DNA from: Actinoplanes teichomyceticus ATCC 31121
GTDB lineage: Bacteria; Actinomycetota; Actinomycetes; Mycobacteriales; Micromonosporaceae
NCBI RefSeq assembly: GCF_003711105.1
Contig: NZ_CP023865.1
Location: forward strand, 5,419,001 to 5,483,000
Length of the DNA stretch: 64,000 bases
Direction of reading: 5' to 3'
Positions 1-64,000 of this stretch are shown one piece after another. Each line of letters starts with the position of its first letter. Position 1 is the stretch's first letter. A program made the position numbers and the translations under genes. The notes beneath the pieces are model-generated. The model was not told the origin of the DNA and ran no database searches. It saw nothing but the letters and a program-made list of their open reading frames with translations.

Positions 1-587
1 CCCTGCCGCTCCCGGTACCGCGAGCCGGAGCGCTGGGTGCGGCGCAGCAACGGCCCGACCACCGCGCCCAGCCCCGGCACCCCGACCAGCACGACCAGTC
101 CGAGCGCCGGGGCGGTGTGGTGCAGCAGCGCGGCGATGACCGCGCAGGCCAGGATGGCGGCCCCGCCGATGCCGGCGGCGTTCATCGCCCGGCCGATCAG
201 CCACACGTCGGAGATCCCGATGGTGACCACCTCGCCGGTGGTGATCCGGCGGGGCAGGGCGGCGCCGAGCCGGGTGGCGTGGGTCAGCACCAGGTCGGCG
301 GTGCGCAGCGCGGCGGCGATCCGCAGCTTGGTCATGCTGCGGTGCCGCAGCACGCCGAGCCCGGCGCTGGTCAGCCCGATCGCCAGCACGGCCGCGCACC
401 AGGCGAGCAGCGGGCCCGGGCGGCGCGGGCCCAGGCCGCGGTCGATGGCCTGGGAGATCAGGTACGGCATCGCCGCCAGGCTCACGAACCACAGCGAGCC
501 GAACAGCGCGCCGAGCGCCACCCGGCCCCTGAGCCGTCGCGCCAGCCACCACAGGTACCGACCTGGTCCGCGCTCCACACCGGACAT
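1..587 (-). CDS. ABC transporter permease/ATP-binding protein, N-terminal part, cut by window edge
   Basis: This is the first roughly 195 residues of a type I ABC exporter half-transporter whose rest lies beyond the left edge. The ATG at 587 opens a reading frame with a basic N-terminus, then several hydrophobic helices (AALFGSLWF-like stretch, LLAWCAAVLAIGL, AILACAVIAALL, LGLVVLVGVPGLG). The loop TTGEVVTIGISDVW is the conserved TTGE/D motif of the ABC exporter membrane domain. No nucleotide-binding motifs fall inside the window, so the ATPase domain is inferred. Plus-strand frames over the same bases are shadows with low-complexity Ser/Arg/Ala translations. Substrate unknown. Confidence 0.75.
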   Translation of the reverse strand, partial: MSGVERGPGRYLWWLARRLRGRVALGALFGSLWFVSLAAMPYLISQAIDRGLGPRRPGPLLAWCAAVLAIGLTSAGLGVLRHRSMTKLRIAAALRTADLVLTHATRLGAALPRRITTGEVVTIGISDVWLIGRAMNAAGIGGAAILACAVIAALLHHTAPALGLVVLVGVPGLGAVVGPLLRRTQRSGSRYRERQ

Positions 588-633
588 CCTGCCCACCGGG
601 CCGGTGCGGCGGAACCGGTTTATCCGGTCCGCG

Positions 634-1161
634 TCAGTTCAGCGGGCGGCGCATCCGCAGGCTTCGGATGTGGTCGTCCTCGCGGGACAGATCGGCGCGG
701 ACCGTCTCCACCGGCTGGAACCCGCGGGAGCGGTAGAAACCGATCCCGGCGGCGTCGCCGAGAAACACCGACAGCCACACCTCGGTGCCGCCGGCCGCCC
801 GGATCTGCTCGATCACCCGGTCCAGCAGCAGGGTGCCGAGCCCGCGGCCACGCTCACCCGGCTCCAGGTAGATCAGGTGCAGCTCGCCGACGCCGGGGGC
901 GGTCAGCCCGCCGCCGGCCGCGCCGAGCAGCCGGCCGTCCCGCTCGGCGACCTGGTATCCGAACCAGCCCGGCGGGGCGGCCGGCACCTGCCGGGCGACG
1001 CGCTCGGCGCCGAAGTAGACCGCGACGGTCCGGTCGATGTAGCCGGCCGGCAGCAGCTCGTGGTGGGCAGCGCGGTACGCCGTGGCGCAGATCTGCGCGA
1101 TCCGGGGCGCATCGACGCCGGTCGCGGGACGGGCAACAGCGGTCAGCGATGTTCCTGGCAC
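634..1161 (-). CDS. GNAT family N-acetyltransferase
   Basis: A 175-residue cytoplasmic acetyltransferase of the GNAT fold, expected to move an acetyl group from acetyl-CoA to an amine. The acetyl-CoA binding signature is visible at residues 99-112 (YLEPGERGRGLGTLLL, the R/Q-x-x-G-x-G/A pattern), and the C-terminal GIGFYRSRGF is the usual motif B tyrosine region. Length is typical of a single-domain GNAT. It lies on the same strand as the ABC half-transporter, 46 bases upstream of it, and may share a transcript with it. Nothing in the sequence fixes the substrate. Confidence 0.85.
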   Translation of the reverse strand: MPGTSLTAVARPATGVDAPRIAQICATAYRAAHHELLPAGYIDRTVAVYFGAERVARQVPAAPPGWFGYQVAERDGRLLGAAGGGLTAPGVGELHLIYLEPGERGRGLGTLLLDRVIEQIRAAGGTEVWLSVFLGDAAGIGFYRSRGFQPVETVRADLSREDDHIRSLRMRRPLN

Positions 1162-1301
1162 GCCGCCCAGGGTAGATCAGCCCCGGCGCCGGGCACGCGG
1201 GCTGCTCGTCACGCGTCCCGACCGCGACCCGGCCGGGGCTGCCCGACGGGTGGCCCCGGCCCGGGGCGGTGCCGCCACCGGGCCGGGCCGCCCGGCCGGG
1301 G

Positions 1302-2672
1302 TCAGGTGAGCAGCTCGCTCAGCAGGTCGGCCACGCGGTCGGCGTCGGACTCCCGGGTGCGCCAGTTGGCGAAGGCGGCACGCACGGCCGGGACCCCGTG
1401 GTGCACGGTCGGCGTCAGGAACGCCGCGCCGGAGCGGGCCACGGCGTCGAGCAGGGCGGGCACGTCCCGGTCGACGGTGAAGCAGACGACGTTGAGGCGT
1501 ACCGGGGACAGCAACCGCACGCCGGGAACCGCCGCGAGCCGCTCGCCCAGCCGGTGCGCCGCGGCGATGTTGCGGGTCACGATCTCGCGGTGGCCGGCGG
1601 CGCCGTAGGCGGCGAGGGCGAACCAGGCGGCCAGCGCCCGCAGCCGCCGCGAGTTCTCCGGGGTCAGGTGGAACAGGTCCGGGTCGCCCGCCGGGGCGGT
1701 GAGGTAGGCGGCCGAGTTCTGGAACACGGCGACCTGCAGGTCCCGGCGCCGGGTGAACTGCACCGCGGCGTCGTACGGCACGTTGAGCCACTTGTGCAGG
1801 TCGACGCAGACCGAATCGGCCAGGTCCAGCCCGGCGACCAGGTGCGCGTGCTCGCGCGACAGCGCGGCGAACGCGCCGAACGCGGCGTCCACGTGCAGCC
1901 AGAACGGGTGGCGTTCGCGCAGCGCGGCGATGGCCCGCAGGTCGTCGAAGTCGACCGTGTTGACGGTGCCCGCGTTGGCCACCACGATCGCCGGGCGACC
2001 GCCCAGCGCCGCCAGGGCGGCCTCCAGCGCCGCCGGGTCGACCGCCTCCCGGCCGGCCAGCAGCGGAACCGTCCGCAGCCGGTCGCGGCCGATGCCGAGC
2101 ATGGACAGCGCCTTGTAGACGCTCGAGTGCGGGGCCCCGGACAGCACCACGACGTCGCCCAGCGCGGCCACGCCCTGCCGGGCCACGTCGACGCCGAGCC
2201 GCTCGCCGAGCCACTCCCGGCCGATCGCCAGGCCGACCGTGTTGGACATGGTGGCCCCGGTGACGAAGGTGCCGGTGTGCGCGTCGCCGAGGCCGAACAG
2301 CGAGCGCAGCCAGCCGACCGTCTCCCGTTCCAGGTCCACCGCCGACGAGTCCTGCCGGGTCACCGCGTTCTGGTCGAACGTGCCGGTCAGCCAGTCGCCG
2401 ACCAGCGCCGCCGGGGTCGCGCCGCCGGTCACGAAACCCAGGTAGCGCGGCCCGGCGCTGCCGGAGAACCCGGGCGCCCAGCGTTGCCGGAACAGCTGCA
2501 GGGCGCCGGCCGCCCCGGCTCCGCCGGCCGGCAGCGGCGTCGGGGCGAAGTCCGGCACGGGGGCCGCGGCCGGCCGGGACGGCAGCCCGTCCAGCACCTC
2601 GGCGGCGTAGTCCCGGGCGGCGGTCAGCAGATCCGGCAGACCGGTCAGGTCGGCGGCGAGGCGAGCGTCCAC
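1302..2672 (-). CDS. Group II pyridoxal-5'-phosphate decarboxylase (aromatic-L-amino-acid/glutamate decarboxylase type)
   Basis: A 456-residue fold-type I PLP decarboxylase. The PLP lysine sits in the conserved block DLHKWLNVPYD (about residues 285-295); HVDAAFGAF ahead of it supplies the aspartate that pairs with the pyridine nitrogen, and the N-terminal half has the typical FVTGGATPAALVGDWLTGTFDQN region of aromatic amino acid decarboxylases. Such enzymes release CO2 from amino acids such as tyrosine, tryptophan, DOPA, 2,4-diaminobutyrate or glutamate; the substrate cannot be read here. It stands alone, with no recognisable transporter or partner next to it. Start chosen at the ATG that opens the conserved N-terminal helix. 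Confidence 0.88.
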   Translation of the reverse strand: MDARLAADLTGLPDLLTAARDYAAEVLDGLPSRPAAAPVPDFAPTPLPAGGAGAAGALQLFRQRWAPGFSGSAGPRYLGFVTGGATPAALVGDWLTGTFDQNAVTRQDSSAVDLERETVGWLRSLFGLGDAHTGTFVTGATMSNTVGLAIGREWLGERLGVDVARQGVAALGDVVVLSGAPHSSVYKALSMLGIGRDRLRTVPLLAGREAVDPAALEAALAALGGRPAIVVANAGTVNTVDFDDLRAIAALRERHPFWLHVDAAFGAFAALSREHAHLVAGLDLADSVCVDLHKWLNVPYDAAVQFTRRRDLQVAVFQNSAAYLTAPAGDPDLFHLTPENSRRLRALAAWFALAAYGAAGHREIVTRNIAAAHRLGERLAAVPGVRLLSPVRLNVVCFTVDRDVPALLDAVARSGAAFLTPTVHHGVPAVRAAFANWRTRESDADRVADLLSELLT

Positions 2673-2789
2673 CAGGGCACGGTAGGTCGCCCGGGGCCGG
2701 GCCGTCGCGGTCCAAAGCGGCGCGCCTGGCCTCGATCATCTCGCCGGCCCGCAGCGGGGCGGGACCCGCCCGGCCGGCGGGCGCCCCGG

Positions 2790-2945
2790 CGACCGGTCCG
2801 CCCGGCGGCGCGGTCCTCACGGTCGCCGACCGGGGCCCGGGGGTTCCCGCCCGGAGCGGCACGGCGCCTCCGGCGCGGTTCCACCGGGCTCGGCCTGGAC
2901 ATCGCCTGGCACGTCGCGGTGGCCTTCGCCATCGGCGGGCGGTCG
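2790..2945 (+). pseudogene. Remnant of a sensor histidine kinase ATPase domain
   Basis: In the gap between two minus-strand genes, the plus strand encodes PGGAVLTVADRGPGVPA (2800-2850), the G1 box of a HATPase_c domain. One frame later, around 2885-2925, it encodes RGLGLDIAWHVAVAFA, the G2 box. The two boxes are much closer together than in a working kinase, and they need a frame change, so the ATP lid is deleted and frameshifted. No HisKA domain or start is left. I infer the decayed 3' end of a two-component sensor kinase. Confidence 0.5.
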
Positions 2946-3021
2946 CGGTCAGGCGGTGGTCACCGCGGAGATCCCGGGTCCCTGACCCCGCTTCGGTACG
3001 GCCGGTCCGCGCGCCGCCGGA

Positions 3022-4095
3022 TCAGAGCAGTGCCGGGAAGGCCGCCCGCACGGCCGACCGGAGATCACCCATCGGCATGACCGCCATCAGTGCCTCGTAG
3101 GCGGCCATCGGCGACCCGTCCCCGGCCGCCACGTTGTACATCGTCTCGATCGCCAGGTGCTGGGCGACCGCGGCCTGCGAGCCGGGATGCGCGCCGGGCA
3201 TGGGCAGCCCGGGCAGTCCGCGGCCGGTCTCGTGGCGGTCGGGCAGTTCGGTCCCGTCCCGCAGCGCGCGGATCGCGCGCGGCGCCCACGGCCGGTCGAG
3301 CAGGCCGGCCGCGCCGAGCAGCCGCTCGACGGCCCAGGCGGTCACCGCCCGGCGGAGCGGTTCGTCGGCGCGGGCCACGGCGTGCAGCAGCGCCGGGTCG
3401 GGCGTCGCCGCCACCGACCACCCGGCGGACACGGCCACCGCTGACCCGAGGTCGCCCCCGGCCGCCCAGCCGGCCGGGTCCTCCGCCGTGTCGGACCACT
3501 GCTCGTCGGTCCACTCGTCGTCATCCCCGCGCCGCTCCCGCAGCGCGGCGATCCGCTTCGCCAGCTCCGCGCGGCCGAGCGCCGGCTCGACGCCCTTGCG
3601 GTGCCAGTAGCCGGCGATCTCGCTGCCCCGCCGTACGATCCGGTCCGCATCGGTGACCGGCCAGAATTGCAGCAGGTAGCGGTCGATCGGCTGGTCGCCG
3701 AGCAGGGTGTCGCAATCGCGGCCGCGCTGCATGTCCGCGCAGCAGTAGCGCACGTGGTAGGTGCCGGGCGGCAGGTCGACCGGTCCCTCCATGCTGTCGA
3801 AACCGCGCAGCGCGAGGTCGTCGGAGGCGGTCGCGAAGGTCACCTCGACGATGTCCTGCCAGCCGTCCCCGGGATCCGCGGGCCGGTCGGTGTGCAGCTC
3901 GATCCGGACGGCGACCCGGCCGGTGTGCAGCCCGGTGCGCATACTGAGCCGGCCGGGCACGGCGGCGCCGCACAGCCCGTTGACCTGACCGCGGAACTCG
4001 TCGTCCAGCCCGGGTGGATCGTCGTCGCAGTCGCCGAGCGTGAGAAACCCGTAGTGCACGTGGATCGTGGTGTCCAGCAGCGTGTCGACCAGCAT
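3022..4095 (-). CDS. Conserved hypothetical protein, 357 aa
   Basis: I do not recognise the family. The N-terminal 150 residues (TTIHVHYGFLTL ... VRIELHTDRP ... VDLPPGTYHVRYCCADMQRG ... YLLQFWP) look like a beta-sandwich with several aspartates in the first loop and a Cys pair. Residues 165-357 are mostly alpha-helical, with repeated Ala/Arg helices and a W/D/E-rich linker (DDDEWTDEQWSD). There is no signal peptide or membrane helix, so it should be cytoplasmic. The coding frame shows strong GC3 and the start at 4095 is the first plausible one. The two-part layout resembles actinobacterial proteins with an N-terminal ComJ-like sandwich, but that is only a guess. Confidence 0.7.
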   Translation of the reverse strand: MLVDTLLDTTIHVHYGFLTLGDCDDDPPGLDDEFRGQVNGLCGAAVPGRLSMRTGLHTGRVAVRIELHTDRPADPGDGWQDIVEVTFATASDDLALRGFDSMEGPVDLPPGTYHVRYCCADMQRGRDCDTLLGDQPIDRYLLQFWPVTDADRIVRRGSEIAGYWHRKGVEPALGRAELAKRIAALRERRGDDDEWTDEQWSDTAEDPAGWAAGGDLGSAVAVSAGWSVAATPDPALLHAVARADEPLRRAVTAWAVERLLGAAGLLDRPWAPRAIRALRDGTELPDRHETGRGLPGLPMPGAHPGSQAAVAQHLAIETMYNVAAGDGSPMAAYEALMAVMPMGDLRSAVRAAFPALL

Positions 4096-4331
4096 GGCGC
4101 GATCATCGCAGCCGGGTACGACATCCCGGTCCGGTTCGCGCGCCGCCGGGTCGGACGGCGGGGCGCGGCCGCATCTGCTGCCGCTCGGCGCGGCCCGCGA
4201 CGGCGACCCGCGTCGTACGCCGGACCCGCGGTCGCCACGTCGGAGTGATTCGGCGTCGCGGGCCGCGCCGGGCGCCCGGTCCGGGGCGCCGATCCGGCAA
4301 CCCGTGTCCTTCGTCGATCGTTTCGCAGCAC

Positions 4332-5252
4332 GTGAGCCTAGCGATTCTGCTTTCCGCCGTCCTGCTGACGGCCCCGGTCCCGGCGGCGCGGGTCGATCCG
4401 GACCTGCACTGCACCGGCGATCCGGCGGCCAGCGCCCGCGCCGGGCGTACCCCGGTGCTGCTGATCCACGGCACCACCTCCAACGCCCGGGCGAACTTCT
4501 CCTGGAACTGGGTCCGGGCCTTCGACCGGGAGGGCCGTGCGCACTGCGAGGTGGACCTGCCGGACAGCGGCAACGGTGACATCCAGATCGCCGGGCGGCG
4601 GGTGGGGCACGCCATCCGCCACCTGTACCGCGCCACCGGGGCCCGGATCGACCTGCTCGGGCACAGCCAGGGCGGGATGATCGGGCGCTGGGTGCTGAAG
4701 TACCGGCCGGAGACCCGGCGGATGGTCGACGACTACGTGTCCCTGGCCGCCTCGAACCACGGCACGCAGGAGTTCGTGGTGCAGTGCGCGGTCACCCGGG
4801 TCTGCTCGGCGGCGTACTGGCAGCAGCGGGCCGGGTCGGCGTTCCTGACCGACCTGAACCGGGGGCCGCAGACCTGGCCGGGCATCGACTACACGCAGCT
4901 CTACACGCGCTACGACGAGATCATCCTGCCGTACCGGTCGTCGGCCCTGCCGGCGGCGCGCAACGTCAGCAACATCGCGGTGCAGCAACTGTGCCCGCTG
5001 GAGGCCGTCGAGCACTTCGGGATGGCCTACGACAACGCCGCCTGGCTGCTCGGCATGGACGCGATCCGGCATCCCGGCCCGGCCCGGCTGTCCCGGGTGA
5101 GCCGGGCGACCTGCGGATGGCCGCTGATGCCGGCGGTGGACCTGTTCCGCTTCCCGGCGAACGCGGCGGCGGCGCTGGCACAGAGCGCCCGCTCCATGCT
5201 GACCACGCCGCAGCTGACCGCGGAGCCGCCGCTTCGACGGCAATCACCTTGA
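4332..5252 (+). CDS. Secreted triacylglycerol lipase/esterase (alpha/beta hydrolase)
   Basis: A roughly 306-residue exported lipase when read from the GTG at 4332, where a short signal peptide (VSLAILLSAVLLTAPVPAARV) begins; longer in-frame starts add a proline/arginine-rich leader with no role. Domain marks: VLLIHGTTSNA supplies the oxyanion-hole HG, LLGHSQGGMIG holds the nucleophile serine, and HFGMAYDNAAW near residue 225 fits the catalytic histidine. Several cysteines (CEVDLPD, QCAVTRVCSA, QLCPLE) suggest disulfides, as in Streptomyces class I.7-like lipases. The stop codon lies inside the palindromic operator of the next gene, so the two units abut but are probably transcribed separately. 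Confidence 0.85.
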   Translation: MSLAILLSAVLLTAPVPAARVDPDLHCTGDPAASARAGRTPVLLIHGTTSNARANFSWNWVRAFDREGRAHCEVDLPDSGNGDIQIAGRRVGHAIRHLYRATGARIDLLGHSQGGMIGRWVLKYRPETRRMVDDYVSLAASNHGTQEFVVQCAVTRVCSAAYWQQRAGSAFLTDLNRGPQTWPGIDYTQLYTRYDEIILPYRSSALPAARNVSNIAVQQLCPLEAVEHFGMAYDNAAWLLGMDAIRHPGPARLSRVSRATCGWPLMPAVDLFRFPANAAAALAQSARSMLTTPQLTAEPPLRRQSP

Positions 5253-5285
5253 CCTCAACCAAGGGTGAGGTGACACGGTGCCGGC
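5249..5285 (+). promoter_or_regulatory. MerR-type promoter/operator for the ABC exporter
   Basis: A TTGACC -35 element (5249-5254) runs into the inverted repeat ACCTCAACCA/AGGGTGAGGT (5252-5271, 8 of 10 positions paired). A weak -10 (CACGGT, 5274-5279) follows at 19-bp spacing. A palindrome inside an over-long spacer is the hallmark of MerR/SoxR-family activated promoters, and ACCTCA...TGAGGT is close to the known SoxR/MerR half-sites. The predicted start of transcription falls on or next to the ATG at 5286, so the mRNA would be leaderless. No merR-like gene is in the window. Confidence 0.6.
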
Positions 5286-7160
5286 ATGAGCATGGAGATG
5301 GCGGCATGGAATTCGATGTACCACGCGATGCACCAGCAGGACGACCGGAGACCGTTCCGGCTGGCGACGTTGCGGCGCATCGCCGGGTTCGCCCGGCCGC
5401 ACCGCCGGGCGCTCACCGGTTTCCTGCTGGTCAGCATCATCACCGCGATTCTGGCGGTGGCCACTCCGGTGCTGGCCGGACGGGTGGTCGACGCGATCGT
5501 CGACGGCGCCGACACCGGGCTGGTGACCACTCTGGCCGTCGCGATCGCGGTGGCCGCGCTCAGCGAGTCCGGGCTCGGCCTGGTGCAGCGGTGGTTCTCC
5601 GCGCGCATCGGCGAGGGGCTGATCCTGGACCTGCGGACCGCGGTCTTCGACCACGTGCAGCGGATGCCGGTCGCGTTCTTCACCCGGACCCGGACCGGCG
5701 CGCTGGTCAGCCGGCTCAACAACGACGTGATCGGGGCGCAGCGGGCGTTCAGCGACACCCTCTCCGGGGTGGCCGGCAACCTGGTCACGCTGGTCCTGAC
5801 GCTGATCGTGATGCTCGGCATCTCCTGGCGGATCACCCTGCTGGCGCTGGTCCTGCTGCCGGTCTTCGTGCTGCCCGCCCGCCGGATGGGCGGCCGGCTG
5901 GCCGGTCTGGAGCGGGAGGCCGCGCGGCACAACGCGGCGATGAACACGCAGATGACCGAGCGCTTCTCGGCGCCGGGCGCGACGCTGGTCAAGCTGTACG
6001 GCCGGCCGGACGCCGAGTCGGCCGAGTTCGCCGCCCGGGCCCGGCGGGTCCGTGACATCGGGGTACGCACCGCGATGACCCAGTGGGTGTTCCTGACCGC
6101 GCTGGTCTCGGTCTCCGGCGTGGCCATCGCCCTGGTCTACGGCCTGGGCGGGTACTACGCGCTGCGCGGCACGCTGGAGCCGGGCGCCGTGGTCGCGCTG
6201 GCCATCCTGCTCACCCGGCTCTACGCCCCGCTGACCTCGCTGGCCAGCGCCCGGGTGGAGATGATGAGCGCGCTGGTCAGCTTCGAGCGGGTCTTCGAGG
6301 TGCTCGACCTGAAACCGCTGATCGAGGAGAAGCCGGACGCCCGGCCGGTGCCGGACGGGCCGGTGTCGGTGGAGTTCGACGCGGTGCGCTTCGCGTACCC
6401 GTCGGCGGACAAGGTGTCGCTGGCCTCGCTGGAGGAGGTGGCCACCCTGGACACCCGGGGCGGGACCGAGGTGCTGCACGACGTGTCGTTCAAGGCCGAG
6501 CCGGGGCAGATGGTCGCGCTGGTCGGCTCGTCCGGGGCGGGCAAGTCGACGATGGCGAGCCTGTTGCCGCGGCTCTACGACCCGGACGCCGGGGCGGTGC
6601 GCCTGGCCGGGGTGGACGTGCGTGACGTCAGCGCCGCGTCGCTGCGGGCCACGCTGGGCGTGGTCACCCAGGACGGGCACCTCTTCCACGACACGGTCCG
6701 GGCGAACCTGCTGCTGGCCCGGCCGGAGGCGACCGAGGAGGAGATCTGGGACGTACTGCGCCGCGCCCACATCGCCGACCTGGTCGAGGCGCTGCCGGAC
6801 GGCCTGGACACGGTGATCGGCGAGCGCGGGTACCGGCTGTCCGGCGGCGAGCGGCAGCGGCTCACCATCGCCCGGCTGCTGCTGGCCCGGCCGCGGGTGG
6901 TGGTCCTGGACGAGGCGACCGCCCATCTGGACTCCACCTCGGAGCAGGCGGTGCAGGCGGCGCTCGGCGAGGCGCTGACCGGCCGCACCGCGGTGGTGAT
7001 CGCGCACCGGCTGTCCACGGTGCGCGCCGCCGACCAGATCCTGGTCGTCGAGGACGGCCGGATCGTCGAGCGCGGCACCCACCGGTCGCTGCTCGCGGCC
7101 GGCGGTCGCTACCAGGAGTTGTACCGCACCCAGTTCGATCAGGACCGGGCCGCGGCCTGA
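5286..7160 (+). CDS. ABC exporter, fused permease and ATPase (homodimeric half-transporter)
   Basis: A 624-residue MsbA/LmrA-type exporter subunit in the inner membrane. Residues 30-330 form the six-helix membrane domain (LLVSIITAILAVATPVLAG, LVTLVLTLIVMLGISWRITLLALVLLPVFVLP, with TRTGALVSRLNND between). Residues 355-610 are the ATPase: Walker A GSSGAGKS, Q-loop VTQDGHLF, signature LSGGERQR, Walker B VVVLDEAT and H-loop IAHRLST. An insert of about 17 residues (SADKVSLASLEEVATLDTRG) sits between the first beta strands of the ATPase, as in several actinobacterial exporters. It stands alone behind the MerR-type promoter, which suggests induction by a drug or stress ligand. Confidence 0.92.
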   Translation: MSMEMAAWNSMYHAMHQQDDRRPFRLATLRRIAGFARPHRRALTGFLLVSIITAILAVATPVLAGRVVDAIVDGADTGLVTTLAVAIAVAALSESGLGLVQRWFSARIGEGLILDLRTAVFDHVQRMPVAFFTRTRTGALVSRLNNDVIGAQRAFSDTLSGVAGNLVTLVLTLIVMLGISWRITLLALVLLPVFVLPARRMGGRLAGLEREAARHNAAMNTQMTERFSAPGATLVKLYGRPDAESAEFAARARRVRDIGVRTAMTQWVFLTALVSVSGVAIALVYGLGGYYALRGTLEPGAVVALAILLTRLYAPLTSLASARVEMMSALVSFERVFEVLDLKPLIEEKPDARPVPDGPVSVEFDAVRFAYPSADKVSLASLEEVATLDTRGGTEVLHDVSFKAEPGQMVALVGSSGAGKSTMASLLPRLYDPDAGAVRLAGVDVRDVSAASLRATLGVVTQDGHLFHDTVRANLLLARPEATEEEIWDVLRRAHIADLVEALPDGLDTVIGERGYRLSGGERQRLTIARLLLARPRVVVLDEATAHLDSTSEQAVQAALGEALTGRTAVVIAHRLSTVRAADQILVVEDGRIVERGTHRSLLAAGGRYQELYRTQFDQDRAAA

Positions 7161-7175
7161 TCCCGGCAGCCGTCG

Positions 7176-7199
7176 GGGCGGCCCCGGACCGGGCCGCCC
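7176..7199 (+). terminator. Stem-loop terminator after the ABC exporter
   Basis: A perfect 9-bp stem, GGGCGGCCC / GGGCCGCCC, with a 6-base loop starts 15 bases after the exporter stop codon. No U-tract follows, which is usual for actinobacterial terminators. Confidence 0.55.
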
Positions 7200-7250
7200 G
7201 GGGTGTGCGTTTGCGGGGCGGGTGGGACGCCTGCCGATCGACCCAGCAGT

Positions 7251-7317
7251 GAGAGCACTGCTCTTGACAGAGAGCGATGAGATGAGCCCGCCGTCAACAG
7301 GGGGGAGCAGTGCTCTC
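7251..7317. promoter_or_regulatory. Twin TetR-type operators with divergent -35 elements
   Basis: GAGAGCACTGCTC (7251-7263) and its exact reverse complement GAGCAGTGCTCTC (7305-7317) frame a 41-bp core. Each copy is itself a palindrome (AGAGCA-C-TGCTCT and GAGCA-G-TGCTC), the usual form of a TetR-family site in actinobacteria. Inside the frame lie TTGACA on the plus strand (7264-7269) and TTGACG on the minus strand (complement of 7292-7297). No clear -10 and no intact tetR gene adjoin it. The bases that follow to about 7495 carry no convincing gene, so the regulated gene seems lost. Confidence 0.55.
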
Positions 7318-7495
7318 GCACGCTGCGGGGACACCTGGCTCCGCGGCGGGCGGCCAACGCCTTCACCGGCGCGGTCAAGTGGCTCACCGCCCGCGGGAAC
7401 GGCCTGCCGGGCAACCGCGTCCCGACGGTGCGAGGCGCTCGACGCCCGGCACACCCGCGGGAGCGCCCACCGCCCGGCACACCGCCGGTCGCCGA

Positions 7496-7957
7496 TCAGC
7501 AGACGGCGCTGACCCGGCCGTCGTTCCAGTGCCAGATGGCGCCGTGTTCGAAGTGCTGGACCCGCCCGCGCCCGTCCGGGGTGGGCGCCTCCTCGTCGAT
7601 CGGATAGCCCAGGCAGCCCGCCTCGCCCCGGTTGCCCTGCCACAGTTCCAGGATGCGACCCGAGACCGCGTGCGCGTGGGTCGTCCGGGACCAGTAGATC
7701 GAGCCGCCGTCGAACTGCTGCATCCGCCCCTTGTCGGCCGCCGCCTGCTCGATGCCGAGCGGGCAGCCGAACCGGCCCTTGTCCGACCCCAGGAGAATGT
7801 ATTTCGCCAGGATGCCGCCGTGCACCCGGAGGCGGCAGTAGGTCGCGGCCTTGTCCGTGATCTCGCTTCCGCCAGCGTGCGCGGCCACGGGTGCGCCCAT
7901 CGTCGCGGCGACGAGGCCGAGCGTGACCGCTTTCCATGCTCGAAGTTTCATGGCCAT
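7496..7957 (-). CDS. Secreted LGFP-repeat protein
   Basis: A 153-residue exported protein. The start is placed at the ATG at 7957 (MAMKLRAW) because it begins a normal signal peptide, AVTLGLVAATMGAPVAAHA; the longer frame upstream is Arg/Pro-rich and unlikely to be translated. The mature part carries two to three degenerate LGFP-type repeats (DKGRFGCPLGIE, EAGCLGYPIDEE, each followed by aromatic strands such as GGSIYWS and HGAIWHW). Such repeats occur in envelope proteins and lysins of actinobacteria and are thought to anchor or bind the cell wall. Two Cys in the repeats (GCPLG, GCLGYP) could form a disulfide. No catalytic domain is present. Confidence 0.75.
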   Translation of the reverse strand: MAMKLRAWKAVTLGLVAATMGAPVAAHAGGSEITDKAATYCRLRVHGGILAKYILLGSDKGRFGCPLGIEQAAADKGRMQQFDGGSIYWSRTTHAHAVSGRILELWQGNRGEAGCLGYPIDEEAPTPDGRGRVQHFEHGAIWHWNDGRVSAVC

Positions 7958-8211
7958 CCAAAGCTGTCGCCGGGCATTACTCGATATTCGTACCATTCCC
8001 GGCATATCGTCGTGGGGCTTTCGCCCTACTTCAGCCGGTCGCAACCGGAGTGCGCGATGTGAGCCCCGCCTCGCCGCGACCTCGCGCGGGCATCCGGCGC
8101 GGGACGGCGGGCGGCGGCGGTCGTACCGCAGCAGGTGGGGAGCCGGAGACCACCGCGCCCGCATGATGATCACCGCAACCGCCGGCGCGGTCCGCCGACT
8201 AGCATGATCCG

Positions 8212-10014
8212 GTGCTTGCCCCGGGAATCGTGCTCAACGACCGCTACCAGCTGACCCACCGGATCGCGGCGGGCGGGATGGGCGAGGTGTGGCGCGGCGG
8301 TGACCTGCTGCTGCGCCGCGAGATCGGGGTCAAGGTGCTGCTGCCGGCCCTGATGTCGGACCGGGAGTTCATCACCCGGTTCCGCTCCGAGGCCCGGATG
8401 ATGGCCCAGCTGCGGCATCCCGGCGTGGTCCAGGTCTACGACTACGGCGAGAACGCGGTCGTCGACGGCGAACGATTCGACTACCTGGTGATGGAGTTCA
8501 TCGAGGGCACATCGCTGTCGAACCGGATCCAGCAGGCCGGGCGGCTCTCACCGGCCGAGACGATGACCCTCACCGCCGGGGTCGCCGACGCGCTGCACGC
8601 GGCGCACCAGGCCGGCATCATCCACCGCGACGTCAAGCCCGCCAACCTGCTGGTCCGGCCGAACGGAGCGATCGTGCTGGTCGACTTCGGGGTCGCCCGG
8701 TCCCTCGGGGTCACCGGCATCACCAGCACGAACGTGGTGATGGGGTCGGTCAACTACATGGCGCCGGAACAGGCGGAGGGCCGCCCGGTCACGGCCGCCA
8801 CCGACGTGTACGCCCTGGGCGCGGTCGCCTACGCCTGCCTGACCGGCCGCCCGCCGTACGTCGGCGACAACCCGCTGGCGGTGCTCACCCAGCTGGTCCA
8901 CGGCCAGCCCCCGGTCCTGCCGCCGGACGTGCCCCGGGCGGTCGCGGCGGTGGTGATGCGCGCGCTGGCCAAGGACCCGGCGCAGCGCTTCCCGAGCGGA
9001 GCCGCCTTCGCCGACGCGGCCCGCAACGCCGGTCGCGCCCCGCACGGCGGCCCGGTCGCGCCGACCGGCGCCTGGGGTGCGCCGACGGTTCCGCACCGGG
9101 CCGCCCCGCCGAGCGGACCGCACCCGGCGATGCCGCCCACCTCGGCGCACCCCGCGACGCCGCCGACCGGACCGCACCGGCCGATGCCCGCGACCGGACC
9201 GCACCGGCCGACGCCCGCGACCGGACCGCACCGGCCGACGCCCGCGACCGGACCGCACCGGCCGATGCCCGCGACCGCCGTGCAGGCGGCCGTGCCGCCG
9301 TCCGGACCGCACCCGGCCGGGGCCGCCTTCGGAGCCGCCGCGCCGCCGGACTTCCCGGCGGCGGCCGAACCTGCCGGCCGGGGCCGCAGGCGGAATCCGG
9401 GCCTGGTGGCCGCCGCGGCCGGCCTGATCCTCGTCGGCGGCGGCGTGCTGCTGGCGGTGTGGCCGGACTCCGCCGACACACAGCAACCCCAGGTCACCGC
9501 CGGCGCCGGCCAGCAGGCGCAACCCGGCCCCACCGGCAAGCCGGCCCGGCCGACGCCGACCCGCAAGCGGGCCGAGCAGACCACGGAGCCGGACGACGAG
9601 CCGGCGGACGCCGTCACGCCCGAGGAGTCGGAGGAGGACGAGCCGGACCGGGACACGCCGCTGCCGGAGGAGGACGCCCGGGAGACGGACCCGGGCGAGG
9701 CGTGCGGTGGCGGTTACGAGCCGCGCCAACAGACCGACCTGACGTCCGCGGGCGCCGTGCAGGGCCGGGTCCACCTGCTGTACCGCGACTCCGACGCGTC
9801 GTACTGCGTGGTCACGGTGCGGACCGCCGGACTGGAGCGCAAGGCCGCCGCGTCGGCCTATCTGCAGGTGCAGGGCCAGGACCGGATCACCGACAGCGGG
9901 CCGGTGCAGTACTTCGCCGGCCCGGTCACCGCCACCGCCCCGGGCACCTGCGTGAAGTTCGGCGGCTCGATCGGCCCGCTCACCTTCGACAGCGACTTCG
10001 TGGGCTGCGAATAG
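8212..10014 (+). CDS. Receptor-type serine/threonine protein kinase (PknB family)
   Basis: A 600-residue single-pass membrane kinase. Residues 8-270 are the kinase domain: glycine loop IAAGGMGEVW, ATP lysine in GVKVLL, catalytic loop HRDVKPANLL, metal site VDFGVAR, and activation-segment end MAPEQAEG. A Pro/His-rich linker (about 280-390) contains four identical-length 9-residue repeats of the type ATGPHRPTP. One transmembrane helix follows (GLVAAAAGLILVGGGVLLAVW, about 403-423), then an acidic Pro/Thr linker and an extracellular domain of about 100 residues with cysteines at ACGGGYEP, SYCVV and TCVKFGG. The GTG start at 8212 is the only in-frame start before the glycine loop. It lacks PASTA repeats, so its ligand is not muropeptide by the usual domain. 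Confidence 0.93.
   Translation: MLAPGIVLNDRYQLTHRIAAGGMGEVWRGGDLLLRREIGVKVLLPALMSDREFITRFRSEARMMAQLRHPGVVQVYDYGENAVVDGERFDYLVMEFIEGTSLSNRIQQAGRLSPAETMTLTAGVADALHAAHQAGIIHRDVKPANLLVRPNGAIVLVDFGVARSLGVTGITSTNVVMGSVNYMAPEQAEGRPVTAATDVYALGAVAYACLTGRPPYVGDNPLAVLTQLVHGQPPVLPPDVPRAVAAVVMRALAKDPAQRFPSGAAFADAARNAGRAPHGGPVAPTGAWGAPTVPHRAAPPSGPHPAMPPTSAHPATPPTGPHRPMPATGPHRPTPATGPHRPTPATGPHRPMPATAVQAAVPPSGPHPAGAAFGAAAPPDFPAAAEPAGRGRRRNPGLVAAAAGLILVGGGVLLAVWPDSADTQQPQVTAGAGQQAQPGPTGKPARPTPTRKRAEQTTEPDDEPADAVTPEESEEDEPDRDTPLPEEDARETDPGEACGGGYEPRQQTDLTSAGAVQGRVHLLYRDSDASYCVVTVRTAGLERKAAASAYLQVQGQDRITDSGPVQYFAGPVTATAPGTCVKFGGSIGPLTFDSDFVGCE
9163..9270 (+). repeat. Four 27-bp in-frame tandem repeats in the kinase linker
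   Basis: Four near-identical 27-bp units (gcgaccggaccgcaccggcc plus 7 bases) encode (A/P)TGPHRP(M/T)P. The unit length is a multiple of three, so copy changes would alter linker length without breaking the frame. Confidence 0.85.
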
Positions 10015-10060
10015 CCCCGGAATTCCTCAACGCGGCGGCCGCCCGGTCGATCGGGGCGAC

Positions 10061-10846
10061 ATGACCGGCGAACGATGGCGGGGACAGGCGGGAGCGAGAG
10101 CCGCGCTGATCGGCCTCGCGCTGGGCGTGCTGGCGCTGGGCTGGCTCGCCGCGCTGGGCGCCGGCCGGTGGCCGGTCGGCGTGGTCGTCGCGGTCGACCT
10201 GCTGCTGGTGGCGGTCTGCGCGCGCCATCTCCGGGCCGCCGGCGCCGAGCCGGGTGACGACGCCGGCGCCGGTCCGCAGCCGCCGTACGACAGCCTGACC
10301 GGCCTGCCCGGCCGGCGGACGCTGACCGCCGTGCTGGAACGCACCCTGCCCGTCGCCGACGCCGACCAGGAGCCGGCCGGCCTGGTGCTGCTCGACGTGA
10401 CCGGCCTCGCCGACGTCAACGACACGCTCGGCCGGCGCGTCGGTGACCTGCTGCTGGCCGAGATGGCGGCCCGGCTGACCGCCGCGGTGCGCGACACCGA
10501 CACGGTCGCGCGCTCCGGCGGCGACGAGTTCGCCGTGCTGCTCCCCCAGGTCGGCTCCGCGCCGGCCGCGCTGGAGACGGCCCGTCGCCTGCGGGACGCC
10601 GTGCGGGGCCCGGCCGACCTGGACGGCTTCCAGGTCCAGCTCAGCGTCACGGCCGGCGCCGCCGTCTATCCGGTGCACGCGACCACCGCGACCGAACTGC
10701 TGCACCGGGCGGAGGCCGCGCTGCGGGCCGCCGGGCAGTCCCGCGACGGCGTCGTGGCGTACGGCGAGCGCTCCCGCCCCGAGGTGCCGTCCCGCCCGGG
10801 ACGGCCGGCTCTCGACGCCGCCCGCCGATCCGGCCGGGCCCGCTGA
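10061..10846 (+). CDS. Membrane-anchored diguanylate cyclase (GGDEF)
   Basis: A 261-residue protein with two N-terminal transmembrane helices (AALIGLALGVLALGWLAAL, VGVVVAVDLLLVAVC) and one cytoplasmic GGDEF domain (about 80-245). The active-site loop RSGGDEF is intact and the inhibitory I-site RDTD lies five residues ahead of it, so it should make cyclic di-GMP from two GTP with product inhibition. DSLTGLPGRR marks the domain start. The C-terminal 20 residues are Arg/Pro-rich. It follows the kinase gene on the same strand by 46 bases and could share its transcript. No sensor domain is visible. Confidence 0.92.
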   Translation: MTGERWRGQAGARAALIGLALGVLALGWLAALGAGRWPVGVVVAVDLLLVAVCARHLRAAGAEPGDDAGAGPQPPYDSLTGLPGRRTLTAVLERTLPVADADQEPAGLVLLDVTGLADVNDTLGRRVGDLLLAEMAARLTAAVRDTDTVARSGGDEFAVLLPQVGSAPAALETARRLRDAVRGPADLDGFQVQLSVTAGAAVYPVHATTATELLHRAEAALRAAGQSRDGVVAYGERSRPEVPSRPGRPALDAARRSGRAR

Positions 10847-10877
10847 CCGCGAGCCGTACCGGCCGGGTGCTCGCCGC

Positions 10878-11213
10878 TCACCACCAGCATCCCGAGGACG
10901 GCCAGGGCGAGCAGGCCCGGCCGAGCCGCAGGCCGCCGACCCCGGCGCCCACCGGGGCGGGCGCGGCGCGTCCGGCGGTGGGCAGGTCGTCACGGGTCCC
11001 CCCGGGGGCGGGCGCGGCGCGTCCGGGGGTGGGCAGGTCGTCGCGGGTCCCCGCGGGGGCGGGCGCGGCGCGTCCGGCGGTGGGCAGGTCGTCACGGGTC
11101 CCCGCCGGGTGACCGGCGGCGGGCAGCGCCAGGGCGAGTCCGGCCAGCAGGAACAGGAGGGTCGCGGCGGCGTACCGCCCGCCGAGCCGTCGTACCTCGA
11201 TCGCCGCGCCCAT
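10878..11213 (-). CDS. Small membrane protein with 17-residue repeats, possibly frameshifted
   Basis: An unrecognised 111-residue protein. From ATG 11213 it has one transmembrane helix (AAATLLFLLAGLALALPAAG) followed by three copies of a 17-residue repeat of the form GTRDDLPTAGRAAPAPx, encoded by 51-bp DNA repeats. After the repeats the annotated frame ends in CSPWPSSGCWW. The next frame reads LLALAVLGMLVVSG, a good second transmembrane helix, so a frameshift near 10930 is likely. A promoter with two regulator boxes lies directly upstream. The XRE/TPR regulator precedes it on the same strand, and both have copies of the same operator. Function unknown. Confidence 0.55.
   Translation of the reverse strand: MGAAIEVRRLGGRYAAATLLFLLAGLALALPAAGHPAGTRDDLPTAGRAAPAPAGTRDDLPTPGRAAPAPGGTRDDLPTAGRAAPAPVGAGVGGLRLGRACSPWPSSGCWW
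10961..11110 (+). repeat. Three 51-bp tandem repeats
   Basis: Units begin at 10961, 11012 and 11063 with gcgcggcgcgtccgg and differ at a few bases. They lie within the minus-strand small membrane protein gene and keep its frame (17 codons per unit). Confidence 0.8.
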
Positions 11214-11229
11214 CCCCGCCCCCACGTGT

Positions 11230-11275
11230 ATTACTAGAGTCATCACTACCGTAATCGGCGCGGGGAACAGCGTCA
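11230..11275 (-). promoter_or_regulatory. Promoter of the small membrane protein with two overlapping regulator boxes
   Basis: On the minus strand TTGACG (complement of 11270-11275), a 17-bp spacer and TACGGT (complement of 11247-11252) form a good sigma-70-type promoter. The box ATCACTACCGTAAT (11242-11255) covers the -10, and ATTACTAGAGTCAT (11230-11243) covers the start of transcription. Both resemble the perfect palindrome ATTACTGCAGTAAT upstream of the XRE regulator gene, with 11 of 14 matches each. A third copy, ATGACTGTAGTAAT (12 of 14), is at 11312-11325. The placement implies repression. Confidence 0.6.
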
Positions 11276-11335
11276 ACGCCAGGGACAGCGGAGATCGGGC
11301 GCGACCCGTGGATGACTGTAGTAATTGCCTGCGGG

Positions 11336-12631
11336 CTACGTCCCGCCGAGCTCGTTCAGCTCTCGCCAGAGCCGGGCGGCCCGCCGGTAGTCGGCCATCC
11401 CCTCGGCCGCCCGCGCGGCGTCCCGCAGCATCCGCGCCGCCTCGCCGGTCCGGCCGGTCGCGGCCAGCGCGCCACCGAGCGCGTGCCGGAAACGCACACC
11501 GTCCGGGCCGTTCAGCGTGCCGACGTCCACGGCCGACGCCATCTCGACGGCCTGCTCCAGAGCTCCGGTGGCGATCGCGTACCGCACCTCGAGGGCCCGC
11601 AACCGGCCGCTGTCGACATCCGACCCGGCCGCGGTCGCGGCCCGCGCGGCCTGCATGTGCGGCTCGATCTCGACCGGGTCGGCGCCCAGGTCCAGCAGCG
11701 TGGAGGCGGCCGCCCGGCTGAACCGGGCCCAGTCCCGCAACGGCGTACGCGGATCGGCCAGCATCCGCCGCGCGCCACCGAGCAGCTCCACCGCCCGTTC
11801 CCGCTCACCCACCCCGGCCAGCGCGGCGCCGGCCGCCCACCGGGCCCGCCCGCTGATCGCCGGGCTGCCGAGCTCCTCGGCCATCGCCAGCATGGTGTTC
11901 ACCAGGCGGACGATCTCGGTGCCGCCCCCGGACTCGGCGAGCACGGAGATGTGCACGGCCAGCAGCTTGACGTGCTCGCTGCTGCCGCGGAACGCGGACG
12001 CGTGGATGTCCCGCCCGGCCTGTTCCACGTGCGTGAACGCCTCGTCCAACCGGCCCAGGTCACGCGCCGCGGCGGCCAGCGCGACCCGTACCCGCACCCG
12101 CGCCTCGACGACCCCGACCGCGTCGGCGGCCGGCAGCAGGGCGTTCAGCACCTCGTACCGCCCGGCCCGGTCGCCGCGCAGCTCGCGCACCTGCTCCAGC
12201 GCCATGCCGTGGCTGAGGACCGCGCCCGGATTGCCGGCGGCGACGGCGGACTCGTACATCCCGGTGATCCACCGCTCGGCCCGCTCCAGGTCACCCTGGT
12301 CGATGGCGCTCGCGGCGAGCAGTTGCCGGGCCAGGTCGGCGTCCGGCGGCGCGGTGGCCGCCGGCCCGGCGGCGGGCCCGGCGGCGGACTCCACGGCGGA
12401 CTCGGCGGCGCCGAGGCAGAGGTCGCCGGTCAGCGCGGTCACCGGCACGCCCAGAGTCCTGGCGAGGTGCGCGGCCACATCCAGGGTCGGCACCCGGGCG
12501 CCGGACTCCAGCAGCGAGACGTAGGACTGGTTGACCGCGCCGGACGCCAGGTCACGCTGGGAGAGGCCGCGCCCGGTGCGCAGCTTCCGCAGCCGGACGC
12601 CGAACTCCGGCTGAGAGATCTGGGCGACCAC
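11336..12631 (-). CDS. XRE-family transcriptional regulator with TPR-like C-terminus
   Basis: A 431-residue regulator. Residues 8-65 are a Cro/C1 helix-turn-helix (FGVRLRKLRTGRGLSQRDLASGAVNQSYVSLLESGARVPTLDV, quoted as a region with LSQRDLA and SYVSLLESG as the key helices). The remaining roughly 340 residues are Ala/Leu-rich helical pairs typical of tetratricopeptide repeats, as in peptide-sensing or secondary-metabolism regulators. I prefer the GTG at 12631 to the one at 12637 because AGGA then sits 7 bases upstream. Its own promoter contains a perfect copy of the box found at the small membrane protein gene downstream, so it probably represses itself and that gene. The ligand is unknown. 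Confidence 0.85.
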   Translation of the reverse strand: MVAQISQPEFGVRLRKLRTGRGLSQRDLASGAVNQSYVSLLESGARVPTLDVAAHLARTLGVPVTALTGDLCLGAAESAVESAAGPAAGPAATAPPDADLARQLLAASAIDQGDLERAERWITGMYESAVAAGNPGAVLSHGMALEQVRELRGDRAGRYEVLNALLPAADAVGVVEARVRVRVALAAAARDLGRLDEAFTHVEQAGRDIHASAFRGSSEHVKLLAVHISVLAESGGGTEIVRLVNTMLAMAEELGSPAISGRARWAAGAALAGVGERERAVELLGGARRMLADPRTPLRDWARFSRAAASTLLDLGADPVEIEPHMQAARAATAAGSDVDSGRLRALEVRYAIATGALEQAVEMASAVDVGTLNGPDGVRFRHALGGALAATGRTGEAARMLRDAARAAEGMADYRRAARLWRELNELGGT

Positions 12632-12683
12632 GAGCACATCCTGTCAGCGGACCACGCGGCCGCGCCGGGCCGCCTTCCCGCTG

Positions 12684-12713
12684 AGATTACTGCAGTAATG
12701 AACCGGCCATCAA
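12684..12713 (-). promoter_or_regulatory. Autoregulated promoter of the XRE regulator
   Basis: On the minus strand TTGATG (complement of 12708-12713), an 18-bp spacer and TAATCT (complement of 12684-12689) form the promoter. The perfect 14-bp palindrome ATTACTGCAGTAAT (12686-12699) overlaps the -10. Such a site is expected for autorepression by the downstream HTH protein. Confidence 0.6.
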
Positions 12714-12918
12714 CGCCGTGTCACCGCCGAGGTCGTCGCCCCGCTCCGCGCCGGGACCGCCGCGACCGGCGCCGCTAGGAGCGCCGCGCCGCGCCTCGCC
12801 GGGCCAGATGACCGGGTCCACGCCGACGCGGCCAGGTCAGAGCCGCGCCAGCGACGCGGGACCGGGCCGCATGAGCCGCGTCAGCGACGCACGACCGGGC
12901 TGTGTGACGATCGTCAGC

Positions 12919-13200
12919 GGCGCGCAGCCAGGGCCGCATGACCAGCGTCAGCGGCGCGCAGCCAGGGCCGCATGACCAGCGTCAGCGGCGCGCAGCCGAG
13001 GCCGCATGACCAGCGTCAGCGGCGCGCAGCCGAGGCCGCATGACCAGCGTCAGCGGCGCGCAGCCGAGGCCGCATGACCAGCGTCAGCGGCGCGCAGCCG
13101 AGGCCGCATGACCAGCGTCAGCGGCGCGCAGCCGAGGCCGCATGACCAGCGTCAGCGGCGCGCAGCCGAGGCCGCATGACCAGCGTCAGCGGCGCGCGGC
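12919..13200 (+). repeat. 34-bp minisatellite, eight full copies plus a ninth inside the methyltransferase gene
   Basis: Units start every 34 bp at 12919, 12953, 12987, 13021, 13055, 13089, 13123, 13157 and 13191. The consensus begins ggcgcgcagccgaggccgca and ends with 14 more bases; the first two units have agccaggg and the rest agccgagg. Two more diverged units can be seen from about 12850. The last unit contains the final codons and stop (GCGCGCCGCTGA on the minus strand) of the methyltransferase gene, so the array appears to be a copied-out 3' end of that gene. The 34-bp period is not a multiple of three, there are no spacers, and no unit forms a strong hairpin. Confidence 0.9.
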
Positions 13201-13932
13201 CAGGGCCGCGTGGCGGCCCTCGCGCCAGAGGGCTCCCGCCTCGCCGAAACCGGCGGCGCGGGCCGTGGCGGCGTGCCAGTTCAGGCCGGCGGTGAAGGCG
13301 GCCGGCGGCCGGTCGCGGAAGAGGCGGGCGCGGGCGGCCATCAGATGCCGGAATTCCGGTACGGCGGCGAGCTCTCCCCACCACTGTGCCCAGGCCAGCT
13401 CGGCGGCGGCCTCGCCGGGCCCGGGGTCGAGGGCGGCCATCAGCTCGGGCAGGCCGTCGTCGGGCATCAGGTCGGCGACGACGAGCAGCCCGCCGGGGGC
13501 GAGGGCGTCGCGGGCGGCCGCGTACAGCGCCCGGATCGCCTCCGGGGTCAGGTAGTGCACGGTCATCACCGCGGTGATCAGGTCGTGTGCGCCCCCGGTG
13601 GCGGCCGGCCAGCTCGCCGCCAGGTCGGCGCGGACCACGCCGACCGTGCCGGGCAGCCCGGCGCGGGCCAGTTCGAGCAGCACCGGGTCGAGGTCGACCA
13701 GGGTGATCGTGGCGTCCGGCCAGCGGGTGGCCATCCGTTCGGCGAGCAGGCCGGGGCCGCCGCCGAGGTCGAGCACCCGGCCGGGCGGCGCGCCGCGCAG
13801 CGCTTCGACGGCGGCGCCGAGGACGCGTTCCAGCCCGGCCAGCCCGGGGACGAAGCTGGTCATCATCGCGTCCCAGGTGGTACGCCAGCCGGCGACGCGG
13901 GCGGGGTCGAGCGCGATCGGCGTCGTCGTCAT
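13186..13932 (-). CDS. Class I SAM-dependent methyltransferase
   Basis: A 248-residue cytoplasmic methyltransferase. The SAM-binding motif I VLDLGGGPGLLAERM (about residues 55-69) is clear, followed by the acidic motif II ITLVDLDP and motif III DLAASWPAATGGAHDLITAVMTVHYL. The length is typical of the Methyltransf_25/UbiE-like group acting on small molecules. The last six residues (ALAARR) and the stop codon lie in the first unit of a 34-bp tandem array that extends downstream. It is transcribed apart from the PLP operon. A weak Zur-like palindrome lies about 60 bases upstream. Confidence 0.88.
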   Translation of the reverse strand: MTTTPIALDPARVAGWRTTWDAMMTSFVPGLAGLERVLGAAVEALRGAPPGRVLDLGGGPGLLAERMATRWPDATITLVDLDPVLLELARAGLPGTVGVVRADLAASWPAATGGAHDLITAVMTVHYLTPEAIRALYAAARDALAPGGLLVVADLMPDDGLPELMAALDPGPGEAAAELAWAQWWGELAAVPEFRHLMAARARLFRDRPPAAFTAGLNWHAATARAAGFGEAGALWREGRHAALAARR

Positions 13933-13988
13933 GGCTGCTGCTTTCTGAACCCACGGAGATGGCTCCCCGGACCTGACCCAACGGGAAA

Positions 13989-14003
13989 TGACAACCGTTT
14001 TTA
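13989..14003 (-). promoter_or_regulatory. Possible Fur/Zur-type box upstream of the methyltransferase
   Basis: TGACAACCGTTTTTA (complement TAAAAACGGTTGTCA) is an AT-rich imperfect palindrome 57-71 bases upstream of the methyltransferase start. It resembles the actinobacterial Zur box TGAAAATGATTTTCA at about 10 of 15 positions. It is only suggestive. Confidence 0.25.
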
Positions 14004-14020
14004 ACAGATCCCGGTCGCGG

Positions 14021-15208
14021 CTACGCGGAATTCAGCTCGGCGAGCCGGGCGAGCAGCCGGTCGATCTCCTGCGCGGTGTTGTAGACGTGCAGGCTCACCC
14101 GTACCGAGGCGGTCTCCTCGCCATGCTCCCCCTGGCAGTGACCGTCGGCCCGGACCAGCAGCCCGTCCGCGGCCAGGATGAACCCGAGGTCGTTGGAGCC
14201 GATCGCGCGGTGCCGGAAGGTGACGATGCCCTGCCGGCGCTGCACCGCCGACCCGGCGGCCAGGCTGTCCTGACAGCCGAGCACCTGGTAGGCGTCCAGC
14301 CCGGACAGTCCCGCGGTGAGCCGGGCGCCCAGGTCCCGCGTCCACCGGGCGATCCGGTCCGGCCCGGCCGCGTCCAGCCAGTCCAGCGCCGCGGCCAGGC
14401 TGACGATGCCGCTGGTGTTCGGCGTGCCCTGCCAGCCGGCCGGGACGTACGCCGGGCCGCGCCGGTTGCCGGCCCAGATCACGCCGGTGCCGGGCAGGGC
14501 CATCGCCTTGTGCCCGGAGAACACCAGGAAGTCCACGTCCAGATCGGCCACCGACACCGGCATGTGCCCGACACTCTGCGCGGCGTCCAGGCAGATCGGC
14601 ACCTCCGGCCCGGCGGCGGCGCGCAACCGGGCCAGGTGCATGTCGTTGCCGTACACGTGGTGCACGTGGGTGGCCGCGATCATCCTGGTCCGCGGGGTGA
14701 CCAGCTCGGCGAGGCGGGCGGCGTCGTAGTCGTGGGCGCTGTCGTACGGCATGGCGCGCAGGGTGACCCGGGCGCCGCCAGCCCGGGCCACGGCGGCGGC
14801 CTCCTGCCAGGGCGCGATGTTGGCGTTGTGGTCGGCGAACGGGACCACGATCTCGTCGCCGTCCCGCAGCTGGGGCGCCAGCCAGTCCCGGGCGACCGCG
14901 CGCAGCCCCTCGGTGGCGCCGCTGACGAAGTGCACGCCGGAGCGCTCCGGCGCCGGGTCGGCCAGGAAGGCGCGCACCCGGTCGCGGGCCTGCTCGACCC
15001 GGGCGGTGGTGCGGTTGGCCCAGGGGTACGTGCCCCGGGCCGCGTTGGCGTTCTCGCTGGTCAAATACGCCATGACGGCGTCCAGGACGGGCTGCGGCTT
15101 CTGCGCGGTGGCAGCGCTGTCCAGGTACGCCACGTCCGGGTGGGCGGTGACGATCGGGAACTGCTCGCGCAGCGCGCGCTGCCAGGACGCCGGCTCAGTC
15201 GCGGACAA
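14021..15208 (-). CDS. SufS/CsdA-like cysteine desulfurase (aminotransferase class V)
   Basis: A 395-residue fold-type I PLP enzyme. The PLP lysine is in VFSGHKAMALPGTG (about residues 228-241), with CLDAAQSVGHMP supplying the pyridine-nitrogen aspartate and ATHVHHVYG the ring-stacking histidine. The C-terminal loop VRADGHCQGEH aligns with the SufS loop carrying the sulfur-accepting cysteine, so desulfuration of cysteine to a protein persulfide is plausible. It is the last gene of a three-gene operon: its first 14 bases overlap the end of the cysteine-synthase/rhodanese gene. No suf or isc assembly genes are nearby, so I infer a role in a dedicated pathway rather than general Fe-S assembly. 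Confidence 0.85.
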   Translation of the reverse strand: MSATEPASWQRALREQFPIVTAHPDVAYLDSAATAQKPQPVLDAVMAYLTSENANAARGTYPWANRTTARVEQARDRVRAFLADPAPERSGVHFVSGATEGLRAVARDWLAPQLRDGDEIVVPFADHNANIAPWQEAAAVARAGGARVTLRAMPYDSAHDYDAARLAELVTPRTRMIAATHVHHVYGNDMHLARLRAAAGPEVPICLDAAQSVGHMPVSVADLDVDFLVFSGHKAMALPGTGVIWAGNRRGPAYVPAGWQGTPNTSGIVSLAAALDWLDAAGPDRIARWTRDLGARLTAGLSGLDAYQVLGCQDSLAAGSAVQRRQGIVTFRHRAIGSNDLGFILAADGLLVRADGHCQGEHGEETASVRVSLHVYNTAQEIDRLLARLAELNSA

Positions 15209-16511
15209 GTTCGGCTCCGGCGTCGCGCCAGGCGATGATCCCGCCGGCCAGGGAGTGCACGGCCGGGTGGCCCATCCGGGTGAGCAGCGCGGCGTACTTC
15301 GCCGACTTCTCGCCGACCGGGCAGACCAGCAGGACCGGGCGGCGGCGGCTGAACGGCAGGCCGGCGTGCAGCAGGTCGGCGAACACCTCGTCGACGATGT
15401 TGATCGAGCCGGCGATGTGCAGGGCCTGGTAGGCGTACGGGCTGCGCAGGTCCACCACGAGCGCGCCGGTCTCGGCGAGCCAGCGCTGGGCGGCGTCGGT
15501 GGGCAGTGCCGGGGCGGCGGCCACCTCGGCGTCGGTCAGGGTGCGGGCGGAGTTGCGCCGGGGTGGTCGGCCGAACAGCTCGGGGCGGCGGTCACGGACG
15601 TACGAAAGGTAGCTCTCCACCCGGTCGCAGACGATGAACACGGCGGTCTTCCGGCTGGTCAGGCGCGCGTCGATGGGGCGCAGGTGGCGCAGGGCGCCCT
15701 GGAACGCGCCGCCGCCGGTCGGCCCGGTCAGGATCCCGCACCGCCGGATGAGGGTGAGTAGCCCGTCGATCGCGTCGTCCGCGGTGACCGTCTCCACGGC
15801 GTCGTACACGCCGGGATCGAACAGGCCCACCTCGTGCACCTCGTCGATGGTGCGGATGCCCGGGATGAAGTCGCTCTTGGCGGCGACCAGGCCGACCACC
15901 TCGACGTCCGGGTTGTGCTGGCGCAGCACCCGGGCCACGCCGGTGGACGATCCGGCCGTGCCGACGCAGGCGACGAAGTAGTCCGGGGCGTGCCCGTCCA
16001 GGTCCTTGACGATCTCCGGGCCGGTGCCGTGCACGTGCGCTTCCACGTTGCGCTGGTTGAAGTACTGGTCGGTGTGCAGATAGCCGCCGCCGTCCTCGGC
16101 CAGCCGCCGGTACATCCGGGTGAGCGGGTCGTCGCTGTCGGTCGGGTCGAGACACTCCGACTGGCCGGGCAGCTCGTCGATCTCCGCGCCGAGCAGCAGC
16201 AACAGCTCCTTGATCTCGGGCACCTTCATCCGGTTGGTGACGCTCTTGAACGGCAGCCCGTGCATCCCGGCCAGCAGCGCCAGGGCCTTCGCGGTGTTGC
16301 CGCTGGACAGCTCGACCACGGTGGCGCCGGGATCCGCGCCGGCCAGCAGCGGCCGGGCCATGTGCCAGGCGGCCCGGTCCTTCACCGAGCCGAACGGGTT
16401 GAGCAGCTCCAGTTTGGCGTACAGGTCGACGTGGGTGAGGCCGTGCACGGCCGGGTCGATGCGGACCAGCGGGGTGTTGCCGATCGCCTCGGTGATGTCG
16501 TCGTGTCTCAT
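15195..16511 (-). CDS. Cysteine-synthase-like PLP enzyme fused to a C-terminal rhodanese domain
   Basis: A 438-residue fusion. Residues 1-320 are a fold-type II PLP enzyme: PLP lysine in NPFGSVKDRAAWH, substrate loop ELSSGNTAKAL, phosphate loop GTAGSSTGVA and the C-terminal GILTGPTGGGAF. Residues 345-435 are a rhodanese domain with VVDLRSPYAYQALHIAGSIN and the active cysteine in LLVCPVGEKSAKY. The ATG at 16511 is chosen because AGGAGGTGCC precedes it and ATGA overlaps the stop of the upstream gene. The fusion puts a persulfide carrier next to a beta-replacement site, suggesting that sulfur passed from the downstream desulfurase is added to an activated serine-type substrate. SbnA-like formation of a diaminopropionate precursor is the alternative. 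Confidence 0.85.
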   Translation of the reverse strand: MRHDDITEAIGNTPLVRIDPAVHGLTHVDLYAKLELLNPFGSVKDRAAWHMARPLLAGADPGATVVELSSGNTAKALALLAGMHGLPFKSVTNRMKVPEIKELLLLLGAEIDELPGQSECLDPTDSDDPLTRMYRRLAEDGGGYLHTDQYFNQRNVEAHVHGTGPEIVKDLDGHAPDYFVACVGTAGSSTGVARVLRQHNPDVEVVGLVAAKSDFIPGIRTIDEVHEVGLFDPGVYDAVETVTADDAIDGLLTLIRRCGILTGPTGGGAFQGALRHLRPIDARLTSRKTAVFIVCDRVESYLSYVRDRRPELFGRPPRRNSARTLTDAEVAAAPALPTDAAQRWLAETGALVVDLRSPYAYQALHIAGSINIVDEVFADLLHAGLPFSRRRPVLLVCPVGEKSAKYAALLTRMGHPAVHSLAGGIIAWRDAGAELVRD

Positions 16512-17950
16512 GGCACCTCCTGGCGGGGGTGGACGGGCCAGTACTGCTCGTCGAGGCACCACCGGCGCAGGCCCGCGGACCGGTAGACCGCGACCTTGCG
16601 GGCGACCGGCTGGTGCAGGGCTTCGGTCGCGCTGAAGTCCATGAAGTAGCCGGCCGTGTTGACGAAGGCGAGCAGGTCGCCGGGGCGCGGCACGACCGGC
16701 AGGAACACCTGGCGGCGGGTGATCAGATCGGCCTCCAGGCAGAGGTTGCCGAACAGGTAGACGCCGGCCGGACCGGCGCGGCGCTGCCCGGTACGCGGGA
16801 TCACCACCGGGTCCATCAGCACGCCGTGCTCCTCCAGGCTGACGTCGCGGGCGTTGCAGTCGAGCCCGACCCGGATCCCGTCGTCACCGGTGGTGACCGA
16901 CAGCACCCGGGCCAGCACCAGGCCGCACTGGTCGAGCAGGGCACGGCCGGGTTCGATGTCCAGGTCGTACATGTGGTCCAGCAGCAGCTCGCCGAGCGGC
17001 CGGCCCTGGTCCGGCGCCGGGGTGCCCAGCAGCCGGTCCAGGTAGCCGGCGCCGGCCGTCGGCCGGTACGCCGGATAGACCCCGAGACTGCCGCGCAGGG
17101 TGCCGCCCTCGGCGCGCAGCCCGTACCCGTGCCCGTGCCAGGTCAGCGGCGGCCGGCGGCCGAGCACCGCCTGCCCCAGCTCGCTGGTCCACCGCTCCCA
17201 CTCCGCGCCGTCGGCCAGGTAGTTCACGCCGAAGCCGCCACCGATGTCCAGCGACCGGGGGCGCAGCCCACGAGCCCGGCACTCGTCCAGGGCGGCCAGG
17301 CAGCCCTCCACCGCCACCGCCTTCTCCGGCAGCCCGATGGTGTCCAGGTGGTACGCCACCCCGGTGAGCTCCACGTGGTCGGCCCGCTTCTCCAGCAGGT
17401 CGAGCAGCTCGGGCAGCCGCCCGGCCGGGGTGCCGAAGCGGCTGCGGCGGGTCAGCACGCGCACCCCGGACGAGGCGAACCCGGACAGCCGCAGGCTGAC
17501 CGGGACGCGGGGCAGCCGGTGCCCGGCCACGATGCCGGCCAGTTCGGCGAGCTCGTCGTGCGAGTCCACGCTGACCGTGACGCCGGTGCGGGCCGCCAGC
17601 CAGAGGAATTCGCGGTTCTTCGGCCCGGTGGCGACGATCCGGTCCGGGGTGAACCCGGCGCCCAGCGCGTGCTGCAACTCGCCGAGCGAGGCCACGTCCA
17701 CACCGGAGTCCCCGGCGGCCAGCTCGCGCAGCAGCGCGCTGGACCGGTTCGCCTTGTGCGCGTAGAACAACCGGCCGGCGAGGCGGTGCCGGCGGTAGAT
17801 CTCCCGGAAGGCGGCGACGTTTTCCGCCACCCGCTGCGGCAGGATCAGGCCGAGCGGCGAACCCAGCGCGTCCAGCAGTTCGGCGAGGAAGTCGCGGTCG
17901 TCGAGCAGGGACTGGATGGTCGGATCGATTTTAGGCGTCAGACTGAGCAT
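16508..17950 (-). CDS. Y4yA-like PLP-dependent decarboxylase (diaminopimelate/ornithine decarboxylase fold)
   Basis: A 480-residue fold-type III enzyme with a TIM barrel and C-terminal beta domain. The PLP lysine is in RLFYAHKANRS (about residue 66). SLDIGGGFGVNY is the glycine-rich phosphate loop, and HGHGYGLRAEGG and EPGRALLDQCG match the substrate and PLP contact regions of DAP decarboxylases; a cysteine near the C-terminal FGNLCLEAD is in the position of the catalytic Cys. The sequence fits the Y4yA family better than LysA. Relatives in NIS siderophore loci (SbnH) decarboxylate precursors bearing an amino acid moiety. It is the first gene of the operon, followed with a 4-base overlap by the cysteine-synthase/rhodanese fusion. 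Confidence 0.82.
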   Translation of the reverse strand: MLSLTPKIDPTIQSLLDDRDFLAELLDALGSPLGLILPQRVAENVAAFREIYRRHRLAGRLFYAHKANRSSALLRELAAGDSGVDVASLGELQHALGAGFTPDRIVATGPKNREFLWLAARTGVTVSVDSHDELAELAGIVAGHRLPRVPVSLRLSGFASSGVRVLTRRSRFGTPAGRLPELLDLLEKRADHVELTGVAYHLDTIGLPEKAVAVEGCLAALDECRARGLRPRSLDIGGGFGVNYLADGAEWERWTSELGQAVLGRRPPLTWHGHGYGLRAEGGTLRGSLGVYPAYRPTAGAGYLDRLLGTPAPDQGRPLGELLLDHMYDLDIEPGRALLDQCGLVLARVLSVTTGDDGIRVGLDCNARDVSLEEHGVLMDPVVIPRTGQRRAGPAGVYLFGNLCLEADLITRRQVFLPVVPRPGDLLAFVNTAGYFMDFSATEALHQPVARKVAVYRSAGLRRWCLDEQYWPVHPRQEVP

Positions 17951-18421
17951 CTGCGTCTCCCGAATTCACCGGCGTTTTTTCAACCTAACTGACGGCGGGT
18001 TGCCTAGCCAGACGGGGATCGGGTGAATGCCGTGTCAACGGTTTTGTCGGTGATCCACAGGAATGCTCATATGAGCACGTACGAATAGGTGCGGCGGGTC
18101 GGCCTCCCGCCCATTCACTCATCCCGTGAAGCCATTGATCGCCGTCCCGACAAAGTGCGATGTGTCGTTGTGCCACCCGGCACGATTTCCGGGCCGGACC
18201 GGACCGCGGTGGCCTCCGCACGGCCGGCCGGCCGCGCACGCGGCCGGCGTCCACCGTGGACCCGCAGGTCGGCGACGGTCCGGGCGAGCGGGACGGCCGC
18301 GCTGCTGGCGACGTCCCGGCGTGCCGGAGAAGCCGTGCTCACGGGCAGCTCCGGGGGCATTTCCGGGCCATGCGGCCGGCGCCGCTCCCGATCGCCGGGA
18401 GTCGCGGAGGTCCGCGCGGGG
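17951..18421. other. Intergenic region between the PLP operon and the MFS gene
   Basis: No gene is convincing here. Short frames on both strands are Arg/Pro/Ala-rich without domain marks. A possible operon promoter on the minus strand is TTGACA (complement of 18033-18038), about 85 bases upstream of the decarboxylase start, but without a clear -10. The first 100 bases are locally AT-richer. Confidence 0.4.
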
Positions 18422-18457
18422 TTGAAAACCGTACGTACGTACTGTTAGATCGCCGGT
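18422..18457 (+). promoter_or_regulatory. Promoter and palindromic operator of the MFS gene
   Basis: TTGAAA (18422-18427), a 17-bp spacer and TTAGAT (18445-18450) form a near-consensus promoter. The spacer holds the perfect 12-bp palindrome GTACGTACGTAC (18431-18442), a form typical of TetR/AcrR operators. The start of transcription would fall at about 18457, next to the ATG at 18458, so the message is probably leaderless. A repressor bound here would block RNA polymerase. Confidence 0.65.
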
Positions 18458-19648
18458 ATGCGCGTGCTCCTCCTCGCCTCGCTGATCAACGCGTTCGGCA
18501 ACGGCGCCTACCTGACCACCAGCGTTCTGTTCCTGACCACGGTGGCCGGGCTCAGCCCCGCGACGATCGCCCTCGGGCTCAGTGCCGGGGCCGCCGCCGG
18601 CGTGCTGGCGATGGCCCCGCTCGGCTACGTCGCCGACCGGTACGGCCCGAAACGGCTGCTCCTGCTGGCCATGATGGTGCTCGCCGGGGCGTACACCGCC
18701 CTGCTCGCGGTGCACTCGGCGGCGCCGTTCACACTGCTGTCCTGCGTGATCGCGGTGGCCACCGCACTGGCCAAGGGGGCCAACGGCGCCCTCGCCGCCG
18801 GAGCCGTGCCGGCCGCGGACCGGCTGCGGATGCGGGCCCGGCTGCGCACCATGACCAACGCCGGGATGGGGCTCGGCACCGTGGCCGGCAGCGTGCCGCT
18901 GCTGGCGCACACCGATACGGCGTACGTCGTGATCCTGCTCCTGAACGCCGCCACCTTCCTCGCCGCGACCGCCCTGCTGACCCGCGCTCCCGCCGTCGCG
19001 CCACAGACCACCCCGGCCGGCGGGCCGCGCCTCGTCGCCCTGCGCGACCGGCCGTTCCTGGCCTTCGCCGCGCTGGACGGCCTGCTCTCCAGCACCTACA
19101 ACGACCTGCTCGGCATCGGCCTGCCCCTGTGGCTGGCCAGCGGTGCGCACGCCCCACTCTGGCTGATCTCGGCAGCCCTGGTGATCAACACGGCCGGGTG
19201 CGTGCTGCTGCAGGTACGGATGACCGACGGGGTGCACGGCCTGCCCGCCGCCCGCCGCTACGCCGTGCGCGGCACGGTGGTCATCGCGCTGGCCTGCGCG
19301 ATCTTCGCGAGCACCGCCGGGCGCTCACCGTGGGTCGCCGGAACGCTGATCGCCGTGGCCGCGGTGACCCACGTGCTCGGCGAGCTGTGGCTGTCCACCG
19401 CCAGCTGGGGCATCGTGTTCGAGCTGGCCCCGTCCTGGGCGCAGGGGCAGTACCAGGGAACGTACTTCGCCGGCCGCGGCCTGGGCGACATGGTGGCGCC
19501 GCCGCTGGTCACGGCGTGCGTACTGGGCCTGCACGCCGGGGGTTGGCTGCTGCTGGGACTGTTCTTCGCGGTCGGCGGCCTGCTCTACGGGCCGGTCACC
19601 CGGTGGGCCGCGCGCACCCGCCCGGCCCCCGCTCCGGCAACCGCCTGA
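18458..19648 (+). CDS. Major facilitator superfamily transporter
   Basis: A 396-residue integral membrane protein with about 12 hydrophobic helices and no other domain. The conserved MFS loop between helices 2 and 3 is seen as LGYVADRYGPKRLLL (G-x-x-x-D-R-x-G-x-R/K). The central loop (about residues 180-205, TRAPAVAPQTTPAGGPRL) separates the two six-helix halves. This arrangement fits a proton-coupled drug or metabolite exporter. It is divergent from the three-gene PLP operon, which suggests export of that pathway's product or uptake of a precursor. Its promoter carries a palindromic repressor site. Confidence 0.9.
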   Translation: MRVLLLASLINAFGNGAYLTTSVLFLTTVAGLSPATIALGLSAGAAAGVLAMAPLGYVADRYGPKRLLLLAMMVLAGAYTALLAVHSAAPFTLLSCVIAVATALAKGANGALAAGAVPAADRLRMRARLRTMTNAGMGLGTVAGSVPLLAHTDTAYVVILLLNAATFLAATALLTRAPAVAPQTTPAGGPRLVALRDRPFLAFAALDGLLSSTYNDLLGIGLPLWLASGAHAPLWLISAALVINTAGCVLLQVRMTDGVHGLPAARRYAVRGTVVIALACAIFASTAGRSPWVAGTLIAVAAVTHVLGELWLSTASWGIVFELAPSWAQGQYQGTYFAGRGLGDMVAPPLVTACVLGLHAGGWLLLGLFFAVGGLLYGPVTRWAARTRPAPAPATA

Positions 19649-19957
19649 CCCGCCCCCACGAGACCGCGTGCACCCACCACCACCAGCCCGCACATGCCGG
19701 CTGGGGCCCACAGTGGTCATTCCGGCCTCGAAGCCCCCACCGGCGCCAGCTGGTGGTCACGGCCTCATCGCCACCGCGGAAGCAGCCTCCGGGTCGTCAA
19801 CCCGGTGCTGACGACAGCCCGCCGCAGAACGAGCCGGTGCTCCGGAGCCCGTGCGGCGGGCCACCCGGTCCGGGCCGAACCCGCACCGGCGGTCGTCGCC
19901 GAGGACAGCGGGCGGCGGGACGGCGTCGTACCGGGAACGGGTCGGCCGCCCGGCGGG
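19649..19957. other. Gene-free stretch
   Basis: This 309-base stretch lies between the convergent MFS and pectinesterase genes. I see no gene with plausible codon use, no strong hairpin and no repeat in it. Confidence 0.4.
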
Positions 19958-21070
19958 TCAGGCCCGGTGGCGCGGCAGGTCCGGGGACCAGCCGTCGGCG
20001 CCGCGCAGGAAGTCCGGGATCTCGTTGACCGCCGCCTCCGCGCGGGTGAGCTGGGGCCGCCCGGCGGTGACCAGCGCGCCGGGGCCGACGTTGCGGTATT
20101 CCCGCAGGCGCGCCTGGGTCCACGGCCAGGTGCCGAAGTCGCTCCAGGCGGTCTCGCCGACGTGCGGGCCGATCCAGGATTCGCGGACGACGGTCTGGCC
20201 GACGGCGTTTGGGTCGTTGCCGGGATGCCACGGGCGGCCCAGCAGGACCGTGCCGGCCGCGGCGTCCGAGGTGAGGCGGCAGCGGGCGAACAGCAGGCCG
20301 TGCGGGTTGGCGAGGTCGGTGCTGGGGGCGGTGACGTAGCCGTTGGGGGTGCTGCCACGGTCGAGCGAGTGGATGCGGCAGCGCTCGAAGACCGCGGTGG
20401 CCCGGCCGAAGATGAAGTCGACGTCGCCCTCGACGTGGCAGTCACGGAAGTAGGCGCGGGCGATCACCCCGGCGGCGGTGCTGTTGACGTAGAGGGTGTC
20501 CTGGTTGCCGAGGAACCGGACCCTCTCGAAGGCCAGCCGGTCGGCACGGGTGAGAACGGCGACCGCTTGCCGGTTGGTGATCTCCGGGTGGGCGGCCTCG
20601 TCGAAGAGGTTGGCGAAGGTGAGGTCGGCGGCGCGGAAATCGGCGCCACTCAGGGTCACCGAGGCGCTGCCCGAGGTGCCCCACGGGGTGCCGTCCGGTT
20701 TGAGCGTGCCGTTGGCCCGGTCGTCGGCGATCACCACGTCGGCCGGGCCGGAGCCGAGGCCGCGCAGCTCCAGGAAGGTCTTTGCGGCGGGGACGACCAC
20801 CTGGCCGAGGTAGGCGCCGGGGCGGATGCCGATCACGTACGGCGTGGTCGCGCCGGACGGGGCGGCGTCGATCGCGGCCTGGACGGTGGTGAGGTCACCC
20901 GAGCCGTCGGCGGCGACGATCAGATCCGGTCGGCGGCGCCCCGGGCGGGCGCCCGGACCGTCGGCGGCGCCGGTACCCGGCACGGCGGCAGCCGCGGCAG
21001 CAGCGCTCGGCCAGGTTACGCCTGCGCCGAGGGTGGCGGTGAGTTCGAGGAAGGTGCGCCGACGCATCAT
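19958..21070 (-). CDS. Secreted pectinesterase (CE8)
   Basis: A 370-residue exported pectin methylesterase, which removes methyl esters from homogalacturonan. ATG 21070 is chosen for its GGGAGG ribosome site. The signal sequence starts MMRRRTFLELTATLGAGVTW and ends in an Ala-rich stretch; the paired arginines suggest Tat export. The right-handed beta-helix motifs of the family are present: GSGDLTTVQAAIDAAP near the N-terminus, FLGNQDTLYV (catalytic-site Gln and Asp), DCHVEGDVDFIFGRATAVFE (second catalytic Asp) and LLGRPWHPGNDP (the conserved RPW). A LacI-type palindrome lies 22 bases upstream, so induction by pectin sugars is likely. Confidence 0.92.
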   Translation of the reverse strand: MMRRRTFLELTATLGAGVTWPSAAAAAAAVPGTGAADGPGARPGRRRPDLIVAADGSGDLTTVQAAIDAAPSGATTPYVIGIRPGAYLGQVVVPAAKTFLELRGLGSGPADVVIADDRANGTLKPDGTPWGTSGSASVTLSGADFRAADLTFANLFDEAAHPEITNRQAVAVLTRADRLAFERVRFLGNQDTLYVNSTAAGVIARAYFRDCHVEGDVDFIFGRATAVFERCRIHSLDRGSTPNGYVTAPSTDLANPHGLLFARCRLTSDAAAGTVLLGRPWHPGNDPNAVGQTVVRESWIGPHVGETAWSDFGTWPWTQARLREYRNVGPGALVTAGRPQLTRAEAAVNEIPDFLRGADGWSPDLPRHRA

Positions 21071-21091
21071 TGCCTCCCGGCCCGAGCAGTG

Positions 21092-21105
21092 GGAAAGGGC
21101 TTTCC
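21092..21105 (-). promoter_or_regulatory. LacI-family operator upstream of pectinesterase
   Basis: GGAAAGGGCTTTCC is a palindrome apart from its two central bases and lies 22 to 35 bases upstream of the pectinesterase start. GGAAAG-N2-CTTTCC is a common LacI/CcpA-type site at sugar-utilisation genes, and repression of pectinesterase without inducer is the expected effect. Confidence 0.5.
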
Positions 21106-21232
21106 TCGGGCACCGTAGGCGAGTCGGTCCCGGCACGTCAATCGCCGGATCCGCAACGCGACGGCGGTGCCGGTGTCGCACGACCGCCACCGCGCCGCCC
21201 AGGACGGAGGCGCATCACATTGAATAGCGTCG

Positions 21233-21403
21233 ATGCTCGGCTGGTTCGCTGACGTCACGCCGGGCACCATTCAGTTCGGGTACGAGATCACCTCGTCCAG
21301 CGGCGGCCTCGACTTCACCACCAAGCTGTTCCGCCTCGGCGAGCTGACGCCGGAACAGGTGCGGGACGGGTGCGCGCCCGTCCCGTACCTTTCCGCCCCG
21401 TGA
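21233..21403 (+). CDS. Small hypothetical protein, 56 aa
   Basis: An unrecognised short frame that starts with ATG 21233 and reads MLGWFADVTPGTIQFGYEIT and on to a stop at 21401-21403. It has a GGACGGAGG ribosome site upstream and good GC3. The sequence is hydrophilic after the first ten residues, without a signal peptide. It looks like the C-terminal piece of a larger beta-rich protein and may be a truncated gene rather than a working one. It lies between the pectinesterase and a convergent small secreted-protein gene. Confidence 0.4.
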   Translation: MLGWFADVTPGTIQFGYEITSSSGGLDFTTKLFRLGELTPEQVRDGCAPVPYLSAP

Positions 21404-21404
21404 A

Positions 21405-21737
21405 TCAGCAGTATTCGCGGAATCCCGCGCTGAAGCCACGGGGGAATCCGCGGTTGTATCCGCGTTCGTAATCGGTTTCGCGACCGCGGTAGCTGCGGCT
21501 CCTGATCGGCGCTTCACAGTCCTCGCGGGCCTGCCGCCAGCCGTCGCGGTAACCGTCGCGATAGCCACGCCGGTAGTCCCATTCATCGGTCACGGTGTCG
21601 GTTCCGGTATTCACCGTGACCACGGTGGCCGGTGCCGGCGCGGCCACGGCCGGCGACGCGATGGCGCCCTGGACCAGGCCGATCCCACCCAGGAAAAGCA
21701 GGCTTCCGGTGGCGGCGTACATCTTCTTGAGGCTCAT
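21405..21737 (-). CDS. Small secreted protein with Gly-Tyr-Arg-rich tail
   Basis: A 110-residue exported protein of unknown function. ATG 21737 is preceded by GGGGGAG and begins a signal peptide (MYAATGSLLFLGGIGLVQGA...AVAAPA). The mature part has two clusters of a degenerate motif, YRRGYRDGYRDGWRQ and YERGYNRGFPRGFSAGF. These tyrosine/arginine/glycine steps resemble the YxxGxxxG pattern of small envelope-associated proteins. Two cysteines (EDCEAP and the C-terminal residue) could form a disulfide. It stops one base after the convergent small gene. Confidence 0.6.
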   Translation of the reverse strand: MSLKKMYAATGSLLFLGGIGLVQGAIASPAVAAPAPATVVTVNTGTDTVTDEWDYRRGYRDGYRDGWRQAREDCEAPIRSRSYRGRETDYERGYNRGFPRGFSAGFREYC

Positions 21738-21968
21738 CGTCACGTCTCCCCCTGATTGACGATCCGGGCAGGACAGCCCGGCCATCCAGAAACTTACGCC
21801 GCTGTTTCCGGGCCGCTGGAGAATGGCAATTTTTCGCACCGAAATCCGCTGCCGAGAAGTGCGTTATCGGACAACGATCGCAGCTCGGCAGAATTCCGGT
21901 TCCCCCATTCGGGCAGCGACACGACCCGTTCGTCGGATGCCGGGATGGCCCGGCGGGAGGAGAAAAAG

Positions 21969-22400
21969 TCACACCGTTTCGTCGTGCGCCCACGCGAACG
22001 CGAGCGCGCCGCCGATGAGCGTGAGGAGCAGGCCGATGATGAATCCACCCATGTTCGAGGTGAGCCAGGAGCCGAGCCCGCACACGATGGCGACGAGCGA
22101 ATAGAAGACCCGTTGTGCCGGATGGAACCAGAGCAGCAGGGCGCACAGAACGATCACGATCGGCACCACGTACCCGATGAAGTTCTGCATGCCGACGTGC
22201 AGCACCACGCCGAGCGGCGCCCACACGGTCATCAGGATCTCCAGGCCGCCGGCCAGGATCAGCAGGCCGCCCCAGAACGGCCGGCTGCGACGCCAGGCCC
22301 GCCAGGCCCGCCAGGCGCGGACGCCTGGCGAGGCCCGGTGCGCGGCGGCCCCGGCCGGCTGCGGTTCGCCCTCCCCTACCGGTACGCCGATGCCGGACAT
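21969..22400 (-). CDS. DUF6114 membrane protein
   Basis: A 143-residue integral membrane protein with four predicted helices: FWGGLLILAGGLEILMTVW, VVLHVGMQNFIGYVVPIVIVLCALLLW, VFYSLVAIVCGLGSWLTSN and GGFIIGLLLTLIGGALAFAW. The N-terminal 38 residues are cytoplasmic and contain a small RAWRAWRAWRR repeat. The pattern R-PFWGGLL-ILAG-LE starting helix 1 is characteristic of DUF6114. It begins two bases after the DUF6230 gene on the same strand; this pair is common in Streptomyces and relatives, which points to a joint envelope function. The biochemical role is unknown. Confidence 0.75.
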   Translation of the reverse strand: MSGIGVPVGEGEPQPAGAAAHRASPGVRAWRAWRAWRRSRPFWGGLLILAGGLEILMTVWAPLGVVLHVGMQNFIGYVVPIVIVLCALLLWFHPAQRVFYSLVAIVCGLGSWLTSNMGGFIIGLLLTLIGGALAFAWAHDETV

Positions 22401-22402
22401 GG

Positions 22403-23008
22403 TCAGCAGCCGTCCGAGGTGAAGGACATCCGCAGACTGGGCAGGCGGAACGTGGCGGCCGTGGTGGCGTAGTTGACCTGCCGCAGGTTGGTGATGGTCA
22501 CCTCCTCGGCCTGCTGGCCGAAGACGCCGAGACCGCCCTTGATGCCCGGCACCCGGTTCAGCGTGCTGGCGTCCTGGCCGATGTCGATGTTCTTGAACTC
22601 GGCGTTACCGGTGATCAGGTCGGAGTCGACGACGAGCTTGTCGGCCTTGACCTTGTTGGTGGCGCTGCCCGCGGAGATCTTCAGGTTGATGCCGCCGAGG
22701 CTGATGCTCTGGCACAGCCCGTCCAGCTCCGCATCGTTGATCGCCGAGACGATGAGGATCATCTGCCCCCCGGTGTCACCCGCGTTCGGGCTGTCCGGGG
22801 CCATCTCGTCGAGCACGGCGTACTGCTCGAAACCGTAGCCGTGCAACTTGGGCGAGGTGACCGTGAACGGCATTCCCGAGATCGAGAAAGACGCCGCGAG
22901 CACCCCCTTGCCGGTCAGCAGGATCAGGCCGGTGGTGGCCGCGAGGCCGCCGAGCAGCATCGCGGCGAAGCGGCGCCAGCGGGTCCGGCCGTGACGTGTG
23001 GAGGACAT
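22403..23008 (-). CDS. DUF6230 secreted/membrane-anchored protein
   Basis: A 201-residue protein of the family sometimes labelled cholesterol esterase without proof. An N-terminal hydrophobic segment (FAAMLLGGLAATTGLILLTG) is an uncleaved anchor or signal peptide. It is followed by ASFSISGMPFTVTSPKLHGYGFEQYAV and a beta-rich domain. Conserved-looking elements are DGLCQSISLGGINLKISAG, NIDIGQDAS and a C-terminal cysteine that could pair with the Cys in DGLCQ. It is directly upstream of DUF6114 and has AAGGAG ahead of ATG 23008. A TetR regulator gene follows upstream on the same strand and may control the pair. Confidence 0.75.
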   Translation of the reverse strand: MSSTRHGRTRWRRFAAMLLGGLAATTGLILLTGKGVLAASFSISGMPFTVTSPKLHGYGFEQYAVLDEMAPDSPNAGDTGGQMILIVSAINDAELDGLCQSISLGGINLKISAGSATNKVKADKLVVDSDLITGNAEFKNIDIGQDASTLNRVPGIKGGLGVFGQQAEEVTITNLRQVNYATTAATFRLPSLRMSFTSDGC

Positions 23009-23166
23009 CCGGTCTCCTTTTCGACTTCCTCCGGCAACGGGCGACGACCGCCGGCGTGCGCACTGCGGATGCGCACCCGGCGCGTCGCCATTGGCGTTTC
23101 TCGATGGATTTCGAGGAAGTTACGCCGCGGTAACAGAGGCGTCAAGCACAGCGGAGCCGGGTTCAG

Positions 23167-23898
23167 TCAGTGAAAAACCCCGTCGGTATCTGACGTGGCG
23201 CACGGGGCCACCACCCGCTCCCCGGGCGGCGGCGCGACCAGCTCGGCGGCGGCGCCGTCGCGGCCGACGAACGGCGCCATCATGAAGTAGCTGAGCATCG
23301 GCAGCAGGTCCGGCAGCTGCGCCACCCGGCCGGCGGCCACGTGACCGTGAATGGTCGCGTAGACGCCGCCGACGACGGCGCCGACCAGGCCGTCCGGCAC
23401 CGCCGGGGCGTCGGCGAAGAACCGGGCGAAACGGCCCAGCAACTCGGTGCGCTCCCGGCGGGCCAGCGGACCGGCCGCGTCGATCTCCACGATCGCCATC
23501 GTGGCGAACGCCGGGACACTGGCCAGCACGTCGAGCAGCACCTGCAGCGCGACCCGGACACCGGCCCGCCAGTCGCCGGCCTGGGCGTACGCGGTGTCCA
23601 TCAACCGCAGCACCACGCCCGTGCCGTGCCGGTAGGTGTCCAGGAAGGCGTCCTCCTTGCCGGCGAAGAGCGCGTAGAACGCCGGGCGGGTCACCCCGGC
23701 GGCGGCGCAGATGTCGCTGACCCGGGCGTTGGCGTACCCCTTCTCGGCGACCGTGTGCACCAGCGCGTCGTACAGGCGCTCGCGCTGGGTGGCGGCGATG
23801 ACCTCGGGCGGCAGCGAGCGCGGACCGCGTTTGATCGCACGGGCCGGGTCCCGCCCGGCGCGGGCCCCCGGGAGCGGGCCGATAACAGATTCAATCAT
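23167..23898 (-). CDS. TetR-family transcriptional regulator
   Basis: A 243-residue repressor. The N-terminal HTH spans about residues 38-90: TQRERLYDALVHTVAEKGYANARVSDI is the start, AAGVTRPAFYALFAGKEDAF the recognition helix and anchor. The C-terminal helical domain (DWRAGVRVALQVLLDVL ... PDLLPMLSYFMMAPFVG) should bind a small, probably hydrophobic ligand. An Arg-rich leader of about 30 residues precedes the HTH, and a later start is possible. Its neighbours are DUF6230/DUF6114 on the same strand downstream and two secreted-protein genes divergently upstream, so it is the likely local regulator. Confidence 0.88.
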   Translation of the reverse strand: MIESVIGPLPGARAGRDPARAIKRGPRSLPPEVIAATQRERLYDALVHTVAEKGYANARVSDICAAAGVTRPAFYALFAGKEDAFLDTYRHGTGVVLRLMDTAYAQAGDWRAGVRVALQVLLDVLASVPAFATMAIVEIDAAGPLARRERTELLGRFARFFADAPAVPDGLVGAVVGGVYATIHGHVAAGRVAQLPDLLPMLSYFMMAPFVGRDGAAAELVAPPPGERVVAPCATSDTDGVFH

Positions 23899-24081
23899 CG
23901 TCGTACCTCAATGCCTTGACATGACATACCGCCGGGGTTTCTCATACCGTCAGGTACGGATCTCGATGGTGCACGAAGCGGGTCGCTCCAGTATCGCCTC
24001 CCGTTCAAGCCCCGGAACGCTGCGGACGCGGCCGGGCCGCTCCCCCACCATCCACCGCGCAACCAGCGAAGGAGTGACGCC

Positions 24082-24996
24082 ATGACAGCGTCACGGCTCA
24101 GATCCCTGCTGGCCACGGTCGCCGCCGCCGCGACGATCCTGGCCGTCACCGCGAATCCGGCCCACGCCGCCGCGCCGGGCGGCGCCTACGCCGGGATGCA
24201 GAACTGCCCGCTGTCCGCACCGGCCATGACCGACCCCACCCACCTGCAGGTGGGCTGCGTGTACTCGGTCACCCACGGCGGCAGCGTCACGATCGGCTCC
24301 AACGTCGTGCCGCTGACCAGCCCGATCACTCTGCAGTTCGGCGTCTACTGGCCGGCGAGCGCGCCGGTGCGCGAGTTCCCGGACGGCACCGTCGCCAACG
24401 TCTACTCCACCGTCCCGGCGGCCGGCGGCAAGACCCTGGTGGCCCGGCCGCTCCAGGTGTCCATCCCCGGCATCGCCAACATCATCCCCGGGGTGACCAG
24501 TGTCTTCGCCAAGGTCGAGCTGGCCGGAGAGATCACCGACTTCGTGCCTCTGGCCACCGGCGAGAACACCCCGGTCTTCGTCCTGCCGGTCAAGCTGCAC
24601 CTGTACAACGCGCTGTTCGGCGCCAGGTGCTACATCGGCTCGGACAGCAACCCGATCCGGTTCAGCCCGACCACCGGCACCACCAGCCCGCCCGCGCCGA
24701 ACCGGCCGGTGACCGGGGACGCCGGCACGATCACCATCGAGCCGGACCCGAACGGCTTCCAGACGCTCGGCGTCGGCTTCCGCGGCGCCCGGCTGGTCGA
24801 CAACGCCTACGCGGTGCCCCGGGCCAACGGCTGCGGGCTGCTCCCCGGCAGCCTGGACGCCCTGATCAACCTGGCCTTCGGCCTGCCCTCCGCGGGCGGC
24901 CGCAACGCCGTCGAGTTCAGCGGCAACGACACCGGCTTCGCGGTCTCCCCCAGCCTGGACGACCTCGACCGGGCGCTGGCCGCCTCCGCGCGCTGA
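24082..24996 (+). CDS. Secreted protein of unknown function, 304 aa
   Basis: A signal peptide (SLLATVAAAATILAVTANPAHAA) leads into a beta-rich mature protein of about 275 residues. Four cysteines stand out (MQNCPL, QVGCVYSV, GARCYIG, NGCGLLPG) and could make two disulfides. The core VSIPGIANIIPGVTSVFAKVELAGEI and the loop GDAGTITIEPDP look conserved, but I cannot name a characterised family. ATG 24082 follows GAAGGAG. It is divergent from the TetR gene and followed by another secreted-protein gene. This secreted/TetR/DUF6230/DUF6114 grouping suggests a cell-envelope lipid or sterol-like substrate, which is inference only. Confidence 0.75.
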   Translation: MTASRLRSLLATVAAAATILAVTANPAHAAAPGGAYAGMQNCPLSAPAMTDPTHLQVGCVYSVTHGGSVTIGSNVVPLTSPITLQFGVYWPASAPVREFPDGTVANVYSTVPAAGGKTLVARPLQVSIPGIANIIPGVTSVFAKVELAGEITDFVPLATGENTPVFVLPVKLHLYNALFGARCYIGSDSNPIRFSPTTGTTSPPAPNRPVTGDAGTITIEPDPNGFQTLGVGFRGARLVDNAYAVPRANGCGLLPGSLDALINLAFGLPSAGGRNAVEFSGNDTGFAVSPSLDDLDRALAASAR

Positions 24997-25133
24997 GCCG
25001 CCGTCCGGGCGCGCCGTCCCGGCGCGGTGACTGCCCCCGCCGGGTGAGCCGACCCCCGCAACGTACGCCACCCCGCACCGTGAGCCCGCTCCGCACAGTT
25101 GAAAGTCCCGTCCCCCACGAAAGGTGCACTCCC

Positions 25134-25793
25134 ATGCACAGGAACCGCATCACCACCGCCGCCGTGACCGGCGCCGCCCTGACCCTGCTGTTCGCCGGGC
25201 CGGTCCGGGCCGACGCGGCCGCCGCCGTGCTGACCACCGGCTCCCCGGCCGGACCGGCGGTGGCCGCCGGCGACACCATCTCGGCCGGGCTGGCCACCGG
25301 CACCCAGGGCCTGTTCGCCACCGCGCCCGGCGGCAGCAACGGCATGAAGTGCAACGCCTCCAACTTCAGCGCCGTGGTCAGCAACAACCCGACCGCGCCC
25401 GGCGGCGCCACGCTCGGCTCCGCCCTGGCCGTCTCCAACTGCACGGTCACCGGCGTGCCCGGGGTCACCGGCGTCAACAGCGTGACGATCAACAACCAGC
25501 CGTACGCCACCACGGTGGCCAGCAACGGCACCGTCACGGTCACCGGCACCGCCGCCCGGCCGATCTCCGCGACCCTGGTGCTGCGCTCCCTGCTCGGTAC
25601 GGTGACCTGCAACTTCGTCGCCAACGGCAACACCATCAGCGGCACCGCGAGCAACACCGACAACTCGATCACGTTCGTCGACCAGCAGTTCAACAAGAGC
25701 AGCGGCCCGGCCGCCTGCGTCCCGAACGGCTACTTCACCGCCAAGTACACGCCGGTGAGGAACTCCGCCGCCGCCCCGGTCTTCGTCAACTGA
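25134..25793 (+). CDS. Secreted protein of unknown function, 219 aa
   Basis: Read from ATG 25134, with GAAAGG upstream, it has a signal peptide (ITTAAVTGAALTLLFAGPVRADA) and a threonine/asparagine-rich beta-strand domain. Repeated strands include NGMKCNASNFSAVV, LAVSNCTVTG, GTVTCNFVA and SGPAACVPNG, giving four cysteines that may pair. The composition resembles small actinobacterial cell-surface beta-sandwich proteins. It lies 137 bases after the other secreted-protein gene on the same strand and is followed by a strong hairpin terminator. Probably one regulon with the TetR gene nearby. Confidence 0.75.
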   Translation: MHRNRITTAAVTGAALTLLFAGPVRADAAAAVLTTGSPAGPAVAAGDTISAGLATGTQGLFATAPGGSNGMKCNASNFSAVVSNNPTAPGGATLGSALAVSNCTVTGVPGVTGVNSVTINNQPYATTVASNGTVTVTGTAARPISATLVLRSLLGTVTCNFVANGNTISGTASNTDNSITFVDQQFNKSSGPAACVPNGYFTAKYTPVRNSAAAPVFVN

Positions 25794-25811
25794 CCGACGC
25801 CGGGCCGAACC

Positions 25812-25846
25812 CGCCGGCGGCTCCGTCCCCCGCGGAGCCGCCGGCG
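25812..25846 (+). terminator. Strong stem-loop terminator after the secreted-protein genes
   Basis: A perfect 14-bp inverted repeat (CGCCGGCGGCTCCG / CGGAGCCGCCGGCG) with a 7-base loop lies 18 bases after the stop at 25793. It also faces the convergent small gene at 25885. Confidence 0.7.
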
Positions 25847-25884
25847 CCTTGCGCGCACCGTCCGCGGGGCGCCGTGGCGGGTGG

Positions 25885-26196
25885 TCAGCTCCTGGTGTCC
25901 GGCTGCTGCTGGCGGCGTTGCAGGCGGCGCTCGTGCAGCCGGCGCCAGCGGTCGTAGACCTCGGCCGCGGCGACGGCCGGCTCGGCGGCCCGGCCGGCGT
26001 TCCACTGACGGGGCAGGTACGCCTCCGCGCCGGCCCACAGCAGCTCGGTCATCGGCACGGTGCCGCCGTGCAGCCTCATCAGCTCCGCCGCCACCGCGAC
26101 GGCGTGCTCGCTGCGCCGCCAGCGCTCCACCATCGACGCGCCGTGCAGCAGGTCGTCGTAGTCCTGCGGATCCAGGTCCACCCCGGTCCCCCTCAC
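25885..26196 (-). CDS. Small hypothetical protein, 103 aa
   Basis: A cytoplasmic, mostly helical protein of unknown family. It has an acidic N-terminus (DLDPQDYDDLLHGASMVERW) and a charged, Arg/Gln-rich C-terminus (YDRWRRLHERRLQRRQQQ) that may form an amphipathic helix. Codon use is consistent with a real gene. It stands alone between the secreted-protein cluster and a decayed region, and nothing nearby suggests a role. Confidence 0.6.
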   Translation of the reverse strand: MRGTGVDLDPQDYDDLLHGASMVERWRRSEHAVAVAAELMRLHGGTVPMTELLWAGAEAYLPRQWNAGRAAEPAVAAAEVYDRWRRLHERRLQRRQQQPDTRS

Positions 26197-26723
26197 CGTG
26201 TGTAATCCTCTGCCGACTGGCGTGTTGCCGGCGGGCGTAGCGCCGAGACGTCCGAGATCAACCGCCCTAGCGGATATACCCTGCTGGGACTAGCCGCGCC
26301 TGTCAAGGTCGAAGGTCACGCCCGGGGTGTCCGGGAAAAACGGCCATCCGTACGGTCAGTGACGTCCCGGGCTCAACGGACCGACCGGACCCCGGGCTGC
26401 CGGCCGCTCGGACACCTGTCGCGCCCACCGATCGGTGGACCACCACCGAGCGATCACCGAAAGAGCCGACCTGGCCCACGGTTCTTTCTCGCCCGGGACC
26501 TCCGCGACGGCAGGGAGCACCGCCATCGTCATCGCACCCGCGCCGGCGCACAGCCACCGCGTCGCCGTCATCGGCAGGACCGCGCCGGACCGGTCCCGGC
26601 CCGGGCGGCGATGACCGCCGGGCACACGGTCACCGGCTTCGACCACGATCCGGCCCGGATCGCCCGGGCCCGCCCGGTGCGGCCGGAGCCGGCGGAGCGG
26701 ATCGGTCCGGCGTGCCGCCGGGG
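26197..26723. other. Intergenic region with decayed sequence
   Basis: Apart from the dehydrogenase remnant listed separately, I see no gene, repeat or strong hairpin in this stretch. The bases around 26260-26330 are less GC-rich and may hold the minus-strand promoter of the 103-residue gene. Confidence 0.35.
26551..26700 (+). pseudogene. Remnant of a Rossmann-fold NAD(P)-dependent dehydrogenase N-terminus
   Basis: The plus strand reads HRVAVIG in one frame (26552-26572), the first strand and glycine turn of a Rossmann fold. After a frame change it reads AGPVPARAAMTAGHTVTGFDHDPARIA, which matches the helix and second strand with the terminal aspartate that selects NAD. No catalytic part follows. 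I infer the decayed start of a 6-phosphogluconate or hydroxyisobutyrate dehydrogenase-like gene. Confidence 0.4.
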
Positions 26724-28088
26724 TCAGTACCCGATGCGGAAGGTGGCGTCCTGCTTGGCGGTGGTGGCGGAACCGCTGGTGACCGGGTCGATGCGCAGCA
26801 CGTAGCCGCTGTGCCGCAGGTAGCGGTCCGGGTGGCTGGAGGAACGGAACGACGTCCAGGAGACGTCGGCGAAACCGGGCGAGCGGTAGAAGGTGGCGTC
26901 CGCGGCGAACGTGCCGGTGCCGTCGTTCGGGTTCAGCACCACGGCGTAGTTGTAGTGGCGCAGGTACCGGTCCGGATGGTTCACCGAGCGGAACGACACG
27001 CCGGCCGGGTCGGCCAGGCCGGGCACCAGCGTCCACAGCTGGTCCTGGTACGGGTCGAACGGATAGGTGTCGATCCGGGCGACGTTGTCGGCGTGCCGCA
27101 CGTAGCGGTCCGGGAAGTTGTACGACGTGATCCGGTTCCAGGCGGGTGTCCCCCACCGGGCGGTCAGGTTCGACATCTCGGTGCCGGTCAGCGGAGTGAT
27201 CCCCGGGTGTTTGGAGTTCAGCGGCTGGGTGTAGGCCCGGTCGTTGAGCAGGGTCCAGTTCCCGGCCGCCAGGTTGGTCGTCTGCCAGCAGAAGAACCGG
27301 CCGTTGGGGCTCCAGGTGTCCCCCCACATGTGCCAGACGTCGGCGGTGTTCGACTTGCTGATCTGCGGCGCCTCGACCCCGCGGCCGGGGCCGATCCCGC
27401 CGGTGTAGACGGTGAAGCTGCCCGCGGCCGGCGACGACGAGCGGGCGCCCAGCAGCGTGCTGTTGGTGTTGTTCTTGTAGTACATGTAGGTCACGCCGCC
27501 GGCCGTGACGAAGCTGCCGTCGATCGCGTCGTACCCGGGGTCGAAGAAGACCGCGGGCGCCGAGGCGGTGACGAAGTCGCTGGTGTAGTTGACCATCAGA
27601 ACGTTGTGGCCGGTGCCGTTGACCGCCGAGTAGACGATCGCGTACTGCCCGCGTGAGGCGTCCCAGTACGCCTCCGGCGCCCAGGCGTGGGTGGCCAGCG
27701 AGTGCACCTTCAGCAGCCGGTAGCCGGTGAAGGTGCGCAGGTCGGGCGAGTCCCAGACATGCAGGTACTGGCTCCGGTACGACCAGTCGGTGCCGTTCAG
27801 GTCGGTGGCCAGCACCACGAACGTGCCGTCCTGCTTGCGCAGCAGGAACGGGTCGCGCAGGCCCCGGCTGCCGAGGGTGGGCGTGGCGACGGCGTTGTTC
27901 TGGTTGAGCGGGGTCCAGTTGAGCCCGTCCGCGCTGACGGCCAGGTGCAGCCCGTAGTTGGCGGCGGCCATCGTCGGGGACTCGGTGAAGTACGCCATGG
28001 CGTACCCGGAGTAGGTGGCGGCGGCGCGAGCCGCGCCGGGGACCAGGAGCGCTCCGGTGGCGCCCAGGATGAGGGAACGTCGCTTCAT
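26724..28088 (-). CDS. Secreted GH43-type glycosidase with arabinose-binding (AbfB/CBM42) domain
   Basis: A 454-residue exported enzyme for arabinose-containing plant polysaccharides. A Tat-like leader (MKRRSLILGATGALLVPGAARA) is followed by a five-bladed beta-propeller at about 30-300. GLRDPFLLRKQDGTFVVLATD carries the first catalytic Asp region, WAPEAYWD the conserved propeller tryptophan-alanine-proline motif, and IDGSFVTAGGVTYMYYK a metal/substrate loop. Residues 310-454 are an AbfB beta-trefoil with three repeats: YNFPDRYVRHAD, VNHPDRYLRHYN and SSHPDRYLRHSG. It follows the other GH43 gene by 7 bases on the same strand, so the two form an operon. The LacI-type operator upstream of the first gene should control both. 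Confidence 0.88.
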   Translation of the reverse strand: MKRRSLILGATGALLVPGAARAAATYSGYAMAYFTESPTMAAANYGLHLAVSADGLNWTPLNQNNAVATPTLGSRGLRDPFLLRKQDGTFVVLATDLNGTDWSYRSQYLHVWDSPDLRTFTGYRLLKVHSLATHAWAPEAYWDASRGQYAIVYSAVNGTGHNVLMVNYTSDFVTASAPAVFFDPGYDAIDGSFVTAGGVTYMYYKNNTNSTLLGARSSSPAAGSFTVYTGGIGPGRGVEAPQISKSNTADVWHMWGDTWSPNGRFFCWQTTNLAAGNWTLLNDRAYTQPLNSKHPGITPLTGTEMSNLTARWGTPAWNRITSYNFPDRYVRHADNVARIDTYPFDPYQDQLWTLVPGLADPAGVSFRSVNHPDRYLRHYNYAVVLNPNDGTGTFAADATFYRSPGFADVSWTSFRSSSHPDRYLRHSGYVLRIDPVTSGSATTAKQDATFRIGY

Positions 28089-28095
28089 CCGCGGC

Positions 28096-28965
28096 TCACT
28101 TCGCGATCGCGGTGCCGTGCCGGCACCCGGAACAGGTGATCTTGCTGAGGCTGCTCCAGGTGTTCAGGTCGGAGCTCGTGGCGGTGTAGATGCCGTCACC
28201 GGCGCTGTAGTGGTCCACGTACATGCGCCAGCTGCCGTTGTCCAGCTTGACCAGGGACGGTCCCTCGTAGCCCGCGGCGAACAGGGTGCCCTTGTTCACC
28301 CAGCCCTCGGTGAGGTTCGCCGTGGTGGTCCAGTGCTCGATGTACTTGGTGGTCTCGTTCTTGGTGAAGGCGTGCCAGGTGCTCCCGGATTTCACCACGA
28401 ACGTGTCGATGTGGTTGGTGCCCAGGCCCCACATCTGCGCCGGGCCGCTCCAGCTGGTCAGGGCGGTGTTCTGCGCGGTGTAGACGTACGGCCGGAAGCA
28501 GAACGAGCAGCTGGTCGACGCGACGCTGGTGATCAGCTTGACGCTGCCGCCCTCGACGTAGAACTCCGGCGCCCAGGTGTAGTTCGCGCCGCTGACGCCG
28601 GCCGGGATGCTGGCGATGTTCGTCCAGCTGGTGAGGTTGGTGCTGGACGCGATGGAGAAGTAGGTGCTGTTGGTGGTCCACGACTGCACCGTGTAGGCGA
28701 CGTAGTAGACGCCGTTGCGCTTGAGGATGCTCGGGTCGCGCAGCACCCCGGTGGGACCGTGGAAGTTGGTGTCGGTCAGCGTGCTGTAACTCGTGCCGCC
28801 GTTGGTCGACTGGTAGATCCAGAGTTCCTCGTCGGCGGCGGCGTCGCCCTTGAAGGTGGCGTAGATCAGTGTGGTGGCCGCCGCGGCGGGCTGGGGCAGG
28901 GCGAGCGCGCCGAGGAGCAGGGCGAGGACGGCGGTGACGGCGGTGCGGACGCGGGATCGGCTCAT
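28096..28965 (-). CDS. Secreted GH43-like five-bladed beta-propeller glycosidase
   Basis: A 289-residue exported protein when read from ATG 28965, which has GGAGCCGGC ahead and starts a classical signal peptide (AVTAVLALLLGALALPQPAAAA). The mature part is a single propeller: VLRDPSILKRNGVYYVAYT, YTWAPEFYVEGG and HIDTFVVKSGSTW are the family blocks with the catalytic Asp/Glu positions. C-terminal GPSLVKLDNGSWRMYVDHYS is another. The pair of cysteines SCSFCF and the C-terminal CSGC may form disulfides. It is the first gene of the two-gene arabinan/xylan operon and has no binding module of its own. Confidence 0.82.
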   Translation of the reverse strand: MSRSRVRTAVTAVLALLLGALALPQPAAAATTLIYATFKGDAAADEELWIYQSTNGGTSYSTLTDTNFHGPTGVLRDPSILKRNGVYYVAYTVQSWTTNSTYFSIASSTNLTSWTNIASIPAGVSGANYTWAPEFYVEGGSVKLITSVASTSCSFCFRPYVYTAQNTALTSWSGPAQMWGLGTNHIDTFVVKSGSTWHAFTKNETTKYIEHWTTTANLTEGWVNKGTLFAAGYEGPSLVKLDNGSWRMYVDHYSAGDGIYTATSSDLNTWSSLSKITCSGCRHGTAIAK

Positions 28966-28983
28966 GCCGGCTCCTTCACGTGC

Positions 28984-28997
28984 TGTTAGCGCTAACA
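28984..28997 (-). promoter_or_regulatory. LacI-family operator of the GH43 operon
   Basis: TGTTAGCGCTAACA is a perfect 14-bp palindrome 19 bases upstream of the first GH43 gene. It is a classical LacI/GalR-type site with a central CG. No lacI gene is in the window, so the regulator acts in trans. Confidence 0.7.
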
Positions 28998-29369
28998 ATT
29001 CAGCGCGGACGGGGATGGTTCGTACGCGAAACAGGGGGGATCTCGCCTGGAAGAGACCGATGGCGGCCATCCACGCGTAGAAGTTTCTGAATGATTGCGC
29101 TCAGGTTGCGGCGCTGTCAAGAACACGACTCCCGCCCCCGGCCCGGACCTCGGCACCCACGCCCGCGGCACCCGCGGGGCGCCCCCTCCCCGCCACTGTC
29201 CGACATGCCTGTCCTTTTAGGGCGCGAACAAGATCAAATCGGCTGATTAGCGTGAAGAACGTCACTATTCAGGGCGTAAAACTTGGTCGCGTCCCGGTCG
29301 GCGTGGTTACCGTTCGGAGCGTCCCGCGCTGCGGGCACTGTGGACGGACCGCCGAATCCTGCCGCCGTT

Positions 29370-29505
29370 CCACAGACGCGACTCGACGGCAGGAGCGGGG
29401 GACCCACGTTTTCCGGCGCGCTGGAACGAGCGCGCCTCGGGGTGAAGCCGCGTGAGACGGCCGGGCCACTCTGCCCGAACCCGACAGCTCACCTCGCAGG
29501 CGTGG
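29370..29505 (+). ncRNA. ydaO/yuaA-type riboswitch (cyclic di-AMP) upstream of rpf
   Basis: The conserved ydaO sequence blocks are present in order: AGGAGCGGGGGACCCA, then GGGGTGAAGCCGC, then CGGCCGGGCCACTCTGCCCG and finally AACCCGACAGCTCACCTCGC followed by AGGCGT. The ribosome site GGAGG begins at its 3' end and the Rpf start codon is 11 bases further. In actinobacteria this class sits upstream of resuscitation-promoting factor genes and is known to respond to c-di-AMP. The exact ends are approximate. Confidence 0.85.
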
Positions 29506-29515
29506 AGGATCATTC

Positions 29516-30055
29516 ATGTCTCGGATCGGAAGACGAACGCGCCTTGCTGCCCTCAGCCTGGTCGCCGCGGGTGTGACCGGAGCCGGCGTGCTGCTCGCGC
29601 CGGCCGCCCCGGCCAGCGCCGCCGGCGTCAACTGGGACCGGCTCGCGCGGTGCGAGTCCGGCGGCAGGTGGCACATCAACACCGGCAACGGGTACTACGG
29701 CGGCCTGCAGTTCAGCCGCAGCACCTGGAAGGCGTACGGCGGGACGAAGTACGCCCCGACCGCCGACCGGGCCAGCAAGGCCGAGCAGATCAAAATCGCC
29801 AAGAAGCTGTACGCCAAGCGGGGCCTGAGCCCGTGGCCGGTGTGCGGCAAGAAGGCCGGCGTGCGCCAGAAGGCGTCGCCGAAGAAGAAGGCCAAGGCCT
29901 CCGGCAAGACGTACGTGGTCAAGTCCGGTGACACCCTCGCCCGGATCGCCCGGAAGTACCACGTCAAGGGTGGCTGGCGCGCGCTCTACCAGCTCAACAA
30001 GAGCCGGCTGAAGAGCCCGACCATGATCTTCCCCGGTCAGCGCATCCGGCTCTGA
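29516..30055 (+). CDS. Resuscitation-promoting factor (Rpf) transglycosylase with LysM domain
   Basis: A 179-residue exported muralytic enzyme that cleaves peptidoglycan to allow regrowth and spore germination. A signal peptide (ALSLVAAGVTGAGVLLAPAAPASAA) precedes the Rpf domain (about 37-112): NWDRLARCESGGRWHINTGN with the catalytic glutamate in CESGG, then YYGGLQFSRSTWKAYGG, and a second cysteine in WPVCG for the disulfide. A Lys-rich linker leads to a LysM domain at about 131-178 (TYVVKSGDTLARIARKYHV...NKSRLKSPTMIFPGQRIRL). It is alone behind the c-di-AMP riboswitch, which should turn it off when c-di-AMP is high. Confidence 0.95.
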   Translation: MSRIGRRTRLAALSLVAAGVTGAGVLLAPAAPASAAGVNWDRLARCESGGRWHINTGNGYYGGLQFSRSTWKAYGGTKYAPTADRASKAEQIKIAKKLYAKRGLSPWPVCGKKAGVRQKASPKKKAKASGKTYVVKSGDTLARIARKYHVKGGWRALYQLNKSRLKSPTMIFPGQRIRL

Positions 30056-30074
30056 CCCACCGGCGCCGGCCGGG

Positions 30075-31373
30075 TCACCGCACTCCCAGCCAGCCCTTGA
30101 GGGCCTGCACGGTGTGCACGTCGAGGGGAAAGGTGACCCGGTCGTACCGGTCCCAGCGTTCCAGCGTCCACCAGTCCCGTTCCTGGCGCACGGTGACCTG
30201 CACGTTCGGCACGGCGTTGTGCCACACCGCGCCGCCCGGCGACACCCCGAACCGGCCACGGCCGAACACGCCCACCTTGGCCAGCCCGGAGCAGGCCGGG
30301 CAGCGGCCGTCGGGCGCCACACAGTCCCCGCAGACCGTGCCCTGGCAGAGGCGGCACGGCCGGACCGCGGCGGGGCAGGCGGCGCAGGTCGGGTTCAGGC
30401 AGTACACGCACCAGTCGAGGCGGCCGGTCACGTGGTGCTCACGGCAGGTCTGCACCTCGGTCAACGGCTCCCCGGTGCTCTCGTCGAGGACGTACCCCTG
30501 GCTCCGGCCCGGCGCGACGTCGTAGACCAGCGGCAGCTCGTAGCCGTCCGGCAGCCGCCAGGTCTCGGCCACCCGCAGCCCCACCGCGATCCGGACCGTG
30601 TCGACCGGCCGGCGGCGCAGCCGCCGCAGCAGCTCGGCGGTCAGCTCCTCCGGCAGGTCCAGGGGCGCGGCCGGGGCCTGCGCGGCCGTGCCGGTCACCA
30701 CACCGCGGATCATCGACGGTTCGAGCTCCTCGCCCGGCGGGTGCTCGACGATCCGCGGCACCACCATCTGCTGGACGCGCTGGGCCCCGCGGACCTGGAC
30801 GCCGGTGAAATCGTCGCGCGAGGTGCAGGCGGTCACCTCGGCGAGCCGGCGCGGCGCGAGCAGGGTGGCGCCGACCATGCCGCGGTTCATGTCCGCCGGG
30901 GACTTGCTGATGCCGTGCCAGTCCGGCCGGCCACCGCCGCGCCGGACACCGAGCTGGGCGTGCCGGCCGACCCGGGCGAGGACCGCCTCCCAGGCGCCGA
31001 GCCCGGCGTACGCCACGATCTCCGGCTCCGGCTGCCAGTCCTCGACCGCCCAGCCGCCGCGACCGGCCGGTTCCTCCCACTCGGCCACGGTCTCCGCGAT
31101 GCCGGGCGGCGGCGCGCCGGCCTCGGCGGTCCCGGGGCTGCCGATGGTCTCCGGGCTCCCGGGGGTCTGGACGCTCCCGGTGCTCTCGGGGCTTCCGGCC
31201 GTCTCCGGGCTCCGGGCGCTGTCGGTGATCCCGGCACTCTCCGTGATCGTGGCACCGCCGGTGATCGTGGCACTGTCGGCGGTTCCCGGGGTCTCGGTGC
31301 GTTCGACGATGCCGCGGCCGTCGATGCCGATCATCGTGCCGGGGCTGCTGCGGTCGAGGATCAACCAGCTCAC
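30075..31373 (-). CDS. Hypothetical protein with C-terminal cysteine-rich zinc-binding cluster
   Basis: I do not recognise this 432-residue protein. GTG 31373 is preferred because GAGAGG lies 9 bases upstream and the frame opens with VSWLILDRSSPGTMIGIDG. Residues 30-85 are a low-complexity Thr/Glu/Ser/Pro repeat (ATITESAG, SPETAGSPESTGS). The middle (100-320) is a soluble alpha/beta domain with VRIAVGLRVAETW and LPLVYDVAPG. Residues 330-385 have ten cysteines in C-x2-C pairs (WCVYCLNPTCAACP, PCRLCQGTVC, GDCVAPDGRCPACSG), which should bind two or more zinc ions as in RING- or B-box-like modules. It is convergent with rpf, 19 bases apart. Confidence 0.65.
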   Translation of the reverse strand: MSWLILDRSSPGTMIGIDGRGIVERTETPGTADSATITGGATITESAGITDSARSPETAGSPESTGSVQTPGSPETIGSPGTAEAGAPPPGIAETVAEWEEPAGRGGWAVEDWQPEPEIVAYAGLGAWEAVLARVGRHAQLGVRRGGGRPDWHGISKSPADMNRGMVGATLLAPRRLAEVTACTSRDDFTGVQVRGAQRVQQMVVPRIVEHPPGEELEPSMIRGVVTGTAAQAPAAPLDLPEELTAELLRRLRRRPVDTVRIAVGLRVAETWRLPDGYELPLVYDVAPGRSQGYVLDESTGEPLTEVQTCREHHVTGRLDWCVYCLNPTCAACPAAVRPCRLCQGTVCGDCVAPDGRCPACSGLAKVGVFGRGRFGVSPGGAVWHNAVPNVQVTVRQERDWWTLERWDRYDRVTFPLDVHTVQALKGWLGVR

Positions 31374-31511
31374 GTCGTTCGTACCTCTCACGGTCGGGCC
31401 ACCCGATCCTAGGCCGCCGGGGCGACCCTCGACCCGCAGGCTGGACGCCCGCCGGCTGTCCGACGTCTCGCGGCCATGCGCCGGTCCCCTCCGGACACCA
31501 GGATGACCCGA

Positions 31512-34412
31512 ATGACCAACCTTCTTTCCGGAAGAGCGCTGCTCGCCGGCGTCCTCGCGCCGGTGCTGTCGGTGGCGGCGCTCGCGGCGCCCGCGGCGGC
31601 GGCCGCGGAACTGTCCGCATACGACGCGGTCGACCAGTTCATCGGCACCGAGATGGACACCACGCAGAACAAGAGCAACGACGCGTACGGCAACACCTAC
31701 CCCGGCGCCGCCGTGCCGTTCGGCATGGTGCAGCCCAGCCCCACCACCTACCGGCCGGGCAACCCGCTGGTCGGCGAGAAGGGCGGGTACGAGTACACCG
31801 CGACGCTGATCCGCGGCTTCGGCCTGACCCGCCACTCCGGCACCGGCTGCACCGGCCGCTACGGCGGGTACGAGTTCCCCACCATCCCGTACGCCGGCGC
31901 CCTGCCCGGCGGGGTGCTGCCGGTCAACCCGTCGGCCGACGTCAAGCGCTACCACCTGGCCTTCCGCCACGAGAACGAGGTGGCCCAGCCCGGCTACTAC
32001 CGGGTCGCGCTGGACAACGGGGTGAGCACCGAGCTGACCGCGAGCACCCGCACCGCGGTCAGCCGGTACGGCTTCACCGGCGCGGCCACGCTGATCCTGA
32101 ACGTCTCCGGGCCGAACAACCGCACGTTCGGCAGCGAGGTCACCGTCGACCCGGCCACCCGTACGGTCAGCGGCTGGATGTACGGGGTCGACGTCTGCGA
32201 CAACGGCAACTACTACAAGGCGTACTTCTCCACCACCTACGACCAGCCGTTCACCTCGTACGGCACCTGGAACGACGCCGAGATGACCGCCGGCTCGACG
32301 CACGCGCTCAAGAGCGGCGCCGACGTCGGGGTGGACTACCGGCACGACACCGGGGCGTGGCTGACGTTCGCCGACGGCGTGACGGTGACCGCGAAGACCG
32401 GGTTCAGCTACGTCAGCGTGGCCAACGCCGCGGCGAACCGGGACGCCGAGGTGGGCGGGGCGGGCTTCGACACCGTACGCCAGCGGGCCAGGAAGCTCTG
32501 GACGGACGCGCTCGGCACGATCGACGCCGACGGCGGGAGCGCCGAGCAGCGCACCACGTTCTACACCGCGCTCTACCACGCCCTGCTGCACCCGAACGTG
32601 GGCGAGGACGCCGGCGGCGAGTACCTGGGCCACGACGGCCGGGTGCACCGGGTCGCGGCCGGCCGGCACTTCTACCGCAACATCAACTTCGCCGGCACCG
32701 GCTGGGACATGTACCGCAGCCAGGCACAGCTGATCGCGCTGACCTTCCCGCGGGTGGCCGACGACATCAACCGGTCGATCATGGCGCTGGTCGAGCAGAC
32801 CGGCGGCTGGGCGCCCGGCGCCTCCCGGATGCAGGGCGACAACCTGCAGGTCGTCCTGGCCACCCTGGACGACATGGGCGCCACCGATTACGACCGGGCC
32901 GGCGCGCTGGCCTCGATGGTGGCCACCCAGCGGCTGCCGGTGACCGGCTCCCGGCGGACCGACGCGCACCAGTACGCGGCCACCGGCCTGATCGAGAACC
33001 GCAAGGGCGACTTCGCGACCTCCCGCGTGCTGGAGTACGCGATCGACGACTTCGCCATCGCGCAGCTGGCCGGCCGCCTCGGCGCCACCGCCGAGCACGA
33101 CGCCTTCATGGCCCGCGCGCAGAGCTGGATGAACGTGTTCGACCCGGTCACCGGGCACATCCGGCCACGCGAGCGGACCGGCTTCGACCGCTCGTTCGAC
33201 CTGCGGGTCCGCGACGACGCCGCCGGGCGCGGCCAGTTCAACCAGTCCACCGGCTACCAGTACGGCTGGCTGGTCCCGCACAACCTGGCCACGCTGATCG
33301 CCAAGCGCGGCGGGGTGGCGGCGGCGACCGCGCAGCTGGACACGCTGATGGCGCAGCTGGACGCGGGCGCGTACACGCAGACCGGCAACTACCTGTCGAA
33401 CCAGCCGGCCTTCGGCACGCCGTGGGTCTACCACTGGCTGCGGGCGCCGGCGAAGACCACCGACGTGCTGTACCGGGCGGTCACCGAGATGTACGACACC
33501 AGCCCGTCCGGCCTGCCCGGCAACGACGACCAGGGCTCGCTCAGCGCCTGGTACGTCTTCGCCAACCTGGGCCTCTACCCGGCCGTCTACGGCACCGGCG
33601 ACCTGGTGGTCGGCGGCCCGATGTTCCGCAAGATCGGGATTCGCCCGGCCGGCGGCGAGAAGATCAAGATCAAGGCGAACGGCGTCGCGGACGGCGCGCG
33701 GTACGTGACCGGGCTGCGGGTCAACGGCGAGCGGCAGACCGCCAGCTGGATCGACGCGTCGTTCCTGCGGGTCGGCGGCACGCTCGACTTCACCATGTCG
33801 GACACCCCCGGCACGTGGGGCACCGGCGCGGCGGACGTGCCACCGTCGTACACCGGAGGCGCCGACGCCCGCAACAACGCCGGAACCACCCGGGACGGCC
33901 GCGGCGACCTCGGCTCGATGGACCTCAGCGACTGGTCGCTGTCGCGCGCCGCGCTGGCCGCGGCCGGCGCCACGCCCGGCGCCGCGCTCCCCCTGCCCGG
34001 CACCGGCATCGTCTTCACCTGGCCGTCCGCCGCGCCCGGCACGCCGGACAACTGGATCCCCCACGGCCAGCGGATCGACCTGCCGAACCGGGCCGCCACC
34101 GCGGTCTCGTTCCTCGGTCTGGCCACCAACGGCCCGGCCACCGGCACCGCGACCGTCCAGTACACCGACGGCACCGCCCAGCGGGTGAACGTCACCTTCG
34201 GTGACTGGGCGGCGCTCGCGCCGGCCGGCAACGCCGAGGTGGTCGCGGTGCAGGGCCGCAACAACGCCAACGGTACGGCCGGGACCGGCACGTTCCGCGT
34301 CTTCGCCACCACCCCGCAGGCCCTCGACCCGGCCCGCACGGTGGACGCGGTCATCCTGCCGGAGGGCACCGACCGGGGGATCATGCACGTCTTCGACGTG
34401 GCCGTGTCCTGA
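31512..34412 (+). CDS. Secreted GH92 alpha-mannosidase
   Basis: A roughly 966-residue exported enzyme of glycoside hydrolase family 92, calcium-dependent exo-alpha-mannosidases that act on N-glycans and yeast mannan. ATG 31512 has AGGA 8 bases upstream and starts a signal peptide (MTNLLSGRALLAGVLAPVLSVAAL). The N-terminal beta-sandwich begins YDAVDQFIGTEMD and includes YPGAAVPFGMVQPSPTT. The (alpha/alpha)6 catalytic part contains RNINFAGTGWDMYRSQAQL and the family block GLPGNDDQGSLSAWYVFANL, with the Glu/Asp catalytic region. The last about 150 residues form an extra beta domain, probably carbohydrate-binding. No neighbour shares its strand. Confidence 0.92.
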   Translation: MTNLLSGRALLAGVLAPVLSVAALAAPAAAAAELSAYDAVDQFIGTEMDTTQNKSNDAYGNTYPGAAVPFGMVQPSPTTYRPGNPLVGEKGGYEYTATLIRGFGLTRHSGTGCTGRYGGYEFPTIPYAGALPGGVLPVNPSADVKRYHLAFRHENEVAQPGYYRVALDNGVSTELTASTRTAVSRYGFTGAATLILNVSGPNNRTFGSEVTVDPATRTVSGWMYGVDVCDNGNYYKAYFSTTYDQPFTSYGTWNDAEMTAGSTHALKSGADVGVDYRHDTGAWLTFADGVTVTAKTGFSYVSVANAAANRDAEVGGAGFDTVRQRARKLWTDALGTIDADGGSAEQRTTFYTALYHALLHPNVGEDAGGEYLGHDGRVHRVAAGRHFYRNINFAGTGWDMYRSQAQLIALTFPRVADDINRSIMALVEQTGGWAPGASRMQGDNLQVVLATLDDMGATDYDRAGALASMVATQRLPVTGSRRTDAHQYAATGLIENRKGDFATSRVLEYAIDDFAIAQLAGRLGATAEHDAFMARAQSWMNVFDPVTGHIRPRERTGFDRSFDLRVRDDAAGRGQFNQSTGYQYGWLVPHNLATLIAKRGGVAAATAQLDTLMAQLDAGAYTQTGNYLSNQPAFGTPWVYHWLRAPAKTTDVLYRAVTEMYDTSPSGLPGNDDQGSLSAWYVFANLGLYPAVYGTGDLVVGGPMFRKIGIRPAGGEKIKIKANGVADGARYVTGLRVNGERQTASWIDASFLRVGGTLDFTMSDTPGTWGTGAADVPPSYTGGADARNNAGTTRDGRGDLGSMDLSDWSLSRAALAAAGATPGAALPLPGTGIVFTWPSAAPGTPDNWIPHGQRIDLPNRAATAVSFLGLATNGPATGTATVQYTDGTAQRVNVTFGDWAALAPAGNAEVVAVQGRNNANGTAGTGTFRVFATTPQALDPARTVDAVILPEGTDRGIMHVFDVAVS

Positions 34413-34469
34413 GCGCTCCGCACGGGCCCGGCTGCTCCGTTCCGGGCACGGTCGCTGTCGTGACGCCGG

Positions 34470-34595
34470 GTGACCGTGGACGCGGTCCGGACCGCGCTCG
34501 CCGGGCGGGACCTGGCGTGCTGGTGCCCGCCGGGCCAGCCGTGCCACGCGCAGGTGCTGCTGGAGGTCGCCGCCGGTGAGGCCCTGCTCCCTTGA
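34470..34595 (+). pseudogene. DUF4326 fragment, 41 aa
   Basis: From GTG 34470 to the stop at 34593 the frame reads VTVDAVRTALAGRDLACWCP and on through PGQPCHAQVLLEVAAG. The block LAGRDLACWCPPGQPCHAQVL is the core cysteine motif of DUF4326. The normal N-terminal half of the domain is absent, so this is a 5'-truncated remnant. Confidence 0.55.
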
Positions 34596-35245
34596 GGGAG
34601 CGGGGCCTCATGCGCTGGAAGGCGCCCGGTGGGGCGGAGACGACTACCGGGCGCTCCGTCCGGCCTGGCCGCTGTTGCGTGCCGCGCCTCGCTGTGCCCG
34701 TGGTGCGGCGCCGGTCTGCGCGGTCCGGCTGGAGGGGTTCTTCGCGGCGGCCGACCGCATCCGGGCCGCTGCCGCGGTGGTCATTGCCGTCGAGCGGCTC
34801 CTGCCGCTGCCGCTGTTTCTCCCTGACTTGGTCATATGTGCAGTGTCACGCCCGCCGGGCCGGGCGACGCGGAAACCGTAGTAGCTGAGCAGGAGGTGGC
34901 CGCGGTGGAGCAGGTAACGCAGGACGAGGTAGGTGGCCGGGGCTGCTTCGACGGCGTAGCCGAGGACCGCCGCCCGTCGACCACGGGACCACCGGCTGGA
35001 AACAGCAGTACGCACAGGGCCCGGCACCGTCACAGCGCCGAGGCCCGATGTGCGCAGCGACCGGATCGTGGGCTCTGGCTGGCTTGTGGTGGTAGCGGTC
35101 AGCTGGGCATGGGTGTCGGGGACCAACGTCCGGGAAGTCACGCTCAAGCGTGATCTTGGCTGGTGAGCGCGGGTGTGCCCCGTAAGAGTCCTGGGTGCAA
35201 ACGCCGTTGCCGCGGATGTCGTACCCCACCGGCACAATGATCGGC
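34596..35245. other. Intergenic region with a decayed coding-like stretch on the minus strand
   Basis: Between about 35010 and 34850 the minus strand has gene-like codon use and encodes RAAVLGYAVEAAPATYLVLR then YLLHRGHLLLSYYGFRVARP, possibly the end of a small protein or a remnant. No start with a ribosome site is evident. The rest of the stretch shows mixed composition with AT-richer patches (near 34830 and 35130) and no recognisable gene. Confidence 0.3.
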
Positions 35246-35629
35246 ATGAGTGACGACTGGACTGTGGAGCGCCATCTCGAGGACAAGCCCGCCGAGGTCG
35301 TCGCGCTCTACGACCGTTTCATCGCGATCGCGACACGCTGCGGGCCGTTCACGTACGCGGTGGCGAAGACCGCGATCACCCTCAAGGGCAGCCACCGAGG
35401 CTTCGCCGGTGCCGCCCCCGGCGCCACCAGGCTGGACGGATACTTCGATCTGCAACGCCAGGTGGACGGCCCGCAGATCCGGCGATCCTCGCCATACACC
35501 AGGAAACTGTTCGTGCACCATTTCCGCGTCACCCACCTCGACCAGCTCGACGACGACTTCGCCGCATGGATCGCCGAGGCATACGAGGTCGGCCAGGGCG
35601 CCCACCTCAACCGGCCGGCAGCGCCGTAG
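35246..35629 (+). CDS. DUF5655 domain protein
   Basis: A 127-residue cytoplasmic protein. It starts at MSDDWTVERHLEDKPAEVVAL (ATG 35246; ATG 35237 is also possible). The body fits DUF5655: LYDRFIAIATRCGPFTYAVAKTAITL followed by a beta-rich half (HRGFAGAAPG, GYFDLQRQV) and a final helix with HFRVTHLDQLDDDFAAWIAEAY. This domain is found alone or in restriction-type and transport-associated proteins and has no proven activity. It lies in a region of decayed genes and has no operon partner. Confidence 0.65.
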   Translation: MSDDWTVERHLEDKPAEVVALYDRFIAIATRCGPFTYAVAKTAITLKGSHRGFAGAAPGATRLDGYFDLQRQVDGPQIRRSSPYTRKLFVHHFRVTHLDQLDDDFAAWIAEAYEVGQGAHLNRPAAP

Positions 35630-35756
35630 GACGGCGGTAAGTCCTTCCCAGCCGCTTCCGGCACGGACAATCAGGGTCCGCAGGAACGACCGTTTCTGCG
35701 AGCCTTTCCTCAGAGCTCATCCCGAGCACCGGTCACCAGGTCAACGCGCTGGCCGG

Positions 35757-37658
35757 TCACGGGCGCAGGAAGCGATCGAACCATGCGCGGGTCCGGTGCA
35801 GCACGTCGAGTTGGTGGTTGCGTTCGCGGATCGCGTGGCCTTCCCTCGGGTAGCTCACGAACTCATGCTCGACGCCGAAGTGGCGCAGCGCCCGATGCAG
35901 GTACACGGCCTGACCGAGGGGGACGTTGGTGTCCTCGGCGCCGTGCAGGATGAGCACCGGAGTGCGCATGCGGCCGGCGAAGGAGATCGGGCTGACCGCG
36001 TCGTGCGGGTGCGGACCGATGCCGGACCAACCCGTGCTGCCTCCGAGCGCGGCCTCGAAATGGCCGTTCTCCCCGGTCGCGGCGAGCATGCCCCAGTCGG
36101 TGACGCCAGCGCCGACCAGCGCGGCGCGGAAGCGGTCGGTCTGGCCAACGGCCCAGGCGGACATGAAGCCGCCGTGGCTCCAACCGGCGATGCCCAGCCG
36201 GTCAGGGTCGGCGATGTCCCGCGCGATGAGCAGGTCGATGCCGGTCAGGATGTCGGTCCACTCCTCCCGACCGACCCGGCCGGCGACCCTGGCGGCGAAT
36301 TGGTGGCCGTGGCCCTGCCCGCCGCGCGGGTTGGGCAGGAACACTGCGTAGCCTGCGGCGGCCAACCATTGCGCGCTGGGGAACCAGAACAGTTGGCAAC
36401 GGTCGGCGTAGCGATCGTACGGGCCGCCGTGCGCGATTGTGACCAGCGGGAACGGGCCCTCGGATGCTGTCTTCCCGACCGGGAGAACGAGTAGGCCGTC
36501 CAGGGCGAGACCATCGGCGGCCCGGTAGGCCAGCGGTTCTTGCCGGCCCAGGGTGATGCCGTCCAGTTCCGGGCGAGTGTCGGTGATTCTCCGCAGCGGG
36601 CCGACTGGTGTCCCGAGATGAACGTTGGTGGGTTGATAACGGCTGCTGGTCAGCGCCGCGATGTTCTCACCGGTGCCCGTGGTGGTGAGGTCGTCGAGGC
36701 GTCCGGTGTGCTGCGACAGGATCGTGAGGTCGGCGGGGCCGAGCCGAGCCAGGGTCGTGTGCAGACCGTCGGCGAACACCACCAGTGCGGCGGCATCGGT
36801 CTGGCACAGTTCGGTCGGGCACATCGACAACTCAGCGGTGCGGTTGCGCAGGACGCGGCTGCCCAGGGCCAGGTCGAACACGGCGGTACCGGCGTGCAGC
36901 CCCGGCGGGGTGAGTGCGAGGTAACCGAGATGCCAGCCGTCCTCAGCCGGCCACCAGGCCAGGGAGCGTGCGTCGGCCGCGACCGCTCCCAGCTCTTCTA
37001 CGGTGCCGGTGGTGTGGTCGAACAGGTGCAGCCGGCCGGTGCGGGGGCCGTAGTCGGTGTCGGCGCTGGCCTGGGTGAGCACGGCGAGCGGGCCGCCGTC
37101 AGGTCGTTGCCGTACGTCCACGACATGCCGGTCGCCGAACACATCCGGTGTGGTGACCCGGCCGGTGTCGAGGTCGAGCAGCCGTAACCTGGCACGTGGC
37201 TCCCGCTCGCCGGCGACGATGGCGTCGTCGCGGTCCCGGGCACGGCGCTCGTCCTCCTCAGTGGGCTCGTCCTCGGCGAGCAGAGCGACCAGCCGGGGGT
37301 CGGAGAGGGGCAGATGGTCGGTGATGCCGGCGCGCCAACCGGTCACCACGGTCACCGTGCCGTCGGCGGGGGTGAGTCGGTACAGCTGCGGGATACCGCG
37401 CTCGGCGCGGTCGGACAGGAAGAACAGCGTGTCCGAGTCCGTGGACCAGCGCGGCCGGGATTCCGTCGCGATGTCCGCGGTTACCCGGCGTGCCGTACCG
37501 CCGCCATCGACATCGGCCAGCCACAACTCGGTGTCGAGGTGGTCACCGATCCGGCTGGTGGGCGCCAGAACGTAGCAGATCGAGTGCCCGCTCGGGGCGA
37601 GAGCCGGGGTCTGCGGGGCACGACCATCCACCACGAGTTCAGCGGTCAGACCTGTCAT
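35757..37658 (-). CDS. S9 family prolyl oligopeptidase-like peptidase
   Basis: A 633-residue serine peptidase without a signal peptide, so cytoplasmic. Residues 1-380 form the beta-propeller that gates the active site (TAELVVDGRAPQTPALAPSG, SRPRWSTDSDTLFFLSDRAE and similar strands). The C-terminal alpha/beta hydrolase domain has the nucleophile in GIAGWSHGGFMSAW (Ser near residue 494), the aspartate in LILHGAEDTNVPLGQA and the histidine in YPREGHAIRERNHQ. It matches the acylaminoacyl-peptidase branch (S9C), which trims short or N-acylated peptides. It stands alone on its strand. Confidence 0.92.
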   Translation of the reverse strand: MTGLTAELVVDGRAPQTPALAPSGHSICYVLAPTSRIGDHLDTELWLADVDGGGTARRVTADIATESRPRWSTDSDTLFFLSDRAERGIPQLYRLTPADGTVTVVTGWRAGITDHLPLSDPRLVALLAEDEPTEEDERRARDRDDAIVAGEREPRARLRLLDLDTGRVTTPDVFGDRHVVDVRQRPDGGPLAVLTQASADTDYGPRTGRLHLFDHTTGTVEELGAVAADARSLAWWPAEDGWHLGYLALTPPGLHAGTAVFDLALGSRVLRNRTAELSMCPTELCQTDAAALVVFADGLHTTLARLGPADLTILSQHTGRLDDLTTTGTGENIAALTSSRYQPTNVHLGTPVGPLRRITDTRPELDGITLGRQEPLAYRAADGLALDGLLVLPVGKTASEGPFPLVTIAHGGPYDRYADRCQLFWFPSAQWLAAAGYAVFLPNPRGGQGHGHQFAARVAGRVGREEWTDILTGIDLLIARDIADPDRLGIAGWSHGGFMSAWAVGQTDRFRAALVGAGVTDWGMLAATGENGHFEAALGGSTGWSGIGPHPHDAVSPISFAGRMRTPVLILHGAEDTNVPLGQAVYLHRALRHFGVEHEFVSYPREGHAIRERNHQLDVLHRTRAWFDRFLRP

Positions 37659-38045
37659 GCGATCAGTTTGCCGACATCACCAACGCACGGGTGGGTAGGC
37701 AGGTCCGGGACAACCACGCTGAGGCCAGCCGCATGCCGCCGACCGGCGCTCGTGGGATTCTGTGGCGGGGACAGGCGCCGTCCGGCGCGGGTGCGGGACG
37801 TCCACGGGACGGACGATTGACCGATGGGGACCGCGCGGAGCGGCACGGCGCCCGCATCGGCGTGGCGGCGTGCGGTGCCCGAAGCGGACGTCGCGGCCGG
37901 GCGCGCGGAGCCGACGGCGGAGGTGCCGGGGCCGCCGGGTCCGGTGTCCCGGTGGGAACGCCCGGTCGTCGGCGTGGGACGGGCCCGGGCGGCGGGGCTG
38001 GGTGGGTGGGTATGGTCGGGGCTGATCGTTCTCGCGGGAGGCGGA
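37659..38045. other. Gene-free stretch between divergent genes
   Basis: This 387-base region between the divergent S9 peptidase and NYN genes holds no gene I can support. It must contain both promoters, but no near-consensus -35/-10 pair is evident. GC-rich runs precede the NYN start. Confidence 0.4.
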
Positions 38046-38840
38046 ATGAGTGTCACCAGCGGTGAGGCCGCTCGACTGGCGGTGCTGATCGACGCCGACA
38101 ACGCGCAACCGTCGATCGTCGAGGGGTTGCTCGCGGAGGTCGCGAAGTACGGGACCGCGCACGTCAAGCGGGCCTACGGCGACTGGACCGGGATGAACCT
38201 GCGCGGCTGGAAGGAGCATCTGCTGGCCTACAGCATCCAGCCGATCCAGCAGTTCGCCTACACCACCGGGAAGAACGCGACCGACGCGGCGATGGTGATC
38301 GACGCGATGGACCTGCTCTACTCCGGGCGGCTGGACGGGTTCTGCATCGTGTCCAGTGACAGCGACTTCACCCGGCTGGCGGCACGGATCCGCGAGTCCG
38401 GGCTCATCGTGTACGGCTTCGGCGAGCGCAAGACCCCGAAGCCGTTCGTGGCGGCCTGCGACAAGTTCATCTACACCGACAATCTGACGGCCCCGAACAG
38501 CCCCGCCGAGCCGGCCGACACGCCCGCGGCCCCGCGGCCACCGCTGCCCGCGGGTCAGCTGAAGTCGGACAGCGCGCTGGTGAACAAGCTGCGCAACGCG
38601 GTCGAGGCGGCGTCCGACGACGACGGGTGGGCCACGCTCGCCTCGGTCGGGCAGATCCTGACCAAGCGGAGCCCCGACTTCGACGCCCGGAACTGGGGGT
38701 ACACCAAGCTCAGCGATCTGCTCGCGGCGACCGCGCTGTTCGAGTCGGAACGGCGGACCCCCGAGAAGGGCAAGACCGCGGTGATCTACGTCCGGGACCG
38801 CCGGCGCCGCCCGGAGCGCCGCTCCGCCGAGCCCGGCTGA
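38046..38840 (+). CDS. NYN-domain ribonuclease-like protein with OST-HTH/LOTUS domain
   Basis: A 264-residue cytoplasmic protein. Residues 8-145 are a NYN/PIN-like nuclease domain: LAVLIDADNAQPS carries the first metal-binding aspartates, KNATDAAMVIDAMDLLYSGRLDGF the next, and CIVSSDSDFTRLAARIRE the final acidic cluster. A Pro/Ala linker (about 155-180) leads to a LOTUS-type winged helix (180-255, LVNKLRNAVEAASDDDGWATLASVGQIL ... NWGYTKLSDLLAAT). This family is expected to cut or bind RNA. ATG 38046 follows GGGAGGCGG. It is not linked to an operon. Confidence 0.9.
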   Translation: MSVTSGEAARLAVLIDADNAQPSIVEGLLAEVAKYGTAHVKRAYGDWTGMNLRGWKEHLLAYSIQPIQQFAYTTGKNATDAAMVIDAMDLLYSGRLDGFCIVSSDSDFTRLAARIRESGLIVYGFGERKTPKPFVAACDKFIYTDNLTAPNSPAEPADTPAAPRPPLPAGQLKSDSALVNKLRNAVEAASDDDGWATLASVGQILTKRSPDFDARNWGYTKLSDLLAATALFESERRTPEKGKTAVIYVRDRRRRPERRSAEPG

Positions 38841-38855
38841 CCCGGGCCGGGCCGG

Positions 38856-39125
38856 TCATTCCAGGTCGAGCTGGAGGTGGCCGGGCAGGCGGTAGCCGTG
38901 CGCGTCGAGGTGGCAGGCGGCACGCACCCGGGTGGTACGGCCGGTCGGCAGGGTGACCAGCGAACCGGGGGGCACGTCGATGTCGGGTGGGCAGAAGACC
39001 ACGTTCCGGTTGACGACGCACGGGCCGATCTCGGTGGGTTCGGCGTACCGGCTGCCGTGCCGGGCCGCGACCCGCACCGTGGTCGGCGCCTCGGTGTGCA
39101 GCAGCGCGAATTCCAGCCAGGTCAT
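38856..39125 (-). CDS. Small hypothetical protein, 89 aa
   Basis: Read from ATG 39125, with AGAGCGG just ahead, it is a small basic cytoplasmic protein rich in short beta strands (VRVAARHGSRYAEP, GPCVVNRNVVFCPPDIDVPPGSLVTLPTG). Two cysteines and four histidines are present but not in a known metal motif. I cannot assign a family. It lies downstream of the PilZ gene on the same strand (36 bases apart), so the two may be cotranscribed. Confidence 0.5.
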   Translation of the reverse strand: MTWLEFALLHTEAPTTVRVAARHGSRYAEPTEIGPCVVNRNVVFCPPDIDVPPGSLVTLPTGRTTRVRAACHLDAHGYRLPGHLQLDLE

Positions 39126-39160
39126 ATCCGCTCTTTGCCCGGTCCGCGGCGGATCAAGCA

Positions 39161-39754
39161 TCACGTACGGCCGGAGACGAACGCGGCGAGCGCCTTCGCG
39201 TCCCCCGGGTTGATCCATTCGAACGTTCCGCGCAGCTGGTCGGAGCGCTGGTCGACGGTGGTGACCGCGGCGGTCAGCTCGCCCCACGGCATGGTGACGT
39301 GCAGCAGCGTACGGGTGATCGCGCTCGGCAGGTGCGGGCTGTCGCCGGCCGCGGTGGCGCGCAGCAGCAGACCGCTGGTGGAGATGTCCTGGACGTGACC
39401 GGTGAGCGGGACCAGGCGCTGACCGGTCCCGGTGTCGACCTGCGCGGTGCCGGTCGCCGGGTACGCCCCGGGCCGCCGCGGCGAGTCGCGCCGCTGCACC
39501 ACGCCGGTCGGCGTGTCCCCCAACACGGTGATCAACCCGTCGCGTAGCTCCGCCTCGACCCAGGCGACCCCGGCGCTGCTGGCCAGCTCGAGAATGCCGT
39601 AGCGGCGGACACCGGGCTCGTCGAGGCTGAGCACCGGCAGCGGCGGCAGCTCGGCGATGAACGGGGCCCGCACGTCGGCCAGGCAGACGAGCGGGATGGT
39701 CTCCATGTCCGGGCAGCGGAGGGTGAGGGTGCTCCCGGCCGACACCGTGATCAT
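39161..39754 (-). CDS. PilZ domain cyclic di-GMP receptor
   Basis: A 197-residue protein read from ATG 39754, which has GGAGG 8 bases upstream. Residues 1-90 are a YcgR-type N-terminal beta domain (ITVSAGSTLTLRCPDMETIP). The PilZ domain follows at about 92-195: the RxxxR arm is VQRRDSPRR and the D/NxSxxG motif is VQDISTSGLLLR, so both parts of the c-di-GMP binding site are intact. It should relay c-di-GMP made by GGDEF proteins such as those at 10061 and 48616 to a target that is not visible here. Confidence 0.88.
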   Translation of the reverse strand: MITVSAGSTLTLRCPDMETIPLVCLADVRAPFIAELPPLPVLSLDEPGVRRYGILELASSAGVAWVEAELRDGLITVLGDTPTGVVQRRDSPRRPGAYPATGTAQVDTGTGQRLVPLTGHVQDISTSGLLLRATAAGDSPHLPSAITRTLLHVTMPWGELTAAVTTVDQRSDQLRGTFEWINPGDAKALAAFVSGRT

Positions 39755-39902
39755 CGAGGTCGCCTCCTCCCGGGCCGTCCGGCCCCCGTCCTCGACGTTC
39801 TCATGTGAGGGGGTGCGGGCTGGGCCGGTTGGCGGGAATGACCGGGAGCCGGACACCGGCTGGGTCGCGGTCATGTCCCGTGGTGGAGCGCCCCTCCGGG
39901 CA

Positions 39903-39933
39903 CGCGGTGACACCTCAGTGAGGTGTCACCGCG
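39903..39933 (-). terminator. Perfect hairpin terminator after the cold shock gene
   Basis: CGCGGTGACACCTCA and TGAGGTGTCACCGCG form a perfect inverted repeat around a single G, effectively a stem of 12-13 bp with a small loop. It begins 11 bases after the cold shock stop codon at 39944 on the minus strand and also shields it from the PilZ gene. Confidence 0.8.
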
Positions 39934-39943
39934 GGTGGAAGCG

Positions 39944-40147
39944 TCAGAGCGGCCGGATGTTCTCCGCCTGCGGGCCCTTCTGGCCCTGGGTCACGTCGTA
40001 CTCCACCCGCTGGTTCTCCTCAAGCGTGCGGTAACCGGACGTCGCGATGGCGGAGAAGTGCGCGAACACGTCGGCGCCACCGTCGTCCTGGGTGATGAAA
40101 CCGAAACCCTTGTCACCGTTGAACCACTTGACGGTACCGGTAGCCAT
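39944..40147 (-). CDS. Cold shock protein (CspA family)
   Basis: A 67-residue OB-fold RNA chaperone. RNP-1 is [10 protein letters not shown] and RNP-2 is DVFAHFSAI, both intact, with the aromatic residues that stack on single-stranded nucleic acid. [18 protein letters not shown] is the usual start and the protein ends ENIRPL. Its length is the family norm. Upstream on the minus strand lies a long AT-richer leader (40148-40370), as in many csp genes with structured 5' regions. It is a single gene with its own strong terminator. Confidence 0.95.
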
Positions 40148-41061
40148 ACCAATCTCCCTGAATAACTGTGAGGCGTCGCACCGTGCGAAACCTCGTGTCG
40201 CAGCGTCGACCACATCTCCGAGAACCCGCTTCCCACGAAAAACGCCCGGTGGGAACAGATACCCATCAGGCGTCGACATCGCTTTCACAAGTCAAAGTCT
40301 CTGGAAATCAAAGTCTCTGCGAAGAGAAGTCTCCGAAATTCGGAACTGCAACGGACCCAACGTAGCACAGCCATCCGGGCGGCGGAGTGGATCGCAAGAT
40401 CAGATGGTGGCCCGGAGCCGCTGTTCATGATCAGTTCGCGCTCCGGCAAACCGCCGGATCGAGCCCCGCCGCGGTCCGGCAGCCGGGCGACGGGTGACAC
40501 CGGAGGGCCACGGGCGACGGCTGCCACTCGACGGACGGCGGGCGACGGCTGCCACTCGACGGACGGCGGGCGACGGCTGGAGGCGGTAGCGTTGCAGGCG
40601 ACGATTGACAGGCGGCGGGCGGCCGGTCCGTGACGGGCGAGGGTCGCGGCGCGTCGCATCGTGTGGCCCGTCAGCCGCGCGCCGGCGAATCCGGAGCCGA
40701 CGGTCAGCGCTCACCACGTGATCCCACCGGACCGCCCGGCGGTTTCCGCCGATGATCGTCGAGCAGCGACACCGGTTCCGGACGCCGTATTTTTTCGCGG
40801 GAAATTGTCCAGCGGCACACAGATGCGGCCGGCATCTCACCGCGCCGACGATGCTCGAGGAACTCATCGGTCCGCCCGGACACCCGGAATGAGCGGCTGC
40901 CATAACTCATTCCGGCAGAAGAGCACTCCGGAAAATCAGCGATCAGCCGGCCGTCGACGCCGGACGTGCCCGGCACCGGCCGCATCCGGCGAACCGGTCA
41001 CCGGTGGCACCACCCGGCGGACGTGGCCACACCGCGGGCCCGCGCCGCGGCACCGCCCGCC
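40148..41061. other. Long gene-free region upstream of the cold shock gene
   Basis: About 900 bases without a gene I can support. The part next to the cold shock gene (40150-40380) is clearly less GC-rich and probably holds its promoter and 5' leader. A 28-bp unit is repeated 2.6 times at 40512-40585. The remainder (40600-41061) shows frames with poor codon use on both strands. Confidence 0.45.
40512..40585 (+). repeat. 28-bp tandem repeat, 2.6 copies
   Basis: Copies begin with gggcgacgg at 40512, 40540 and 40568. The unit is gggcgacggctgccactcga plus cggacggc. The third copy is partial. Confidence 0.75.
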
Positions 41062-41559
41062 TCACCGGCCGGCGGTTCCGGAGCCGCCCTCCGCGGAGTC
41101 CGGGCCACGCCCCTGGCGCAGGCCGTCCAGCCGGGCCTGGGCCCGCTCCACCGCGGTGCGGGAGCGCTCCAGGAACGCGTCGCTGCGGTCGAGCCGCGCC
41201 ACCTCCCGCGCGAAGGCGCCCTCGATGCTCTCCATCGGCCCGGACCGCGGTTGCGCGCCGTCGGACTCGCGGGAGTCGATCAGGCGCTCGCGGGCGGCCT
41301 GGCTGGTGTCGCGCTCGTTCGCCCGGGTGTCACGCTCGTTCGCCCGGGTGTCACGCTCGTCGGCCGCGCGCTCCTGCCGGTCCAGCAGCTGCTCGCGGAC
41401 CTGGATCAACCGCTCCCGCTCGCCGACCGCCCGCTCCCGCCGGTCCAGCGCCGCCGCCCGGTCGGCCAGCTCGCCCTGCCGGGCGTCGAGCTGGCGTTTT
41501 CGGGCGTCGAGCCGCTGCTCCCGGCTGTCGAGGGCCGGGTCCCGGTCAGCCGAGTACAT
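41062..41559 (-). CDS. Coiled-coil protein, 165 aa
   Basis: A highly charged cytoplasmic protein that is almost wholly helical. Residues 8-95 form a long coiled coil with Leu/Ala at heptad positions (LDSREQRLDARKRQLDARQ, RERAVGERERLIQVREQLLDR). Three copies of ERDTRAN follow (ADERDTRANERDTRANERDT), encoded by 21-bp DNA repeats. A second helix at 115-150 starts at SIEGAFAREVARLDRS. The C-terminus is Gly/Ser-rich. Such proteins occur as hypothetical partners of stress regulators in actinobacteria; no function is known. Confidence 0.75.
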   Translation of the reverse strand: MYSADRDPALDSREQRLDARKRQLDARQGELADRAAALDRRERAVGERERLIQVREQLLDRQERAADERDTRANERDTRANERDTSQAARERLIDSRESDGAQPRSGPMESIEGAFAREVARLDRSDAFLERSRTAVERAQARLDGLRQGRGPDSAEGGSGTAGR

Positions 41560-41619
41560 ACCTCGATGATAGGCCCCCGCCCGCCCCGATCCCGTTCGCC
41601 GGAGCGGGCGGATCGGTGG

Positions 41620-42402
41620 TCAGCCGTGCTTGACGGTGAGGCTGTAGAACTTCACCTTGGCGCCGTTGGTGGTGCTGTCCGACGAGGACTGGTTGTAGGA
41701 GCCGGCCTTGAAGTACTGCCGGTAGGGGTTGAACGAGGACGGGATGGCGTAACTGGTGCGGCTGCCGTTCACGGTCAGGTTGATGGTGTTGCCGGTCACG
41801 TTGATGACGTAGGTCCACTTCTGGCCGAGCGGCACGTTGCCGACCTTGTGCAGGGTCTGCCCGCCGGCCGGCGAGTTCTCGGTGCCGAGGTGGATGTCGC
41901 CGTTGGGCCGGTAGTAGAGCTCCAGCAGCGGCTTGGTCGAGGAGCCGCCGGAGCCCAGGTGCACCTGGCCGACGGCGACGTTCCTGGTCACCGACGGGAT
42001 GCGCAGCTGGGCGGTGAGGGTGTGGTTGCCGGCCAGTGGCCAGTCCGCGGCGCTGCCGTCGCGGTTCATCTCGCGCAGCTCGGAGCGGGCGTAGTGGGAG
42101 TTCGGGGTGGTGACGCCCTTCTCCGGGGCCCAGAAGGTCATCGAGCCGTCGTTCTTGTCGGTCCAGAAGTAGGCCGGGTTGCTGTACCCGTTGGCGCCCT
42201 TGAGCTGGGCCGGCTGGATGGTGTCCGGCTTGCCGGGCGAGCCGGTGGGCAGTTGCAGCTGCCAGACCGCCAGGTCGAAGTTGCCGCCGGGCGGCAGGGC
42301 CGGGTCGAGGGTGGCGGCCGACGCGGTGGTGATGCCGGCGACGCCGAGCCCACCGGCCACGACGGCGGAGAGGGCGAGGGCGAGCAGGGTGCGCTTACGC
42401 AT
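41620..42402 (-). CDS. Secreted PL7 family alginate lyase
   Basis: A 260-residue exported polysaccharide lyase that cuts alginate by beta-elimination. The signal peptide is LLALALSAVVAGGLGVAGITTASAA. All three family motifs of the jelly-roll are present: RSELREM, VGQVH and YFKAGSYNQ, with the catalytic Gln/His and Tyr. The QVH form (rather than QIH) has been linked to polymannuronate preference in this family. Codon use and length are normal. The gene is single; its upstream region has AT-rich direct repeats (CCTTAAA) and a GGCAA-N5-TTGCC palindrome that could be regulatory. Confidence 0.92.
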   Translation of the reverse strand: MRKRTLLALALSAVVAGGLGVAGITTASAATLDPALPPGGNFDLAVWQLQLPTGSPGKPDTIQPAQLKGANGYSNPAYFWTDKNDGSMTFWAPEKGVTTPNSHYARSELREMNRDGSAADWPLAGNHTLTAQLRIPSVTRNVAVGQVHLGSGGSSTKPLLELYYRPNGDIHLGTENSPAGGQTLHKVGNVPLGQKWTYVINVTGNTINLTVNGSRTSYAIPSSFNPYRQYFKAGSYNQSSSDSTTNGAKVKFYSLTVKHG

Positions 42403-42449
42403 GGGTGACCTCGATGCCTAGGGGATCGGTCCTGCCCCGAGGGGGAATA

Positions 42450-42530
42450 GGCAAGATGGTTGCCAATAAAGCAGGTGGTCGATGCCGGGTCAACCGGTCC
42501 GCCCGGACGAAACCCTTAAACAACCTTAAA
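42450..42530 (-). promoter_or_regulatory. Candidate regulatory region of the alginate lyase gene
   Basis: The stretch is locally AT-rich. It has a GGCAA-GATGG-TTGCC inverted repeat at about 42450-42464. Two direct CCTTAAA copies, 10 bp apart, lie at 42514-42530. No near-consensus promoter is visible. Assignment is tentative. Confidence 0.3.
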
Positions 42531-42645
42531 TCCGTACGACGGCGGGTGACCCGCGGCGCGGCGCGGCCGGCCGTCACGAAGCGGCCGGGCGCCGCCGTAC
42601 CGGAACGGGTTTCGCGCCCGGGCCCGGTGGGGCAACGGCAGGCGC

Positions 42646-44037
42646 ATGACGAACGAAGGTTCCGCGCAGACCCTGCTCATTCTCGGCGCCTCCGGGGACC
42701 TGACGGCGCGCCTGCTGCTGCCCGGGCTCGGCGCGCTGCTGGCCGCCCGGAACGCGCCGGCGGTGACGCTGGTCGGCGCCGGGATGGACGACTGGGACGA
42801 GGCGCGCTGGCGGCAGCGGGTCACCGACGCGTTCGCCGGCCACGGCACGGCGGCGCCCGCGGCGCGCGTCATCGCGCAGACCCGGTACGCCAGGGCGGAC
42901 GTGACCCGTGCGGACGACCTGCGGCAGCTGCTGTCCGGCGCCGACCGGCCGGTGATCTTCTTCGCCCTGCCGCCGGCGGTGACCGCGAAGGCGTGCGAGG
43001 CGCTGCTCGACGTGCGGCTGCCGGAGGGCACCCGGCTGGTGCTGGAGAAGCCGTTCGGCACCGGCACGTCCTCGGCCGCCGCCCTCAACCGGCTGCTCAC
43101 CCGCCTGGTGCCGGAGGACCGCGTACACCGGGTGGACCACTTCCTGGGCAAGTCGACGGTGCTCAACCTGGTCGGGCTGCGCTTCGCCAACCGGATCTTC
43201 GAGCCGCTGCTGAACGCCGAGCACGTGGAAAGCGTCGACATCGTCTTCGACGAGAGCCTGGCGCTGGAGGGGCGGGCCGGCTACTACGACCGGGCGGGCG
43301 CCCTCGCCGACATGATCCAGAGTCACCTGTTGCAGATCCTGGCGCTGCTCACGATGGAGTCCCCGCTGTCGCTGGACCCGCAGGAGTTCCGCGATGCCAC
43401 GGCTGACGTGCTGCGCGCCACCCGGCTGTGGGGCGGTGATCCGAAGACGGCCAGCCTGCGCGCCCGTTACACCGCGGGCGAGCTGGGCGGGCTTCAACTG
43501 CCGGGGTACGCCCAGGAGCCGGGGGTCGACCCCGCCCGGGGCACCGAGACCCTGGCCGAGATGGTCCTCGCCGTGGACACCTGGCGCTGGGCCGGCGTGC
43601 CGTTCCGGCTGCGCTCCGGCAAGGCGGTGGGCCGCAGCCGCAAGGAGGCGGTGATCACGTTCAAGGAGCCGCCCCGGATGCCGGCCGGGCTGCACGGGCA
43701 CGGCGAGGCGGATCGGCTGCGGATCAGTTTCGGACCGGACCGGCTGGCGCTCGACTTCAACATCAACGGGCCGGCCGATCCGTTCGTGCTCGATCCGGTG
43801 ACGCTGGAGGCCGAGTTCGGGCCGGGCGACCTGCCCCCGTACGGCGAGGTGCTGCGCGGGGTGTTCGAGGACGATCCGCTGCTGTCGGTCCGTGGCGACA
43901 CCGCCGAGCAGTGCTGGCGCATCGTCGAGCCGGTGACCGCGGCCTGGCGGGACGGCCAGGTGCCGCTGCTGGAGTACCCGGCGGGCAGCGCCGGCCCGGC
44001 GGAGTCGCTGCTTTCACCCACCCGAACGGATGGGTGA
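42646..44037 (+). CDS. zwf: Glucose-6-phosphate 1-dehydrogenase
   Basis: A 463-residue enzyme of the oxidative pentose phosphate pathway, oxidising glucose-6-phosphate with NADP+. TLLILGASGDLTARLLLPGL is the N-terminal nucleotide-binding fingerprint (GASGDL), ELVLEKPFGTGTSSA-like LVLEKPFGTG holds the conserved EKPxG, and HRVDHFLGKSTVLNL is the substrate-binding signature with its lysine and histidine. It is slightly shorter than the usual 500 residues. No gnd or opcA adjoins it, so it may be a second, accessory copy. A hairpin (TCACCCA-N10-TGGGTGA, 44014-44037) overlaps its stop codon. Symbol given by family, not by proven orthology. Confidence 0.85.
   Translation: MTNEGSAQTLLILGASGDLTARLLLPGLGALLAARNAPAVTLVGAGMDDWDEARWRQRVTDAFAGHGTAAPAARVIAQTRYARADVTRADDLRQLLSGADRPVIFFALPPAVTAKACEALLDVRLPEGTRLVLEKPFGTGTSSAAALNRLLTRLVPEDRVHRVDHFLGKSTVLNLVGLRFANRIFEPLLNAEHVESVDIVFDESLALEGRAGYYDRAGALADMIQSHLLQILALLTMESPLSLDPQEFRDATADVLRATRLWGGDPKTASLRARYTAGELGGLQLPGYAQEPGVDPARGTETLAEMVLAVDTWRWAGVPFRLRSGKAVGRSRKEAVITFKEPPRMPAGLHGHGEADRLRISFGPDRLALDFNINGPADPFVLDPVTLEAEFGPGDLPPYGEVLRGVFEDDPLLSVRGDTAEQCWRIVEPVTAAWRDGQVPLLEYPAGSAGPAESLLSPTRTDG
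44014..44037 (+). terminator. Stem-loop at the end of the G6PDH gene
   Basis: TCACCCA and TGGGTGA pair over a 10-base loop and end exactly at the stop codon. It may be a weak terminator or attenuator ahead of the M15 gene. Confidence 0.35.
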
Positions 44038-44075
44038 TCGTTGCCGGACGCCGGGAAACGGTAAACGCTCGATGT

Positions 44076-44837
44076 GTGGCTGACTGGATGCTGGTGCCCT
44101 GCCTGGTGGCGCTGCGCGCGGAGTTCGACGTGCTCGCCCCGCGGCGGGACCGCGCCTCGGACGGCGCGATCGGGGACCGGGCGCACGCCCGGTCCCGCTC
44201 CGACCACAACCCCGACGAGACCGGCGCCACCCCGTTCGAGGACGCGGACGACATCAACGAGGTGCACGCCATCGACGTGGACGACGACCTGCGCACGCCG
44301 GGGTGGAGCATGAACCGGGCGCTGCAGATCATCATCACCCGGCACCGCGCCGGGCGCGACGACCGCTTGCAGAACGTCATCTACGACCGGCGCATCTGGT
44401 CGCGCAGCTGGGGCTGGACCGCCCGGGCGTACCACGGGACGAATCCGCACACCGGGCACGCCCATTTCTCCGCCCGTTACACCACCGCGCAGGAGCGGGA
44501 CACCCGAGCGTGGGGACTCTTGGAGGACGACATGACCGAGGCCCAGGTGCTGGCCGCCGTGTACAAGGCTTTGGAGTCCGACCGCGGGAAGCGGGCCATC
44601 GGGGCCGGCGCCTGGGACCATCTGGAGGAGAACCCGGCCACCGGCCGGAGGGACTACCGGATGGGTGGCTGGGCGCGCAACGACCTGGTGCGCACCGAGG
44701 AACGGATGGAGGTGCTCACCGAGCGACTGGACGCCATCCTGGCCGCGCTGGCCCTGCGTCCGCCCGAGGAGGTCGCCGCGGTGCTGCGCCGCACCATGGG
44801 CGAACGCGCCGCCGAGGTGGCCCGGCTGCTGGCCTAG
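44076..44837 (+). CDS. M15-type peptidase, phage endolysin-like
   Basis: A 253-residue protein read from GTG 44076. Residues 1-150 match a zinc D-Ala-D-Ala carboxypeptidase/L-Ala-D-Glu endopeptidase fold: HARSRSDHNPD supplies the first zinc histidine, EVHAIDVDDDL the aspartate, and TGHAHFSARY the last histidine. There is no signal peptide. Residues 160-253 are a helical tail with MTEAQVLAAVYKALESDRGK and MEVLTERLDAILAALALRPPEEV, as in actinophage lysins. It starts 38 bases after zwf on the same strand. No other phage gene is present, so I read it as a domesticated or orphan lysin. Confidence 0.75.
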   Translation: MADWMLVPCLVALRAEFDVLAPRRDRASDGAIGDRAHARSRSDHNPDETGATPFEDADDINEVHAIDVDDDLRTPGWSMNRALQIIITRHRAGRDDRLQNVIYDRRIWSRSWGWTARAYHGTNPHTGHAHFSARYTTAQERDTRAWGLLEDDMTEAQVLAAVYKALESDRGKRAIGAGAWDHLEENPATGRRDYRMGGWARNDLVRTEERMEVLTERLDAILAALALRPPEEVAAVLRRTMGERAAEVARLLA

Positions 44838-46402
44838 ACCGGCCCGGTGGGCAGGTCCCGGCGCAGCAGTTTGCCGGTGGCGTTGCGCGGCAGCTCGTCG
44901 ACGAAGAGGACGTCGCGGGGCACCTTGTAGCGGGCCAGCAACGCCTTGACGTAGTCGCGGATCTCCTGCGGGTCGCGGGCCGAGTCGGCGGTGGGCACGA
45001 CGAACGCGCGCAGGCGGCGGCCGAACTCGGGGTCCTCGACGCCGATCACCGCGGCCTCGACCACGTCGTCGCGGTCGGCCAGCAGGTTCTCCACCTCCAG
45101 CGGATAGACCTTCTCCCCACCGGAAACGATCATGTCGTCGTCGCGGCCGTCGATGTGCAGCAGGCCCGCCCCGTCGACGTGGCCCCGGTCGCCGGTGGCC
45201 ATGAAACCGTCGATGACCTGCTTGTGCCGGCCGTCGGTGTACCCCTCGAACGGGATCCCGGTGCGGACGAACACCCGCCCGGTGACGTACGCCCGGGTGA
45301 TCCGCGCGCCGTCGTCGTCGTAGAGGGCGACGTGCACGGTGACCGGCGGACGGCCGACCGTGCCGGGCGCGCGGCGGGACTCGGCGGGCTGCGCGACCGA
45401 GGCGACGGCGACCTCGGTGGAGCCGTACACGTTGTAGACGACCTCGCCGAAGGTGTCCTGGAACCGGTTGGTCAGCTCGGGGGCGAGCGGGGCGCCGGCC
45501 ACGAAGACGGCGCGCAGCGACGAGGTGTCGTACCGGCTGATGACCTCCGGGCCGAGGGCGAGGATCCGAACCAGCATGGTCGGGACCGCGACCAGCATCG
45601 CCGCCCGGTGCCCGGCGATCGAGCGCAGCACCGCCTCGGCGTCGAACCGGCGCAGCAGCACGGCGTGGTCGGCCAGGGCGAGCCCGACCGTCCAGGCGCC
45701 GAGGCCGGTGCTGTGGAACAGCGGGGAGGCGATCACCAGGGCACCCCGCCTGGGGAACGGGACCCGGTCCGCGATCACGGCGCTGGCCAGCGGCGACACC
45801 CGGGTGCGTGGGGCACCCTTGGGCAGGCCGGTGGTGCCGCTGGTGAGGATGATGAACCCGGCGGGCCGGGCCGGCAGCGGCAGCGGCGTGACCGGCCGCC
45901 CGGCGATCAGCTCCGCCACGTCGGAAAATCTCGGCACCTCGGCGGGCAGCGCCGCGACCACGCCGGCGAACTCGCTGTCGTGGATCACCGCCCGGACCCG
46001 CTCCCGGGCCACCACCTCGGCGAACTGCTGCGGCGCCAGCCCGGTGTTCATCAGTGCCAGCCGCAGACCGGCGCGGGCCGCCGCGCTGATGGTCAGCACG
46101 AGTCCCCGGTGGTCGCGGGCCAGCACCCCGATGACCGACTTGTCCGGCAGGCCCAGGTCGCGCAAGCCGTGCGCCAGCGCGTTGGACCGCTCGTCCAGCT
46201 GGCGGTAGGTGAGCGTGCCCCACTCGTCGGTCAGCGCCGGCGCGTCCGGGTGCTCGGCCGCCGCCTTCCGGATCAGCGCGGCCTGCGGGCCGAGCCGGGC
46301 GTTGCGGACCGCGGCGCTGAGCAGGCGGTCCGGGCGTAGCAGGTCGACGATGCCGATCTGGTGCATCCGCAGGACGGCGTGCAGGTTCTCGGCGACGCTC
46401 AC
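44834..46402 (-). CDS. Acyl-CoA synthetase (AMP-binding, fatty-acid/aromatic acid ligase)
   Basis: A 522-residue cytoplasmic adenylate-forming ligase that activates a carboxylic acid with ATP and joins it to CoA. GTG 46402 is chosen because AAGGGG lies 8 bases ahead. Core motifs: A3 FIILTSGTTGLPKGAPR, A5 VYNVYGSTEVA, A7 MATGDRGHVD, A8 GRDDDMIVSGGEKVYPLEVE and A10 PRNATGKLLRRDL with the catalytic lysine. LPTGPV ends the protein. The sequence is nearest to long-chain fatty-acid CoA ligases of actinobacteria. The gene is convergent with the M15 gene (4-base overlap) and has no linked acyl enzyme. Confidence 0.9.
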   Translation of the reverse strand: MSVAENLHAVLRMHQIGIVDLLRPDRLLSAAVRNARLGPQAALIRKAAAEHPDAPALTDEWGTLTYRQLDERSNALAHGLRDLGLPDKSVIGVLARDHRGLVLTISAAARAGLRLALMNTGLAPQQFAEVVARERVRAVIHDSEFAGVVAALPAEVPRFSDVAELIAGRPVTPLPLPARPAGFIILTSGTTGLPKGAPRTRVSPLASAVIADRVPFPRRGALVIASPLFHSTGLGAWTVGLALADHAVLLRRFDAEAVLRSIAGHRAAMLVAVPTMLVRILALGPEVISRYDTSSLRAVFVAGAPLAPELTNRFQDTFGEVVYNVYGSTEVAVASVAQPAESRRAPGTVGRPPVTVHVALYDDDGARITRAYVTGRVFVRTGIPFEGYTDGRHKQVIDGFMATGDRGHVDGAGLLHIDGRDDDMIVSGGEKVYPLEVENLLADRDDVVEAAVIGVEDPEFGRRLRAFVVPTADSARDPQEIRDYVKALLARYKVPRDVLFVDELPRNATGKLLRRDLPTGPV

Positions 46403-46846
46403 GGTCGGCCCCTTCCTCCAGCGGATGCCGGCGTCCGCGTCGGTTCGCCGGGATCTTCGTCGACGAGGTGGCGGGCGGCAGGACCGCCGCCGGGCGGGCG
46501 GTGGCTGCGGGACAGCGCGGCGGCCCGAGCGCGACGACACGTGCGCACCGGCCTGGCGTGACGGTAAGCCAGTGACCTGGGTCACGGCAATCCTCCGGAT
46601 CGGCGGCGCGATCCAGGGTGGACCACGTCCCCGCCGGCATCCCGCCCCGGCCCGCCGCCGCGAGACCGACCGGCCGCACCGCCCGGGTCTTCCCGTACGG
46701 CCACGGATCCGGCAAGCACTTCGAACCCTCGATCGCTAGCCACCATCGGACAGTGCCAACCACTACCTTGGGTCATCGAACCGATACGCTCCGCTATGTA
46801 TCCATCGCCGAAAGTCGATATGCATATCGAGTGGAGTGATCCAGGC
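46403..46846. other. Divergent promoter region with a 16-bp palindrome
   Basis: No gene is supported in this stretch. TCGATATGCATATCGA (46815-46830) is a perfect palindrome just upstream of the ATG at 46847 and contains another in-frame ATG (46820). Its AT content is far above the local mean. It may be an operator of the following gene. Confidence 0.4.
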
Positions 46847-47698
46847 ATGCCTGAGGGGACCCACAACAACAATTGCGCGTACGCCAAGGGACACGACTGC
46901 GCGTGCGGCGGATGCGGCGGTGCACGGCACGGCTGGCAGGGGTGGCTGCGCATGGCTGGCGACGCTGACCGCCGAAGCGCCAGGAGCCGGCACCTGCGGG
47001 CGCGGCTGACCAGGCGCCAGAACGGTGGCCTGCGAAGGGACCAGCCGAACCGCGCTCGGATCGTCGACCTGGCACGTCTGGACACAGCCGACTGGCTCGC
47101 CCGGCAGCACGACGCACCGGCCGGCTCCCGTGAGCGACCGGACCTCCCTTCCGAGCTCGACCAGGTAGCCGGGCTCGGCCGGGCGCTGGCCGACGACACC
47201 TGGTCGGACATCCGAGCCGCCATCGACGCCACCGCCGCCGACCCCGCGCGGGCGCGCCGGCAGCTGGCCGCACACACCTGGTGCGACCTGCTCGTCGCGC
47301 TCATCAGATCGGTGGAGGTCATGGCCGCCGCCGAGGAGACGTTCGGCGACTCCGCCGCCGACGCCGTCGTCCGCGCAATCTTGGCGTCGTCCCGGCAGAA
47401 GGACCGCGACCAGATCACCGAGCAGATCCTGCGGATCGTCGTCAGCCGGGTCTTCGCGGCGATCCGGGTCGCCACCATCGCGCACGTTCCCGTGCTGCAG
47501 TTGCTGACCGATCCGGGATCCTTGCCGGCTCTGCGCGCCCTGGCCGTGTTCATCTGCCCCGCCCCGGAACGGCATCCCGAGGTACGCCGGTACGCGCTCG
47601 CGCCGCTGGCCGCGAACGGACCCGGGGCCGTCACGGCGCAGACGCGGCACTGGCTCAGCGAGGTGTGGCCGGACTGGCCGGCGCCGGGGCCGAGCTGA
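46847..47698 (+). CDS. Hypothetical protein, 283 aa, with N-terminal Cys/His motif
   Basis: I do not recognise this family. ATG 46847 is preferred because GGAG lies 10 bases upstream; starts at 46820 and 46796 would place the palindrome inside the gene. The N-terminus, THNNNCAYAKGHDCACGGCGG, has four closely spaced cysteines with histidines on both sides and may bind a metal. The rest is Ala/Arg-rich helix (about 60-250), with repeated helices such as ADDTWSDIRAAIDATAAD and QITEQILRIVVSRVFAAIRVATIAHV. No signal peptide. It precedes the methyltransferase/GGDEF-EAL pair by about 70 bases on the same strand. Confidence 0.6.
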   Translation: MPEGTHNNNCAYAKGHDCACGGCGGARHGWQGWLRMAGDADRRSARSRHLRARLTRRQNGGLRRDQPNRARIVDLARLDTADWLARQHDAPAGSRERPDLPSELDQVAGLGRALADDTWSDIRAAIDATAADPARARRQLAAHTWCDLLVALIRSVEVMAAAEETFGDSAADAVVRAILASSRQKDRDQITEQILRIVVSRVFAAIRVATIAHVPVLQLLTDPGSLPALRALAVFICPAPERHPEVRRYALAPLAANGPGAVTAQTRHWLSEVWPDWPAPGPS

Positions 47699-47767
47699 CC
47701 GGCCGACACGGTGGCGGCCGACGCCGGGACCGCTGTTGCCATCCGGGTCCAGGAGCGATAGACATTT

Positions 47768-48619
47768 GTGGTTCTTGGCAGCGTGTCCGATGAGGATCGT
47801 GGAGGGTGTGCGGTGGCGGAGCCGAACGACTGGGTGCCGGCCGGGATCGACGTCGGCCGGCCCAGCGCCGCCCGGGTCTACGACTACTTCCTGGGCGGGG
47901 CGCACAACTTCGCGGTGGACCGGGCGCTGGCCGAGCGGATCGCCGCGATGACGCCGAACATCGCCGAGACGATGCGGTCCAACCGGGTCTTCCTGCGCCG
48001 CGCGGTGCGCTATCTCGCCGCCCGCGGCGTACGCCAGTTCCTCGACATCGGCTCCGGCATCCCGACCGCCGGCAACGTGCACGAGATCGCCCTGGAGGCG
48101 GCGCCCGGCGCGCGCGTCGTCTACGTCGACATCGACCCGGTCGCGGTGGAGCACAGCCGGGCGATCCTGGCCGGTGTCGAGCGGACCGGGGTGATCTGCG
48201 CCGACGTGCGGGACACCGGCCGGGTGCTGGGCGAGGCGGAGAAGCTCGGACTGGACCTCACCGAGCCGGTCGCCGTGCTGCTGGCCGGGGTGCTGCACTT
48301 CGTGCCGGACGAGGACGACCCGGGCGCCGTGGTGGCGGCGCTGGGCGCGGCCCTCGCGCCGGGCAGCTACCTGCTCATCTCGCACGCCACCGGGGACGGG
48401 CAGCCGCCCGAGGTGATCGAGGCGCAGCGGTTGTCCGGGCGCACCGCGACCGAGATCGTGCTGCGGCCGGCCGCGCGGATCAGGTCGTACTTCGCCGGCT
48501 TCGAGCTGGTCGAGCCCGGTCTGGTGTTCATCCCGCAGTGGCGGCCGGACCCGCAGGATCCGGTGGACGAGCATCCCGAGCGAGTGGGGGCGTACGCCGG
48601 CGTCGGCCGCAAAGGATGA
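47768..48619 (+). CDS. SAM-dependent methyltransferase, Methyltransf_19 (formerly DUF574) family
   Basis: A 283-residue cytoplasmic protein; the true start may be the GTG at 47813 just before AEPNDWVPAGIDV. Family hallmarks are GRPSAARVYDYFLGGAHNFAVDR near the N-terminus, the SAM motif RQFLDIGSGIPTAGNVH, then VVYVDIDPVAVEHS and LLAGVLHFVPDEDDP. These enzymes are very abundant in Streptomyces and Micromonosporaceae and often lie near regulatory genes, but targets are unproven. Its stop overlaps the start of the next gene by ATGA, so methyltransferase and GGDEF-EAL protein are translationally coupled. Confidence 0.88.
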   Translation: MVLGSVSDEDRGGCAVAEPNDWVPAGIDVGRPSAARVYDYFLGGAHNFAVDRALAERIAAMTPNIAETMRSNRVFLRRAVRYLAARGVRQFLDIGSGIPTAGNVHEIALEAAPGARVVYVDIDPVAVEHSRAILAGVERTGVICADVRDTGRVLGEAEKLGLDLTEPVAVLLAGVLHFVPDEDDPGAVVAALGAALAPGSYLLISHATGDGQPPEVIEAQRLSGRTATEIVLRPAARIRSYFAGFELVEPGLVFIPQWRPDPQDPVDEHPERVGAYAGVGRKG

Positions 48620-50667
48620 CCGGCTTCGCCCAGCTCTGGCTCCAGCGCATCGCGCGCGAGGGTTTCGTGCCGCTCGACGGCGCCGGCCTGGAGGCGCTGC
48701 TGCACGGGCTGGCCGACCGGCTGGCCTCCGGTGACCCGGCGCGGGCCGGCGAGGTCGGCGCGGAACTGGTCCGGGCGCATCTGACCGATCCGGCGGTGCT
48801 GGCCGAGACGATCATGCTGATCGGCGCGTGCCTGCCCGGCCCGCGGACCACCGAGGTGCAGGCCGCGGTCGCCGCCGGGTACGCCCAGGCGCTGCGCGAG
48901 GCGACGATGGCCGAGCAGGAGGAGCTGACCCGGGCGGTGCTCGACGCGCACGCGGGCGCGGAGCGGGCGCTGCGGGCCAGCGAGTCCCGGCTGCGGGCGA
49001 TCTTCCACAACGCCGCGGTCGGGATCGGGGTCAGCACCATGGACGGCCGGATCGTCCGGGTCAATCAGGCGTTCGCCGACCTGCTCGGCTACACCCCGGA
49101 CCAGATGTGCGCGATGACCGTCCCGCAGCTGGCGGATGCCAGCGACCCGCCCGGCATGTGGCAGCGGTACGACGAGATGATCCGCGGCGAGCGGGACCAG
49201 GTGCGCATGGAGAAGGCGTACCGGCGTTCCGACGGCACGCTGGTGTGGGTGGACCTGACGTCCTCGCTGATCCGCGACGACGACGGCACGCCGCAGCTGA
49301 CCATCGCGATGGTGCACGACATCACCGACCGGCGCCGCCTCGAGGAGAGCCTGCAGCACCAGGCCACCCACGATCCGCTCACCGGCCTGCCGAACCGCGC
49401 GATGATCGCCGACCGGCTGGCGCAGATCTTCCGGACCGCCGGTCGGGTCGGCCTGTGCTACCTGGACCTGGACGGGTTCAAGCGGGTCAACGACACGCTG
49501 GGCCACCAGGTCGGCGACGCGCTGCTGGTGGCGGTCGCCGAGCGGCTGGCCGCGTGCGCGGACACCCCGGGCCGGATGAGCGGCGATGAGTTCGTGCTCC
49601 TGGTCCGCGATCCGGCGGGGCCGGAGGAGATGCGCGCGCTGGCCGAACGGGTGCTGGCCGCGCTGACCGAGCCGTACCAGGTGGGCCGGCAGCGGCTGCG
49701 GGTGTCGGCCAGCATCGGCGTGGTCGACAGCGACGTGCGCGACACCTCGCCGGCCGAGCTGATGAAGGCCGCCGACCTGACGCTGTACGTGGCGAAGTCC
49801 GAGGGCCGCTCCCGTTACGTGATGTACGACGCGGACCGCAACGCCCGGCAGGCCGCCTGCTACGCGCTGGCCGCGGCCATGCCGGACGCCCTGGAGCGCG
49901 GCGAGTTCACCGTCGTCTACCAGCCGCTGGTCTCGCTCGCCGACGAGCGCCTGCGCGGGGTCGAGGCGCTGGTCCGCTGGCGGCACCCGGTGCTCGGCGA
50001 GCTGTCGCCGGACAGGTTCATCCCGCTCGCCGAGGAGACCGGGGTGATCGTGGCGCTCGGCCGCCACGTGCTGCGCCAGGCGTGCGCCCAGGCCGCCGAG
50101 TGGGCCCGCCGCTGTCCGGACGCGCCGGTCTTCGTCAGCGTCAACATCACCGTCGCGCAGGCCCACGAGCCGGGCTTCCCGGCCGAGGTCGCGAAGATCC
50201 TCGCCGAGACCGGGCTCGACCCGCGGCTGCTGGTGCTGGAACTGACCGAGAGCGCCATCATGGACACCGACGGCGCGCCGCTCGCCGCGCTCGACAGCCT
50301 CGCGCAGCGGGGCATCCGGATCGCCATCGACGACTTCGGCACCGGCTACTCCAACCTCGCCTACCTGCGCCACCTGCCGGTCCACATCCTCAAGCTCGCC
50401 GGCCCGTTCGTCGACGGGCTCCGCGAGCCGGCGCCGGCGTCCGGCTGCTCGGTCGACGAGCAGATCGTCGAGACGATCGTCCGGCTGGCCCACGCGCTGC
50501 GGATCACGGTGACCGCCGAGGCCGTGGAGACCCGGCTGCAGGCCGACCGCCTGCGCCATCTGGGCTGCGACACCGGGCAGGGCTACCTGTTCTCCCGGCC
50601 GCTGTCCGCGGACGCGATGCTCCCGCTGCTGCACCGGTCCGACCCGGTCTACGCCCTGCCCGGGTGA
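48616..50667 (+). CDS. PAS-GGDEF-EAL protein (cyclic di-GMP turnover)
   Basis: A 683-residue cytoplasmic signalling protein. Residues 1-115 are a helical N-terminal region; 120-245 a PAS domain (SRLRAIFHNAAVGIGVSTMDG ... MVHDITDRRR); 250-410 a GGDEF domain; 420-675 an EAL domain. The GGDEF loop reads RMSGDEF, so the first glycine is serine. The EAL domain has EALVRW, VSVNIT, LELTES, AIDDFGTGYSN and AEAVET plus GQGYLFSRP, i.e. the known Glu, Asn, Glu, Asp-Asp, Glu and Gln residues. The KxD motif is KLA, losing the second acidic residue. I expect phosphodiesterase or sensory function more than cyclase. Its ATG lies within the methyltransferase stop. Confidence 0.9.
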   Translation: MTGFAQLWLQRIAREGFVPLDGAGLEALLHGLADRLASGDPARAGEVGAELVRAHLTDPAVLAETIMLIGACLPGPRTTEVQAAVAAGYAQALREATMAEQEELTRAVLDAHAGAERALRASESRLRAIFHNAAVGIGVSTMDGRIVRVNQAFADLLGYTPDQMCAMTVPQLADASDPPGMWQRYDEMIRGERDQVRMEKAYRRSDGTLVWVDLTSSLIRDDDGTPQLTIAMVHDITDRRRLEESLQHQATHDPLTGLPNRAMIADRLAQIFRTAGRVGLCYLDLDGFKRVNDTLGHQVGDALLVAVAERLAACADTPGRMSGDEFVLLVRDPAGPEEMRALAERVLAALTEPYQVGRQRLRVSASIGVVDSDVRDTSPAELMKAADLTLYVAKSEGRSRYVMYDADRNARQAACYALAAAMPDALERGEFTVVYQPLVSLADERLRGVEALVRWRHPVLGELSPDRFIPLAEETGVIVALGRHVLRQACAQAAEWARRCPDAPVFVSVNITVAQAHEPGFPAEVAKILAETGLDPRLLVLELTESAIMDTDGAPLAALDSLAQRGIRIAIDDFGTGYSNLAYLRHLPVHILKLAGPFVDGLREPAPASGCSVDEQIVETIVRLAHALRITVTAEAVETRLQADRLRHLGCDTGQGYLFSRPLSADAMLPLLHRSDPVYALPG

Positions 50668-50815
50668 TCCCCCGCGGCCGCCGGCATCCGCGGATTCCCG
50701 CGGCAACCGCCGGTCCCGGTACGACCCGGCCGGCCCGCGATGCGCCGGCGATCGGCCCGGGCACCTTTCCCGCCCGGACATGTGACCTCCCGGCGCGGCC
50801 GTCGTTGAGCCAGGC

Positions 50816-51232
50816 ATGTCTCGCATGCTTGCCATCGCCGTCGCCGTCGGCGCCCTCTGCGTCACCGGATGCTCCGGCGGCCCCGAATCCACCATCGCCC
50901 CGGCCGCGCAGGGCTCGCCGGGCGCGCCGGCCGACGCGCGCGCCAGCCTGGAGGCGCAGCTCGGATTCCCGCCGAAACCGGACGCGCAGACCGCGCAGGC
51001 CTACCTGGCCGACCTGCGCGCCATCGACCCGGCGCTGGTCGCCGGCGACCCGGAGTCCCTGGTGAACCGCGGCCGCGACCAGTGCCGCGACCTGAAGGCC
51101 CGCCCGGAGAAGGAGTGGGCCAAGGTGGCCGGCCAGCGGTTCAGCACCCCGCAGGCGCCGCAGGGCGTGGGCGAGGCGACCGCCACGCGGATCATCCAGG
51201 TGGTGCGGACCCGGCTCTGCCCGACGTTCTGA
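50816..51232 (+). CDS. Small lipoprotein (DUF732-like)
   Basis: A 138-residue exported lipoprotein. The lipobox is VTGC at residues 16-19 after MSRMLAIAVAVGALC, so Cys19 should be lipidated and hold the protein to the outer face of the membrane. The mature domain (55-138) is helical with AQAYLADLRAIDPALVAGDPE and NRGRDQCRDLK and a Cys pair (QCRD, RLCPTF), matching the small DUF732 fold of actinobacterial secreted proteins. No function is known. The gene stands alone. Confidence 0.75.
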   Translation: MSRMLAIAVAVGALCVTGCSGGPESTIAPAAQGSPGAPADARASLEAQLGFPPKPDAQTAQAYLADLRAIDPALVAGDPESLVNRGRDQCRDLKARPEKEWAKVAGQRFSTPQAPQGVGEATATRIIQVVRTRLCPTF

Positions 51233-51345
51233 GCCCGCCGGCCGGGCCGCGCCGCCGGGGCGCGTGAGCGCGGGCGGGGCGCGACCGGCCGTACCGGGAA
51301 TGAGGCGGCGCGGGAACGGCGGACGCCGGCGGCAGCGCGCGGGTC

Positions 51346-51808
51346 CTACCCCGGCAGCGCGACCCGGTGGGTGAGCACCAGCCAGTTGGCGATCCGGCCG
51401 CAGAGCTCCGCGGGCGCCGGCAGCACCGGCCGGTGGGGCAGCGCGTCGAGCGCGGCCCGCAGCGCGCCGGTGCGGTCGGTCACGATCATCCGGCCGGTCG
51501 GCGCCCCGCGGGCCGGCCAGGTGGCGACCGAGGCGATGTCCGCGGTCCCGGCGAAGTGGAACTCCCCGCGCAGCAGACCCGGGAAGAACGCCACGGGCGC
51601 GCCGAACTCGTTGACCGTCACGTGCCGGAGCGGGCCGATCCGGCGCAGCCGGCGTGCGGGTCCGGCGGCGTGTCGAAGAACAGCCAGAACTCGATGTCGC
51701 TGTGCTCGTCGGCCTCGCCGGTCACGAACGAGCCGTAGATCAGCGCCGCGGCCGGCGGTCGTCGGCCGCGCAGAGCCGGCGGACGCGGGTGATCAGTCGC
51801 CGCTGCAC
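51346..51808 (-). pseudogene. Decayed lincosamide nucleotidyltransferase-like gene
   Basis: Three frames together read like the N-terminal half of an Lnu(B/F)-type nucleotidyltransferase: VQRRLITRVRRLCAADDR (from GTG 51808), then after a shift near 51750 ALIYGSFVTGEADEHSDIEFWLFF, then after a second shift near 51660 RRIGPLRHVTVNEFGAPVAFF and GLLRGEFHFAGTADI to LCGRIANWLVLTHRVALPG. The catalytic GSF-x-x-G...SDIE site is intact in the middle frame. The product also stops well short of the usual roughly 270 residues. Two frameshifts and a truncation make it a pseudogene unless they are sequencing errors. Confidence 0.65.
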
Positions 51809-51810
51809 GG

Positions 51811-52269
51811 CTACGGCATCAGGATGTCGTCGACCTTGACCGTGCAGTTGGTGACGTGCACGCCGTACTTCTCGACGGCCTCGATCACCCGGCGGCGGAC
51901 CTCCCGGGTCACCTCGGCGACGACCTCACCGGCGCGCAGGCAGAGCACCACCGTGACATCCACGTCGACGCCGTCCACCCGGGCCTTCACCCCGCGGGTG
52001 GCGTCGCCGACCTTGTCCAGGCCGACCCGGTCGAGCACCGAGTTGAAGAAGCGGGCCACGTCCCCGCCGAGCTCGGCGACCCCGGGCACGGACCGGGCCG
52101 CCGCGGCGGCCAGTTTCTCGATCACCTCGCGCTCGAAGACGGTGTCGCCCCGGTACTCCGCCACCTCGATCACTTCCGCCCCGCCGTGCTGCGGCGGCAC
52201 CGGCTGCACCACCGCGGGAAGGAACATCTCCTGGGTACGGTCCGCGTGGAACTCGGACTCGTCGGTCAT
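51811..52269 (-). CDS. Asp23/Gls24 family envelope stress protein
   Basis: A 152-residue protein read from ATG 52269; upstream frame extension lacks coding character. The Asp23 domain (about 50-152) contains VIEKLAAAAARSVPGVAELGG and VDVDVTVVLCLRAGEVVAEVTREVRRRVIEAVEKYGVHVTNCTVKVDDI, the usual repeated beta-alpha-beta pattern. The N-terminal 45 residues are acidic and unstructured. In Gram-positives this family sits beneath the membrane with AmaP-type partners and takes part in envelope stress. No partner gene is adjacent; a decayed nucleotidyltransferase follows on the same strand. Confidence 0.85.
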   Translation of the reverse strand: MTDESEFHADRTQEMFLPAVVQPVPPQHGGAEVIEVAEYRGDTVFEREVIEKLAAAAARSVPGVAELGGDVARFFNSVLDRVGLDKVGDATRGVKARVDGVDVDVTVVLCLRAGEVVAEVTREVRRRVIEAVEKYGVHVTNCTVKVDDILMP

Positions 52270-52408
52270 CTGGCGGATCCCTCGGCTTGCGTCGGGCGGC
52301 GGTGTCCACGGGAGCCTACAAGAGATCGTGCACGGCGCTCGGCAGTGGACGGGCCGGCCGGAATACCATCGACTGCGCCCGTCCACCGCAACCCTGGGGC
52401 GCAGACCG

Positions 52409-52762
52409 ATGTCGGACATCGCCGAACTCACCTCGCACGTGCGCGCGTTCGCCCGCGACCGGGACTGGGAGCAGTTCCACACCCCGAAGAACCTGGCCAT
52501 GGCGCTGGCCGGGGAGGTCGGTGAGCTGCTGGCCGAGCTGCAGTGGCTGACCCCGGAGCAGTCCGCTCAGGTGATGGCCGATCCCCGGCTGGGGCCGCGG
52601 GTGCGGGCCGAGATCGGGGACGTGACCGTCTACCTGGTGCGGCTCGCCGACGTGCTCGGCATCGACCTGGTGCAGGCGGCCACCGACAAGCTGGCGGAGG
52701 CCGGGCGCCGCTACACCGTCGAGGCGGCGCGCGGCCGGGCCGCCAAGATCAGCGACGCGTGA
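52409..52762 (+). CDS. MazG-like nucleotide pyrophosphohydrolase
   Basis: A 117-residue all-alpha NTP pyrophosphohydrolase, which hydrolyses dNTPs or damaged NTPs to NMP and pyrophosphate. The metal-binding EExxE...ExxD pattern is present as LAGEVGELLAELQWL and EIGDVTVYLVRLADVL. HTPKNLAMAL is the typical N-terminal helix of the RS21-C6/dCTPase-like branch. ATG 52409 starts MSDIAELTSHVRAFARDRDW. Its 3' end overlaps the convergent selB gene by 14 bases. It is divergent from the Asp23 gene. Confidence 0.9.
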   Translation: MSDIAELTSHVRAFARDRDWEQFHTPKNLAMALAGEVGELLAELQWLTPEQSAQVMADPRLGPRVRAEIGDVTVYLVRLADVLGIDLVQAATDKLAEAGRRYTVEAARGRAAKISDA

Positions 52763-54497
52763 CGGTACGCCGGTCGTCCGGCAGCCGCCGCGTCGCGCCG
52801 GTGCGGTCGAGCAGCTCCAGCAGCGGCACCGCGACGCGCCGGCTGGTGTCCAGCGCCTGCCGGGCCTCGCTGAGCGTGAACGGCTGCGGCAGCACGGCAA
52901 GCACGTCGGCCGCCCGGTCCGGGGCGCCGGCCGGAAGCACCACGTTCGGGGCCAGCTGCACGAGCAGGCCCAGGCGTACCGCCGCGCCCAGCTGACGGGC
53001 GCCCAGCCCGAGCTCGGCGAGCCGCCGCGCCTCGGGCGCCACGAACTCGCGGGCCGGGTCGAAGGCCCGCCCGACGGCGTCCGCCAGCTCGGCGGGCACC
53101 CCGGAACGGGCCGGCGCGACCCGGCCGGCGCGCACCGCCAGCGGGGGCCGGACCAGCGCCTCGACCAGCGTCCGGTCGGGCAGGCCGAGCCGGTGCCGCA
53201 GCATCTCGACCGGTGCGCCCGGCTCCAGCGGGTGCGTCGTGACGTAGTCGGTGACCTCCTCGGCCAGCCGGGCGCCGAGGGCGGACCAGTGCTCCGGGTC
53301 GGCGTGCCACGGGCCGGCCACCGGCGCTGCGGACGGGACGACGCCCATCCGCAGCAGGTCGTCGCGGTGCGCCAGCCGGCGGCGGCGCAGCTCGCCGGCC
53401 GGGTCCGGGGTGCCGTCCAGCCCGGCCAGCGTGGCCGCCCGGGCGGCGGCCGCCCCGCGCCGTCGCAGCCCGGGCGGCGCGACGTCGAGCACGGTCACGC
53501 CACCGGCCACGTGGTGCCGGCCCGGGTCGCGCAGCAGCGCCCGGTCCCCGATCCGCAGCGGCAACGGCTGCGCGAGGCGCAGGCGGGCGGTGTCCGCGCC
53601 GAGCGGCCGGACCCGCACCGGCACCGCGGCGGACCCGGCGTGCAGGGTCACCGTGGCCGGCAGGGCCGCCACCGGGTCGCCGTGCACCCGGACGTCGATC
53701 AGGTCGGTGAGCCGGAACCGTCCCGGTGTCAGCAGCGCCGCGCCGCGGGCCACCGCGTCCCGGTCGACCCCGCGCAGGTTCACCGCCACCCGGGCGACCG
53801 CGGCGATCCCGGCGACCGGGGCGCCCAGGCTCTGCAGCCCGCGCACCCGGACCGGCTTGGCGGCCCCGGTCAGCTCCAGCTCGTCGCCGGTACGCAGGGT
53901 GCCCGCCCCGAGTGTGCCGGTGACCACCGTCCCGGCGCCCCGGATGGTGAACGCCCGGTCGATCCACAGCCGTACCGCGGCGCCGGGGTCGGGCGCCGGC
54001 AGCCCGGCGACCAGCCGGTCCAGCGCGGCCCGCAGCCGGTCCAGCCCGGCCCCGGTCACCCCGCTGACCGCCACCGCCGGCACCGCCCCGAGCGAGGTGC
54101 CGGCGATCTCGGCGCGCGCGGCGGCCGTGGCCGGCCGGGGGTCGGCCAGGTCGGCGCGGGTGACCACGAGCAGCCCGTGGCGCACGCCCAGCGCGTCCAG
54201 CGCGGCCAGATGTTCCGCGGACTGCGGCTTCCACCCCTCGTCGGCGGCCACCACGATCAGCACGGCCGGTACCGGCCCGACCCCGGCCAGCATGTTCGGC
54301 ACGAACCGCTCGTGCCCGGGCACGTCGACGAACGCGACGGTCGCCCCGGAGTCCAGGCGCGTCCAGGCGAACCCCAGGTCGATGGTCATGCCGCGGCGGC
54401 GTTCCTCGGCCCACCGGTCCGGCTCCATCCCGGTCAGCGCCCGGACCAGGGTGGACTTGCCGTGGTCGACGTGCCCGGCGGTGGCGATCACGTGCAC
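52749..54497 (-). CDS. selB: Selenocysteine-specific elongation factor SelB
   Basis: A 582-residue GTPase that delivers selenocysteyl-tRNA to in-frame UGA by binding the bSECIS hairpin. GTG 54497, one base after the selA stop, opens the G domain: VIATAGHVDHGKSTLVRAL (G1), RRGMTIDLGFAW (G2), VDVPGHERFVPNML (G3), VVTRADLAD (G4) and AVSGVTGAGL (G5). Domains 2 and 3 follow (about 175-340). The C-terminal 230 residues hold winged-helix repeats (HRDDLLRMGVVPS, LADAVGRAF, FTLSEARQALDTSRRVAVPLLELLDRTGATRR) that bind the mRNA hairpin. It is cotranscribed with selA. Confidence 0.95.
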   Translation of the reverse strand: MHVIATAGHVDHGKSTLVRALTGMEPDRWAEERRRGMTIDLGFAWTRLDSGATVAFVDVPGHERFVPNMLAGVGPVPAVLIVVAADEGWKPQSAEHLAALDALGVRHGLLVVTRADLADPRPATAAARAEIAGTSLGAVPAVAVSGVTGAGLDRLRAALDRLVAGLPAPDPGAAVRLWIDRAFTIRGAGTVVTGTLGAGTLRTGDELELTGAAKPVRVRGLQSLGAPVAGIAAVARVAVNLRGVDRDAVARGAALLTPGRFRLTDLIDVRVHGDPVAALPATVTLHAGSAAVPVRVRPLGADTARLRLAQPLPLRIGDRALLRDPGRHHVAGGVTVLDVAPPGLRRRGAAAARAATLAGLDGTPDPAGELRRRRLAHRDDLLRMGVVPSAAPVAGPWHADPEHWSALGARLAEEVTDYVTTHPLEPGAPVEMLRHRLGLPDRTLVEALVRPPLAVRAGRVAPARSGVPAELADAVGRAFDPAREFVAPEARRLAELGLGARQLGAAVRLGLLVQLAPNVVLPAGAPDRAADVLAVLPQPFTLSEARQALDTSRRVAVPLLELLDRTGATRRLPDDRRTVTRR

Positions 54498-54498
54498 G

Positions 54499-55782
54499 TC
54501 AGCGCCCCGCCGCCAGGATGGAGCGGGCCAGCACGTCGTCGGACCCGGCCGGCACGCAGCGCAGGTCGAGCAGCAGCCGGCCGCGTTCCACCCGGCCCAG
54601 CACCGGCGGCTCACCGGTGCGCAGCGGTTCGGCGTACGCCGCGGGCAGCGCCAGCGCCCACGACGCGACCTCGAGCTCCGGGGCTCCTCCCCCGCCGACC
54701 ACCGCGACCGAGGCGACCACCTCGACCGGTGCGCCGGGCAGCCGCGCCGCCAGGCGCGCGGTGCGCTCGCGCAGCTCGTCCGGGTCGTAGCGCAGCGCCC
54801 GCCAGGTCGGCGTGACCGGCCCGGCGACGGTCGCCTGCAGCGCCGCGAGGGTCAGCTTGTCCACCCGTAGCGCCCGCGCCAGCGGATGCCGGCGCAGCCG
54901 CTCGACCAGCTCGGCGGCGCCCAGCAGCAGACCGGCCTGCGGCCCGCCGAGCAGCTTGTCGCCGCTGGCCACGACCAGGTCCGCGCCGTCGCGCAGCGCC
55001 CCGGCCGCGTCCGGCTCGCCGGGCAGCATCGGGTCCGGCGCGAGCAGCCCGGACCCGATGTCCGCGACCACCGGCACGCCCAGCCCGGTCAGCTCGGCGA
55101 TCCCGGCGGCGCTGGTGAAGCCGCGGACCACGAAGTTCGATGGGTGCACCTTGAGGATGAACCCGGTGTCCGGTCCGACCGCGGCCGCGTAGTCGGCGGC
55201 CCGGGTGCGGTTGGTGGTGCCCACCTCGCGCAGCCGGGCCCCGGTCGACTGCAGCAGGTCGGGCAGCCGGAACCCGTCGCCGATCTCCACCATCTCGCCG
55301 CGGCTGACGACGATCTCGCGGCCGGCGGCGAGCGCGGTCGCGGCGAGCACCAGCGCGGCGGCCCCGTTGTTGACCACGTGCACGGCCTGCGCCCGCGGGA
55401 CCGCGGCGGCCAGCGCGGCGAGCGCGGTGCGGCCGCGGCGGGCGCGCCGGCCGGTGGCCAGGTCGAGCTCGACATCGGTGGCGCCGCTGGCGGCGACCAC
55501 CGCCTCGACCGCGGCGTCCGACAGCGCGGCGCGGCCCAGGTTGGTGTGCAGGACGACGCCGGTGGCGTTCAGCACCCGGCGCAGCCCGCCCGCGGTCGCC
55601 GGCAGGGCCGCGACCGCGGCGTCCGCGACGTCGCCGGGGGCCAGCTCGCCGGCCCGGGCGCGCTGCTGCGCGGCGTGCACCGCGGCCTTGACCGGGGCGC
55701 GGCCGAGGCGGTCGGCGGCGGCGCGCAGCCGGGGATCGGCGAGGACCGCATCGGTACGCGGGGTCTGCCGCCGCGGATCCAC
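54499..55782 (-). CDS. selA: L-seryl-tRNA(Sec) selenium transferase SelA
   Basis: A 427-residue PLP enzyme that converts seryl-tRNA-Sec to selenocysteyl-tRNA-Sec with selenophosphate. GTG 55782 is chosen because GGAGGAGAGGAC precedes it; the longer frame runs into the tRNA-Sec gene. Marks: LNATGVVLHTNLGRA, VHVVNNGAAALVLAA, EVGTTNRTRAADY, ILKVHPSNFVVRGF, and the PLP lysine in VVASGDKLLGGPQAGL. The N-terminal helical domain (10-75) recognises tRNA-Sec. It lies 55 bases downstream of tRNA-Sec and one base upstream of selB. Confidence 0.95.
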   Translation of the reverse strand: MDPRRQTPRTDAVLADPRLRAAADRLGRAPVKAAVHAAQQRARAGELAPGDVADAAVAALPATAGGLRRVLNATGVVLHTNLGRAALSDAAVEAVVAASGATDVELDLATGRRARRGRTALAALAAAVPRAQAVHVVNNGAAALVLAATALAAGREIVVSRGEMVEIGDGFRLPDLLQSTGARLREVGTTNRTRAADYAAAVGPDTGFILKVHPSNFVVRGFTSAAGIAELTGLGVPVVADIGSGLLAPDPMLPGEPDAAGALRDGADLVVASGDKLLGGPQAGLLLGAAELVERLRRHPLARALRVDKLTLAALQATVAGPVTPTWRALRYDPDELRERTARLAARLPGAPVEVVASVAVVGGGGAPELEVASWALALPAAYAEPLRTGEPPVLGRVERGRLLLDLRCVPAGSDDVLARSILAAGR

Positions 55783-55837
55783 GAGGTCCTCTCCTCCTCC
55801 GGCGTCCGGTCGCGTTCCCGGCTTTCCGGATGGTGCT

Positions 55838-55933
55838 TGGCGGAGGCGGACGGGAATCGAACCCGCCTGACCCGGATACCGCGTCACGTCGGTGTTGAAG
55901 ACCGCGAGGAGCACCAGCTACCTGAACGCCTCC
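55838..55933 (-). tRNA. selC: tRNA-Sec (anticodon UCA), selC
   Basis: The minus strand from 55933 to 55838 folds as a selenocysteine tRNA of 96 nucleotides including an encoded CCA. The acceptor arm is GGAGGCG / CGCCTCC with discriminator G. The anticodon loop CTTCAAC has UCA. A long variable arm (GACGTGACGCGGTATCCGGGTC region) and the T arm GGCGGGTTCGATTCCCGTC are clear. It is followed on the same strand by selA and selB. Confidence 0.95.
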
Positions 55934-56006
55934 GTGATCACCGTATCCGATCGGCATGAGCGCCGCGTCGTGCGCGGTCCCGGCACGGCTCGTAAGGTGG
56001 GTGACC

Positions 56007-57035
56007 GTGGGTACCGAGGGAGCGGTTCGCGAGGACCCGGCCGTGATCCGGCTGACGCAGTACGCGCACGGCGGCGGCTGCGCCTGCAAGATCCCGCCCG
56101 GTGAGCTGGAGGCGGTGGTCGCCGGGCTGGTCGGCGGGGACGCCCCGGACGGGCCGGGTGAGCTGCTGGTCGGCCTGGACGACGGGGACGACGCCGCGGT
56201 GGTCCGGATCGCCGCCGGGACCGCGGTGGTGGCCACCGCGGACTTCTTCACCCCGGTGGTCGACGACGCGTACGACTGGGGCCGGATCGCCGCCACCAAC
56301 GCGCTCTCCGACGTGTACGCGATGGGCGGCGCCCCGGTCGTCGCGGTGAACCTGCTCGGCTGGCCGCGCGACGTGCTGCCGATGGAACTGGTCGCCGAGG
56401 TGCTGCGCGGCGGGCTCGACGTGGCCCGGGCGGCGGGCTGTCACGTGGCCGGCGGGCACAGCGTCGACGACCCGGAGCCGAAGTACGGCATGGCCGTCAC
56501 CGGTGTCGCCGACCCGGCCCGCCTGATGCGCAACGACGCCGGGAAGCCCGGGCTGCCGCTGACCCTGACCAAGCCGCTCGGCATCGGCGTGCTCAACAGC
56601 CGGCACAAGCAGACCGGCGAGGTGTTCCCGCAGGCGGTCGCCGCGATGACCGAGCTGAACCGGGCCGCGTCGGAGGCCGCGCTCGCCGCCGGCGCGGTGT
56701 GCGCGACCGACGTGACCGGCTTCGGGCTGCTCGGCCACCTGCACAAGCTGGCCCGGGCCAGCGGCGTGACCGCGCGGGTGGACCCGGCCGCGGTGCCCTA
56801 CCTGGACGGGGCCCGGCAGGCGCTCGCCGACGGCTACGTCAGCGGCGGCACCCGCCGCAACCTGGACTGGGTGCGCCCGCACATCGGCACCGGCCGCACG
56901 CCGGAGGACGAGTTGCTGCTGCTCGCCGACGCGCAGACCTCGGGTGGGCTGCTGGTGGCCGGCGAGGTGCCCGGCTATCCGGTGATCGGCGAGCTGCTGC
57001 CGGCCCGGGACGGCCGGACCGTGCTGGTCGGCTGA
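56007..57035 (+). CDS. selD: Selenophosphate synthetase SelD
   Basis: A 342-residue enzyme that makes selenophosphate from selenide and ATP. GTG 56007 follows AAGGTGG at 6 bases; upstream GTG or ATG starts are possible. The active loop is HGGGCACKIP, with cysteine (not selenocysteine) at the catalytic position and the essential lysine three residues later. The ATP-binding and metal residues lie in GLDDGDDAAVVRI, ATADFFTPVVDD and ATNALSDVYAMGG. CATDVTGFGLLGHLHKLA and DAQTSGGLLV are the late family motifs. It is divergent from tRNA-Sec with about 70 bases between, completing the Sec machinery. Confidence 0.95.
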   Translation: MGTEGAVREDPAVIRLTQYAHGGGCACKIPPGELEAVVAGLVGGDAPDGPGELLVGLDDGDDAAVVRIAAGTAVVATADFFTPVVDDAYDWGRIAATNALSDVYAMGGAPVVAVNLLGWPRDVLPMELVAEVLRGGLDVARAAGCHVAGGHSVDDPEPKYGMAVTGVADPARLMRNDAGKPGLPLTLTKPLGIGVLNSRHKQTGEVFPQAVAAMTELNRAASEAALAAGAVCATDVTGFGLLGHLHKLARASGVTARVDPAAVPYLDGARQALADGYVSGGTRRNLDWVRPHIGTGRTPEDELLLLADAQTSGGLLVAGEVPGYPVIGELLPARDGRTVLVG

Positions 57036-57058
57036 CGCCTGACCGCCGCCCCTCGGTC

Positions 57059-57280
57059 TTCTCGCCGCCGGCCCGCCGATCCCATCCGTCGTCTCACCGT
57101 CGAGCCGCCGGTCCCGTCGATCGTCTCGCCGCCGACCCGCCGATCCCGTCGATCGTCTCGCCGCCGACCCGCCGATCCCATCCGTCGTCTCGCCGCCGAC
57201 CCGCCGATCCCATCCGTCGTCTCACCGCCGACCCGCCGATCCCCTCGATCGTCTCGCCGCCGACCCGCCGGTCGCCCCGC
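57059..57280 (+). repeat. 32-bp minisatellite, seven copies
   Basis: Units begin every 32 bp at about 57057, 57089, 57121, 57153, 57185, 57217 and 57249. The consensus starts tcgtctcgccgccgacccgc and continues for 12 bases. The main variants are gtcga, atccg and ctcga at the end of the unit. No spacers exist, and the period is not a multiple of three. The array lies just after the selD stop codon and before the convergent 194-residue gene. Confidence 0.9.
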
Positions 57281-57321
57281 CGCCCGATCGGGGCTGCTCG
57301 CATCGCCGTGCCCGGCCCGGG

Positions 57322-57906
57322 TCACCGGTAGAACGGCACGGCCTCGTCGGGCGTGGTGCGGACCACGTCGATGCCGGGCGTGGTGAGCAGCTCGGCGATC
57401 GCCGCCTCGGAGCCGCCGATGCCGGCCCAGTGCGGGTCGACGTCGTCGGCGACGCACCAGGCCCGGTCGGCCGGCCAGACGAAGGCCGGATCGGGCCAGC
57501 CCGCGGTCGCCGCCTCCGGGCCGAAGTCGGCGAGCGGGCCGCGGAAGAGGTGGAAGGCGCGGCCGGGCACCTCGACCTTCGGCCCGGCGAGCACCTCGGC
57601 CGGGAACACCTCGGTCAGCCACCGGCCCCAGCCCTCCCAGACGCAGAAGTAGCAGTCGCCGGGGGTGGTGGTGTGCCCGGCCAGCGCGGTCAGGGCGGTG
57701 CGCAGCTGCTCGGCCTCGGCCGGCGCGTCGTCGTCGGTGACCACGTCGGCCTCGTGCTGTCCCGGGTAGGCCGGGTCGGGCAGGAAACGCAGCCGGGCGT
57801 AGGCCGGGAAGCCGGCCGGTCCGGTGGTGACCAACCGTGCCCACGGCTGGTCGTCGTCGACCAGCCAGCGGGCCGCCGACAGGTCGGTGCAGGGGGTGAG
57901 TGCCAC
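57322..57906 (-). CDS. Hypothetical protein, 194 aa
   Basis: An unrecognised cytoplasmic protein read from GTG 57906. The N-terminal half is acidic (AARWLVDDDQPWARLVTTGP, FPAYARLRFLPDPAYPG) and the C-terminal half is rich in Trp (CVWEGWGRWLTEVFP, PDPAFVWPADRAWCVADDVDPHW). GDCYFCVWEGWG and AFHLFRGPL look like conserved cores of an actinobacterial family with no named function. It sits between the sel and formate dehydrogenase genes but has no feature tying it to selenium. Confidence 0.65.
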   Translation of the reverse strand: MALTPCTDLSAARWLVDDDQPWARLVTTGPAGFPAYARLRFLPDPAYPGQHEADVVTDDDAPAEAEQLRTALTALAGHTTTPGDCYFCVWEGWGRWLTEVFPAEVLAGPKVEVPGRAFHLFRGPLADFGPEAATAGWPDPAFVWPADRAWCVADDVDPHWAGIGGSEAAIAELLTTPGIDVVRTTPDEAVPFYR

Positions 57907-58110
57907 CCGGCCATCCTGCCAGCGCGAATTCGCACCGGGGCAACCGTGCGCCGGGCTGCCTGACGACCGGCTTGCGTAACCCACCGGTTGCCTGGAACAC
58001 CTCGCGCGGGACGGCCCCGACGTCCGGGCGAGTGGGCCGCTGCCGGCGCGCTCGGGCGGACGGCGCCGGTGTCACCGTCCGGACCGGGACCTTCCCGCAC
58101 GGCCCGAGAA

Positions 58111-59535
58111 CTACGGTGCTTCGCCGGAACGGCGGGCCAGCCGCTCGCGCTGCGGCACGACCGTGTACCGGGGATCCTTCGCCGAGGCGATCCCGCCCTC
58201 GAAGATGCCGAACCGGGTGACCAGCGACGCGGCCAGCAGCGAGAGCCCGGACAGCGCGGAGACCACGCGGCTCCGGCGGCCGAGCGCAGCGCCGGCCACC
58301 CCGGCCGCGGTCAGCGCCCGCCCGGCGCGCAGCAGCCGCCCGGGGCGGCCCTGGGCGTACGGTTCGCTCAGGATGCCCTTGCCCGTCTCGACGCGGTGCG
58401 CGCCGTACAACTCGAGCGCCGCGCCGAGGACCGCCATCCGGCGGGCCGGTCCGGCCTGCGCCGTCGGCGCGGCCAGCAGGCCGACTCCGGCGCCGCTGGC
58501 CAGCGCGCTGCCCGCGAAGATCATGGGGAGTTCCGGGTACGCCGCGTGCCAGCTCGGCGTGGCGGTGTCGGCCAGCAGCACCGCGGTGTACGTGGCCAGA
58601 GCCGGCGCGGTCACCGCGGCGCCGTACTGACCGGCGGTGCCCAGCGGTGGCAGCAGCTTGCGGGCCAGACCGGTGACGCCGCGGTCCGGCAGCAGCGGCG
58701 CGGCCTCGGCGACCGCGGAGACACCGGCGGCGGCCCCGAAGGCGCTGAGGATCCAGGTGCCCATCGACATCGGCGAGGTCGGCTTGGCGACCCGCAGCAT
58801 GTGGTGGAAACGCTCCGGGCGGCCCAGGTCGTGGACCAGGAAGTAGGTGCTGGCCACGAGCGCGCCCAGCGCGGTGACCCGGCCGGCGCGGCGCAACGCC
58901 GGGCGACCGGTGGCGTCGCCGCCCGCGGCGAGCAGCGCGGAACCGGCGGCGAGGCCACCGGTGAACAGGTACGCCGCGATGTCGTGCCGCCAGACCGCCG
59001 GGCGCACGATCGGCCGCCCGTAGTAGGAGCGGAAGTCGGCGGGCGGCACCATCGGGCGGTCACCGCGGCCCTTACCGCCACCGCCCTTGCCGCCACCGGC
59101 CCGGCCGCCGTCGCCCTTGCCGCCACCGGCTCGACCGACGCCCTTGTCGCCACCGGCCCGGCCGTCGCCCTTACCGCCGCCGGCCCGGCCGCCGCCGCTG
59201 CCTTGCCCGGCACCGCCCGACCGTTCCTGGCGGTCGCCGTTCGACGAGCCGGAGAAGCCCCGGGGAGCCGCCTGCGGGCCGGACGCGGCGGGCGACGGTG
59301 AACCTGGTGTGGCGGACGACGGTGAACCCGGTGTGGCGGGTGGCTGTGAACTCGGCGCGGCGGGCGACGGTGAACCCGATGTGGCGGACGACGGTGAACC
59401 CGGTGTGGCGGGCGACGGTGAACCCGATGTGGCGGGTGGCTGTGAACTCGGCGCGACGGGCGACGGTGAACCCGGCGTGCGGGGCGGCTGCGAGCCGTCG
59501 GGCCGGTGGTCACGCGGCTCTGGCGGACGGGTCAC
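58111..59535 (-). CDS. NrfD-like membrane subunit of formate dehydrogenase
   Basis: A 474-residue quinone-reactive membrane anchor. GTG 59535 overlaps the iron-sulfur subunit stop by GTGA. The first about 170 residues are an unusual low-complexity extension: Ser/Pro/Ala repeats (TPGSPSPAT, SSQPPATPGSPS) then Gly/Lys/Arg repeats (GRAGGGKGDG). The NrfD domain begins at PPADFRSYYGRPIVRPAVWRHDI and has about eight hydrophobic helices (AAYLFTGGLAAGSALLAAG, RVTALGALVASTYFLVHDLGRPERF...). It should pass electrons from formate via the Fe-S subunit to the quinone pool. Last gene of the operon. Confidence 0.88.
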   Translation of the reverse strand: MTRPPEPRDHRPDGSQPPRTPGSPSPVAPSSQPPATSGSPSPATPGSPSSATSGSPSPAAPSSQPPATPGSPSSATPGSPSPAASGPQAAPRGFSGSSNGDRQERSGGAGQGSGGGRAGGGKGDGRAGGDKGVGRAGGGKGDGGRAGGGKGGGGKGRGDRPMVPPADFRSYYGRPIVRPAVWRHDIAAYLFTGGLAAGSALLAAGGDATGRPALRRAGRVTALGALVASTYFLVHDLGRPERFHHMLRVAKPTSPMSMGTWILSAFGAAAGVSAVAEAAPLLPDRGVTGLARKLLPPLGTAGQYGAAVTAPALATYTAVLLADTATPSWHAAYPELPMIFAGSALASGAGVGLLAAPTAQAGPARRMAVLGAALELYGAHRVETGKGILSEPYAQGRPGRLLRAGRALTAAGVAGAALGRRSRVVSALSGLSLLAASLVTRFGIFEGGIASAKDPRYTVVPQRERLARRSGEAP

Positions 59536-60605
59536 GAACGGCCTCCCAGGAACGACACGACCACGGCGGCGGCCATCGCGAGCCCGGCCCACCCGGCACG
59601 CTTCCACATGGCCGGCAGGTCACGGGTGGGCACGACCGGGTCCGGCGGCAGGCCGTACACCTCCGGCTCGTCCAGCAGCAGGAAGAACGCGCCGTCGCCG
59701 CCCACCCCGTCGGACGGGTCGTGGCCGTAGAGCCGGGCCTCGGTCACGCCCTGCTCGTGCAGCCGCTCGACGCGGTGCGCGGCGCGGGCCCGCAGCTCGT
59801 CGAGCTCGCCGTACTGGATCGACTGGGTGGGGCACGCCTTGGCGCAGGCCGGGGTCAGCCCGTCGCCGATCCGGTCGTAGCACAGCGTGCACTTCCACGC
59901 CCGGCCGTCGTCCCGGCGCTGGTCGATGACGCCGTAGGGGCAGGCCGGGATGCAGTAGCCGCAGCCGTTGCAGATGTCCTCCTGCACCACCACGGTGCCG
60001 AACTCGGTGCGGAACAGCGCGCCGGTCGGGCAGACGTCCAGGCAGCCGGCGTGGGTGCAGTGCTTGCACACGTTGGACATCATCAGCCAGCGGAAATCGC
60101 TGCGCGGGGCGTCCATGGTGCGGCCCGGCAGATCCCGGCCGGGCATCCCGAGGAACCGTGGACCGCCGTTCTCCGCGGGCACGCCGATGGTCGCGGCCGC
60201 CGCGAGAGCGTCGACCGCCGCCGGTACGTCCGGGACGGTCCCGCCGTCGCGCCCGGTCCGCGCGGCGGCGACCGCGCTGTGCGGGCTGCCCGGCGGCCCG
60301 GCCGGGACACCCGCGAACGCGCCGGGCACATCGGTGCCGTGCCCGCCCCCGGCCACCGGCTGCTCGATGAACGCCACGTGCCGCCACGAGTTGGCGGTCA
60401 GTCCGCCGGTGTTGTCGTACGACTGGCCGAGCAGCCCGAACCCGTCGTCCGGGACCGCGTTCCACTCCTTGCAGGCCACCTCGCACGCCTTGCAACCGAT
60501 GCAGACGCTGGTGTCGGTGAAGAACCCCATCCGCGGCGGGGCGTCGGTGTACCCCGCGTCGGGCGCCGGGTCGAGCGGCCCGTACAGGCTGTTCTTCCCG
60601 GTCAC
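59532..60605 (-). CDS. Formate dehydrogenase iron-sulfur subunit
   Basis: A 357-residue electron-transfer subunit. It has four cysteine clusters typical of FdhB/HybA: CIGCKACEVACKEWN, CKHCTHAGCLDVCPTGA, CNGCGYCIPACPYGV and CTLCYDRIGDGLTPACAKACP, giving four [4Fe-4S] centres. An insertion of about 75 Pro/Gly/Ala-rich residues lies between clusters one and two. A C-terminal helix (RAGWAGLAMAAAVVVSFLGG) anchors it to the membrane. Its GTG start overlaps the stop of the catalytic subunit by four bases (GTGA), so the three subunits are coupled in translation. Confidence 0.92.
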   Translation of the reverse strand: MTGKNSLYGPLDPAPDAGYTDAPPRMGFFTDTSVCIGCKACEVACKEWNAVPDDGFGLLGQSYDNTGGLTANSWRHVAFIEQPVAGGGHGTDVPGAFAGVPAGPPGSPHSAVAAARTGRDGGTVPDVPAAVDALAAAATIGVPAENGGPRFLGMPGRDLPGRTMDAPRSDFRWLMMSNVCKHCTHAGCLDVCPTGALFRTEFGTVVVQEDICNGCGYCIPACPYGVIDQRRDDGRAWKCTLCYDRIGDGLTPACAKACPTQSIQYGELDELRARAAHRVERLHEQGVTEARLYGHDPSDGVGGDGAFFLLLDEPEVYGLPPDPVVPTRDLPAMWKRAGWAGLAMAAAVVVSFLGGRS

Positions 60606-63600
60606 GCGCCGTGCCCCCTCGTCGTCAGACCGGCCCGTCGGCGGTACTCGTCGACGTACGCCAGCAGTTGCGGACCGACCGGCCGGCGTCCCGGCTGGAT
60701 GTCGCAGGTGCCCACCTTGCTCTCCTGGATCAGCACGTTCGGATCGAGCACGATGCCGATCAGGTCGTTCGCCGAGTCCCCGGTGACCAGCCCGGAGCTG
60801 CCCCAGTGGTACGGCATCCAGATCTGGTGCAGGACCCGGCCGTCGACGCGCAGCGGGGCGAGCCGGTCGGTCACCATCACCCGGGCCTCGATCGCGGCCC
60901 GGGCGGTGACGACGTGCGCCCAGCCCAGGTGCTCCAGCCCGCGCTCGGCGGCCAGCTCCGGGGACACCTCGACGAACATCTCCGGCTGCAGCTCGGAGAG
61001 GTACGCCAGCTGCCGGCTCATGCCGCCCGCGGTGTGGTGCTCGGTCAGCCGGCTGGTGCTGAACACGTACGGGAAGACCTCGGCGTGCCGATCCGGCGAG
61101 CTCGGGTTGGTCGGGTTCTCGGACCGGTCGTAGAGCTTGCGGGTCGGGTTGGCCTGCTGCGGGTAGAGCGGGTTGCGGACCATCGACTCGGCCGGCTCGT
61201 AGTGCGTCGGCAGCGGTCCGTCGATCAGCCCGGCCGGGGCGTACAGCCAGCCCTTCCCGTCGCCCTGCATGATGAACGCGTCGTCACCGGCGATCGCCGC
61301 GACACCGGTGGCGCCCTCCGGCGGGCGGTAGTCCGGCGCCTTCGTCTTCTCGAAGTCGGGCACGTCGTAACCGGTCCACTCGCCGGCCGCCGGGTCCCAC
61401 CACACGTACTTCTTCCGCTCCGACCAGGGCCGGCCCTGCGGGTCGGCGGAGGCGCGGTTGTAGAGGGTACGGCGGTCGGACGGCCACGCCCAGCCCCACT
61501 GGGCGGCCACCCAGTCCTGCTCCGAACCGGGCTTGCGCCGGGCGGCCTGGTTCACCCCGTCCTTGTAGACGCCGGAGTAGATCCAGCACCCGCACGCGGT
61601 GGAGCCGTCCGCCTTGAGCGCGGTGAAGTTCGGCACCGGGGCGCCGGTGGCGACGTCGTACCCGTTGATCTCCTTGAGCACGTCCTCGCCGCTGGGCTCG
61701 GCGTACGCGCCGTGCACCGGGTAGTCCCAGGCCAGCCGGAGCAGCGCCTGGTCGCGGGGCAGTGTGGAGCCGGCCAGCCGCTCCCGGAGCCGGCGGCCCA
61801 GGTGGTAGAAGAACCACAGTTCGGAGCGGCAGTCGCCGGGCGGCTCGACCGCCTTCTCCCGCCATTGCAGCAGCCGGTGGGTCTGGGTGAAGGTGCCCTC
61901 CTTCTCGGCGTGCGAGGCGGCCGGCATGAAGAACACCTCGGTGCGGCACTGCTCCGGAACGATCTCGCCGGTGCCGACCTCGGGGCCGTCCTTCCAGAAC
62001 GTGGCGCTCTCGATCATGAACAGGTCGCGGACCACGAGCCAGTCCAGGTTCGCCATGCCGAGCCGCTGCGCCTTGCCGTGCGCGGAGCCGACCGCCGGGT
62101 TCTGCCCGAGCAGGAAGTACCCCCGGATCTTCCCGTCGATCATGTCGAGCACCTGCTGGTAGGTGCCGTGATCGCCGGTGAGCCGGGGTAGCCAGCCGAA
62201 ACCCCAGTCGTTGGCCGCCGTGGCCGCGTCGCCCCAGTAGGCCTTGAGCAGGCTGACCGCGTACGCCTCGGCCTCGGCCCAGAAGCCCTTCTGGTCCGGG
62301 TGGCGGATGGAGTTCACCCACTGCCGGAACGTCTCGTGCTGGCGGTGGTGCGGCATCGGCAGGTAGCCGGGCAGCAGATTGAACAGGGTCGGGATGTCGG
62401 TCGAGCCCTGGATGCTGGCGTGCCCGCGCAGCGCCATCACCCCGCCGCCGGGCCGGCCCATGTTGCCCAGCAGCAGCTGGATGATCGCGCCGGTGCGGAT
62501 GTACTGCACACCGACGCTGTGCTGGGTCCAGCCCACCGAGTAGACCAGCGCGGTGGTGCGCTCCCGGCCGGAGTTCGCCGTCCACGCCTGGCAGACCTCG
62601 AGGAACTTGTCCCGCGGCACCCCGCAGACCCGCTCCACCAGTTCCGGGGTGTAGCGGGCGTAGTGCCGTTTGAGGATCTGGTAGACGCACCGGGGGTGCT
62701 GCAGCGTCGGGTCACGCGGCACGTCGGCGGGCACCGGCGGGCCGTGCGACTCCTGCTCCAGCCCGGAAGCGGTCTCCCGGTCGACGTGCGACTCCCCGTG
62801 GCTCTGGACCGAGTCGTCCTCCTGCTGCCCCTCGTACGCCCAGCTCGACTGGTCGTACGCCCGGGTCTGCGGGTCGAAGCCGGAGAACAGCCCGCCGAGG
62901 TCCTCGGTGTCCCGGAAGTCCTCGCTGACGATCGTGGACGCGTTGGTGTACGCCAGCACGTACTCCCGGAAGTCCAGCTCGTTGCCGAGAATGTAGTTGA
63001 TCACCCCGCCCAGGAAGGCGATGTCCGCCCCGGCGCGCACCGGCACATAGGTGTGCGCGAGCGCGCTGGTCCGGGTGAACCGCGGGTCGACATGGATCAC
63101 CTTGGCGCCGCGGTTCTTCGCCTCCACCACGTACTGGAAGCCCACCGGGTGGGCCTCCGCCATGTTGGAGCCCTGGATGATGATGCAGTCGGCGTTAGCC
63201 AGATCCTGAAGGAATCCGGTGGCCCCGCCACGGCCGAAGCTGGTCCCCAGACCGGGAACGGTGGCGGAGTGTCAAATCCGCGCCTGATTCTCAATCTGCA
63301 ACGCGCCCATCGCCGTGAACAGCTTCTTGATCAGGTAGTTCTCTTCGTTGTCGAGAGTGGCCCCACCGAGGCTGGAGATGCCCAGCGTGCGGTTCAGCGG
63401 GCGGCCCTCGGAGTCGACGTCCTCCCAGGTCTCCTCGCGGGCCTCGAGCACCCGGTCCGCGATCATGTCCATCGCGGTCTCCAGGTCGAGCTCTTCCCAG
63501 TCGGTGCCGTAGGGGCGGCGGTAGAGCACCTTCTTCTGCCGCCGCTCGCTGGTCACCAGGCTCTTGCTGGCCGAGCCCTTCGGGCACAGCCGGCCCTTGG

Positions 63601-63841
63601 AGATCGGGCTGTCCGGGTCGCCCTCGATCTGGACGACCTCGCCGTCCTTGACGTAGATCCGCTGCCCGCAGCCGACGGCGCAGTAGGGGCAGACGGAGCG
63701 GGCCATCGAGTCGGCGGTCTCGGTGCGCGCGGTCAGGCTCCTCGACCGCGCGGACTGCGCGGCGGCGCCCCGACCCAGCGGATCGGTCCCGGTGAGCTGC
63801 CGGTAGACCGGCCAGCCCTCGATCCAGGTGCGCACGCCCAT
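60602..63841 (-). CDS. Formate dehydrogenase catalytic subunit, selenocysteine-containing
   Basis: A molybdopterin bis-MGD oxidoreductase of 1079 residues when the UGA at 63274-63272 is read as Sec190. It oxidises formate to CO2. The [4Fe-4S] site is RSVCPYCAVGCGQ...GRLCPKGSAS (about 50-100). The active-site context is ENQARI-Sec-HSATVPGLGTSFGRGGATG, as in other Sec formate dehydrogenases, followed by DCIIIQGSNMAEAHPVGF. C-terminal SNPTRKLYDRSENPTNP-type and AHVVTARAAIEARVMVTDRL regions belong to the MGD-binding domain. There is no Tat leader, so it should be cytoplasmic. A TAGGGT about 14 bases before ATG 63841 may be its -10 (leaderless mRNA). Confidence 0.95.
63243..63274 (-). promoter_or_regulatory. 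Selenocysteine UGA codon and bSECIS hairpin in the formate dehydrogenase gene
   Basis: The UGA codon (63274-63272, minus strand) is followed after 12 bases by GUUCCC (63259-63254), loop GGUCU (63253-63249) and GGGGAC (63248-63243). The arms form a 6-bp stem with one U-G pair. The exposed GGUCU loop matches the key G and U of the E. coli fdhF bSECIS (AGGUCU), and the UGA-to-loop distance of 18 bases is in the known range. SelB should bind here. Confidence 0.85.
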
Positions 63842-63972
63842 GAGATCAGACCCTAGCGCGGCCCGCGCCCGGCCGCACGACGAGCGGAACGTGCCAACTC
63901 ACCGTGTTTCTCGCCGGTCATCGATTCCGCTCACTAATATCGTCCCGTCCGGGCACGGATGGGAGACGTCGG

Positions 63973-64000
63973 ATGGACGCAGCGCGTGGCGGCGCGGCGC
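63973..64000 (+). CDS. Possible start of a gene running off the right edge
   Basis: ATG 63973 has GGGAGA upstream and begins MDAARGGAA before the window ends. TAATAT at about 63934 could be the -10 of its promoter. It would be divergent from formate dehydrogenase; nothing more can be said. Confidence 0.3.

Follow-up and report, generated by a model that had tools for sequence, protein, structure and literature searches.

The fungal aspergillomarasmine A (AMA) synthase and the fungal enzyme Fda4 are both described as condensing an amino acid, through its amine, with O-phosphoserine. In the case of AMA synthetase the partner is aspartate and the product a zinc chelator, with one synthase reported to suffice for the biosynthesis; AMA itself is described as a metallo-beta-lactamase inhibitor acting by zinc removal (PMC8319579). 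We report here on an operon of Actinoplanes teichomyceticus ATCC 31121 that may make an undescribed small metal chelator, since it encodes a fusion protein built like the fungal aspergillomarasmine enzyme. Among the open-licence PMC papers listed in literature searches, none was seen to describe this operon.

The operon lies in a stretch of 64,000 nucleotides (contig NZ_CP023865.1, positions 5,419,001 to 5,483,000), the whole of which is referred to as the window and numbered from its first base. Three core genes, and probably a methyltransferase gene as a fourth, form a dedicated, conserved operon, with the following features:

13186-13932, minus strand: SAM-dependent methyltransferase, probable fourth operon gene, after an 88 bp gap downstream of the SufS-like gene
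14021-15208, minus strand: SufS-like class-V PLP enzyme gene, 395 aa from TTG
15195-16511, minus strand: PALP-rhodanese fusion gene, 438 aa, ATG at 16509-16511
15222-15494, minus strand: rhodanese domain of the fusion (Pfam PF00581), with the active-site Cys397 codon at 15321-15323
15624-16496, minus strand: PALP (fold-II PLP) domain of the fusion (Pfam PF00291), with the PLP Lys44 codon at 16380-16382
16508-17950, minus strand: Y4yA-like decarboxylase, first operon gene, 480 aa, with an Orn_Arg_deC_N domain
18064-18077, no strand: perfect 14-bp palindrome TGCTCATATGAGCA, between the MFS gene and the operon
18458-19648, plus strand: MFS transporter gene, divergent from the operon, with a homologue in 3 of 80 loci (tblastn, E 1e-5)

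An earlier account made from the letters of the DNA (the sequence-only reading) had called three overlapping PLP-enzyme genes, and on re-reading both overlaps are as it gave them, 4 bases between the decarboxylase and fusion genes and 14 bases between the fusion and SufS-like genes, with one start corrected. The GTG at 16562 given as the fusion start in the open reading frame list is probably too early, because the ATG places the start codon over the decarboxylase TGA and because most fusion relatives among the matches listed are 430-443 aa long (the lists of homologous proteins hold the best 120 of 2013, 2706 and 377 matches, with 8000 scored candidates each). Its operon of three genes was incomplete, leaving out the methyltransferase gene; its remark that no NRPS or IucA/C gene adjoins the operon agrees with our finding of none among the operon neighbors inspected.

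Conservation of the operon was followed in 80 loci, the best 80 of 209 relatives and all picked for holding the fusion. The decarboxylase, fusion and SufS-like genes are together in 79 of these and also in all of five additional loci drawn from four genomes, of which two are of Nocardia type (37-49% identity), and the SufS-like gene is beside the fusion in every one of the 80 and the five. The neighborhood search for fusion and decarboxylase proposed by the sequence-only reading thus shows them traveling together, and the case it had raised, that homologues never co-occur, fails. Locus L032 has no recognizable decarboxylase by the test used, and in L009 the decarboxylase and SufS-like matches are partial only; genes in the loci were called by a simple custom method that misses some of them, such as the L013 decarboxylase, which was recovered by tblastn. 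In 72 of the 80 loci a methyltransferase relative follows downstream in the same orientation; those of Streptomyces share only about 29-36% identity with that of the window, and are putatively the same gene on the basis of position and family. The operon's three to four genes are kept adjacent in many soil bacteria, and zinc-uptake genes lie beside some copies. Its patchy distribution, with matches at E 1e-80 in five of 396 genomes from the phylum including this one, suits an accessory pathway. A candidate recurrent insert, an ATP-grasp ligase with an MFS gene, was discarded, as it is present in L088 only and the insert in L075 is a different gene pair.

Both domains of the fusion exceed their Pfam cut-offs, and in structure comparison over the full length it is matched best by aspergillomarasmine A synthetase (PDB 8h4h, 8h4q). 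This likeness is without support from closer sequence kinship than to other PALP enzymes: CysM outranks 8h4h in a sequence search with the fusion, 8h4h is absent from the best 60 of 135 sequence matches, and the rhodanese part, which is closest in sequence to bacterial rhodaneses, does not retrieve 8h4h when searched by sequence. Against the cysteine synthase CysK/CysM family the fusion scores about 170 bits (168.9) versus a cut-off of 344.15, and four cysteine synthases above that cut-off are encoded elsewhere in the genome; these scores set the fusion apart from ordinary cysteine synthases. It is likewise below the cut-off for the SbnA family (141.1 versus 349.95 bits).

The decarboxylase is a fold-III PLP enzyme of diaminopimelate-decarboxylase-like type, which we take to belong with 'Y4yA', a label carried by no family model used here. 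The SufS-like protein has its Lys234 codon at 14507-14509 and, in the Cys loop, its Cys358 codon at 14135-14137; it scores 259.7 bits, below the SufS family cut-off of 475.1, and a separate SufS above the cut-off is present elsewhere in the genome (G000 1914322, 580.8 bits). The catalytic residues of all three core proteins (PALP Lys44, rhodanese Cys397, SufS-like Lys234 and Cys358, and decarboxylase Lys66 and Cys404) are each at least 98.5% conserved, counted over filled positions in alignments of 79-81 sequences. The active Cys in the rhodanese and the Cys loop of the SufS-like enzyme had been picked out earlier, and their codons are confirmed. By inspection, the SufS and rhodanese Cys and the SufS Lys are also present in the two Nocardia-type copies.

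The recurrent context of the operon, in a minority of relatives, is metal uptake, a feature missing from the earlier account. Of 81 loci, 32 hold one or more of five metal clusters within the fetched stretch, the window not among them; zinc-type ABC permeases are present in 15 and a His-rich protein gene in 16 of the 81, where each count means presence anywhere in the fetched stretch and each cluster identity comes from one representative, the His-rich cluster being without any family match. In 14 of the 15 loci with an ABC-3 permease, this gene is 9-3846 bp away from the core; the value obtained for L022 (-8127) arises artefactually, from a second methyltransferase-like gene there. The Nocardia-type copies carry an HMA-domain gene; the structural matches seen for its product are confined to the HMA domain at the C-terminus (about residues 347-419). 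The metal-gene label changes many times on the tree. The operon of the window itself has no adjoining metal gene, and the His-rich protein was not found in this genome in a search run without a positive control.

For regulation, the window was scanned with a Zur-box consensus that may not suit Actinoplanes, and the best match (8/15) is the same as background. With the same consensus, boxes with at least 13 of 15 bases are present in two of 79 upstream regions versus 0.4% of random segments, and general Zur control is weakened as a candidate by this count. The palindrome noted earlier beside the MFS gene is exact, and has no second copy at 0-1 mismatch in the 8.29 Mb genome, with four places at two mismatches; its single genomic copy speaks against a shared metal-regulon box. 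The MFS gene, which had been proposed as a divergent exporter of the pathway product, is real and divergent, but a place in the core of the pathway does not stand given its homologues in so few loci, and we regard it as accessory rather than core.

The operon, the co-occurrence of its genes, the conserved catalytic residues, the AMA-synthetase-like architecture and the metal-gene neighbors in a minority of relatives point, at not quite an even chance, to a stand-alone pathway of four genes for a small metal chelator of the aminocarboxylate kind, most likely binding zinc and related transition metals; the product is perhaps sulfur-bearing. By analogy with AMA synthase, the PALP domain would turn O-phosphoserine (or O-acetylserine) into an aminoacrylate and couple it to aspartate or another amino acid, whose amino group would form the new C-N bond. 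The Y4yA-type decarboxylase would then strip one carboxylate to give an ethylenediamine-type unit. Decarboxylation of this kind is the logic proposed for the EDDS and staphyloferrin B enzymes. The SufS-like enzyme and rhodanese domain could introduce sulfur or pass it on, or could modify the backbone, the methyltransferase would cap the product, and the chelator could then be used for metal uptake or buffering. The analogy to SbnA/SbnH and the guess of a diamine-like product in the sequence-only reading may point the right way, but nothing was found in support of its sulfur amino acid or aminothiol product. Counting against the chelator are the two conserved sulfur-handling Cys residues, which would be without a role if the product is sulfur-free, together with the lack of a metal gene adjoining the window's operon, the rarity of canonical Zur boxes, and a structural match without closer sequence kinship. 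We consider unlikely its more specific form, a new NRPS-independent class of actinomycete metallophores made by an AMA-synthase-like fusion, decarboxylation and a desulfurase-rhodanese sulfur ligand, serving zinc in Micromonosporaceae and Streptomyces and copper in Nocardia.

One alternative is a sulfur relay, in which persulfide from the SufS-like enzyme would pass via the rhodanese to the PALP aminoacrylate, with decarboxylation and methylation yielding a thiol or thioether amine, a possible soft-metal (Zn, Cu) ligand. The sequence-only reading had suggested such a relay, and it is possible because the Cys residues of the SufS-like enzyme and the rhodanese are kept even in the two Nocardia-type copies; the constant pairing of the SufS-like gene with the fusion and the HMA-domain gene in the Nocardia-type operon are also in its favor. 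We nonetheless hold it to be doubtful, as the two characterized PALP-rhodanese enzymes found, AMA synthase and Fda4, are described as using amine nucleophiles, and nothing would be gained by building cysteine out of O-phosphoserine with sulfur itself taken from cysteine, short of an unusual acceptor, to which nothing in the analysis points.

A pathway to [S,S]-EDDS proper (aes-type zincophore) would run from a PALP-made serine-aspartate conjugate through the decarboxylase to aminoethyl-aspartate and a second succinate. The pairing of cysteine-synthase-like and diaminopimelate-decarboxylase-like genes is as in one antiSMASH aminopolycarboxylic-acid cluster (PMC13206832), and EDDS is reported to be Zur-regulated in Amycolatopsis. 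This route is nevertheless improbable: the reported cluster has an ornithine-cyclodeaminase gene, whereas PF02423 finds nothing in this genome at E 0.001, in a search that was positive in eight of 14 control genomes; SufS-like, rhodanese and methyltransferase parts do not figure in the description of that cluster; and no general Zur box was seen with the consensus used. Sulfur housekeeping, meaning a module for detoxification or for supplying persulfide or cysteine locally, with metal genes nearby through a thiol or redox stress response, would suit families that are those of primary sulfur metabolism, but is equally improbable given a fusion and SufS-like protein far under the housekeeping cut-offs, the separate SufS and four cysteine synthases, a superfluous decarboxylase and methyltransferase, and the patchy distribution.

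If the chelator pathway is borne out, Actinoplanes, Micromonospora, Streptomyces and Nocardia carry an unrecognized small-chelator pathway akin in logic to those of EDDS and aspergillomarasmine A, and another short NRPS-free route to zincophores, encoded by a compact gene set open to heterologous expression. It would also bear on why a cysteine-synthase-like enzyme has a rhodanese domain in fungi and bacteria alike.

Compared with known systems, the operon's SufS-like protein shares the fold family, PLP Lys and Cys loop of the SufS/CsdA cysteine desulfurases and differs from them by its score. The staphyloferrin B system is set apart by the fusion's SbnA score and by the lack of an IucA/C gene among the neighbors seen. 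The EDDS type, for which the comparison is with one described cluster, has the gene pair and a zinc link in common with the operon, in which the rhodanese, SufS-like enzyme and methyltransferase are extra parts. Fda4, of fusadapamide L-Dap synthesis in Fusarium poae, is likened by its description, having PLP and rhodanese-like domains and using O-phosphoserine with an amino-acid nitrogen donor; unlike this operon, it is described as partnering the oxidoreductase Fda3, which releases L-Dap, within an NRPS cluster. Fungal AMA synthase has the PALP and then the rhodanese domain in one chain, the same as the operon's fusion, and its product is described as a zinc-binding aminopolycarboxylate; it is reported to act as a single enzyme, to which the operon adds a decarboxylase, a SufS-like enzyme and a methyltransferase.

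The operon is transcribed leftwards in the order decarboxylase, fusion of a PALP domain to a rhodanese, SufS-like enzyme and methyltransferase, in a single-contig host genome of 8.29 Mb.

13186-17950, minus strand: operon of four genes
11336-12637, minus strand: gene for an HTH_31/HTH_3 regulator, on the downstream side of the operon's methyltransferase gene
8212-10014, plus strand: probable serine/threonine protein kinase, judged from its translation
10061-10846, plus strand: probable GGDEF-type protein, judged from its translation
19958-21190, minus strand: pectinesterase-like gene near the MFS gene, judged from its translation

The sequence-only reading had described three overlapping PLP-enzyme genes, and these form a real operon, with overlaps of 4 and 14 bases between the decarboxylase, fusion and SufS-like genes and with the methyltransferase gene following after an 88 bp gap. 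For the fusion, the ATG at 16509-16511 is the probable start in place of the listed GTG: it yields a typical ATGA junction, and the relatives in the list are mostly 430–443 residues long.

The operon is conserved. Named genomes gave 209 relatives, and among the best 80 of these the three core genes lie together on one strand at 79 loci (the exception being L032), bearing out the co-occurrence of homologues; the methyltransferase gene is downstream in 72. The fusions nearest to that of the window in the tree are from four loci titled Actinoplanes (L010, L009, L021 and L011), which also share the pectinesterase-like gene; the HTH_31/HTH_3 regulator has no match in the 80 loci. Flanking genes vary among clades, with some clades retaining theirs, and the operon therefore behaves as a self-contained unit. 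Matches at E 1e-80 occur in 5 of 396 genomes of the phylum, including its own, which marks the pathway as accessory and patchily distributed. Four of these genomes supplied five further loci, all with the three core genes on one strand. No description of the operon was found in the open-licence PMC papers searched.

The operon enzymes are paralogues of housekeeping enzymes. The fusion scores 168.9 bits against the cysteine synthase model (cut-off 344.15) and 141.1 against SbnA (349.95), the SufS-like protein 259.7 against SufS (475.1), and the decarboxylase 107.5 against LysA (297.9); elsewhere in the genome, four cysteine synthases and one SufS exceed their cut-offs. The sequence-only reading had picked out the rhodanese Cys and the SufS-like Cys loop; the catalytic residues are intact, and conserved across alignments of 79–81 sequences.

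Two of the five further loci, L104 and L105, hold more distant copies, with 47–49% identity to the window in the fusion, 37–38% in the SufS-like protein and 38–39% in the decarboxylase. Database matches point to Nocardia for L104, its fusion being identical to a Nocardia carnea protein, and L105 has the same genus code. The gene order is SufS-like enzyme, HMA-domain protein, decarboxylase and fusion, and both sulfur-site cysteines are retained on inspection by eye.

L104:5025-6311 and L105:12066-13058, minus strand: HMA-domain protein

In this protein an N-terminal domain of about 340 aa precedes the C-terminal HMA domain, whose metal site is a CxxC; among the 120 listed of its 377 database matches many are named, and the names shown are all Nocardia. 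A small, putative CBS-domain-like protein, judged by eye, is upstream of the operon in both genomes (L104:8173-8622, L105:15048-15416). A closer copy, L103 (fusion 67%), is in the same genome as L104 (G050), which thus carries both operon versions.

Neighbor-gene clustering of 81 loci, including the window, places ABC-3 permeases at 15, ZnuA at 13, ArsR at 20, a His-rich protein at 16 and Fur at 4, with at least one of these five metal clusters at 32; the window itself has none by this clustering. Pfam confirmed one member each of the permease, ZnuA, ArsR and Fur clusters, and no Pfam or NCBIfam family matched the His-rich protein.

L083:13798-14094, plus strand, and 15 other loci: His-rich protein of 99–118 aa, 26–28% His

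It lies 146–229 bp from the operon in 13 of the 16 loci, with an ArsR gene adjacent in some. Relative genomes have 1–7 ABC-3 permease matches, and the permease is present at 15 of 80 loci, versus about 1% expected by chance per 21-kb window (about four loci per 9.5 Mb, kinship ignored). On the fusion tree the ZnuA/permease label requires 14 changes, and both main clades contain it; these neighbors have been gained or lost repeatedly. Some Streptomyces loci have a nickel/peptide-type ABC system, its solute-binding cluster occurring at six, and L059 gives SBP_bac_5 and NikA-like matches, the latter below its cut-off. Fur, ArsR, a ZigA-like COG0523 GTPase (518.7 versus 600 bits) and a znu set surround the operon at L036, and the neighbors at L088 include a ribosomal S14 protein and one of COG0523. 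Such genes are typical of zinc starvation, and a review of Zur describes this for part of them. Also at L088, a Kitasatospora locus, an ATP-grasp ligase and an MFS transporter lie between the SufS-like and methyltransferase genes (12591-15224); the ligase is PRK07206-type over cut-off and dapdiamide-synthase-like below cut-off, and may join an amino acid to the product.

Zur-box-like sites upstream of the operon are rare, the best two cases being L036 and L056, and that of L036 may instead belong to the divergent znuA-like gene. The palindrome upstream of the operon is unique in the genome at 0–1 mismatch. Streptomyces loci (e.g. L049, L059 and L064) share a conserved, promoter-like block, GGGCGTAAAG...GGCTATACGGC, ahead of the operon.

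A metal-chelator pathway is likelier than the plain sulfur-amino-acid pathway of the earlier proposal, whose operon is real and conserved (79 of 80 loci). To our knowledge, the fungal zinc chelator aspergillomarasmine A (AMA) contains no sulfur. A sulfur-free product leaves the SufS-like enzyme and the rhodanese cysteine without an obvious job. As an alternative, these may therefore handle sulfur in the pathway, passing a persulfide to a PALP aminoacrylate on the way to a thiol or thioether amine, and a sulfur-bearing chelator would reconcile the two readings.

The structure prediction proposed for the fusion gave a model of modest confidence (AlphaFold2, pLDDT 76, pTM 0.70). The best solved match across both domains is AMA synthetase, with an overall rmsd of about 18 Å, so the domain arrangement differs or is poorly predicted. 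The two share the both-domain architecture, but many enzymes tie as matches to the PALP domain alone and AMA synthetase is not nearest by sequence, which makes it a precedent and not proof of kinship. AMA synthase adds O-phosphoserine stepwise to aspartate; for Fda4, a Fusarium poae PLP enzyme that carries a rhodanese-like domain, the acceptor is alanine. AMA binds Zn, Co and Ni (PMC8319579). For the chelator pathway, a mechanism we hold only tentatively, a diaminopimelate-type decarboxylase would fit as the step after PALP condensation. Decarboxylation following condensation is the logic proposed for EDDS-type and staphyloferrin-type pathways.
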